A DNA stretch of 38,853 bases from Desulfovibrio oxyclinae DSM 11498 (GTDB taxonomy: Bacteria; Desulfobacterota; Desulfovibrionia; Desulfovibrionales; Desulfovibrionaceae), in NCBI RefSeq assembly GCF_000375485.1, contig NZ_AQXE01000016.1:2014-40866 (forward strand), read 5' to 3'. The notes under the pieces were generated by a model. That model was not told the DNA's origin, searched no databases, and worked only from the letters and a program-made list of their open reading frames with translations. A program made the position numbers and the translations under genes. Position 1 is the first letter of the stretch. The number at the start of each line of letters is the position of its first letter. Shown piece by piece: positions 1-38,853 of this stretch.

Positions 1-1
1 T

Positions 2-1843
2 GCAACGGTTGAAGCTGCTGAAAACCTGTCTCAACCTCAGCGGTTCGATTATCTCCATTATGTTGACACGAGTTTCAATCAGATTCGGCGGTATGCTCCA
101 ACCATGTTGGAGCATTTTGACTTCCGTGCAAGCTCTGGTGGACGGGATGTTCTTACAGCTATTGATATCATCCGTGACATGAACAAAACGGGCAAACGCA
201 AATTGCCCGACCAAGTTCCTACTTCATTTATCCCAAAACGCTGGCAACCATTTATTTTCGAAACTGATGGCCTGAACCGTAGGTACTATGAACTGTGCGC
301 TTTAAGCGAACTCCGTAACCGACTCCGTTCTGGCGATGTATGGGTACCAGGCAGCCGTCAATTCGAAGATTTCAACGAATACCTCATGGGCCCTTCCGCT
401 TTTCGTCAGCTTCAGGAGTCTCGTGAAATACCTGTAGCGGTCGAAACGGATTGCACAAGATACATCTCAGAGCGGAAAGAACTCCTTGAAAGTCAGTTGG
501 AAGAATTCCAAAGGCTTCTCAGAAGCAATGATTTGGATACGGTTTGTCTCAAGAATGGTAGGCTTTCAATGCAACCATATAGGGGTAACTCTGTTCCCGA
601 TGAAGCCAAGCAATTCAGCCGGCGCGTATATGCAGAGCTTCCTCGCATTAAAATTACCGATCTCCTCATTGAAGTAGATCAATGGACAGGTTTCACCGAA
701 CAATTCACTCATTTGAGAACTGGCCAACCATCTCAAGACAAGGAATCTCTTTTGTCAGTGATTCTCTCAGATGGGATTAATCTTGGACTGACAAGGATGG
801 CAGAGGCTAGTTCCGGGGCCTCGTATAAACAGTTGTCTTGGGTTTCGGATTGGTATGTCAGAAGCGAATGCTATTCCAGAGGGTTGGCTGAGATAACCAA
901 TTACCACCACATAATTCCACTTGCAGGACAGTGGGGCGATGGCTCCACCTCGTCTTCAGACGGGCAGCACTTTCCTCTTGGCAGTGTTGGTCGAGGCCTC
1001 GGAGATGTAAATGCCCGATATGGGCGAGATCCCGGTGTGATTTTCTACACCCACATCTCGGATCAATACACCCCATTTCACAGCCAGCTCATCAACGCAA
1101 CAGCACGCGATGCAACCTATGTCCTGGACGGCTTGCTTTACCATGAAAGCAATCTCAATATTGAAGAACACTACACTGACACCGCAGGTTTTACGGACCA
1201 TGTGTTTGCTCTTTGCCATTTGCTCGGATTTCGTTTTGCTCCCCGAATTCGCAACATAGGTGACGTAAAACTATACACCTTTGGCAGCGCAAAACGCTGG
1301 GCTGACCTGGAGCCGTTGATAGGATCAAAGATCAAGCAAAAGGACATTGAGAACCAATGGGAAGAGATATTGAGGCTGGCAAGCTCAATTCGATTGGGAA
1401 CCGTTACGGCATCCCTCATAATTCGTAAGTTGGCCTCCTATCCACGGCAAAACAAATTGGCTTTGGCCATACGCGAGCTTGGGCGTTTGGAAAGGACTCT
1501 TTTCCTATTGGATTGGGTCAAAAAGCCAGAACTCCGTTCTCGTGTTCAAGCCGGTCTGAACAAAGGGGAGTCCAGAAACGCACTTGCTCGTGCAGTGTTT
1601 TTCAATCGACTCGGAGAAGTCCGAGATCGTTCTTTTGAAAGCCAGTGCTATAGGACTTCTGGTCTAAACCTTGTCGTAGCTACGATAATCCTCTGGAACA
1701 CGGTCTATCTGGAAAAGGCCGTGAAAAAAGTACGAGAGGAAATGGATGTTCCGGAGGAGTTTCAGAGCTACCTTTCTCCGCTTGGATGGGAGCACATCAA
1801 TCTCACAGGAGATTATATCTGGAATCTTGGCCAAACGCCTTAA
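2..1843 (+). CDS. tnpA: Tn3-family transposase TnpA, C-terminal part (5' end outside window)
   Basis: The reading frame is open from base 2, ahead of the first in-frame ATG at 104, so the gene runs in from outside the window. Tn3 transposases are usually close to 1000 residues; about 613 codons are present here. The visible part has the DDE nuclease features of the family: an Asp in the GDGSTSSSDGQ segment (about base 935-965), an Asp in YTHISDQY, and a Glu-containing GEVRDRSFESQ segment followed by the typical LNLVVATIILWNT stretch near the end. The enzyme would catalyse replicative transposition by cleaving and joining the 38-bp ends. Its stop codon lies inside the right terminal inverted repeat, the usual arrangement in Tn3 elements. 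There is no sign of a frameshift in the visible part, so the protein may be intact. Confidence 0.93.
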   Translation, partial: ATVEAAENLSQPQRFDYLHYVDTSFNQIRRYAPTMLEHFDFRASSGGRDVLTAIDIIRDMNKTGKRKLPDQVPTSFIPKRWQPFIFETDGLNRRYYELCALSELRNRLRSGDVWVPGSRQFEDFNEYLMGPSAFRQLQESREIPVAVETDCTRYISERKELLESQLEEFQRLLRSNDLDTVCLKNGRLSMQPYRGNSVPDEAKQFSRRVYAELPRIKITDLLIEVDQWTGFTEQFTHLRTGQPSQDKESLLSVILSDGINLGLTRMAEASSGASYKQLSWVSDWYVRSECYSRGLAEITNYHHIIPLAGQWGDGSTSSSDGQHFPLGSVGRGLGDVNARYGRDPGVIFYTHISDQYTPFHSQLINATARDATYVLDGLLYHESNLNIEEHYTDTAGFTDHVFALCHLLGFRFAPRIRNIGDVKLYTFGSAKRWADLEPLIGSKIKQKDIENQWEEILRLASSIRLGTVTASLIIRKLASYPRQNKLALAIRELGRLERTLFLLDWVKKPELRSRVQAGLNKGESRNALARAVFFNRLGEVRDRSFESQCYRTSGLNLVVATIILWNTVYLEKAVKKVREEMDVPEEFQSYLSPLGWEHINLTGDYIWNLGQTP

Positions 1844-1876
1844 CGTGCAACTTTGTCCGCTCTATGGAGTGCCCCC
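1839..1876. repeat. Right terminal inverted repeat of the Tn3-family transposon
   Basis: The 38-bp segment starts CTTAACGTG and ends CCCCC. It has the length, internal end and outer end expected of a Tn3-type inverted repeat, whose outward reading starts CTTAACGTGAG and ends CAGACCCC in Tn3 itself (known sequence). The tnpA TAA stop is at 1841-1843, inside the repeat. The other end lies left of the window, so the match between the two ends and the 5-bp target duplication cannot be tested here. Confidence 0.8.
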
Positions 1877-1990
1877 GTGTACCTTGATTTCTTCACGACG
1901 AAATCCTCCTACTGTCTGATAGTCGATTTCGCCGGAAAACTCACATTCCCGGTGGACCTATTTCGCGGGAGCAGGTCACCCATACGGTAC

Positions 1991-2015
1991 AAGTTTAAGC
2001 AGCATGCTTTAACTT
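1991..2015 (-). terminator. Hairpin just after dndE
   Basis: Arms of 11 bp (AAGTTTAAGCA and TGCTTTAACTT, one mismatch) with a 3-nt loop lie 8 nt downstream of the dndE stop. No T-run follows on the minus strand, so it may be a weak terminator or an mRNA 3'-end stabiliser. The rest of 1877-2022 holds no gene I recognise. Confidence 0.35.
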
Positions 2016-2022
2016 GATGATT

Positions 2023-2382
2023 TTAAGTGTTGTCCACCAGAACTCCTAAATCCCCAAGCCCCTTGACCTTGGCAAACAATATATCCACACCGCGATACAG
2101 GTGTGCTTTAAAGCAAGTGAACGGGTCTGGATATTGGGGGGTCTTTGAAAATCGTTGTATGACCAATGCACTAATGATCTGGTCCAAATCACCTAGGAGC
2201 ACATGTCTGTGAAGCTCCATGCCGTCACAGGCTTGATCTTCATAGATTGGGTCAGATATCTCCTTTAAAGATAAAAGAACACCGTACCTCATCAACACGT
2301 TCGGATTGAGTCCGGTCTTGCCTTTTAAGTTCGTCAGTCTATTAGTTGTTTGCTTCGGGAGTCTGATTCGTGAAAATTTCAT
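2023..2382 (-). CDS. dndE: DNA sulfur modification protein DndE
   Basis: This is the fourth gene of a dndBCDE cluster, 119 residues, the usual size of DndE. The N-terminal pattern (RIRLPKQTTNRLTNLKGKTG, then NVLMRYGVLLSL) matches the short helical DndE family, which binds nicked DNA and works with DndC and DndD to place sulfur on the DNA backbone (family knowledge). It starts 9 bp after the dndD stop, so it is almost certainly co-transcribed. Its stop lies 146 bp from the end of a Tn3-family transposon. No dndFGH restriction genes follow before the transposon end. Confidence 0.88.
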   Translation of the reverse strand: MKFSRIRLPKQTTNRLTNLKGKTGLNPNVLMRYGVLLSLKEISDPIYEDQACDGMELHRHVLLGDLDQIISALVIQRFSKTPQYPDPFTCFKAHLYRGVDILFAKVKGLGDLGVLVDNT

Positions 2383-2391
2383 AGCTACTGC

Positions 2392-4338
2392 CTAGGCTTC
2401 GCTGAGCGCTTTGTCTGTTTCAATCCGAACTATTTCCGTACAACCATACTTTTGGTCGTGTTGAAGAGCGTAGACATCTGACACTTTGTGTCTAATATCC
2501 GCCAGCAACTCCGAGTCTATCTCTTCATCAGTTGAAAGCAGTATCAGTTGCTCAATTGCAGGGTAATAGTTTTGGACAAGACTTCGACGATGATGGCTAT
2601 CAAGGCGAGCCAAGGGTGTGTCGATAATTGTTGGTATATTACCGCTTGCAACCGAAGCTAAAGCCCACTGTATTGCGGTGGCCAATATCTGCTGTTCTCC
2701 TGCGGAGAGTCGCTTCAAGTCAATACTTGATCCAGCAGGCCCGAAAAGTTCAACCGAAAAGTCGTTCGAAATATTCACATCATGAATAAGCAGATCCTTC
2801 CTAAATAGCCTTCTGATATTGTGCAAAATCAGTCGCTGGAGGCTTTTCAACCTACGTTCAAAAAAATCATCTTTTATTCTAGCCAACACCCGTGGGAACT
2901 GCTTTGCAAGTTCCTCTGATTTGCTTTCAGAGCTTCCCTTTTCAAGCTGTTTAGCCAACTGCAGTAATTTGTTGTCGATTGCGTTTATCTCACCTTCTAC
3001 ACGCTTTTTTTTCTGAACAACCTCTTCAAGCTGAGCTTCTTGAACCGAAAGCTTGGTGTTTAGTTTTCGCATTTCCGACAACGTGTCAGATAGTGCGTAC
3101 TTATCGGGCACCTTTTCAAGTGCAGAATCAATAGCTGACAACTCTTTCTGAGCATTATTTATTGAGGAGAATACGCCCAGAGCTTGAGGTCGAATAACAT
3201 CTTGAACCATTCCAATTGCCGAGAGGACCTCATCAGTCTGAGTGGCTGATATATTATGAATTGGTTTTGATGTTGGTTCCTCAGGCACTTCAAGAGCATT
3301 TAGTGCGATTTGTCGAATCCTGTCAGGCACCCCTTCTTCTGCTAATGCGCTATCGACCAGCAAGGCACGCTCTTTTGCGAATTCCTGAACAATCTGCGTC
3401 GCCTCACCCTTTCTTTCCAATACCAACTGTTCAGCTAATTCGTCTAACTCATCCGACAACACACAAAGAGGCAGATAGCTCTGAGACAACTCTTTGATTT
3501 TGGCGCTATCTTCTTCCAACTGTTTTTCAAGTTGAGTTTTACGAGCCTGCAAGGCACCGTGTGAAGATGCTAAATTGCCTCCCATTTCATAAAAAGCCGT
3601 CTCTGTATCCCCAAGCTTTTTTTTTCCCTTTTTTATTGCCTCATTCAATTCGGCGAACCTGAGATGGAGCGCCTCTCCTTCTTTATGAAATGCGGCCTTC
3701 TCATTTTTCAAAGACTGTTGGGCTTTAAGAATTGCCTGATAATCTTTTTTGTGTTTTAGGCTATCGCTCTGATACTTACTTACTGCTTCTTCTAATCCAC
3801 TTACCGCACTCAGTCCGATCAGTTTTTTTACAGCGCTGCTGATTTCCCCAGAACGCAATGACTCTCCAAGATTATTAATCTTTTCACCATCAAAGAAGAA
3901 CAATTCCATCATGCCCAACGGGATGATACTAAAAATGAACTCTTGAAAAAACTTGGGGGTCACTTCCTGATACTGTTCGTTATTCTTCAGGATTATCAAA
4001 GTCTCTTTGATCTTTCCGTCATTCCTCTGCCAGCTTCTCTTAACCGTAAAATCCTCGATGCCAGAAAGAGTGCGCTGCCGAAAATCCAACTCGATAGAAG
4101 CGGAGGATTCACCACTTCTAATAAAACCATCAATGTAATCTAAGTATTTATTCTTGTTGTTATTGAACAAGAATTGGCCATATAAGCCGACTTTCATTGC
4201 TTGAAGAAGACTTGTCTTACCCGCCCCATTGTCCCCACTGATGATTGAAACAGATCGTTGTGGGGTGTGTTCAAAACTGAGAACGTGCTCGCCTTTGAAA
4301 GATGTAATATTCGTAATTAAAATTTTATTAAGTATCAT
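2392..4338 (-). CDS. dndD: DNA sulfur modification ATPase DndD (SMC/RecN-like)
   Basis: The 648-residue protein begins with a RecF/SMC-type P-loop ATPase half: Walker A GDNGAGKTS at about residues 35-43. A long charged coiled-coil segment fills roughly residues 180-470. The second ATPase half has the signature LSAGEQQ and a Walker B-like TIIDTPLARLD segment in the last 110 residues. DndD is the ATPase of the phosphorothioation complex; by family knowledge it is thought to power or shape DNA during sulfur insertion. The start overlaps the dndC stop by 4 bp (ATGA), which indicates translational coupling. Length and motif order are typical and the frame is intact. Confidence 0.92.
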   Translation of the reverse strand: MILNKILITNITSFKGEHVLSFEHTPQRSVSIISGDNGAGKTSLLQAMKVGLYGQFLFNNNKNKYLDYIDGFIRSGESSASIELDFRQRTLSGIEDFTVKRSWQRNDGKIKETLIILKNNEQYQEVTPKFFQEFIFSIIPLGMMELFFFDGEKINNLGESLRSGEISSAVKKLIGLSAVSGLEEAVSKYQSDSLKHKKDYQAILKAQQSLKNEKAAFHKEGEALHLRFAELNEAIKKGKKKLGDTETAFYEMGGNLASSHGALQARKTQLEKQLEEDSAKIKELSQSYLPLCVLSDELDELAEQLVLERKGEATQIVQEFAKERALLVDSALAEEGVPDRIRQIALNALEVPEEPTSKPIHNISATQTDEVLSAIGMVQDVIRPQALGVFSSINNAQKELSAIDSALEKVPDKYALSDTLSEMRKLNTKLSVQEAQLEEVVQKKKRVEGEINAIDNKLLQLAKQLEKGSSESKSEELAKQFPRVLARIKDDFFERRLKSLQRLILHNIRRLFRKDLLIHDVNISNDFSVELFGPAGSSIDLKRLSAGEQQILATAIQWALASVASGNIPTIIDTPLARLDSHHRRSLVQNYYPAIEQLILLSTDEEIDSELLADIRHKVSDVYALQHDQKYGCTEIVRIETDKALSEA

Positions 4339-5744
4339 GCGAGATCCCGATAGATTTCAAACTCAGTGCGCCATTCTTTCTTGAAGGACTTTGCCACTTT
4401 ATTCTTGAGTCGAACTTTGGACCGAAGGCCTTGGTGGTATTGAGCTGTGGTTAATAGTTCCATTGCCAACTCTGCTGGGAAGCTCTCCTCTTCGCAAATC
4501 TGCTGAACAGCAACCTTGTCTTCTTGGGTGAGAAAGCCGATCTCATCAATGCCGTTGTCGATCGTTTTTCCATTCACCTCTTCATAAATAGCGTAGACGC
4601 TGCTCTCCCAATCATTTTTTTCTTCTTTCCACAAACGCTGGATTTCATGGAGCTCTCTTTCTTCGATTAGATATATGTATTCTGAATCTGGATACGGATT
4701 ATTCTCATTCAGACGCCTTTCGGTCTGCAGAAGAGATCGCAAGAAATCTTTTCTGAAATCCATTGTGTATGGGCCACGTGCAAGCTCTTTGATTCCCTCT
4801 TCTTCCAACTTGCCTCGAATGAAGAGTGACTGGCCGTTACGTTTAACATGCTCCCTAAACTGCTTTTTATTATCTGGAATCTGCGTGAAGAGTAGGGTCT
4901 CTCTGAGGTCCTGAAGCGGAGCAAGCCATTCTTCTCCGTGTTTAATTAGAGAGGACAGGGCTTTCTCTTTTTTTACCACTGTACAACACCAACAACCAAA
5001 ACGACTTTTGCCACAACTCGGAGCTTTGATGTCTAAAATGAGTGGGCACTCTCCATCGCTCGCATTTTTGTACATGTAGACGAGCTCTTTGTTGTCCGCA
5101 CCCCAGGGGGAGGGATGGTCAAGTAAGTACTCCCAGATTTCTTCTGTTTCCCAATCCTCAATCAAAGTATAGACATGGGCTGTTGGAATTTCTGGGTGGG
5201 GATTGTACATCTTCCCTGAGATTTTATGGCTTTCAATCCGTTTTTTCCTGGCAGCACTTTCGCTTTTACGAGACCCAAGCAGTAGTATTGCACCTGATGA
5301 CTCAAAAGCCTGGGAACGAATAAACTCTGACGTGGGATCAATCTTGAGCCGGTCAGTGCACCATCTAAAGTTGTTTGTAGGAGCAGGATAGCCTTTCCCT
5401 AACAGGTTAACCCAAAAGGTATCACTGACAGCTGGAAACACCTTGATCGGGTTGAAGGGAAGACTCTGCTTGGCCGCTGCCTCTAACATCTTACTGATGT
5501 TTAAGTCTATGTGGTTTATGACTTTAGGAATTTCAACCAAAGTGTCTGACGACAAAATGTATACTGGCTTGAACAGCTCATCAGCACATAGTTCTGACAA
5601 TGCGCTCCACACCAGTTGAACAAGTACGGTAGAATCCTTTCCGCCGCTATATCCAAGTATCCAGGGCCAACTATCCGCTTTATATCGCTCTTGGATTTCG
5701 GCGTAGATGTCTGCCAGAGGGCGACCTGCGTAGATATTATCCAT
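4335..5744 (-). CDS. dndC: DNA sulfurtransferase DndC (PAPS-reductase-like, Fe-S)
   Basis: The 469-residue protein belongs to the PAPS reductase/ATP pyrophosphatase family. The PP-loop SGGKDST is at residues 33-39. A cysteine cluster with C244, C251, C253 and C254 (segment PSCGKSRFGCWCC) fits the 4Fe-4S site of DndC; C129 and C233 are further cysteines. DndC activates the DNA backbone with ATP and transfers sulfur supplied by a cysteine desulfurase (family knowledge). It starts one base after the dndB stop, with AGGA as a ribosome site inside the dndB end. No dndA is present in the window, so a housekeeping IscS-type desulfurase probably supplies the sulfur (inference). Confidence 0.95.
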   Translation of the reverse strand: MDNIYAGRPLADIYAEIQERYKADSWPWILGYSGGKDSTVLVQLVWSALSELCADELFKPVYILSSDTLVEIPKVINHIDLNISKMLEAAAKQSLPFNPIKVFPAVSDTFWVNLLGKGYPAPTNNFRWCTDRLKIDPTSEFIRSQAFESSGAILLLGSRKSESAARKKRIESHKISGKMYNPHPEIPTAHVYTLIEDWETEEIWEYLLDHPSPWGADNKELVYMYKNASDGECPLILDIKAPSCGKSRFGCWCCTVVKKEKALSSLIKHGEEWLAPLQDLRETLLFTQIPDNKKQFREHVKRNGQSLFIRGKLEEEGIKELARGPYTMDFRKDFLRSLLQTERRLNENNPYPDSEYIYLIEERELHEIQRLWKEEKNDWESSVYAIYEEVNGKTIDNGIDEIGFLTQEDKVAVQQICEEESFPAELAMELLTTAQYHQGLRSKVRLKNKVAKSFKKEWRTEFEIYRDLA

Positions 5745-5745
5745 G

Positions 5746-6846
5746 TTATCCTAACTGCATTTGTTTGCGATTGAACTCTTCTTCGGCAGCATTTTCTTTA
5801 TCATTCAGCTCAACGCCTAACTGCGCTTTCAGTACGTTAGTAGTAAGGATGAAGCTGATGTTTGATTTTGTGATCTTACCATTGTGCAACGCTCGTCCTT
5901 CCCAAAGACGATTGTTCCGTTTCCAATTCGCATTTCCTATGACGGAAATGGCGTCATCTAGCCTCTTACCAGCACTAAAAGCAGAGTTTGTAACGGCCGC
6001 GGCCGCATTCAAGAAAAGATTGTGCCCGCTCAGATATTCTTGTCTCAAAGCACTTGAAGCCAATTCCCCTTTTAGGAATTGCTTCCACTCATCTAGGTTG
6101 TTGCCGAGCTTTTCCCAAAATTCGCATGCATATTGGGTGCTTTCAACAACATCATCAAGATCTTTCCCCAATAGTATTTTTGTCGCGTTGTAGATGCCGT
6201 TCAATGTGAACAGATTTACCGATCGATTGGAAATCGTCGTTTTTTCAAACTCAGTGTAATTTTTAAAGAAAGAAACGCTCACAGCAACCGACCTAACTAT
6301 CTCTGCGTAAGGATCGCGGGTGTCATAAAGTATGCTCAGAGACTGAGCTGGCTTGAGCGTGTAGCGGTTCAAGTCAGTAAAAATCTGCTGGCTCATTTTT
6401 AGCCCTGGATCATTGAAAAAAATTATCGGCAGGAGTTCATATTCGTTGCTTCGCTGCTCCTTTAAAGACTCAATGATCGCAGAAATCCTATGTTGGCCAT
6501 CATTGATAAGATACCTTGCACGATCCCTGATCAGCAGTGATCCAACATTAGGTGACCCCTCTGCCTTTTCGAAGGTCACATCGCCATCAATCGATACAGT
6601 GACAGCAGAAAAAACATAACTATCAGTGTTTGATAGAAGGTATTGTTTAATTGATTTAACACGTGTTTTGTTTAGAACTCGTTGAGCTCTCTCCACTGGA
6701 GGGATGTCATAGTTGTCTATCTCATTAAAGATTTCAGGCAAAAGGTAAAATGGACAATTGGCAAGGTAATACTCTCGTCCAGCCTGAACCCCTTTCACCG
6801 CAGCGAAACGACGTTCGTACAAGTCTCTTGGATGATTGGAAGACAC
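5746..6846 (-). CDS. dndB: DNA sulfur modification protein DndB (DGQHR domain)
   Basis: The 366-residue protein carries the family-defining DGQHR motif at residues 116-120 within LINDGQHRISAI. DndB is the first gene of the operon. In Salmonella the DndB homologue has been reported to repress transcription of the modification genes (family knowledge), so it is probably the local regulator. The start is GTG, preceded by GAAGTGAGG six bases upstream; this supports the GTG over later ATGs. A candidate promoter and a perfect 8-bp inverted repeat lie 37-93 bp upstream. The gene is visibly A+T-richer than phoB and later genes. Confidence 0.93.
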   Translation of the reverse strand: MSSNHPRDLYERRFAAVKGVQAGREYYLANCPFYLLPEIFNEIDNYDIPPVERAQRVLNKTRVKSIKQYLLSNTDSYVFSAVTVSIDGDVTFEKAEGSPNVGSLLIRDRARYLINDGQHRISAIIESLKEQRSNEYELLPIIFFNDPGLKMSQQIFTDLNRYTLKPAQSLSILYDTRDPYAEIVRSVAVSVSFFKNYTEFEKTTISNRSVNLFTLNGIYNATKILLGKDLDDVVESTQYACEFWEKLGNNLDEWKQFLKGELASSALRQEYLSGHNLFLNAAAAVTNSAFSAGKRLDDAISVIGNANWKRNNRLWEGRALHNGKITKSNISFILTTNVLKAQLGVELNDKENAAEEEFNRKQMQLG

Positions 6847-6882
6847 AAAAACCTCACTTCATTGGAATTTGTAAAAACTGCG

Positions 6883-6908
6883 GTGGAAGTTGTTTTTTTC
6901 ACTTCCAC
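6883..6908. promoter_or_regulatory. Inverted repeat in the dnd leader, candidate operator
   Basis: Perfect 8-bp arms GTGGAAGT (6883-6890) and ACTTCCAC (6901-6908) are separated by a T-rich 10-nt spacer. The element lies between the candidate -10 box and the dndB start, so it would overlap the transcription start or form an RNA hairpin. Its position suits a repressor operator, possibly for DndB; this is inference. Confidence 0.45.
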
Positions 6909-6910
6909 TT

Positions 6911-6939
6911 TAAGTACATTAAGCCCTCAAAACCGTCAA
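6911..6939 (-). promoter_or_regulatory. Candidate sigma-70-type promoter of dndBCDE
   Basis: On the minus strand TTGACG (6939-6934) is followed after 17 bp by TACTTA (6916-6911). The -35 box is good (5 of 6) but the -10 box is poor. An alternative -10, TGTACT, overlaps it with a 15-bp spacer. The location upstream of dndB is the main support. Confidence 0.35.
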
Positions 6940-7066
6940 GAAACACGGGCGGAATAAGAGCGCTGAAATCATTTTTTTAAGTAGGATACCTGCATCCAAT
7001 TGCACATCAAAACACCGAGTCTGGGTTCTACTTAAGCAATGACCCAGGCATATTGGCCTCCTTTCC

Positions 7067-7198
7067 ATTTAAATACTTTATTACACACGGGAGTGGATCA
7101 TTTTCACTTCATTTAAAAACTTTATTACTTACCTCATGCCGGAGATCGTCGGTTATCAAGGGTTGCTGCCCATAAAATTTAAAAACTTTATTACTCAC
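7067..7198. repeat. Three phased A+T-rich direct repeats
   Basis: Three copies of ATTTAAAAACTTTATTAC start at 7067, 7111 and 7177; the first copy has one A-to-T change. Each is followed by a short variable pair and AC. Start-to-start distances are 44 and 66 bp, both multiples of 11, so copies sit on nearly the same face of the helix. They resemble iterons or tandem operators. They lie 220-350 bp upstream of dndB. Confidence 0.7.
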
Positions 7199-7233
7199 CC
7201 ACATAGCTTTTACTCCCGTACATTACACAATAG

Positions 7234-7267
7234 GGCCCGCCGGAGGATAAGCCTCCGGCGGGCCTTT
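7234..7267 (+). terminator. Strong hairpin, terminator-like
   Basis: A perfect 13-bp stem (GGCCCGCCGGAGG / CCTCCGGCGGGCC) with a 5-nt loop is followed by TTT on the plus strand. No plus-strand gene precedes it here, so it may belong to the repeat family rather than act as a gene terminator. Copy C carries only the right half of it. Confidence 0.4.
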
Positions 7268-7518
7268 CAGGCAGACCAAAGGGGCGGGCCCCCTTTGGAA
7301 TCCCTGGGTTGTCAGCGGGGTTGCAGCTGCCGGGTTCATGCGGCCGCATATCTCGCGTCCCAGCTGCAACCCCGCTGACGGGGATTTGGATTCTGTGCGT
7401 CTTGGCTGACGAGTTTCTGTAGCAGAATTCAGTCAAGCGGGACTTGCCCTGCTCACATATTCCGCCGCAGAATTCCTAACAAGGCATCTTTTCCCGACAA
7501 CCAAGTACCGAGCAATGC
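7251..7518. repeat. Dispersed palindromic intergenic repeat, copy A
   Basis: This copy matches 34093-34353 (copy B) over nearly its whole length and 34569-34736 (copy C) over the first ~165 bp. Its centre is a perfect inverted repeat with 19-bp arms (7311-7329 and 7361-7379) around a spacer holding the palindrome ATGCGGCCGCAT. A second inverted repeat, CCAAAGGGG / CCCCTTTGG, lies at 7276-7298. It ends with ACCAAGTACCG and GCAATGCC shared with copy B. It encodes no transposase, so it is a non-autonomous or structural repeat. Confidence 0.8.
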
Positions 7519-7565
7519 CTTCATCAGAATGGCCCGCCGGAGGCGGCCTTAAAAAAAGCTTCGGA

Positions 7566-8252
7566 TCAGGCTTTGAATCGGTACCCTACGCCTCTTACGG
7601 TTTCTACCCAATCTGCGTAGGGGCCGAGTTTTTGGCGCAGCCGTCGCACGTGAGTATCGACGGTTCTGGAGTAACCTTCGAAGTGGGTATCCCAGACGGT
7701 GTCGAGCAGATGGTCGCGGGTTTGCACTTTGCCTTTTCCGAGGACAAGTTCGGTAAGCAGTTTGAACTCTGTGGCGGTCAGCGGTGTGGGTTCGTCGTCC
7801 ACTTTGAGTTCGTGTGCTTCAAAGTCGATGTGGAGGCCGTCTCGTTCCCATGTGTTGGGAGCCTGCTTCACCGGCTCGTTGCTTCTGCGCAGGATGGCCT
7901 TGATGCGCAGGATGAGTTCCCGCGGGGAGAACGGTTTGACGACGTAATCGTCTGCGCCGAGTTCCAGACCGACGATACGGTCGATTTCTTCGCCTTTTGC
8001 GGTGAGCATCACTACGGGGATGTGCGAAAGCGCCGAGTCCTGCTTGACTCTTCTGCATACTTCGAGACCGTCGAGGCCGGGAAGCATGAGGTCGAGCAGG
8101 ATCATGTCGGGCAGGAAGGTGGCGGCCCGTTCAAGGCCGGCGGCGCCGTCTGATTCTGCTGCCACTTCGAATCCGGCCTGTGCGAGATTGTATTTGAGCA
8201 GCTCCCGCGTGTCCTTGTGGTCCTCTACGACGAGGATCTTCTTGTCTGCCAC
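7566..8252 (-). CDS. phoB: PhoB-type response regulator (OmpR family)
   Basis: The 228-residue protein has an N-terminal receiver domain with phosphoacceptor D54 (LLDLMLPG) and conserved K106 (VVKPFSP). A C-terminal winged-helix DNA-binding domain ends in TVDTHVRRLRQKLG and ETVRGVGYRF. The start is GTG with AAGGAG seven bases upstream. The sequence is closest in style to PhoB, the phosphate-starvation regulator, and pstB-phoU occur 13 kb away, so that assignment is likely; other OmpR-family members cannot be excluded. No histidine kinase gene adjoins it. A row of 11-bp-spaced half sites lies about 45 bp upstream of its start. Confidence 0.82.
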   Translation of the reverse strand: MADKKILVVEDHKDTRELLKYNLAQAGFEVAAESDGAAGLERAATFLPDMILLDLMLPGLDGLEVCRRVKQDSALSHIPVVMLTAKGEEIDRIVGLELGADDYVVKPFSPRELILRIKAILRRSNEPVKQAPNTWERDGLHIDFEAHELKVDDEPTPLTATEFKLLTELVLGKGKVQTRDHLLDTVWDTHFEGYSRTVDTHVRRLRQKLGPYADWVETVRGVGYRFKA

Positions 8253-8297
8253 GGTGGACTCCTTTGGTTTGCGTGCGTTGTCTCACTAATACAGGTA

Positions 8298-8325
8298 TGT
8301 CACCGCTTCGTGACGAGACATTGAC
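8298..8325. promoter_or_regulatory. Candidate Pho-box-like half sites upstream of phoB
   Basis: TGTCAC (8298), CGTGAC (8309) and ATTGAC (8320) repeat with an exact 11-bp period, the period of Pho boxes (known consensus CTGTCAT plus 4 bp). The first two also form an inverted repeat GTCAC/GTGAC. The orientation points to the plus-strand gene at 8482, but autoregulation of phoB is possible. Confidence 0.35.
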
Positions 8326-8481
8326 GATCGAATGGCAGCGGCCGAATTTCGGTCATTATCGCGCCCTCTTCCGCATACTGCCATGGGCAAGGGAAATATT
8401 CCAGCTTTCGAGCGTAAAGTGTTTCGGAAAGCGACCGATTAATCATGCAGCATTGCATGAACCTTTCAAGGCGGACCGCTT

Positions 8482-8688
8482 ATGTATTATCATGGATTCG
8501 ATCGAAAATTCCCTTCGGGGCAGAAATACTGGAGCATGTACGACGACCAGCTCATCGGCATGCTGTTTTCCAAGATCGTCAACAAGACGCTGACCGTTTC
8601 GGAGCAGGAGGAGGACATGGTGGACGACATGGTCAACAACCTGTTCGACCTCTGCTTCTACATCAACAAGGACTTCCATGAGTGCTGA
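8482..8688 (+). CDS. Small hypothetical protein, 68 residues
   Basis: I do not recognise a family. The ORF starts with ATG seven bases after AAGGCGG and ends 40 bp before a strong rho-independent terminator, which together support a real gene. The product is acidic, with no signal peptide and no obvious membrane segment. A KTLTVSEQEEDMVDDMV stretch followed by NNLFDLCFYINKDFHEC looks helical. It lies divergent from phoB, sharing a 229-bp intergenic region with candidate Pho-box half sites, so phosphate-linked expression is possible but unproven. Confidence 0.6.
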   Translation: MYYHGFDRKFPSGQKYWSMYDDQLIGMLFSKIVNKTLTVSEQEEDMVDDMVNNLFDLCFYINKDFHEC

Positions 8689-8728
8689 TGCGCTCGGTTG
8701 TTGCCATCGCAAATCCATATTGCGAAGA

Positions 8729-8761
8729 GGCGGTTCGGAGGCGGTCTCCGAGCCGCCTTTT
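8729..8761 (+). terminator. Rho-independent terminator after the 68-residue ORF
   Basis: The 12-bp stem (GGCGGTTCGGAG / CTCCGAGCCGCC, one G-U pair) with loop GCGGT is followed by TTTT. Confidence 0.8.
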
Positions 8762-8839
8762 CGTGTCCGCCGTGGCAGCAGCTCAGGTCAATAATGGACC
8801 GTTGGATTCGAGACGCATACCTTTTCGGATCAGCTCCCG

Positions 8840-9808
8840 TCATTTCGGTGGTGGGAGCTTGCCGGGACGGATTGTCGGGATCGGCTTTGCCTCGCTTCTG
8901 GCAAGGGCCACCGAGCCGCCGATTATCAGCAGCGATCCGGCCAGCGTCATGGGGCCGGGGATCGCTCCGAAGACGGCCCAACCGAGGAGCGCGGCCATCA
9001 CGATTTCCAGATAGCCGATGGCGGAGACCGGCCCGGCCTTGTCCTTCTGGTAGCCCTGCGTCATGAGGTGCTGCCCCATGTTGGTGAACAGGCCCACGCC
9101 AGCCAGCAGGAGCCACTGTGTCCCGTCGGGCAAGGCCCAGTTCCAGCCGTCGAGCAACGGCGCGCCGAAGAGAATCACCATGGGCGGATAGATGATGACG
9201 GAGAGCGGATGCTCGTGCTGGGCGAGCCGGCGCACGGAAATGATGGCGAAGCTGGAGAGCAGCGCGCCGAGGATGGCCACGGAAACGGCGAGCGGCGGCA
9301 GCGGCATGGGCGTGCCGAACAGGAACGACGGCTGCGTCACGAGAACGATCCCGCTCAAACTGACCAGCACTGAAAGCACGCCGCGGGCGGTCATGCGCTC
9401 GCCAAGCACCGGCACGGCCAGCAGGGCCACGAAAACCGGATGCAGGAAGAGCAGCACGGTGGCGTCTGCCAAGGGTAGATGGATGAACGAGTAGAAATTG
9501 CAGCCCATGGCGGCAAAGCCGAGAACGCCGCGCAGAAGCAGCAGCCCCTTTCGGTTGCCGAGAATCGGCGCCCCGGTGCCGCGGATCAGGGCCACACTGT
9601 AGACGATGCCGACCACCGCACGCGCAAAAAGCACCTGAAGCGGCGGAAGTCCCTGACCGGCGAGTTTGACCAGCATCGACCCGACGGCAAAGAAGACGGT
9701 CCCTGCAAGCATGCAGCGAACGCCGGATGCGTTGAAGAATGGCATGACGTGGACACCGTAGAAAGAAGAAGCCATTGTTGCAATAAAATTGGGCACTTTT
9801 TCAGGCAC
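8840..9808 (-). CDS. DMT-superfamily (EamA/RhaT-type) transporter
   Basis: The protein has about ten hydrophobic helices arranged as two EamA repeats. The first half includes GSMLVKLAGQGLPPLQVLFAR and the second includes SFAIISVRRLAQHEHPLSVIIYPP. EamA proteins are inner-membrane exporters of metabolites or amino acids; the substrate cannot be told from sequence. Family length is about 290-300 residues. The GTG at 9808 gives 322, and ATGs at 9775 or 9745 would give 311 or 301; none has a clear ribosome site, so the start is uncertain. It is transcribed away from the following chemoreceptor gene. Confidence 0.85.
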   Translation of the reverse strand: MPEKVPNFIATMASSFYGVHVMPFFNASGVRCMLAGTVFFAVGSMLVKLAGQGLPPLQVLFARAVVGIVYSVALIRGTGAPILGNRKGLLLLRGVLGFAAMGCNFYSFIHLPLADATVLLFLHPVFVALLAVPVLGERMTARGVLSVLVSLSGIVLVTQPSFLFGTPMPLPPLAVSVAILGALLSSFAIISVRRLAQHEHPLSVIIYPPMVILFGAPLLDGWNWALPDGTQWLLLAGVGLFTNMGQHLMTQGYQKDKAGPVSAIGYLEIVMAALLGWAVFGAIPGPMTLAGSLLIIGGSVALARSEAKPIPTIRPGKLPPPK

Positions 9809-9849
9809 TTTCAGAGTATGGAAATTTATGCTATTTCATTCTCCGAATG

Positions 9850-9891
9850 GGCCCCTCGCGATGCAGGACAAGGCTGCGCGAGAGGCCTTTT
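9850..9891 (+). promoter_or_regulatory. Leader hairpin with T-run upstream of a chemoreceptor gene
   Basis: Arms GGCCCCTCGCG and CGCGAGAGGCC (one mismatch) around a 16-nt loop are followed by TTTT. It is built like a terminator but no plus-strand gene precedes it. It ends 36 bp before the MCP start, so it may be an attenuator, or the MCP promoter may lie downstream of it. Confidence 0.4.
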
Positions 9892-9927
9892 GGCATATAG
9901 CATCAGTCTTAATTCGGGAGGACGACC

Positions 9928-12090
9928 TTGTTTAAGAATATGAGTATGCGGAGCAAGATACTTGTTCCTATCTGTACTGCGGTGGTGATCGTATTCATCG
10001 CCACCATGACCATTACCGGCATGCGCATGAGCAAACTGCTCAAACGCGATGCCGAAAAGCTGGCCACGGCGGTCTCCAAGGACTACGGCAGCGAGATCGG
10101 GGCATCCGTGGAGAAGGGCATGGAGAGCGCGCGTACCATCGCGTCGTTCATGGGCGGCGCCAAAGAAGTTCGCGGGGTTTTCGGGCGGAAGAAGGCCATA
10201 GCCATGCTGCGCTCCGTGCTTGAGGAAAGCCCGCACCTCGACGGCATCTGGACCGTGTGGAAGGAAGACGGGTTCGACGGCGTTGACGGTGCATTCGGCA
10301 GCACCGAAATGCACGACGAAACCGGCCGCTTCATTCCGCGCTGGTACCGCAACGCCAAGGGCGAGATCGTCGGCGAAGCGATGAAGAACTACACGGCCGA
10401 GGGTGAAAAAGGATATTTCTACAGCAAGCCCTTCAAGACCAAGAAGCCCTACGTGGGCTCGCCCGTTACCGTAAAATGGGGCGGCGAAAAGGTCATGAAG
10501 GTCACCGCCAGTGTTCCCGTCATGGTCAAGGACGAGGTCTACGGCGTGGCCGGGGCGGACATCATCCTCAACCGGATGCAGGATATCGTCAAAGACATTT
10601 CCCTGTTCGGCTCCGGGTACGGGTTCGTCATCAGCGACGAGGGCAAACTCATCGCCCACCCCAAGAAAGACATCATCGGCACAGACGTATTGAACTATTT
10701 TGACGGACAGGACGCCGAACAGCTCGCAAAAGCCGTGGAAAACGGCACGCCGCTGGAACTGCGGTCCAAGTCCGAGGTGACCAAAAAGGAAACCTACTAC
10801 GTCTTCGTGCCCTTCGAACTCGCCGGAACCGGCGTAAAGTGGCTCTTCGGCGTCAACGTGCCCATGGACAGCGTCATGGCCGAATCGCGGGAGCTCATGC
10901 TCATCAACGCTGGCATGGGCGCCGTGGCTCTGGTGGTCATCGGCCTCATCATCTTCTTCGTTGCCGGAACCATCGTCCGCCCCCTCAAACGGATTGTCGG
11001 TGCCGCCGAGGAAGTTGCCGCAGGCAATCTGGACACCAAGGTGGACATCCATCAGAAAGACGAGATCGGCGTGCTGGCCGACGTGCTGCGCAAGATGGTC
11101 TCCAATCTGGTGGAGATGATCGACACCGCTGAACAGAAATCCGCCGAAGCGGAAGAACAGACCAAGGCTGCCCGCGTGGCCACCGAAGAAGCCGAAGAAG
11201 CGCGCCAACAGGCGGAGATCGCCAAGAAGCAGGGTGCGCTTCAGGCTGCCGAGGCCCTTGAGGGCATTGTGCGCCGCATCACCGCATCCTCCGAGGAACT
11301 CACCGGTCAGGTGCGACAGGCCAGCAGCGGCGCCGAATCCCAGAGCTCCATGGCTTCCGAAGCGGCCACCGCCATGGAACAGATGAACGCCTCCGTCCTC
11401 GAAGTCGCGCGCAACGCCTCCCTTGCCGCGGAGAGTGCCGACGGCGCGAGCGGTCAGGCCCGCAACGGCTCCGAAGTGGTCTCCACGCTGGTGCAGGCCA
11501 TCGGCGAAGTGAGCAGCCGCTCTCAGGAAATGAAGGAGCAGCTCTCCGGACTCGGCAAGAAGGCCGAAGGCATCGGCGAGATCATGAACGTCATCACCGA
11601 CATCGCCGACCAGACCAACCTGCTGGCGCTGAACGCGGCCATCGAGGCGGCCCGGGCAGGCGAGGCCGGACGCGGATTCGCCGTTGTCGCGGATGAGGTC
11701 CGCAAGCTGGCGGAAAAGACCATGAACGCCACCAAGGACGTGGAGGATTCGGTCGGCCAGATCCAGCAGGGCACGCGCGACAGCATCGAGAGCATGGACA
11801 TCGCCGCGGACGCGGTCACCCGCAGCACCTCCCTCGCGGGCGACGCGGGCAACTCCCTTGAAGAGATCGTGACCATCGTGCGCGAAACCGCCGACCAGGT
11901 TCGCAACATCGCAACGGCGTCCGAAGAGCAGTCTTCGGCAAGCGAGCAGATCAGCCGCTCCGTGGACGAGGTCAACCGCATCTCCGACCAGACCGCCGAA
12001 GCCATGCAGCACTCCAGCGACGCCATCGGCGAACTGGCGAACATGGCCACCGAACTCAATGACCTCATCACGAGGCTCAAGAACGAATAA
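9928..12090 (+). CDS. Methyl-accepting chemotaxis protein (dCache-type sensor)
   Basis: The 720-residue chemoreceptor starts at TTG, eight bases after GGGAGG; the ATG four codons later is too far from that site. A first transmembrane helix spans about residues 9-30. A periplasmic double-Cache-like sensor follows (about 40-325, with [18 protein letters not shown] and [16 protein letters not shown] segments). A second helix is at about 327-350, then a HAMP domain. The cytoplasmic signalling domain contains the highly conserved hairpin tip ([19 protein letters not shown]). It would signal through CheW/CheA. The C-terminus ends in LKNE without an aromatic CheR/CheB-binding pentapeptide. The ligand is unknown; Cache domains often bind small organic acids or amino acids. 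Confidence 0.95.
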
Positions 12091-12111
12091 CGGTCTTTGA
12101 CGACCTTTTGC

Positions 12112-12148
12112 ACGGGGGCTTGCGTCGATCGACGCAAGCCCCCGTTTT
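12112..12148 (+). terminator. Rho-independent terminator after the MCP gene
   Basis: A perfect 34-bp palindrome (arms ACGGGGGCTTGCGTC, loop GATC) runs straight into TTTT. It separates the MCP gene from the riboswitch-led gene downstream. Confidence 0.92.
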
Positions 12149-12203
12149 CTTGAATCGTGGATAGACTTTACAAATCAGGCCCATCGTTATAGAGAATTTT
12201 TTC

Positions 12204-12284
12204 GCGTCAGAAAATGCCAAACCCGCCGCGAGGCGGGGACGGAAAGCCACGGGTCTCAAGCAGACGGCCGGGTTGCCGGGACGC
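12204..12284 (+). promoter_or_regulatory. GEMM-I cyclic-dinucleotide (c-di-GMP) riboswitch
   Basis: The 81-nt leader has the parts of the GEMM-I aptamer in order. P1 is closed by GCGTC (12204-12208) and GACGC (12280-12284). The conserved CAAACC leads into a stem capped by a GCGA tetraloop (CCCGCC/GGCGGG). Then come GACGGAAAGCCACGGG, a variable stem GTCT/AGAC, and the conserved GGCCGGGTTGCC. Downstream, GGTCCG (12290), CGGACC (12299) and GGTCCG (12322) could form mutually exclusive pairings as an expression platform. The gene it leads encodes a c-di-GMP phosphodiesterase-type HD-GYP protein, which fits feedback control. Confidence 0.88.
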
Positions 12285-12351
12285 CTTTCGGTCCGACTCG
12301 GACCTCTTCATCTCCGGCACAGGTCCGTCTGGCGCCCTTCAGGGAACAGCC

Positions 12352-13362
12352 ATGAGCGGAAGCAGGGACACATCCATACAGGACGGCAGGCCATCCTTTC
12401 CAAACGGAAAGGGGCTGGTGCCCATCTCTGCGCACGTGCTTTCCCCCTCCACGGTGGGCGCTTTTTCCGTCTACCTCGTTCAGGACGACAAGCCGGTGCT
12501 CTACGCCACCAAAGGCGAAAGCTTCACGCCGCGCCACCGCCAGCGCCTTGCCGAACTTGACGTCAACCAGCTCTACATCGTCCCGTCCGAGCGCAAGGCA
12601 TACGTAAATTTCGTCAGGGACAACCTGACCACCCTGCTCGACGACGAGAGCATCCCCTGCAGCGAACGGGCGCGCTTTTTCTGCGAAGCCACCACCGCAC
12701 TGGCCCGGGACGCTTTTGACCGCTCCCTGCCCAACCCCGGCGGCGTGGTCCGCTTTCGCAGAATCCAGACGCTCATCCGCGACGGCTCCAACTTCTTCAC
12801 CGGCCCGGAAGGCGTACGAGAGATTTTCCGGCTGGTATCGGAAAACGAGGACCTGTACGCTCACGGCGTGGGGTGCATGGTGCTTTCGGCAAGCCTGCTG
12901 TCGCGATTCGCCCCGGACGACAGGGAACTGCTCACCGCCTGCTCCATGGGAGCGCTCATGCACGACGTGGGAAAGCTGGAACTGCCGGAGCACATCCTGA
13001 ACGCCGCCCCGGACGCGCTGGAGCACCACGACATGGAACAGCTGCATTCCCATCCGGCCCTCGGGGTGAGCGTCTGCTCCATTCTTCCCCTGCCGCAGGA
13101 GAGCCTGCACTGCATCCTCTTCCATCACGAGTTGGAAGACGGCTCGGGATACCCCACGCGCGCCAGCGGGGACATGATCCCTTTCTATGCCCGCATCGTC
13201 TCGCTGTGCAATTTTTATGAGGGTTTGATTCGCGAGCGGCCGTGGCGCAGGGCGCTGTCCCCGCGTGAAGCACTGTGCCGAATCCGCGATCATGGCGGGA
13301 AGTTCGACCGGACGATGGTCGAGCTGCTTGAAGGAGTGGTCACTCGCTCCGGCATGGTTTGA
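12352..13362 (+). CDS. HD-GYP domain protein, probable c-di-GMP phosphodiesterase
   Basis: The protein has 336 residues from ATG 12352, which follows AGGGA. A longer frame from 12214 would start inside the riboswitch and is rejected. An N-terminal ~100-residue region (VGAFSVYLVQDDKPVLYATKG) resembles the adaptor found ahead of some HD-GYP domains. The metal-binding HD is at about 204-205 (MHDVGKLELP), and the GYP signature HHELEDGSGYP is at about 258-268. Both motifs are complete, so hydrolysis of c-di-GMP is expected. No membrane segment is seen. It is convergent with the next MCP gene and shares a strong terminator with it. Confidence 0.9.
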   Translation: MSGSRDTSIQDGRPSFPNGKGLVPISAHVLSPSTVGAFSVYLVQDDKPVLYATKGESFTPRHRQRLAELDVNQLYIVPSERKAYVNFVRDNLTTLLDDESIPCSERARFFCEATTALARDAFDRSLPNPGGVVRFRRIQTLIRDGSNFFTGPEGVREIFRLVSENEDLYAHGVGCMVLSASLLSRFAPDDRELLTACSMGALMHDVGKLELPEHILNAAPDALEHHDMEQLHSHPALGVSVCSILPLPQESLHCILFHHELEDGSGYPTRASGDMIPFYARIVSLCNFYEGLIRERPWRRALSPREALCRIRDHGGKFDRTMVELLEGVVTRSGMV

Positions 13363-13363
13363 A

Positions 13364-13395
13364 GGCGGCGCCCCTCGGGGCGCCGCCACTTTTTT
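13364..13395 (+). terminator. Rho-independent terminator after the HD-GYP gene
   Basis: GGCGGCGCCCC and GGGGCGCCGCC form an 11-bp inverted repeat separated by 2 nt, followed by an ACTTTTTT tail on the plus strand. The T-run ends at the stop of the convergent MCP gene. Confidence 0.85.
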
Positions 13396-15386
13396 CAGAA
13401 CCGCTCGAATTCGCCTTCATCCACGGAAGGAAGCGCCGTACGCGCGGGTTTCCCCATTCCACGAGCCGAACGGCTACGCCCTTCGATTCGGAAGAAGGAC
13501 ATGGTCTGCTCAAGAGACGCCGCCAGATCGGCCAGCTGTTTTGCCGATGCGGCCACATCTTCGGCATTGGCGGCGTTGGTCTGCAACAGGGTATCCATCT
13601 GGGTGATGGCTCCGGCTATCTCCCGGGAGCCTATGCTCTGCTCTTCGCTCGACTCGGTTATCTCGCTCACGAGCTTGGCGGTCTGCTGCACTTCCGGCAC
13701 GATGTCCTGAATGATGCGCCCCGCCTTTTCCGCCACACCGAGGCTCTCCGAAGACTTGGTGGCGATCTCCGCCGCGGCCTGCCCACTGCGTTCCGCCAGT
13801 TTGCGAACCTCTCCGGCCACCACCGCAAACCCTTTGCCGTGTTCTCCGGCCCGCGCTGCCTCGATGGCCGCGTTCAGTGCCAGCAGGTTGGTCTGTCTGG
13901 CTATTTCTTCGATGATGGAAATGCGTTCGGCAATGTCCTTCATGGCCGCCACGGTTTCGGCCACCGCCTCTCCGCCTTCCAGTGCGGATTCGGCCGTCTT
14001 CTCGGCAATCTCGCGTGTCCGCCGGGCATTTTCGGTATTTGCGGCAATGCCCGCAGAGACCTCTTCCACCGATGACGACACTTCTTCCATGGTACTCGCC
14101 TGCTGCTCCACGCTGTCGGAAAGACTGGATGAAGACTCATTCAGCACCCGGCTGCCTTCGGCTACGGACTGGCCGCTCTCAAGCACGCGGGAAACGATCT
14201 CGCGCAACTTGCTGATCATGGCTGTCAGTGCGCCGGCAAGATCGCCCACTTCGTCATTGTGCGGGTAGCTGATGCTTGCGCCGAGGTCGCCTTTCGCCAG
14301 TTGCCCGGCAAAGTCCGCGCTCTCGGCCAGCGGACGGGATATCACCCTTTTGAGGCCGTAGTAAGCCCCGAGGAAGGACATGATCACGAAGACCGCCACC
14401 AAGACGCCGATGATCCAGTTCAGGTCGGCGATCAGGGCCAGCGGTCCGGAGATGTCCATGCCGATGACGATAACGCCCACCTGACGCCCCTTGTAGTCCC
14501 GCACGGGGAAGGCAGTGAGCGCCTTGTTGCCCACCAGCTTGACGCTTCGTCCGTCGGTGCCGCTCTGCACGAACTCCGAGGACACCAGATCGCGCGTGGT
14601 CTGATCGTCCTTTCCGGAGGTGAGCACGAACCTGCCGTCCAGCAGCGGGTACTTGGCAGCGTCCTGAAGCCTGGTGGTGACGGGAAGCAGGTCGGCGTTC
14701 ATGTATACGAGCATGGACGAGGATTCGTCGCTTGCCAGCGGCTTGAGGGCGTCGGAAAACCCTACCAGCACCTCGCATGATCCGAGCGTTTCCCCCTCCT
14801 CGCCCTTCACCGGGACAAGGCCGCGAATGGAAAAACCGCCGCGCCCGGGCTCGATGCCTTTCACGGGACTGCCGGAAGCATTGACGTCCAGCACGGTCTT
14901 GCGAAACGAGGAAATATCGTCAGAGATATCGACCCATTGCCCGTTGCGCTTGGCCTGCTTGCCACGCCAGAGACGCACGAGGCTTCGGCCGTTCGGAAGA
15001 TGGAAGTGCAGCCGGAACTTGGAGCCGGTCACCGACTGGTATCCTTCGAGGTTCGGTTGCATCACGCTACGGATTCGTTCGCGTGCGGCCTGCGCCTGTT
15101 GAGAGCGCGGATCATCCATATCGCCCGAGCGCGCCGTGCGGAAGGCGTCGCGAATGGCGGGATCGGCGCTGAACAGAGCCGCCATGGCCTGTGCGCCGTC
15201 CTCGGCGGACGATATGGCCTGCTCGACCTGACTCGTCTTGGAATCCACGAGCATCTCGACGAACGAGTGCTCAAGTTTACCGAAGTTGGAAGAGATGATG
15301 TACCAGCCCACGCCGACCAGAATGATCGCCAGCACCGTGAACGGGATCATCATTTTGGCCAGAACGGGAACTCTTCTGGATTGCAT
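13395..15386 (-). CDS. Methyl-accepting chemotaxis protein with C-terminal tether
   Basis: The 663-residue chemoreceptor starts with ATG after AAGGGGG. A first transmembrane helix is at about residues 12-32. A periplasmic Cache-like sensor follows (about 35-310; [22 protein letters not shown] and [18 protein letters not shown] are typical of the dCache_3-like group). A second helix is at about 318-342, then HAMP and the signalling domain with tip [19 protein letters not shown]. The last ~30 residues form a flexible basic linker ending in EFERF, which fits the aromatic-xx-aromatic pentapeptide that tethers CheR/CheB. The ligand is unknown. Confidence 0.95.
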
Positions 15387-15450
15387 TGGGGCCCCCTTGG
15401 AACAACTGTATTGTTTTCCGGATAGGCCTCGTGGGGAAATCCCGTATACC

Positions 15451-16203
15451 TTAGAGTCGTTTTATTGAAAAGAATCCATTTGGGACTTTTGCCGACGGGG
15501 AATCGTTCATCCAGCCCGGCACGAATCCCATGCCGTGGCTCAAGTGGGACTCCAGCTCGCGGTAGCCCGGCTGAAACCGCTCCACCAGTCGCCAGTAGGA
15601 TTTGGAATGGTTGGGATGCCTCAGGTGGCAGAGTTCATGGATCATCAGGTGCCGCAACAACTCCGGGGACAGGAACAGGGCCTTGCAGTTGAGGCTGATG
15701 CGCCCGCGCGATGAACAGCTGCCCCAGCGTCGGCTCTGGCTGCGGATGGTCACGGAGTCGAAGGTAAGACCAAGCTCATCGGCCACGTTGCGCAACATGG
15801 GTGGCAGATGCTCCCGCGCCGTTCGCCTGACAAAATCCCTGAGACGTTCGAACATCGCGTCTTCGGCCCCTGTAGGACCGGAAAGCATGATCGAAGCGGC
15901 GTTTCCGCGCAGACGGACCACTCCTGCGCGCTCCACGCGGCGGACCTCGAACCCCAGCCCAACGCCCGGGAAATCCACTCGCGACGGCAGCTCATGCGCT
16001 TCAGGCCACGGCGGACGTCCCTGCTCCACCATGGAGCGGGCGGTGTATTCGATCCACGCACGCTTCTCGCGCAACACATCTGACACCATGGACTCCGGTG
16101 CCTCCGGCGGCAACACCAACTGAAGACCGGTGCCGGGAAGCAGCTTGACGATAACCCGCTTGGCACGGGGATTCCTGCGAACGTAATACGGAAGCGAGGC
16201 CAT
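15451..16203 (-). CDS. YgjP-like metallopeptidase-fold protein (M48/DUF45)
   Basis: The 250-residue protein of the YgjP family carries the zinc-binding motif [16 protein letters not shown] near the C-terminus, preceded by [14 protein letters not shown], the family's other signature. Family members have been assigned as UTP pyrophosphatases or SprT-like metalloproteins; the function is not settled. The chosen ATG at 16203 comes one base after the stop of the upstream DUF523 gene and 12 bases after GGAGG. The frame extends further upstream but only into that gene. It is very likely co-transcribed with it. Confidence 0.87.
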
Positions 16204-16204
16204 C

Positions 16205-16633
16205 TCAGTCCCGGTCCTCCGCCGCCACGGGCTCGATCCCTGCCCGGCGCAAAGCCCTTGCGAGGAACCCGTCACCGGGAATCAACCGCCTTTGAAAGGT
16301 ACCGTCATAGATCATCCCGCAGCCGCAGGAAGGGGACCTCGGCTGCAACAGGGCGGTTCGGCATCCGGCACAGACGGCCAGCTTCACGGCCTCCCGTGCC
16401 CCGCGCCGGAAATGCTCGGTGAAGTCGGTGCCGCTCTCGTCCACCACCCTGTCGTCCCGAATCTCCACGGGATTGCGCGGCGTGGGCAAACCGCCAAGCT
16501 GCTCGGGACACACGGGAATCGCCCGTCCCTGCTCCACCAGCCGCACTGCGTCCGGATGCTCGTTGTCGCCGCCGTCGTAACGGCACTTCACACCCGCAAG
16601 ACAGGCGCTGACCAATATCATATCATCGCGCAT
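16205..16633 (-). CDS. DUF523 family protein (YbbK-like)
   Basis: The 142-residue protein has the family pattern: N-terminal ILVSACLAGVKCRYDG, central PVCPEQLGGLPTPRNP, and a cysteine-rich CRTALLQPRSPSCG with GMIYDGTF. The conserved cysteines suggest metal or Fe-S binding, but no reaction is known. The start at 16633 (MRDDMILVS) has AAGGAG five bases upstream; an earlier ATG at 16678 has none. It leads a two-gene unit with the YgjP-like gene and is divergent from the MFS gene. Confidence 0.88.
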   Translation of the reverse strand: MRDDMILVSACLAGVKCRYDGGDNEHPDAVRLVEQGRAIPVCPEQLGGLPTPRNPVEIRDDRVVDESGTDFTEHFRRGAREAVKLAVCAGCRTALLQPRSPSCGCGMIYDGTFQRRLIPGDGFLARALRRAGIEPVAAEDRD

Positions 16634-16701
16634 GAGAACTCCTTGCCCGGCCGTTTTCGGGGCTGCATAACCGGCCATGGACGGGCGGCGGAAGCTTACC
16701 C

Positions 16702-16731
16702 TTGATCAATGAGGGAATAAAGGCATATGTT
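16702..16731 (+). promoter_or_regulatory. Candidate promoter of the MFS gene
   Basis: TTGATC (16702-16707) and TATGTT (16726-16731) are 18 bp apart, each matching 4 of 6 consensus bases. The start would lie just upstream of the GAGGAG ribosome site at 16742. Confidence 0.35.
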
Positions 16732-16752
16732 CGGCACCCCCGAGGAGACCCC

Positions 16753-17907
16753 ATGATTTCGGATCGCAGCAAACGAATGTACATATTTCTGCTGGTGCTG
16801 ACGCTTGGCGCGCACGCAGCGTTTCAAGGCTGGCGGACGCTTCTGAACAACTTCGCCGTGGAAGTCGGCGGGCTTGGCGGTTTCGACATGGGCATCGTCC
16901 AGTCGCTTCGGGAAGTGCCCGGGTTCCTCGCGCTGCTGGCCGTTTACGTGCTGCTGATTGTTCGCGAACACCGGCTCGCCGCGCTCTCCGTCGGGGTGCT
17001 GGGCATCGGCGTGGCCATGACCGGTTTCATGCCCTCCACTGGAGGCATCATCTTTGCAACCCTCGTCATGAGTTTCGGCTTTCATTATTACGAAACCATG
17101 AACCAGTCCCTGACGCTGCAATACTTCGGACATACCGAAGCCCCGCTGGTGCTCGGCAAACTGCGTAGCTTCGCGGCCCTGACCAACATCCTTGTGGGCG
17201 GCATCATCTTCGCCGCGGCATCCTTTACCGAATACACCACCATGTTCGTCTGCGCCGGAGCCGTGGCCGTGCTCACCGGCATCTGGGCCTTCATGCAGGA
17301 CCCGACTCATAAGGAAATAGCCCCGCAGCAAAAAAAGCTGTTTTTGCGCAAGCGCTACTGGCTCTTTTACGCGCTGACGTTCCTTTCAGGGGGACGCAGA
17401 CAGATATTCGTGGCCTTTGCCGTGTTCCTGCTGGTGGAGAAGTTCGGCTATTCCGTGCAGGAAGTGACGATCCTGTTCGTGCTCAACAACGTCATCAACT
17501 GGTACGTGAACCCCATCATCGGCCGTGCGGTGAACCGCTTCGGCGAGCGCAAGGTGCTCAGCCTCGAATACGGCGCGCTCGTGCTGGTGTTCACGGCCTA
17601 CGCGCTGACCGACAGCCCGCTGGTGGCCGGGGCCCTTTACGTGCTGGACAACATCTTCTTCAACTTCGCCATCGCGGTGCGCACCTTCTACCAAAAGATC
17701 GCCGACCCCGGCGACATCGCCTCCGGCATGGCCATGGGGTTCACCATCAACCATATCGCGGCGGTGTTCATCCCGGCCATGGGCGGTCTGGCCTGGCTGG
17801 CGGATTACAGGGCGGTCTTCGCGGCTGCCGCGGTGATGGCCGCCGTGTCCCTCGTTCTGGTCCAGAAGATAGACTCGCAAGTGGCCAAAAATGCGCACAG
17901 CGGTTGA
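16753..17907 (+). CDS. MFS transporter
   Basis: The protein has 384 residues from ATG 16753, preceded by GAGGAG six bases upstream; an upstream ATG at 16702 lies inside the candidate promoter. About twelve hydrophobic helices are seen, with a hydrophilic loop near the middle (MQDPTHKEIAPQQKKLFLRKRYW). This is the two-times-six layout of the major facilitator superfamily. RAVNRFGERKVLSLEYG resembles the loop 2-3 type MFS motif in the second half. The substrate is unknown. The next gene, cheD, follows after 68 bp without an obvious terminator. Confidence 0.85.
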   Translation: MISDRSKRMYIFLLVLTLGAHAAFQGWRTLLNNFAVEVGGLGGFDMGIVQSLREVPGFLALLAVYVLLIVREHRLAALSVGVLGIGVAMTGFMPSTGGIIFATLVMSFGFHYYETMNQSLTLQYFGHTEAPLVLGKLRSFAALTNILVGGIIFAAASFTEYTTMFVCAGAVAVLTGIWAFMQDPTHKEIAPQQKKLFLRKRYWLFYALTFLSGGRRQIFVAFAVFLLVEKFGYSVQEVTILFVLNNVINWYVNPIIGRAVNRFGERKVLSLEYGALVLVFTAYALTDSPLVAGALYVLDNIFFNFAIAVRTFYQKIADPGDIASGMAMGFTINHIAAVFIPAMGGLAWLADYRAVFAAAAVMAAVSLVLVQKIDSQVAKNAHSG

Positions 17908-17975
17908 CTTGCGCTGGACGCCGTGCTTGATTTGAAGAACCCGTATCCGAATTTTTTCATGATTTCCGGGCGAGC

Positions 17976-18503
17976 GTGATGCAGAAAAAAGAAGAATTCC
18001 CCAGTGTCTTTCTCCAGACTGGCGACTGCTACCTCGCCGTTCAGCCCACCATGGTCACCACGGTGCTCGGATCCTGCGTGGCCGTGACCATGACGCATCC
18101 GGGCAAGGGGATAGGCGCCATCTGCCACGCCTTTCTGCCCGACTCGCTCGAAGGGCAGCGGCGGGGGGAACGTGATCCGCAGATATGCCGGTACGTGGAC
18201 ACCGCCATTTCCAACATGCTCCAGGGCATGAACAAGCTGCGCGTTCCCATTTCCGAGTTGCAGGTCAAGCTCTTCGGCGGCGCTTCCGGACTGGCGGTGC
18301 GGCATACCGAGCACAGCACCTACAACGTGGGACAGCGCAATGTGGATGCCGCCAAAAAAATGCTCTCCGACTGGGGCCTGCGCGTGGAAACCATGGACGT
18401 GGGCGGCAACCGGGGACGCAAGATCCACTACCTGACCCATTCGGGCGAAGTCTGGATGAAACGGCTCGCCGACCAGCCCCCGGCGCAACCCTCCGGCCGA
18501 TAG
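17976..18503 (+). CDS. cheD: Chemoreceptor glutamine deamidase CheD
   Basis: The 175-residue protein matches CheD: TVLGSCVAV with catalytic Cys34, GAICHAFLP with catalytic His51, and VKLFGGASGL. CheD deamidates glutamines in chemoreceptors and in some bacteria partners CheC (family knowledge). Two MCP genes lie within 8 kb, which are plausible targets. The first codon is GTG, directly followed by an ATG; there is no strong ribosome site, so either may be used. The aldC-like gene starts 28 bp downstream, suggesting an operon. Confidence 0.93.
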   Translation: MMQKKEEFPSVFLQTGDCYLAVQPTMVTTVLGSCVAVTMTHPGKGIGAICHAFLPDSLEGQRRGERDPQICRYVDTAISNMLQGMNKLRVPISELQVKLFGGASGLAVRHTEHSTYNVGQRNVDAAKKMLSDWGLRVETMDVGGNRGRKIHYLTHSGEVWMKRLADQPPAQPSGR

Positions 18504-18531
18504 CCGGCCCCGCACCAAGGAGATTCCTGTC

Positions 18532-19296
18532 ATGAAGAAAATAGCAACGCTCGCGGCGCTTCTGATACTCATCGCGACATCCGCCCGCGCTGGCGGCATA
18601 TATCAATACTCCACCATCGACGCCCTGCTCGCCGGCAGGTACGACGGCGACCTGAGCATGGAACAGTTGCTGAAACGCGGCGGGTTCGGCCTCGGCACCC
18701 TCAACGGCCTCGACGGCGAACTGGTGGTGCTCGACGGCAAAGCCTACCACGTACAAGCAGGCGGCGAGGTCGTCACGGCGGAGCCGTCCGACCGGACCCC
18801 GTTCGCCACGGTCACGACTTTCGAAGAAGACTCCATCGCCTCCCTCGACGCCGTAAGCGACCTCGACTCGCTCAACAAGGCCATGCTCGACCGGCTGGTC
18901 TCCGAAAATTTCTTTCACGCCGTGCGTATCGAAGGCCGTTTCGAGATGATCAAGACACGCGCGATACCTGCCCAGACCAAGCCCTACAGGCCGCTCGTCG
19001 AAGCCATGAAGGATCAGGTCATCGTGAAATTCACCGGCCTCGAAGGCACCCTCGTGGGCCTGTGGACGCCCGGCTTCATGAAAGGTGTCAATGTGCCGGG
19101 ATTCCACTGGCACTTCATCTCAGACGACGGAACGCGCGGCGGGCACGTGCTCGACGTTTCCTTCGACAAGCTGGTGGCCCGCATCGACGTGGAGCGGGAG
19201 TTCTCCATGACGCTGCCGGAATTCCTCGGCGGCGTGGACCTGAGCCCCGATCGCAGCGAAGCGCTGCACAAGGTGGAAAAGGATCCTGCCGAATGA
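18532..19296 (+). CDS. Alpha-acetolactate decarboxylase, secreted
   Basis: The 254-residue protein has a clear signal peptide (residues 1-20, MKKIATLAALLILIATSARA). It then shows the acetolactate decarboxylase pattern: YSTIDALLAGRYDG, GFGLGTLNGLDGE, and the zinc-binding histidines H192, H194 and H205 in FHWHFISDDGTRGGHVLD. E63 and R143 align with active-site residues by my reading. The enzyme converts 2-acetolactate to acetoin; the signal peptide predicts a periplasmic or extracellular location, as in other secreted members. AAGGAG is nine bases upstream. No acetolactate synthase gene adjoins it. Its stop overlaps the Hpt start (ATGA). Confidence 0.9.
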   Translation: MKKIATLAALLILIATSARAGGIYQYSTIDALLAGRYDGDLSMEQLLKRGGFGLGTLNGLDGELVVLDGKAYHVQAGGEVVTAEPSDRTPFATVTTFEEDSIASLDAVSDLDSLNKAMLDRLVSENFFHAVRIEGRFEMIKTRAIPAQTKPYRPLVEAMKDQVIVKFTGLEGTLVGLWTPGFMKGVNVPGFHWHFISDDGTRGGHVLDVSFDKLVARIDVEREFSMTLPEFLGGVDLSPDRSEALHKVEKDPAE

Positions 19297-19628
19297 GCGG
19301 CGACGAAGAGCGAACCCCCATCCGGGTCCGCGTTGACCCCATGCTGGAACCGATCATGGACCGGTACCTCGAAATCCGGCGGCGCGAGCAGACGGACCTT
19401 GCGAACGCACTTGCGGCCGAAGATATGCCCCTGCTGGCCGAGATAGCACACCGCATCAAGGGCTCCGCCGCTGCCTACGGATTAAAGGAACTGGACCGTA
19501 AGGCCCGCGAACTGGAACAGGCCGCCGTGGCACAGGAAGTAAAGACTTGCGCCGAAATCATCGCCTTTCTCGATGACTACATGGACCGTCTTGAAGTGAC
19601 CTTCGGCCACAAGCGGAGCAGCACATGA
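19293..19628 (+). CDS. Hpt domain phosphotransfer protein
   Basis: The 111-residue protein contains one Hpt helical domain, with the phosphorylatable histidine at about residue 53 (IAHRIKGSAAAYGL). No kinase or receiver domain is fused. Solitary Hpt proteins shuttle phosphate between a hybrid kinase and a response regulator (family knowledge). The start at 19293 overlaps the stop of the decarboxylase by four bases; longer frames upstream run through that gene in another frame. The stop overlaps the glycosyltransferase start by four bases, so three genes are translationally coupled. Its partners are not in the window. Confidence 0.85.
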   Translation: MSGDEERTPIRVRVDPMLEPIMDRYLEIRRREQTDLANALAAEDMPLLAEIAHRIKGSAAAYGLKELDRKARELEQAAVAQEVKTCAEIIAFLDDYMDRLEVTFGHKRSST

Positions 19629-20581
19629 ACATCCTCATGCTCGCCATCAACGACCCCGCAGGCACCGGCATCCAGTTCTGCCGGGCCGTGAACCGCCACA
19701 CTGCACATACCTGCCGCATAGCCACGCTGGAAACCCGGTATACCCATTCGTGGGAAAAGGACCTGCACGTTCCTGATCTGGATGAAAACGGTCTCGCCGA
19801 GTTGGAAAGGCTCTTTCAGACCAGCGACATTCTGCATTTCCACATGACGGCGGACGAGTTCACCCGCTTCGGTCCCTTTCTGCCCGCCGACCACCTCGCG
19901 GGCAAGGCTATCGTGCATCATCATCACGGGCACCATGACTTTCGCTCCGCGCCGGAGACCTTTCGCGAAAAATACGCGCGGCTCGGACGCCGGAATCTGC
20001 TGGTAAGCACGCCGGACCTGCTGCGCCTGCTGCCCGAAGCCCGCTGGCAGCCCAACCTCGTGCCGCTGGATGACCCCGGCTTCACTCCTTCCGGTATCGA
20101 CCCGCGTGAGGGACCGCTCAGGGTGGCGCACTCGCCGACCCGCAAGGACCTCAAGAACACGGACGACCTGCTGGCAGCCGTTGGCGAGCTTTCGGAACGA
20201 GGCATCGAAATCGAACTTGATCTCATCGACGACGTGCCCAACCGCGAATGTCTGGAGCGCAAACGCCGCTGCCATGTACTTTTCGACCATATGCAGGGCT
20301 ACTACGGGGTAAGCAGTCTCGAAGGTCTGTCGCAGGGGCTTGCCGTCATCGCGGGACTTGATGAATGGAACATGGAACGCATTCACGAATTCACTGGCGC
20401 CCCCGAGCTGCCGTGGGTCATCGCAAGGGATCGCGACTCGCTTCGCGATGCGCTGACCGTTCTGGATGCGGACCGGGAGCTGTGCCAACAGACAGGCCTG
20501 CGTTCGAGGGCGTTCATGGAGCGCTTCTGGAGCGACGCGCGCGTGGCCGGGCATCTAGCGGAGTTCTGGGAAAACACCTGA
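19625..20581 (+). CDS. Glycosyltransferase, GT-B fold (family 4-like)
   Basis: The 318-residue protein begins MNILMLAINDPAGTGIQF, a Rossmann-type start of GT-B enzymes. It has VHHHHGHHDF where the acceptor-side loop lies, a second domain beginning LRVAHSPTRKDLKNTDDLL, and a GVSSLEGLSQGLAVIAG segment matching the E-rich nucleotide-sugar site (ExxxxGxxxIxxxx). Donor and acceptor are unknown. The start has CGGAG seven bases upstream and overlaps the Hpt stop. The link to cheD and hpt suggests a role in envelope or flagellar glycosylation, but that is only inference. Confidence 0.8.
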   Translation: MNILMLAINDPAGTGIQFCRAVNRHTAHTCRIATLETRYTHSWEKDLHVPDLDENGLAELERLFQTSDILHFHMTADEFTRFGPFLPADHLAGKAIVHHHHGHHDFRSAPETFREKYARLGRRNLLVSTPDLLRLLPEARWQPNLVPLDDPGFTPSGIDPREGPLRVAHSPTRKDLKNTDDLLAAVGELSERGIEIELDLIDDVPNRECLERKRRCHVLFDHMQGYYGVSSLEGLSQGLAVIAGLDEWNMERIHEFTGAPELPWVIARDRDSLRDALTVLDADRELCQQTGLRSRAFMERFWSDARVAGHLAEFWENT

Positions 20582-20637
20582 GCCGGTTTGCCAACCGCGC
20601 CTCCTTGAGATAAGAACGGATACTGGAGACATACCCT

Positions 20638-21318
20638 ATGGGCAACATCGGTCGCATACTCGCTTTCGTCATCACCGCCGCAGCCGCCGCGGGCGTCATC
20701 CTCGTGGGTTCGGAAAATCCCGGCGGAGCCGACAAACTGGCCGCGTCGGAAATCCGCCGAGCCGTGGATCCGAACGTGGTCGTCGTGGAAGACCCAGTCG
20801 CCCCCCGGGACTCGCAGAACGCATCCGCAGCAAAGGCAGGCGAAACGCCAACCGGGATGGAGCCGGCCCGGTCCGGAAAGGATGCTGCTGAGCGAACAGG
20901 AAATGACGACACCGACTCCGTAGCGGAAAAGCCCACGGTAAAAGAAGACGGTGCCGCGGAAGATGCCGGGAAGGCCGCAGGCGAAGCAGCCCAAGTGCCC
21001 AGAGAAATAACGGACTTCTCGCTGGTCCCCGAGGACGGCGGCTTCACGCTCAACGTGGTCGGGGCTTCGCCTTCCGATCCGGTGAAATGGTTCACGCTGC
21101 AGGCGCCCAAGCGGTTCGTGATCGACATCCCGGGCAGCTGGGACATTCGGGGTGAAAACGTCTTTCGCATCGATTCGGCGCCGGTGCGGCACGTGGTTGC
21201 CGGGGTACACTCCGACAAGGTGCGTTTCGTCATCCATTACAGGGAAGATGCCGTCCTGCCCGACGGGCCGCCGGTTGCCGACGGGCATAAAGGACTGCTC
21301 AGCCTGACGGTTCGCTGA
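20638..21318 (+). CDS. AMIN-domain protein, membrane-anchored
   Basis: The 226-residue protein has one N-terminal hydrophobic segment (about residues 6-24) that serves as an uncleaved anchor or signal. An acidic, low-complexity linker rich in Ala, Glu and Asp covers about 40-120. A C-terminal AMIN-type beta domain follows ([39 protein letters not shown]). AMIN domains bind peptidoglycan or localise amidases and secretins. No amidase or secretin domain is fused, so it is a stand-alone version. GGAGA lies eight bases upstream of the ATG. Confidence 0.8.
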
Positions 21319-21354
21319 GCGTCCGGGGGAAAAGCACCCTCGTCCGTCGCTCAA

Positions 21355-21383
21355 ATGTAACAAACGGGTCATTGCCGTGTAAC
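21355..21383 (+). promoter_or_regulatory. Candidate Pho box upstream of pstB
   Basis: Three 7-bp units, ATGTAAC (21355), GGGTCAT (21366) and GTGTAAC (21377), recur every 11 bp. This is the spacing of PhoB direct repeats (known consensus CTGTCAT with 4-bp spacers). They lie 73-101 bp before the pstB start. Sequence match is moderate. Confidence 0.4.
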
Positions 21384-21455
21384 CGGGGAAGAGTAGCCGT
21401 ACTGAGTTCCGGGACCTGCCGGAAAACAGACAACGAATCCGAACGGAGTGGCATT

Positions 21456-22214
21456 ATGGGCAACGTGAAGGTGACTTCCACGAATCTGGATTTCTATTAT
21501 TCCGACTTCAAGGCGTTGGAAGATATCACCATGGACTTTGAAGAGAACCGGGTCACGGCTCTCATCGGTCCCTCCGGCTGCGGCAAGAGTACCTTCCTGC
21601 GGTGCATCAACCGCATGAACGACCTCATCCCGGGCACCCGCGTCGAAGGCAAGATAACGCTCGACGGGGAAGACATCTACGCCCCGGGACTCGACGTGGT
21701 ATCCCTGCGCAGACGCATCGGCATGGTCTTTCAGAAGCCAAACCCCTTTCCCAAGACCATTGCCGAAAACGTGGCCTACGGGCTGCGGGTCAACGGCATC
21801 AAGGACCGCGTCTTCATCGACGAACGCGTGGAGGAAAGCCTCAAAGGCGCCGCGCTGTGGGATGAAGTCAAGGATCGCCTGAACACCTCGGCGCTGGGGC
21901 TTTCCGGCGGACAGCAGCAGCGGCTTTGCATCGCGCGGGCTCTGGCCGTCGAACCCGAGGTGCTGCTGATGGACGAGCCGGCCTCCGCGCTCGACCCCAT
22001 CGCCACGCAGAAGATCGAAGACCTGATCCACGAGCTGAAGAAGAACTTCACCATCATCATCGTGACGCACAGCATGCAGCAGGCCGCCCGCGTGTCGGAC
22101 CGCACCGCCTTCTTCTACATGGGCAGGCTCATCGAGGTAGACAGCACCAAGCAGATGTTCACGAAACCAAAGAACAAGCAGACCGAAGACTACATCACCG
22201 GCCGGTTCGGTTAA
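21456..22214 (+). CDS. pstB: Phosphate ABC transporter ATP-binding protein PstB
   Basis: The protein has 252 residues from ATG 21456; an upstream in-frame ATG at 21372 lies in the candidate Pho box and adds a non-family extension. It carries Walker [10 protein letters not shown], the signature LSGGQQQR and Walker [10 protein letters not shown]. The PstB-specific pattern includes [10 protein letters not shown] and [22 protein letters not shown]. It energises high-affinity phosphate import with PstSCA, which are not in the window. phoU follows 21 bp downstream, the standard order. Confidence 0.95.
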
Positions 22215-22235
22215 GTCGTACAGCGGGAGAGCATT

Positions 22236-22901
22236 ATGGAACAAAGAGCGCATTTCACCCAAAAGCTCGAAGAACTCAAACTCATGGTTCTTCGCATGGC
22301 CGCACTTGCGGAATCCGCAGTGCACAAGGCAACCAAGGCGTATCTTGAAGGCGACGCCGACCTTGCCGAGGAAGTCATCAAGGGCGACACCGCCATCAAC
22401 GACCTTGAGGACGAAATCGACAAGTTCAACCTTGAACTGCTCGCGCTGGACCAACCCATGGCCGTGGACCTGCGGACCATCGTGGGCACCATGCGCATCA
22501 CCGTGAACCTCGAACGGCTCGGAGACGAGGCCGTAAACCTCTCGCACCGCGCCATGTTCCTGAGTTCGCGCCCGCCGCTTCCCTTCAACACCAAGATGGA
22601 AAAGCTGGCCGATACCGCCAAGGGCATGCTCGCCGACTCGCTCAAGGCCTTCGTGGACAACGACGTACGCCTCGCCGAGCAGGTCTGCCGCACCGATGAC
22701 AAGGCCGACGAACTCACCGTGCAACTGCTCAAGGAATTCATCAACGACATGGTCACCGAGTCGCGCATCGTAGAGCGCGGAGTGCACGCCATCATCGGCG
22801 CAAGGCACCTTGAACGCGTCGGCGACCTCGCCACCAACATCGCCGAGACCGTCGGCTTCATCGTGGAAGGCGACAGCATGAAGCACAATTGTCGCGGCTA
22901 A
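22236..22901 (+). CDS. phoU: Phosphate transport system regulator PhoU
   Basis: The 221-residue all-helical protein has two PhoU repeats. Metal-site-type motifs include DDKADELTVQLLKEF, and each half ends in an ER(L/V)GD segment (NLERLGDEAVNLSHRA and HLERVGDLATNIAETV). PhoU links the Pst transporter to the PhoR/PhoB system and keeps it off when phosphate is plentiful (family knowledge). GGGAGA lies 6 bases before the ATG. It is the last gene of the pstB-phoU unit, ended by a hairpin at 22929. Confidence 0.95.
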   Translation: MEQRAHFTQKLEELKLMVLRMAALAESAVHKATKAYLEGDADLAEEVIKGDTAINDLEDEIDKFNLELLALDQPMAVDLRTIVGTMRITVNLERLGDEAVNLSHRAMFLSSRPPLPFNTKMEKLADTAKGMLADSLKAFVDNDVRLAEQVCRTDDKADELTVQLLKEFINDMVTESRIVERGVHAIIGARHLERVGDLATNIAETVGFIVEGDSMKHNCRG

Positions 22902-22928
22902 CCCCGTACAATACGTGAAACCTTTTCT

Positions 22929-22966
22929 GGCCGGAGGCGCTCCATAGGAGCGGCTCCGGCCTCGTC
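22929..22966 (+). terminator. Terminator-like hairpin after phoU
   Basis: Fifteen-base arms (GGCCGGAGGCGCTCC and GGAGCGGCTCCGGCC, one mismatch) with a 3-nt loop are followed by a weak TCGTCTT tail. Confidence 0.65.
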
Positions 22967-23232
22967 TTACCCGGCATGGAAAACCCAACCGAAAATAGAC
23001 TGCCAAAAGCTGTTTACAGGTGGTGCGATTTCCGTTAAGGGTGGTAGCTCTCATAAGCTTTTTTCAATGAGAAAGGCTTGTGAAACACACGGCATAACGG
23101 CCGTGGACTGGCTCCCGGAGCCAATCCAACAGAAACGGACCCGGCACCTCGGACCGGACGTCACGACTGGAGGAAGTCCCTGCCAAAAAATATATATGCG
23201 AAATTCGTCCGAGGCTGTTGTTGGAGGTAACA
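22967..23232 (+). other. Leader region of rpsA
   Basis: No gene was found between the phoU hairpin and rpsA. It contains an imperfect hairpin (23052-23082), a short hairpin CACGGC/GCCGTG (23088-23105) and an A+T-rich patch (AAAATATATATG near 23185), then TTGGAGG before the start. Such a structured leader could take part in S1 self-regulation, as known in E. coli; no conserved element was recognised. Confidence 0.4.
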
Positions 23233-24972
23233 ATGGAAAAGAACAATGAAATCGAATCCCCTGAAATGGAAATGAACTTTGAGGCCGCCCTCGAAGATTA
23301 TCTCAATTCCGACTTTGGGGAACTTGACGAAGGCACCATCGTAAACGGTGAAGTCGTCAAGGTGGACAAAAACCACGTGCTCGTGGACGTGAACTTCAAG
23401 TCCGAGGGACAGATCCCCACAGCAGAGTTCACTGACGCCGAAGGCAACCTGACCGTCGAAGTCGGCGACAAGGTTGACGTATTCGTGGTTCACAAAGACG
23501 AAGGTGAAGGCTCCATCAACCTGTCCCGCGAGCGGGCCAAGCGGATGCAGCTTTTCGATAAACTGGAAGAACTCCAGGAGCAGGATGGCGTGGTCCCCGG
23601 CCGCATCATCCGTCGCATCAAGGGCGGTTACACTGTGGATCTCGGTGGCGTCGAGGCATTCCTGCCCGGCTCCCACGTGGACCTGCGCCCCGTTCCCGAC
23701 ATGGACGCCCTCGTCGATCAGAGCTTTGACTTCAAGATTCTCAAGATCAACCGTCGTCGCAGCAACGTCATCGTCTCCCGCCGCGTCCTGCTTGAAGAGC
23801 AGCGCGCCGAACAGCGTGAAAAGCTGCTCGAAACCCTCGAAGAGGGTCAGGTTGTGGAAGGCAAGGTCAAGAACATCACCGAATACGGTGTGTTCATCGA
23901 CCTCGGCGGCCTCGACGGCCTGCTGCACATCACGGACATGTCCTGGAAGCGCATCAAGCATCCCAAGGAAATGGTCCAGCTGGGCGACGATCTCGAACTG
24001 AAGATCCTCAACTTCGACAAGGAAGGCCAGAAGGTCTCCCTCGGCCTCAAGCAGCTCGTTCCCGATCCGTGGGAAAACATCGCCGAGAAGTACCCCGAAG
24101 AAAGCAAGCACGTCGGTACGGTCACCAACCTGGCCGATTACGGCGCGTTCGTGGAACTCGAATCCGGCGTGGAAGGCCTCGTGCACATCTCCGAGATGAG
24201 CTGGACCCGCAAGCTGCGTCACCCCTCCCAGATGGTGAAGGTTGGCGACGAAGTGAACGTCATCGTTCTCGGCGTGGACCAGGACAAGAAGCGCATCTCT
24301 CTCGGCATGAAGCAGGTCAACCCGAACCCGTGGGACGTGGTGGCCGAGAAGTACCCCGAAGGTACCGTCCTCGAAGGCTCCATCAAGAACATCACCGAGT
24401 TCGGCGTGTTCATCGGCATCGAGGAAGGCATCGACGGCCTCATCCACGTTTCCGACATCTCCTGGACCAAGAAGATCCGCCACCCGTCGGAAGTCTACAA
24501 GACCGGTGACGTGGTGCAGGCCAAGGTCCTCACCGTCGACAAGGAAAACGAGAAGTTCACCCTCGGCGTCAAGCAGCTGGCCGAAGACCCCTGGACTCAG
24601 GTCCCGGGCAAGTACCCTGTCGGACAGCTGGTGAACGGTACCGTCACCAACATCACCGACTTCGGTCTGTTCGTGGAAGTCGAGGAAGGCATCGAAGGTC
24701 TGGTGCACGTCTCCGAGATCTCCCGCAAGAAGGTCAAGAGCCCGTCCGAGATCTACAAGGAAGGCGACACCATCGAGGCGAAGGTCATCCACGTCTCCGC
24801 TGATGAACGCCGCCTGGGCCTGTCCATCAAGCAGACCACCGAAGAAGAGCCCGCTCCCGCGCGCAAGCCCGCCAGCAAGACCTACGGCGGAACCACCGAT
24901 TCCGGTGCTCCGACCCTGGGCGACCTGCTGCGCGAAAAGCTTGAAGAAGTCGCCGGAGAGGCTGACGAGTAA
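23233..24972 (+). CDS. rpsA: 30S ribosomal protein S1
   Basis: The 579-residue protein has six S1 RNA-binding repeats. Repeats three to six are the clearest: each has a GxVxNITxxGxFVxxxxGxxGLxHxSxxSW pattern, with repeat starts at about residues 210, 295, 380 and 468. The first two repeats are more divergent, as usual. S1 brings mRNA to the 30S subunit. The start at ATG 23233 is placed by GGAGG six bases upstream rather than the TTG at 23218. sppA follows 6 bp after the stop, a common partner. Confidence 0.97.
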   Translation: MEKNNEIESPEMEMNFEAALEDYLNSDFGELDEGTIVNGEVVKVDKNHVLVDVNFKSEGQIPTAEFTDAEGNLTVEVGDKVDVFVVHKDEGEGSINLSRERAKRMQLFDKLEELQEQDGVVPGRIIRRIKGGYTVDLGGVEAFLPGSHVDLRPVPDMDALVDQSFDFKILKINRRRSNVIVSRRVLLEEQRAEQREKLLETLEEGQVVEGKVKNITEYGVFIDLGGLDGLLHITDMSWKRIKHPKEMVQLGDDLELKILNFDKEGQKVSLGLKQLVPDPWENIAEKYPEESKHVGTVTNLADYGAFVELESGVEGLVHISEMSWTRKLRHPSQMVKVGDEVNVIVLGVDQDKKRISLGMKQVNPNPWDVVAEKYPEGTVLEGSIKNITEFGVFIGIEEGIDGLIHVSDISWTKKIRHPSEVYKTGDVVQAKVLTVDKENEKFTLGVKQLAEDPWTQVPGKYPVGQLVNGTVTNITDFGLFVEVEEGIEGLVHVSEISRKKVKSPSEIYKEGDTIEAKVIHVSADERRLGLSIKQTTEEEPAPARKPASKTYGGTTDSGAPTLGDLLREKLEEVAGEADE

Positions 24973-24978
24973 GACTGA

Positions 24979-25851
24979 ATGGAAAAACGCCTGCGTTTCT
25001 CGCAGCGGCACCCCTTCCTTTTCGGGGTGATCCTGATCATAATGGCCGTGGCCCTCGTTACGGGGGCCATGGCCCTTTTCCGTAGTGCGGAATCCGGCGC
25101 TTTCGCCGGTGAACGCCTCGGGGAACTCCGCGTGGACGGCGTCATCATGGACTCCGCCGACATGGTCGAGTTCGCGCGCAAGCTCCGCGAGGACGACACC
25201 GTCAAGGGCGTCCTGCTTCGGGTCAACACTCCCGGTGGCGCCGTGGCTCCCTCCCAGGAGCTGTATCAGGCCGTCAGATCGCTGGCTGAAGTGAAACCGG
25301 TGGTCGCTTCCTTCTCCACTGTCGCCGCAAGCGGCGGCTACTATGCGTCCGCCCCTGCCACCAAGATTTACGCAAACCCCGGCTCCCTCACCGCCAGCAT
25401 CGGCGTGAAGGTGGAATTCGTCACCCTGCGCGATGCGTTGGAAAAGCTCGGCATCACGCCCGAGGTTCTGACGACCGGTCGCTTCAAGGCATCCGGCACC
25501 CCCCTCAAGGAACTGGACCCTGCACAGCGCCAACAGCTGCAAAGCGTCATCGACGACCTGCACGACCAGTTCGTGGAAGACGTGGCCAGAGCCCGTGGCA
25601 TGAAGCGCGAACAGGTGGCCTCCATCGCCGACGGCCGGGCCGTTACCGGACGTCAGGCCATGGCTTACGGGCTCGTGGATGCACTGGGCAGCCGCGAAAA
25701 CGCCATCCGCGAACTCAAACGGCTTGCCGGGCTCGAAGGTCCGGTCCCGCTGGAGAGCGGTCCCAAGGTGGAAGAACCGCTGCTCAAGGAACTGCTCGGA
25801 GTCAATCTTTCATTCGATTCCCTCCTCTCCGGGTGGAAAATTTCATACTGA
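24979..25851 (+). CDS. sppA: Signal peptide peptidase SppA, short form
   Basis: The 290-residue protein has one N-terminal membrane helix (about residues 12-34) and a single SppA (S49) domain. The catalytic serine is at about 118 in VAASGGYYAS and the catalytic lysine at about 170 in TGRFKASGTP, the Ser/Lys dyad of the family. RVNTPGGAVAPSQE supplies the substrate-binding turn. The short form works as an oligomer in the inner membrane and degrades cleaved signal peptides. It starts 6 bp after rpsA, so they are probably co-transcribed. Confidence 0.93.
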   Translation: MEKRLRFSQRHPFLFGVILIIMAVALVTGAMALFRSAESGAFAGERLGELRVDGVIMDSADMVEFARKLREDDTVKGVLLRVNTPGGAVAPSQELYQAVRSLAEVKPVVASFSTVAASGGYYASAPATKIYANPGSLTASIGVKVEFVTLRDALEKLGITPEVLTTGRFKASGTPLKELDPAQRQQLQSVIDDLHDQFVEDVARARGMKREQVASIADGRAVTGRQAMAYGLVDALGSRENAIRELKRLAGLEGPVPLESGPKVEEPLLKELLGVNLSFDSLLSGWKISY

Positions 25852-25932
25852 TTCACAATATAACGGTGATGACTTGCCCACACCGTTAAGGTAGTCTCTT
25901 CAAGACCGTTCAAGATGAACCGGGGAGACCTC

Positions 25933-26682
25933 ATGCGCTGCACTTTTGTCGGTGTCGGGGAAGCTTTTGACGAGACTTTTCCCAACACCTCGATCCTTTT
26001 GGAGTCCGAAGGTGCCTCCATACTGCTCGACTGCGGATTCACCGCAGCTCCCGCCTTCTGGCGACACTCCGAGACACCGCTGGATTTAAGCGCGGTATGG
26101 ATCAGTCATTTTCACGCCGATCACTGGTTCGGACTGCCGTGGCTGGTGGCTCGAATGAACGAAGACGGCCGATCACAGCCGCTCACTCTCATGGGGCGTG
26201 AAGGCATTCACCGCCGCGTGGAATGGCTTTTGGACATGGCCTATCCCGGCCTGCGCGACAAACTGGGATTTGAACTGCGCTACAAGAACGCAGCCGCCGG
26301 TGGTTCCGATACGGTTCACGGCTTCAGGGTGCGTTTCGCTCACAGCGGGCACTCCATTGAGAGCCTCGCCATACGACTGGAAAGGGACGGCAAGTGCGTC
26401 TTCTATTCCGGCGACGGCGCTCCCACGGAAGAGAGCGTTGAACTTGCAAGAAATTGTGACCTTTTGATTCAGGAGTCGTATATCTTTTCTGGCCCAGTGG
26501 ACGGACATGGATCAGTGGAAGAAGCGATTACGATGATGAAACGGGCACGGGCCGGGAAGCTCGCTCTCGTTCACCTCAACAGACGACTGGCCGCGGAGAG
26601 ACTGCGCGACGTCGATTCAAAACTGTCCGAATCGGGCGTTGACGGCTTTGTGCCGCAACCCGGAGACAGCGTGGACGCCTGA
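25933..26682 (+). CDS. Metallo-beta-lactamase-fold hydrolase, RNase Z-like
   Basis: The 249-residue protein carries the metal-binding motif SHFHADHWFGLP, then a later histidine in FAHSGHS, an aspartate in YSGDGAPTEESV, and a final HLNRR. This is the order of ligands in the RNase Z/arylsulfatase-like branch. The tRNA-processing exosite of true RNase Z is not evident, so the substrate is open. The start at ATG 25933 has GGGGAGA six bases upstream; the ATG at 25915 has no ribosome site. The next gene follows after 20 bp. Confidence 0.85.
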   Translation: MRCTFVGVGEAFDETFPNTSILLESEGASILLDCGFTAAPAFWRHSETPLDLSAVWISHFHADHWFGLPWLVARMNEDGRSQPLTLMGREGIHRRVEWLLDMAYPGLRDKLGFELRYKNAAAGGSDTVHGFRVRFAHSGHSIESLAIRLERDGKCVFYSGDGAPTEESVELARNCDLLIQESYIFSGPVDGHGSVEEAITMMKRARAGKLALVHLNRRLAAERLRDVDSKLSESGVDGFVPQPGDSVDA

Positions 26683-26702
26683 GGCGTTCACTGGAGCAAT
26701 GC

Positions 26703-28040
26703 ATGGCTGACAAACGATATGATGCCGTTGTTTTCGACTACTTTGAGAAGGAAAACGGCAATATAGTCCTTCTGAGCGAAGACCCGCTCTTCTTCAAGAC
26801 CCTTCGGTCCACCGTCGTCAAGACCATCGGAACCAAGCGGGACTGCCTCTATCATGTGCAGAACACCGGCCCCGCCGCCAAGGCCATCAAGGCGCTCATG
26901 GAGCGCAAGATGCCCGTCGTCGTCTGCGTGGAGCGTATGGTGCAGGGCAAGCCCAGCACCGACTTCATTCTGGCGCTCAAGAACATGTACCCGGACATCC
27001 GCATCATCGTGCTCATCGGTGAAACGCGGCGGGAGAACATCGCCTATTTCTACGAGATCGGCGTGAACAACGTCATCTCCAAGCCCGCTTCGGTGAACAA
27101 CATCATCGAAAAGCTGGCCTTCACCATCAAGCCGCAGGGCAAGCTCTCGGAACTCATGCACACCGGCAAGCTCCTGCTGGATCAGGGCAAGCACAAGGAA
27201 GCGCTCGGCATCTGCGCCAAGATTCTCAAGCTCAAGCCAGGCAGCCCCGCGGCGCTGATGCTCACCGGGGACATCTACCTCGACGTGAACAAGCGCGACA
27301 AGGCGCAGGAAGCATACATGGCCGCGCACGAAAGCTCGCGACTGTATCTGGAGCCCATCAAGAAACTGGCAAACTTCTACAAGGGTCACGATCAGGAGCA
27401 GTACCTTTCCTACCTCAAGAAGCTCGACCGCCTGAGCCCGCTGAACACCGAACGCAAATGCGAAATCGGCGCGGTGCATGTGGAGCGTGACGAGCTGGAG
27501 CGCGCCGAGAAATACTTCGACCAGGCCATCGACACCGCCACCAAGGAAGCCATGAGTCTCGTGGCCGGAGTGGCCGACAGAGTGGCCTCCTCCGTTTCCA
27601 AGGTTTCGCCCCGCATGAGCGAGAAGTACCTCGTCAAGGTGCTGGACCTCAAGGGCGACAACCTCAGCAAGGACGACATCGGCACCTTCAACCGCCTGGG
27701 CATCGCCCTGCGCAGTCAGGGCAAATGGCGCGAGGCCATAGAGAACTATGAGCGCGCGCTCACCATCTCTCCCAATGACGAGGGCCTGTACTACAACATG
27801 GGCCTCGCCTACCACGACGGCGGACAGCGTCGCGAGGGAATCGACGCCATGGAAAAGGCGCTGAATATCAATCCGGACTTTTTCAAGGAAAAGGAAGGCG
27901 TCAGCCTGAACATCGGCAACATGTACGTGGAGCTTCGCCGCTATAACGATGCCCGGCCCTTCTTCGAGGAAGCGGCACGGATCAACCCCAAGGGGCGCGG
28001 CACGAAGAAGCTTCAGGCTCTCAAGAAGGTCCTGAGCTGA
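26703..28040 (+). CDS. Degenerate receiver domain plus TPR protein, copy 1
   Basis: The 445-residue protein has an N-terminal receiver-like domain (about 18-145) and then tetratricopeptide repeats to the end (LGICAKILKLKPGSPAALML, NRLGIALRSQGKWREAIENY, YYNMGLAYHDGGQRREGIDA). The usual phosphoacceptor Asp is Glu77 (VCVERMVQGKPSTDF). The acidic pair is E26/D27 and Lys127 (ISKPAS) is kept, but the conserved Thr/Ser is lost (IVLIGE). It is therefore probably not phosphorylated and may be locked in one state. No DNA-binding or enzymatic output is present, so it is a likely protein-interaction scaffold. GGAG is six bases before the ATG. A paralogue follows 43 bp downstream. Confidence 0.88.
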   Translation: MADKRYDAVVFDYFEKENGNIVLLSEDPLFFKTLRSTVVKTIGTKRDCLYHVQNTGPAAKAIKALMERKMPVVVCVERMVQGKPSTDFILALKNMYPDIRIIVLIGETRRENIAYFYEIGVNNVISKPASVNNIIEKLAFTIKPQGKLSELMHTGKLLLDQGKHKEALGICAKILKLKPGSPAALMLTGDIYLDVNKRDKAQEAYMAAHESSRLYLEPIKKLANFYKGHDQEQYLSYLKKLDRLSPLNTERKCEIGAVHVERDELERAEKYFDQAIDTATKEAMSLVAGVADRVASSVSKVSPRMSEKYLVKVLDLKGDNLSKDDIGTFNRLGIALRSQGKWREAIENYERALTISPNDEGLYYNMGLAYHDGGQRREGIDAMEKALNINPDFFKEKEGVSLNIGNMYVELRRYNDARPFFEEAARINPKGRGTKKLQALKKVLS

Positions 28041-28083
28041 TCCCGCGGCCGTAACGACGCCGAGCACAAACGGGGAGGGACGG

Positions 28084-29430
28084 ATGGCCTCACCCGGCCT
28101 GAGTTCACTGGTAGATTTCGTCGAACATCGCAACGGCGTGGTGGTGGCCCTGTCGGACGACAAGGTCATCCACCGCACCCTGCGCTCCGCCATTCACCGC
28201 GTGGTGGATACCCGCAAGGACTGCCTCGTGAGCACCGCCAGCCGGAAAACGGCCATGGACACGCTCAAGGAGCTTGCGCAAGCCAAACGCCCGTCCCTGC
28301 TCCTGGTCGAGCACCGCTTCAACGGCCGCTCCGGGACCGACGTGATACTGACCGTGTCACAGCAGTATCCGGACACAAAGATCGTCCTCCTCACGGCCGA
28401 AGTTCAGGCCGGGAACATCGCCTACCTGTTCGAGCTGGGCATTGCCGGAGTAGTGGTCAAGCCTGTTTCGATCAACAACATGCTCGAAAAGATGTCCAAC
28501 GCCATCAAGCCGCCGGACGACCTGCGAACACTCATGTCGGAAGGCCATCAACGGCTTGAGGACGGCGATTATGACGGCAGCGAAGCCGTGGCCCACCGCA
28601 TTCTCGAAATCAAACCCGGCAGCCCGGCCGGTCTCATGCTGCTCGGCGACATCCACATGGCGCAGGATAACCGGGAAGCGGCCATCAGCTCCTACCTGCG
28701 TGCCCACACCGAGGCAGAGCTGTATCTGGAACCTTTGAAACGGCTCGTGACGGCCTTCAAAGGGCTCGACGACGACAAGGTGCTGGAATACCTCACCAAG
28801 CTGGACTGGATCAGCCCGTTCAACCCCACCCGCAAGCAGGAGATTGGTGAAGCCTACATGCGCCGGGACGATCAGGAGCGCGCCGAAGGGTACTTCGACC
28901 GCTGTCTGGAACTGGTGCAGGAAGAGCTGCCCTCGCTCTATTCCAGCGTGGCCTCAGGCATCGCCACTGCCGTGGAGAAGCAGGCTCCGGGCATGGCCGC
29001 GCGGTATCTCAAGGAGTCGCTGGACGCCAAAAAGGACAAGCTCGACGAAAGCGACATCGACACCTTCAACCGTCTGGGCATCGCCCTTCGGCGTCAGGGC
29101 AAATGGCGGGAGGCCGTGGAGGAATACGACCGCGCCCTCGGCATCGCACCCAAGGATGCAGGCCTGCATTACAACCTGGCCCTTGCATGGCACGACGGCA
29201 ACCGCCGCGGCGAAGCGCTCTCCAGCATCCGAAAAGCCCTTGAGCTGGACCCGGCCCTGCCGAAATACGGCGACGGCGTGGCCGTGAACATCGCCAACGT
29301 GTTCCTGAACGCAGGCAGCCCGGAACGGGCGCGCCCGTTCTTTGAGACCGCGCTGGAACTCAACCCATCCAACTCCAGCGCCCGCAGGCAGCTCAAGCTG
29401 ATGGACAAGACCGCATCAAAGGAATCCTGA
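28084..29430 (+). CDS. Degenerate receiver domain plus TPR protein, copy 2
   Basis: This 448-residue paralogue of the preceding gene has the same layout and long stretches of near-identity (DTFNRLGIALRRQGKWREA). Its receiver domain keeps D25/D26, Thr104 (VLLTAE) and Lys126 (VVKPVS), yet the phosphoacceptor position is again Glu76 (LLVEHRFNGRSGTD). It thus retains all other active-site residues with an acidic phosphomimic at the key position. TPRs fill about 150-440. GGGAGGG precedes the ATG. The two genes very likely arose by tandem duplication and are co-transcribed. Confidence 0.88.
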   Translation: MASPGLSSLVDFVEHRNGVVVALSDDKVIHRTLRSAIHRVVDTRKDCLVSTASRKTAMDTLKELAQAKRPSLLLVEHRFNGRSGTDVILTVSQQYPDTKIVLLTAEVQAGNIAYLFELGIAGVVVKPVSINNMLEKMSNAIKPPDDLRTLMSEGHQRLEDGDYDGSEAVAHRILEIKPGSPAGLMLLGDIHMAQDNREAAISSYLRAHTEAELYLEPLKRLVTAFKGLDDDKVLEYLTKLDWISPFNPTRKQEIGEAYMRRDDQERAEGYFDRCLELVQEELPSLYSSVASGIATAVEKQAPGMAARYLKESLDAKKDKLDESDIDTFNRLGIALRRQGKWREAVEEYDRALGIAPKDAGLHYNLALAWHDGNRRGEALSSIRKALELDPALPKYGDGVAVNIANVFLNAGSPERARPFFETALELNPSNSSARRQLKLMDKTASKES

Positions 29431-29453
29431 GCCTTGATTGGGCGAACCGCTTC

Positions 29454-30806
29454 TTAAAGCAGCGCCGGCCGTGTCTGGGCGTCGATGTATTCCCGTATCC
29501 TGAATTTCGACTTGGCACCATTGTAGCTCATGTAACGAATCTTCCCGAAGATGGGCCGTTCAGTCCATCCCCTGTCGTGTACACCACCGATGGACCATGC
29601 CACGCCCGTATAGCCGTTGGAATCGCGCCCATCGAGCTGATAACGGTCATTAAGGTAAATGGCCCGCTCCATGGCCTCGGCATAATGCGGCGTCCACTCC
29701 AGAATCTTCTTGGCCCAGTACATGCGCATGTAGTTGTGCATGTGCCCGGTGCGCACCATCTCCAGCTGGGCCGCGTTCCACAGGTCATCGTGGGTGGCCG
29801 CCTTCTCAAGTTGCTCCAGCGAATAGACGTAGGGCCGGTCGTCAGCCAGATGGTCTTCAAGCGTTCCCACGGCCCAGTCCGCAAAACAGCCGGGGTTGTC
29901 GTAGTCCGGATCATGAAAGCAGAAGTTGTCGGAAAGCTCGCGACGCACAACAAGCTGCTCCACGTATGCGGCAACGGAGTCCCTGTCCCGTCCGCGCGCC
30001 GTGACCTCCCAGAGCACCCGCAGTGCGGATATCTGGCCGAAGTGCAGATACGGCGAAAGCCGGGACACGCCCGGATTGGTCGGCACGTTGCGGCCCTTGC
30101 CGTAACTGTCCAGCTCGCCGCCGATGAACGCCTCCAGCCGCTCGGCCGCGGCCTCCTCGCCCGGAACGAAATTGGTCTCCGGCAACGCCGGAGCCTGCCG
30201 CACGTACTGGAACGCCTCCTCAAAGCTCGCGGTCTCGGGGCGCTTTTTCAGCGAAAAGGGATGCTCCGGCAACTCCGGCGGCTCCACCAGAAACTCGGAG
30301 AGACGCTTGTGTATCTTGGGGCGGATCGTTCGTGCCGCGTATTCACGCTTGTCCGATGCAACCCTGCAAGGGACCGTGTTACGCGAGTCCACCTCCCAGA
30401 CCTCGCCGTGCACCGAGTCGGCAACGGTCTTCATCCAGCCACGCTTGAGCCGCAGCACGTCAAAGTCCATGACCAGCGCGGAGACCTTCAGCTCACGCAC
30501 CATCTCCGGCACCACCTCCTCCGGCGAGCCGAGGCGCATGAGGAACGGTATTCCCTTGGACTCCAGAATAGCCGAGGTCTCCCGCAATCCGCGCAGCAGA
30601 AAATCAAACTGCCGCGTCGCCGCCTCCAGAAACGCCGGGGCCAATCCATAGAGTACCACCAGCGGCACCTTGCGCCGCTCGGCGAGCGACTGCGCGAAGA
30701 GCAGCGCGTGGTTATCGCGCGCCCGGTGTTCGCGGTGCATCCAGAGGGCCACCGGCCCGTTTCCGCCGCTTTCCGACTTGACTGCGTATGCTCTTGGATC
30801 ATCCAT
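29454..30806 (-). CDS. phr: Class II CPD photolyase (deoxyribodipyrimidine photolyase)
   Basis: The 450-residue protein begins with a photolyase alpha/beta domain (PVALWMHREHRARDNHALLFAQ). The FAD domain has class II signatures: SRLSPYLHFGQIS, VVRRELSDNFCFH, RTGHMHNYMRMYWAKKILEW and a C-terminal LDGRDSNGYTGVAWSIGGVHDRGW. It repairs UV-induced cyclobutane pyrimidine dimers in DNA using blue light. The start codon has no strong ribosome site, so a slightly shorter N-terminus is possible. It is convergent with the TPR gene and divergent from ahbB with 66 bp between. Confidence 0.95.
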   Translation of the reverse strand: MDDPRAYAVKSESGGNGPVALWMHREHRARDNHALLFAQSLAERRKVPLVVLYGLAPAFLEAATRQFDFLLRGLRETSAILESKGIPFLMRLGSPEEVVPEMVRELKVSALVMDFDVLRLKRGWMKTVADSVHGEVWEVDSRNTVPCRVASDKREYAARTIRPKIHKRLSEFLVEPPELPEHPFSLKKRPETASFEEAFQYVRQAPALPETNFVPGEEAAAERLEAFIGGELDSYGKGRNVPTNPGVSRLSPYLHFGQISALRVLWEVTARGRDRDSVAAYVEQLVVRRELSDNFCFHDPDYDNPGCFADWAVGTLEDHLADDRPYVYSLEQLEKAATHDDLWNAAQLEMVRTGHMHNYMRMYWAKKILEWTPHYAEAMERAIYLNDRYQLDGRDSNGYTGVAWSIGGVHDRGWTERPIFGKIRYMSYNGAKSKFRIREYIDAQTRPALL

Positions 30807-30872
30807 GCCCGACAGTTTACACCATTACGGCCAACTGGCAACTTGCAACCGCCACCGTGAGCGGTTAAGACC

Positions 30873-31367
30873 ATGCGCATGGCTATGCAATTCACGGAAA
30901 AAGAAGAACGGATCCTCGCGCTGGCGGGCGGCGACATCCCTGACGGCCCCGAGCCGTTCAAGGCCATCGCAGAAGCCGCGGGAGCCGACGAGGCAGAGGT
31001 CATCAGCCTTCTCAAGACCCTCAAGGCGCGCGGCGTGATCCGTCGCTTCGGGGCCACCCTGCGGCACCAGAAGGCCGGTTACGGACACAACGCCATGGTC
31101 GCATGGAAAATCCCCGACGAACGCGTGGATGAAGCGGGCGAGATATTCTCATCCTGTCCCGCCATCAGCCACTGCTACGTGCGCCGCACCTATCCCGAGT
31201 GGCAGTACAACTTCTACACCATGATCCACGGCAAGCGCCCCGGCGAGACCGACGAGATCGTCGCGGATCTGGAAAAGAAGGTCGGCATCACTGACCACTG
31301 CACCCTCAGGAGCCTGCGCGAACTCAAAAAGACCTCCATGGTCTACTTCAAATACGACAAGGATTGA
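30873..31367 (+). CDS. ahbB: Siroheme decarboxylase subunit AhbB (AsnC/Lrp-like)
   Basis: The 164-residue protein has an Lrp/AsnC-type helix-turn-helix start and a ligand domain. The AhbB hallmark is [24 protein letters not shown], then [21 protein letters not shown]. With AhbA it removes two acetate carboxyls from siroheme in the alternative heme pathway of sulfate reducers and archaea (family knowledge). AhbA is not in the window. The gene is tightly joined to hemL. Three ATGs occur within the first five codons; the exact start is uncertain. Confidence 0.88.
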
Positions 31368-31369
31368 TG

Positions 31370-32629
31370 ATGGACTCCAAGACACTCTACGCCAAGGCCC
31401 AGACCCTCATGCCCGGCGGCGTCAACAGTCCCCTGCGCGCCTGCCGCTACGTCAAGAGCGAACCCGCCTTCATCGCCCGCGCCGAAGGCTCTCACGTATG
31501 GGACGTCGAAGGTCGCGAATACATCGACTACGTCCTGAGCTGGGGACCCCAGATTCTCGGACACTGCGACAAGACCGTGAATGACGCCGCCCACAAGGCC
31601 GTCGATCTCGGCTCCAGCTACGGCGCGCCCTGCGAAGGCGAAATTCTTCTGGCCGAAGAGATTTCCAAGCTCATCCCCTCCATGGAGATGATGCGCATGG
31701 TCTCCTCCGGCACCGAGGCCACCATGTCCGCCCTCAGGCTGGCGCGCGGCTACACCGGCCGCAGCAAGGTGGTCAAGTTCATCGGCAACTACCACGGTCA
31801 CGCAGACTCGTTCCTCGCCGCCGCAGGCTCCGCCGCCGCCACCGTGCCCGGCACCCCCGGCGTTCCCGAGGACATCGTCAAGCACACCCTGCTTGCCCAC
31901 TACAACGACCTCGAAGCCGTGGAAAAGCATTTCGCCGAAAACGGCGACGACATCGCCTGCATCATCGTGGAACCCGCGGCAGGCAACATGGGCCTCGTGC
32001 TGCCCGAACCCGGCTTCCTCGAAGGGCTGCGCGCCCTGTGCACCAAGTACGGCGCCCTGCTCATCTTCGACGAAGTCATCACAGGTTTCCGCTTCAGCAT
32101 CGGCGGCGCCCAGCAGCGTTTCGGCATCGAGCCGGATCTCACCACGCTCGGCAAGATAATCGGCGGCGGCTTCCCCGTGGGCTGCTACGGCGGCAAGCGC
32201 GAGATCATGAACCACATGGCCCCGTGCGGCGGCGTCTTTCAGGCCGGAACCCTCTCCGGCAACCCCGTGGCCATGGCCGCAGGATACGCCACTCTCAAGC
32301 GCCTTCAGGAATGCGACTACGACGCCCTCGAACAGCGCACCACCAAGCTCGCCGAAGAGCTGACCGCAATCCTGCGCGAAAAGGGACAGCCCGCAACGCT
32401 GGTACGCATGGCCTCAGCCTTCACCATCTACTTCACGGATCAGCCGGTGGTGGACCAGCGCGGTTCCGCAGCCAGCAACGCCGACACCTACGCAACCTTC
32501 TGGCAGCAGATGCAGGCACAGGGCGTCAATCTGGCCCCTGCCGGTTTCGAGTGCACCTTCACCTCCTTCGCCCACACGGACGAAGATTTCGAAAAAACCC
32601 TCGAAGCGGCCCGGAACGTGAAGTTCTAA
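31370..32629 (+). CDS. hemL: Glutamate-1-semialdehyde 2,1-aminomutase
   Basis: The 419-residue class III PLP aminotransferase has the HemL start [14 protein letters not shown], the [18 protein letters not shown] segment, the PLP aspartate in [12 protein letters not shown] and the PLP lysine in [14 protein letters not shown]. It makes 5-aminolevulinate, the first committed tetrapyrrole precursor, from glutamate-1-semialdehyde. ATG 31370 is six bases from AAGGA; earlier TTG/ATG codons at 31364 and 31367 are too close to it. Coupling to ahbB joins the first and a late step of heme synthesis. Confidence 0.96.
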
Positions 32630-32643
32630 TGTGAATCAACCAC

Positions 32644-32670
32644 GGCCCTCCCCGCGGAGGGCCGATCTTT
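32644..32670 (+). terminator. Terminator-like hairpin between hemL and serS
   Basis: GGCCCTCC and GGAGGGCC form an 8-bp stem with loop CCGC, followed by GATCTTT. The T-tract is short, so termination may be partial. Confidence 0.6.
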
Positions 32671-32750
32671 CGGCGGAACCTTCCACAAGACCCGCCGCTC
32701 CCGACCCGGCATCCGGCACGGGAGGCATACCCCATTTTTGGAGACGATCC

Positions 32751-34025
32751 ATGCTTGATCTGAAACTGATGCAGAACGACCCGGACAAGGTTCGCGAAGC
32801 CCTCAAACGCCGAGGCGCCAACCTCGACGTGGACGAGTTCGCCGCCCTCGACGCCAACCGCAAGAAGCTCATCAACGAAGTCGAAGAACTCAAGGCCGAA
32901 CGCAACAAGGCCGGTGCCGAAATCGGCAAGCTCAAGCGCGAAAAGCAGGACACCACCGAGATCATGGAACGCATGGGCAAGGTCTCGGCCCGCATCAAGG
33001 AGCTCGACGCCGAACTCTCCGAAGTCGAAACCGCCGAGAAGGAATGGCTCATGGCCGTTCCCAACATCCCGCACGAGAGCGTGCCCTTCGGCGAATCCGA
33101 AGACGACAACCCGGTCCTGCGCTACTGGGGAGAAAAGCCCGAAATGGACTTTACCCCGCGCGAACACTGGGACCTCGGCACCGAACTCGACGGCCTCGAC
33201 TTCGAACGCGCCGCCAAGCTCACCGGCTCGCGCTTCTGCGTCCAGAAAGGTTGGGCCGCACGCCTCGAACGCGCCCTCGCCCAGTTTATGCTCGACACCC
33301 ACGTCACCGAACACGACTATACCGAGATGGTCACCCCCACCATGGTCAACCGACAGACCATGACCGGCACCGGACAGCTCCCCAAATTCGAGGAAGACCT
33401 CTTCAAACTCGAAGGCTGGGACTACTACATGATCCCCACCGCCGAAGTGCCCCTGACCAACCTCTACTCCGGCGAAGTGCTCAGCGAAGATCAGCTGCCC
33501 ATTCTCTTCTGCGCTCACACCCCCTGCTTCCGCTCCGAAGCAGGCAGCTACGGCAAGGATACCAAGGGACTCATTCGCCAGCACCAGTTCTACAAAGTGG
33601 AAATGGTCAACTTCGCCCACCCCGATAAATCCTACGAAGCCCTTGAAACCATGACCGCCCGGGCCGAGACCATTCTGCAGAAACTCGGCCTGCACTACCG
33701 CGTCATCGCCCTGTGCACCGGTGACATGGGCTTCTCCGCCGCCAAAACCTACGACCTCGAAGTCTGGCTGCCCGGACAGGACAAATACCGCGAGATCAGC
33801 TCCTGCTCCAACTGCGAAGACTTCCAGGCCAGACGAGCCAACATCAAGTTTCAGCCCAAGGACTCCAAAAAGAAAGAGTTCGTCCACACCCTCAACGGCT
33901 CAGGACTCGCCGTAGGCAGAACGCTCGTGGCAGTCATCGAAAACTACCAGCAGGCAGACGGCTCCATCATCGTGCCCGAAGCCCTGCGCCCCTACATGGG
34001 CGGCCTCGAAAAAATCGAAGCCTAA
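32751..34025 (+). CDS. serS: Seryl-tRNA synthetase
   Basis: The 424-residue protein has the N-terminal long coiled-coil arm (about residues 30-100) that binds tRNA-Ser. The class II core has motif 2 in [22 protein letters not shown] and motif 3 in [18 protein letters not shown]. Length is typical. The start at ATG 32751 has GGAG seven bases upstream; the frame is open to 32631 but that extension is not part of the family. A strong terminator follows 22 bp after the stop. Confidence 0.97.
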
Positions 34026-34047
34026 ACCCATACGGTAACTCAATGAA

Positions 34048-34083
34048 GAAGGCCTTGCGCGGACCGCGCAAGGCCTTCTTTTT
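34048..34083 (+). terminator. Rho-independent terminator after serS
   Basis: A near-perfect 15-bp stem (GAAGGCCTTGCGCGG / CCGCGCAAGGCCTTC) runs into TTTTT. Confidence 0.93.
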
Positions 34084-34092
34084 GTCTCCGAC

Positions 34093-34353
34093 GGGCCCTT
34101 CGGGCGGACAAAAGGGGCGACCCCCCTTTGGAATCCCTGAGTTGTCAGCGGGATTGCAGCTGCCGGGTTCATGCGGTCGCCCTACTCGCGTCCAAGCTGC
34201 AACCCCGCTGACGGGGATTATAGTTCCGTGCGTCTTGGCTGACGGACTTCGTTAGCAGAGTTCAGCTTAATAGGGCTCTCTCAGCTCACACATTTCCCTT
34301 CGGAACTCCCATCAAACCATCCACTCCCGCCAACCAAGTACCGCAGCAATGCC
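34093..34353. repeat. Dispersed palindromic intergenic repeat, copy B
   Basis: This is the full-length partner of copy A (7251-7518). It shares GGAATCCCTGAGTTGTCAGC-type start, the central inverted repeat (about 34144-34213, arms now with a few changes), CGTCTTGGCTGACG, and the same distal end (AACCAAGTACCG, GCAATGCC). The whole 34026-34870 gap holds no gene I can support; it contains the serS terminator, copies B and C and the hairpins between them. Confidence 0.8.
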
Positions 34354-34364
34354 GATCGAGGCAT

Positions 34365-34454
34365 AGAGGCTCTTTTGACCGGTCACGCAGGTCCGGGTGG
34401 TGGTTGTATCCACAAACGTTTCACCCGGAGCAGTGACCGTGTCATAGAGCCTCT
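34365..34454. repeat. Nested 90-bp stem-loop
   Basis: Three pairs of arms nest in order: AGAGGCTC (34365) with GAGCCTCT (34447), CGGTCAC (34380) with GTGACCG (34433), and TCCGGGTG (34392) with CACCCGGA (34422). Together they form a long interrupted stem around a 22-nt loop. It lies between repeat copies B and C. No known RNA family was recognised. Confidence 0.6.
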
Positions 34455-34494
34455 CGCCGAGAGCGGCGGCGCACCCCCAAAAGCGCAGTTTTTG

Positions 34495-34526
34495 CCTTCT
34501 TTTTTCTGCGCAAGCAAAAAAGAAGG
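34495..34526. repeat. Perfect inverted repeat with A/T-rich arms
   Basis: CCTTCTTTTTT (34495-34505) and AAAAAAGAAGG (34516-34526) flank the 10-nt spacer CTGCGCAAGC. It is followed by another small inverted repeat, TCGGCC/GGCCGA, at about 34527-34542. Confidence 0.7.
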
Positions 34527-34568
34527 TCGGCCGACAGGCCGAAACCTGCAACTCGTGCGGAACAGCAA

Positions 34569-34736
34569 GGCCTCCGGCGGGCCCTTCGGGCGGACCAAAG
34601 GGGCGGGCCCCCTTTGGAATCCCTGAGTTGTCATCGGGATTGCAGCTGCCGGGTTCATGCGCTCGCACTACTCGCGTCCAAGCTGCAACCCCGCTGACGG
34701 GGATTATAGTTCCGTACGTCTTGGCTGACGGACTTC
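34569..34736. repeat. Dispersed palindromic intergenic repeat, copy C (shorter)
   Basis: It matches copy A from GCCTCCGGCGGGCC through the central inverted repeat and CGTCTTGGCTGACG, then diverges. The distal ~100 bp present in A and B is missing. Inner arms here are GTCATCGGGATTGCAGCT and AGCTGCAACCCCGCTGAC. Confidence 0.78.
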
Positions 34737-34870
34737 CTTGACAAAGCAACATTCAAAGAACTTCAATGCGCACTCCCCCTCTGCGGAGACTTTAGCCAAA
34801 TCAACCGGCAGGCCTTGAAGCTTCACAATTTTCCAAACCTTTAGTTGTTACTCTTTACGAAGTCTGATAC

Positions 34871-35731
34871 GTGCTACCGATGCGATGGATGGTGCTCTGC
34901 ATATTATTGTCGGTCCTTGTTCCGACCGAGTGTTTTTCCCGGACAAGCGCTGTTCCGGAGAGCATCATCGTGACCCATGCCAAGTCCATGCCGCCATTGT
35001 CTTTTTTGGATGATGAAGGCCGGCCTGCAGGGCTTATCATTGATCTCTGGCGCGAGTGGGAGGGTGCGACCGGCATTCCGGTCTGTTTTCGGCTCACAGA
35101 ATGGCAAAACACTTTCACGCTGATCGAAAACGGCGGTGCTGATGTCATCGGGGGACTGTTCTACAGCCCGGAACGTGCCATGAAGCTGGCTTTTGCCGGT
35201 GCCTTCGTCGAATATTCCGGCAGCTACTTTGCATCCAGACACCTTGCTGTCAGAAAAGTGCGTTCGGAAATTGATGAACCGCTTGCCGTGGTGATGGGTG
35301 ATTATGCTGTGGATTACCTTCGGGACAACGAGCGCGACGTCCGGGTGGATTACTATCCGAGTGCCGAGGCACTGTTTTATGCTCTGGAACGCGGCTCCGT
35401 GTCTTTTTTCCTGATGGATACTGCACTCGCGGAATGGAAGCTGGAGCAGATGGGTGAACGGAGTCGATTTCTCTGGATGGACCGCGCCTATGAGCGTGAT
35501 TTGCAACCTGCGGTTCAACGTGGGCGCGATCAACTGGTTATGTTGATCAATGAAGGATTCCAGAACATCCCGGCCGAACGAAAAGAGGAAATCATCTCCA
35601 GTTGGATCCCTCAGGAAGGGGAAAGCAGCCTGAGGTTGTGGGACATACTTGGACTGGGCGCGGCCGCGCTGCTCGTGGGCTTCGCCATGTTCATCTTCAC
35701 GCGCATGTCCCGCCGTCCCAAGCTTATCTGA
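34871..35731 (+). CDS. Periplasmic solute-binding-like (SBP_bac_3) protein with C-terminal membrane helix
   Basis: The 286-residue protein has a signal peptide (about residues 4-22) and one solute-binding family 3 domain (PPLSFLDDEGRPAGLIIDLW, ADVIGGLFYSPERAMKLAFA, DYAVDYLRDNERDVRVDYYP). A transmembrane helix (LGLGAAALLVGFAMFIFTRM) ends the protein, followed by only RRPKLI. This is the sensor half found in membrane histidine kinases and cyclases, but with no cytoplasmic output domain. It may be a stand-alone membrane-tethered receptor or a remnant; the stop is clean and no kinase frame follows. The GTG start (or ATG 34880) lacks a strong ribosome site. Confidence 0.75.
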   Translation: MLPMRWMVLCILLSVLVPTECFSRTSAVPESIIVTHAKSMPPLSFLDDEGRPAGLIIDLWREWEGATGIPVCFRLTEWQNTFTLIENGGADVIGGLFYSPERAMKLAFAGAFVEYSGSYFASRHLAVRKVRSEIDEPLAVVMGDYAVDYLRDNERDVRVDYYPSAEALFYALERGSVSFFLMDTALAEWKLEQMGERSRFLWMDRAYERDLQPAVQRGRDQLVMLINEGFQNIPAERKEEIISSWIPQEGESSLRLWDILGLGAAALLVGFAMFIFTRMSRRPKLI

Positions 35732-35808
35732 TTCCTTCTTTTCCGCCTCATCGCAAGCGCCTTGGCCTTTCTTGCGTCATGCCACGTATTCAGGTGACAC
35801 CGCTGACA

Positions 35809-37809
35809 TCAGAACGGGAACACGTTGTAAACGGTACGTGTCCACGCGCCGAGTGCGGCAAAGAATCCACCTGACAGAAAGTCTCCCAGAATCAGCCCCA
35901 CAAACAGGAAACGCAGCTTGTTGTAGAGCTTGGTGCCTCCGTAATGCAGGCACAGGTGGTTGCAGAGCCAGCCGAGGAACATGCTGAACCACAGAATCTT
36001 GAGCGTGTCCGAGTAGCAGACGAGATACCCGATGGGATGCAGGGGCCACCACGGGAAACGGTAGTAGCAGAAGATAAGCAGCCCCATGACCACCGCGCCT
36101 GCGGACGAATAGATGATCATCCATTTGTTGGGCCCGGTGGGCACGTCCACGAGCCGCTGTGCGCTCTCGTAGTTGGCGATGACGGTCTGGGTGGCCCAGT
36201 CGAGATTCAGCTCTCGGATGCCGTATTTGTGGCAAAGCATGAGCATCACGGCAAAGCCGGCAGCAACCGCCAGCACAAGGGAAAGCCCCAGCGCGCCGAT
36301 GACCATCCTGCGTTTGATGGAGCGCTCCGAAACCTTGCAGGAGTGGAACAGGGTCGGCATGACCGAGTCTTTCACGTCCAGAAACAGCACCTTCTGCATG
36401 ACGGCGGTGGCGGCGATTCCGGCGGAGCCGAAGAAGCCCGAGCCAAACAGGCCGGTAAGGCCGTCGCTGGGCGCGGCGGTGAGCGTCAGGAACGGGATGC
36501 CTCCCTGACAGACGGCGCGGGCCGTCACCAGCATCACGATGAAGAACGCGCCGGGCAGCAGCAGGGCCGCCAGCGGCGGCAGGCCGAAGTACCAGCACCA
36601 GACAGCCAGAAAAAGCAGCCCGAAGACGGTTCCCCACAACGGCCAGATGGGCGGCGTCCATTCCTTGGGCGCTTCCGCACTTTCCGGCGCGCCGCTGATG
36701 AACGGAGCGCAGACCGGACGCACACTGCATATCCAGACTTCCTTGAGGTGATGGCGGGCGAGCCAGACAAGAAAGATGAAGAATATGACGTAGGCCCCTA
36801 TGGTCTGGGCCGCTTCCGGACGCGCGAGGTCAGGACCGAAGGTGGTCCCGAGGGCGGCCTCGGGAAGCTGCCAACCGAGCACGTAGAGCAGGCCGAATAG
36901 CAGCCCCGCCAGTATGTGGAAACCCCACAGACTGAAACTGATCTGCCGCGTGGTCAGGAAAGCGAAACCGATGAAGGCGGGCACGATGGCCAGCTTGAGC
37001 TTGTGGAAGCCGGAGAACAGCCCGAACTTGGGGAAATATTTCCCTGCCAGAATCAGCGTCGGGATTTCCGGAATGACCGGATAGTATTTGCTCAGACCGT
37101 TGACCGCGTGCAGACACAGGGCCAGCGCAAGGCCCCAGAGCAGGAAGCGGTTGGTCCAGAGTTGGCCGGACTGTCCGTCGTCCAGCGCCTTTCCCATTAT
37201 CTGCGGGGTGCGCAGCATGGGAAACGTCACGCGCTCATTGACCACCCACTGGCGACCGAAGAGCCGCATCAGGCAGATCATCACGAAATAGGACGCAAGG
37301 ATGAACACGGACCAGACGCCGAGCACCGGCAGCCACGAGATCCACGGGATGCCCGCCGCGATTTCGCCGTAGTTCATCTCGCGGGCGTCGGGAAGTCCGT
37401 CGTAGAGCAGCTTCACAGTGTCCGGATCCGAGGGGTACCACGCGTCGGGCAGGAATGGTTGAAGCGCCTCGGCCCAGCGGTATCCTTCCGAGGCGAAGCG
37501 TTCCGGAGCCGTGATGTTCACGAAGAAGCTCTCGGCCAGCCCGCCGTAGGAAATGGTGGCAAACAATGCGGTCATGGCCCAGATGACGAGTATTTCCGAG
37601 CCGCGCAGCCACGGCCTGCCGCCGCCGACAGAGGACTGCACCGCGCAGATCACGTAAAGCCATGCCGCGATGAAGAACGGTGCCAGCGGGAACGAGCCGG
37701 ACCCTACCGGCGTGTTGCCGAGCACCGCGCTGTTGTAGGGGGTCACCGCACTCATGACGATGCCGAAGATCAGGCCGAGGACCATCGAGCGGATTCGTAT
37801 TCCGTTCAT
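35809..37809 (-). CDS. DUF6785/DUF6784-like multispanning membrane protein
   Basis: The 666-residue integral membrane protein has about fourteen hydrophobic segments. It begins MNGIRIRSMVLGLIFGIVMS and has a large extracytoplasmic loop near residues 100-170 (ERFASEGYRWAEALQPFLPDAWYPSDP). It resembles the DUF6785 group, which is remotely OPT-transporter-like; I am fairly but not fully sure of that name. The substrate is unknown. Its ATG overlaps the stop of the upstream FtsX-like permease by four bases, so the two are made together and may form one transport machine (inference). Confidence 0.7.
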   Translation of the reverse strand: MNGIRIRSMVLGLIFGIVMSAVTPYNSAVLGNTPVGSGSFPLAPFFIAAWLYVICAVQSSVGGGRPWLRGSEILVIWAMTALFATISYGGLAESFFVNITAPERFASEGYRWAEALQPFLPDAWYPSDPDTVKLLYDGLPDAREMNYGEIAAGIPWISWLPVLGVWSVFILASYFVMICLMRLFGRQWVVNERVTFPMLRTPQIMGKALDDGQSGQLWTNRFLLWGLALALCLHAVNGLSKYYPVIPEIPTLILAGKYFPKFGLFSGFHKLKLAIVPAFIGFAFLTTRQISFSLWGFHILAGLLFGLLYVLGWQLPEAALGTTFGPDLARPEAAQTIGAYVIFFIFLVWLARHHLKEVWICSVRPVCAPFISGAPESAEAPKEWTPPIWPLWGTVFGLLFLAVWCWYFGLPPLAALLLPGAFFIVMLVTARAVCQGGIPFLTLTAAPSDGLTGLFGSGFFGSAGIAATAVMQKVLFLDVKDSVMPTLFHSCKVSERSIKRRMVIGALGLSLVLAVAAGFAVMLMLCHKYGIRELNLDWATQTVIANYESAQRLVDVPTGPNKWMIIYSSAGAVVMGLLIFCYYRFPWWPLHPIGYLVCYSDTLKILWFSMFLGWLCNHLCLHYGGTKLYNKLRFLFVGLILGDFLSGGFFAALGAWTRTVYNVFPF

Positions 37810-38852
37810 GCCAGATCCTCCTTCACGCCGCCGAGTTTGCGGTCGATGTGGCTGCGCAGGTCTTTCGCGAAGCTCTCGTTGGCTTCCTCGTCGAGGGAGC
37901 GCCAGGCCAGAAGCTGCTTTCTGAGATCATTGATGAAGGTTCGGTTGAGGTTCTGCCAGGCCTTGGCTTCTCCTGCCTCACGCGTGATGCTCACACGCAC
38001 CTGTCTGAATCCCTTGTAGATTTCCGAAGGGCAGAAGATGATATGCACCTTCTGTCTCACGCCAAAATCAAAGGGTGCCAGCCATGCGCGCAGGTTCATA
38101 TCGAAGCAGAAGTCGTCGTGATCCAGCTGTTCGCCGGTGAGTCCGGAAAGGATGGACTGGTCACGGAAGGCGGACTGGTCCCGGTCCACGAAGGTGCACT
38201 CCACCTCATCCGTACAGAACGCGCCGTGGGAAACGTCGTGATGCGCCATGTAGTAATCGCGCAGGAACCCACCCGCACTGAACTGCTCGGAAAGCTTGAT
38301 GAGGAACGGCAACTCCACCGTCAGCGTGTCGCCCTTGGGTTCGGGCATGGTCCATGAACGGTTCACGTCCGGGATGGCGATGCGCGCCGCCACCTTGGCC
38401 GGATATATGGATGAGACCAGCGCCACGGCGATGACCAGCAGCATGGCGGCCACGCCCGCAGTGGAGGAATAGTTGGCGGTCATGCCCGCCCACAGCGGCG
38501 TACCGGCAAGGAACGCGGCCGCCCCTTGTGCCAAGAGATAACCGAAGACCACCGAGATGACCGCAAATGCCAGCGCCTCGGCGATGAACAGGAAAGCCAC
38601 GTGCTGCGGCGCGAGGCCGATGGAGGTGTAGACCGCGATCTCGCCCTTGCGCTCGTACACGCTGCCGATCATGGTGTTGAGCACGATCAGGATGGAGATG
38701 AGCACCGGGATAAGAATGTTGGCCGCACCCGCATAGCTCACGGTATTGGCCGTGTAGTAAAGCGAGGTGCCGTCCGGGCCGCCCCGGAAGATCATCATGC
38801 CGAAGCGATCGCCTAGGTCGCCGCCGGGCTGCTCCGACGTGAGCGGCTTGAC
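37806..38852 (-). CDS. FtsX-like ABC permease, partial (5' end outside window)
   Basis: The frame is open to the window edge upstream of ATG 38798, so the N-terminal part is missing. The visible part has the FtsX/MacB core: a membrane helix ending LIVLNTMIGSVYERKGEIAVY, the SIGLAPQHVAFLFIAEAL linker, and two further helices ending VALVSSIYPAKVAARI. In most FtsX permeases the protein stops there. Here about 180 soluble residues follow (from PDVNRSWTMPEP to GGVKEDLA), presumably cytoplasmic by the standard topology. The partner ATPase should lie just outside the window. Confidence 0.82.
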   Translation of the reverse strand, partial: VKPLTSEQPGGDLGDRFGMMIFRGGPDGTSLYYTANTVSYAGAANILIPVLISILIVLNTMIGSVYERKGEIAVYTSIGLAPQHVAFLFIAEALAFAVISVVFGYLLAQGAAAFLAGTPLWAGMTANYSSTAGVAAMLLVIAVALVSSIYPAKVAARIAIPDVNRSWTMPEPKGDTLTVELPFLIKLSEQFSAGGFLRDYYMAHHDVSHGAFCTDEVECTFVDRDQSAFRDQSILSGLTGEQLDHDDFCFDMNLRAWLAPFDFGVRQKVHIIFCPSEIYKGFRQVRVSITREAGEAKAWQNLNRTFINDLRKQLLAWRSLDEEANESFAKDLRSHIDRKLGGVKEDLA

Positions 38853-38853
38853 C

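Follow-up and report, generated by a model that had tools for sequence, protein, structure and literature searches.

The gene studied here encodes an HD-GYP domain protein and lies in a 38,853-nt stretch of the Desulfovibrio oxyclinae DSM 11498 genome (the window, meaning the whole stretch of DNA that was analysed). It stands between two chemoreceptor genes, one at 9928–12090 on the plus strand and the other at 13395–15386 on the minus strand, and a CheD gene is found at 17976–18503 of the window. A terminator-like hairpin, a predicted promoter, a GEMM-I riboswitch aptamer and a presumed expression platform occupy the interval between the upstream chemoreceptor gene and the HD-GYP gene (Table 1). 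Elsewhere in the window, a minus-strand block at 2392–6846 combines DndB (PF14072, 1.7e-100) with an SMC/AAA-like ORF and looks like a dnd DNA-phosphorothioation cluster. ARAGORN also calls a tRNA-Arg (tcg) at 17786–17876 on the plus strand, within the end of an MFS transporter ORF (16702–17907, +); this call is probably false.

Table 1. Features of the HD-GYP gene and its leader, in window coordinates
Feature	Position	Strand	Evidence or remark
Hairpin resembling an intrinsic terminator, behind the upstream chemoreceptor gene	12112–12145	+	15-pair stem and T-rich tail; 1 found in 12060–12420, 0.5 expected in shuffles
Predicted sigma-70-type promoter	12167–12195	+	Conserved motif; −35 TTTACA 12167–12172, 17-nt spacer, −10 TAGAGA 12190–12195
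GEMM-I (c-di-GMP-I) aptamer including P1	12204–12284	+	Rfam, 73.2 bits (RF03167) and 65.7 bits (RF01051)
Closing helix P1, 5 bp	12204–12208 / 12280–12284	+	GCGUC / GACGC; closes an 81-nt unit
G20 equivalent, ligand contact	12216	+	G in 49/51 family sequences and A in 2; cGAMP sensors have A at this position
Pair 21–46, C12217–G12242	12217–12242	+	C at 21 in 51/51, G at 46 in 50/51; opposite of the RF03167 consensus G–C
P2 stem, with GNRA tetraloop GCGA (12228–12231)	12222–12227 / 12232–12237	+	Covariation
A47 equivalent, stacked between both guanines of the ligand	12243	+	A in 51/51; G in the GGC model
P3 stem	12245–12257 / 12261–12274	+	Covariation
C92 equivalent, ligand contact	12276	+	C in 51/51
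Presumed expression platform	12285–12351	+	Sequence and folds
Predicted c-di-GMP phosphodiesterase with HD-GYP domain (336 aa)	12352–13362	+	PF13487 6.4e-25; model pLDDT 89.1; fold matches to HD-GYP structures

Aptamer, pocket and predicted ligand

A cmscan search with Rfam 15 returned a single RNA over its cut-off in the whole window, RF03167 (c-di-GMP-I-GGC), at 12207–12281 on the plus strand (E 1.2e-15; gathering cut-off 59 bits). RF01051, the GEMM-I parent family in the same clan, matches the same stretch above its own gathering cut-off of 35 bits, so that the covariance-model score by which the earlier note on this DNA proposed to judge its GEMM-I assignment bears that assignment out. Among the first-look candidates scored elsewhere in the 3.32-Mb genome (150 of 509 and 150 of 208), no other place exceeded the RF03167 or RF01051 cut-off; one further match was noted at 15.9 bits, below the cut-off.

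The helices were examined in a structural alignment of 51 of the 86 aptamers found in the family sample (those with a model match of ≤80 nt, the window included), in which the register of two rows (L057 and L244) is slightly off at some points. P2 and P3 are both supported by covariation. P2 is the best-supported helix, with changes on both sides in 6/6 pairs; in P3, 12 pairs were counted, six of them with both-side changes, and 92.5% of cells are paired. Over all helices 92.6% of cells pair, and both-side changes occur in 13/21 pairs against a shuffle mean of 7.3, a count that none of 500 shuffles reached. Sliding the alignment out of register lowers pairing to 32–49% in every slid register. 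The innermost P1 pair forms in 24/51 family sequences, and P1 is weak in many orthologues, averaging −3.33 kcal/mol with the leaders' own flanks and −2.77 kcal/mol with swapped flanks (p 0.027, 32 leaders); the window's P1 duplex, at −8.8 kcal/mol, is the strongest of the 32. Judged from sequence and covariation, 12204–12284 is a complete GEMM-I (c-di-GMP-I) aptamer, and the description of an 81-nt leader with all parts of this aptamer stands.

Pocket numbering was taken from PMC4744006 and PMC3764141 and applied via the Rfam-model and family alignments. The Vc2 residues given there as ligand-contacting, G20, A47 and C92 (PMC4744006, PMC3764141), all have identical counterparts in the window, as do the conserved GEMM-I nucleotides C22, C44, G45, A48, A49 and G83 (PMC3764141). 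The pair next to 21–46, C22–G45, falls at 12218–12241, and G12267 in P3, placed by alignment, is the equivalent of G83, the partner of C44 (12240) in a contact described for the GEMM-I aptamer in PMC3764141.

Although RF03167 is the best-scoring model and passes its cut-off, we reject a GGC pocket for this aptamer, as position 47 is A and no family sequence (0/51) has G there. The RF03167 consensus has G at 47, so the name ‘GGC’, which we take to denote the bases at positions 20, 47 and 92, does not describe the pocket of the window or of the 51 family sequences. RF03167 is also the best-scoring model for L005, an A47 relative with G–C at 21–46. A pocket change is not to be read from a best match to the Rfam ‘GGC’ model.

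The reversed 21–46 pair was likewise considered as a novelty and set aside: it is common in the phylum, and PMC3764141 does not name position 21 as a highly conserved nucleotide. The exact C–G pattern was found in 47/395 phylum genomes and the exact G–C pattern in 29/395. Named genome contigs hold at least 116 stretches with the C–G pattern, with many Desulfobacterota-type, Campylobacterota-type and gammaproteobacterial records among the 80 listed, while G–C at 21–46 was seen by eye in five of the 86 family rows (L004–L007 and L021).

The note had pointed to position 20 as the means of telling c-di-GMP from cGAMP, and the G found at 12216 predicts c-di-GMP. That the aptamer instead belongs to GEMM-Ib and senses 3′,3′-cGAMP is very improbable, and we reject it, even though cGAMP-specific HD-GYP enzymes exist, one of which, V-cGAP3 (5z7c), turned up in the sequence matches, and A20 occurs in 2/51 family aptamers. 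Against it stands G20 itself, since the substitution A20G converted a Geobacter cGAMP sensor to a c-di-GMP sensor (PMC6456294). Hypr cGAMP synthases are reported to carry Ser at a diagnostic GGDEF site; none of the genome's 26 GGDEF matches has a Ser there (Asp in 25, with one, L290, degenerate), a count that covers GGDEF-type synthases and not DncV-type enzymes. Together, G20 and the lack of a Hypr-type Ser among these 26 matches make c-di-GMP, not cGAMP, the expected ligand. In another genome (G116), an aptamer with A20 and C–G at 21–46 stands before a ShlB/FhaC-type secretion gene (L035, 2515–2608, −) and is a candidate cGAMP sensor outside Geobacter.

Conservation of the pairing and the HD-GYP protein

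The link between aptamer and HD-GYP gene is conserved across the genus. RF01051 matches all 36 genus genomes, and 34 of the 36 carry an orthologue of the HD-GYP gene (E up to 1e-70). Of these 34 orthologues, 32 are preceded by a same-strand GEMM-I aptamer, 72–175 nt upstream of the matched stretch. Two genomes (G128 and G178) have the HD-GYP gene and no aptamer before it, and another (G587) gave no orthologue match at the 1e-70 threshold. In G104, an aptamer with A20 (L027, 1501–1575) is followed by an HD-GYP gene split over two frames; possible explanations are joint decay of the sensor and its gene, or a sequencing error at the frame break. The pairing also occurs outside the genus, in two genomes (G054 and G013) of a second one, and the closest named relatives are from Pseudodesulfovibrio and Desulfovibrio. 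The locus is a clear and conserved example of a riboswitch for a second messenger placed directly ahead of the gene for that messenger's likely hydrolase, with 36 genus genomes available for comparison.

Across the family sample, RF01051 matches were found in 56/199 genomes (86 rows, one of them below the cut-off), and each aptamer was paired with the longest ORF on its strand that started no more than 600 nt away. HD_5 was found in 16 of the ORFs behind these 86 aptamers, and others carry response-regulator, MCP, ShlB or sigma-54-activator domains. Several genomes also have GEMM-I patterns clustered in groups of two to four over a few hundred bases (L102, L105 and L107; G376, G421 and G399).

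The PF13487 match, the HD and HHExxDGxGYP motifs and the predicted fold identify the protein as a member of the HD-GYP domain class, in agreement with the gene that had been proposed to follow the aptamer. Six of the eight metal ligands of PmGH are kept, with D167 at the E185 position and N287 at the D305 position; N165 and E290 occupy the D183 and D308 positions. Nine positions (PmGH H189, H221, D222, K225, H250, H276, H277, G284 and P286) are kept in 26/26 aligned proteins, and the Y285 position is Tyr in 21 and Phe in five. Other positions vary: D305 is replaced by Asn in 24/26, Asp is absent from the D183 position in 24/26, and only 16/26 have Glu or Asp at the E185 position. Most catalytic residues are thus kept, yet Asn stands at two PmGH Asp positions, and we grade c-di-GMP phosphodiesterase activity as likely.

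These substitutions also lend some weight to the view that the protein is an inactive relative that binds c-di-GMP or a partner, in which case there would be no enzymatic feedback. Its best full-length PDB match is Bd1817, which is reported inactive (PMC4159591); most structure-match rows begin at model residue 85 or later. In PmGH, D183A abolished activity and D308A strongly lowered it (PMC4159591). By the same source, however, the D305A and E185A variants of PmGH retained some activity, and Bd1817 lacks the Tyr that 21 of the 26 proteins keep alongside the nine invariant positions. We consider inactivity improbable, and a likely phosphodiesterase the better description of the gene product.

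Leader, expression platform and direction of control

The longest ORF at the locus starts at 12214, inside the aptamer (12214–13362), and its 382-aa version (P0001) is in the protein collection; the first 46 residues of P0001 are leader RNA read as protein. A homologue that is 89% identical (P0002) begins at the Met encoded at 12352, and a Shine-Dalgarno-like AGGGAA at 12341–12346 precedes this ATG. A mechanical gene call can begin inside a riboswitch aptamer.

The hairpin at 12112–12145 is terminator-like and would separate the upstream chemoreceptor gene from the riboswitch transcript. A TTTACA element, separated by 17 nt from a −10 that contains TA, is found in 30/32 leaders (14/16 of a first set and 16/16 of a further set); the two leaders that lack it are those of the second genus. 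In the first set, the −10 ends 7–14 nt 5′ of the G14 position. A promoter score of at least 9/12 was reached by 23/85 family leaders and 1/85 control stretches, with a consensus derived from these same leaders. The window's −10 agrees with TATAAT at 3/6 positions, and a generic scanner reported no promoter in the window. Given the hairpin upstream and the dedicated promoter, transcription is expected to begin with the aptamer.

The 32 leaders compared for T runs, platform segments and Shine-Dalgarno folding comprise 30 of the 32 genus leaders and those of G054 and G013 from the other genus, with start codons picked by eye; G586 and G593 (a motif variant; a start not handled) and G104 (frameshifted gene) were left out. 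None of the 32, the window's included, has a T4 run between aptamer and start codon. We therefore reject intrinsic termination as the mode of control and regard an intrinsic terminator in these leaders as very unlikely; control at the translation level is most likely, with Rho or decay possible.

Within the platform, the earlier note had described competing segments, GGTCCG (12290–12295), CGGACC (12299–12304) and GGTCCG (12322–12327). The segments are present, and a trio of 6-mer, reverse complement and 6-mer arose in 7/5000 dinucleotide shuffles of 12282–12351, a figure that flatters the trio because it was tested after having been seen; the 6-bp hairpin alone arose in 1670/5000. Their role as a conserved switch did not survive comparison: the trio is found in 0/31 other leaders, including that of the closest orthologue among these (G577, 57% identical), and hence in 1/32, the window's own, and in this leader folding does not tie it to the ribosome site. 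The search for an anti-aptamer element was likewise unproductive. The possible pairing of CCGTCTG (12325–12331) with CAGACGG (12261–12267) ranks 49 of 200 shuffles, no better than chance, and anti-aptamer pairing over 16 leaders is scattered (z −3.85 to +1.60). The G185 leader is striking in that its aptamer 3′ half pairs with the stretch before the start at −27.6 kcal/mol, matched by 1/200 shuffles. Overall folding of the window leader has a z of −0.36, with 64/200 shuffles as good.

The mechanism that we propose runs as follows. Transcription from the gene's own promoter would make the aptamer the first part of the mRNA, and c-di-GMP binding in the G20/A47/C92 pocket would lock P1, P2 and P3. 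The locked aptamer would withhold its own 3′ half from other pairings, which would change access to the downstream Shine-Dalgarno site. We put at roughly 0.85 the probability that the mRNA 5′ end acts as a c-di-GMP-I riboswitch, sensing c-di-GMP and setting the level of the HD-GYP protein.

The sign of this control separates a homeostatic loop from a self-reinforcing one. In the modelled folds of the 32 leaders, which are related and so not independent cases, and with a fold model that ignores co-transcriptional folding, forming the aptamer changes the cost of opening the Shine-Dalgarno site by a mean of +1.34 kcal/mol, against +0.39 kcal/mol for shuffled platforms (Wilcoxon p 0.039). The cost rises by more than 0.5 kcal/mol in 17/32 leaders and falls by more than 0.5 in three, and 20/32 lie above their own shuffled mean. 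We accordingly lean only slightly towards c-di-GMP turning the gene off rather than on. Under such repression of translation, rising c-di-GMP would lower its own destroyer, a positive feedback to which we give somewhat under an even chance. A parallel exists in E. coli, where inhibition of PdeL expression by c-di-GMP is part of a double positive feedback (PMC12564702). The window leader itself gives it no help, with a Shine-Dalgarno access of 3.1 versus 3.2 kcal/mol bound versus free, i.e. no difference, and −0.2 in the 32-leader test; a further caution is that 12 of the 32 leaders are not above their own shuffles.

The alternative to the earlier note's direct feedback acting in the positive sense is plain negative feedback, in which c-di-GMP binding raises HD-GYP expression. 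This is the natural logic for an enzyme that removes its own ligand, and it finds a counterpart in Vc1, a GEMM-I element with lower output at reduced c-di-GMP (PMC4744006); the fold tendency points the opposite way, however, and no conserved competing element was found in the leaders. We hold this reading to be a serious contender that nevertheless stands appreciably below even odds. Carried furthest, the repressive reading would make the riboswitch an OFF switch throughout the genus, acting on the enzyme that hydrolyses its ligand. Sulfate reducers would then possess a bistable c-di-GMP circuit whose positive feedback is encoded in RNA, instead of a homeostatic one; we regard this as a rather unlikely, though tentatively arguable, outcome.

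Comparison with known systems

The window aptamer shares with Vc2 (c-di-GMP-I, RF01051) its fold, GNRA tetraloop, G20/A47/C92 pocket and predicted place at the mRNA 5′ end. From c-di-GMP-I-GGC (RF03167), its best-scoring model, it differs by A instead of G at position 47 and by C–G where the consensus has G–C at 21–46. The Geobacter cGAMP aptamers (GEMM-Ib) are alike overall, but have A20 where the window has G20. Compared with PmGH (4mcw), DvhD (9rbz), PA4781 (4r8z) and Bd1817 (3tm8), the window protein has Asn at the D305 position, and most of its relatives have Asn, Gly or Ser at D183; Bd1817 is the only HD-GYP structure among those shown that aligns along the N-terminal part as well.

In Oleidesulfovibrio alaskensis, a single c-di-GMP-I riboswitch is described before a norR-type regulator gene (PMC11124144). 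A literature search for GEMM riboswitches with HD-GYP and Desulfovibrio found no description of the pairing in this group within the text that was accessible. Reviews describe GEMM RNAs upstream of diguanylate cyclase and phosphodiesterase genes (PMC12564702, PMC3971182). As GEMM RNAs before c-di-GMP-turnover genes are already in print, what is new is this well-conserved pairing of aptamer and HD-GYP gene, a further example of a type of switch already known.
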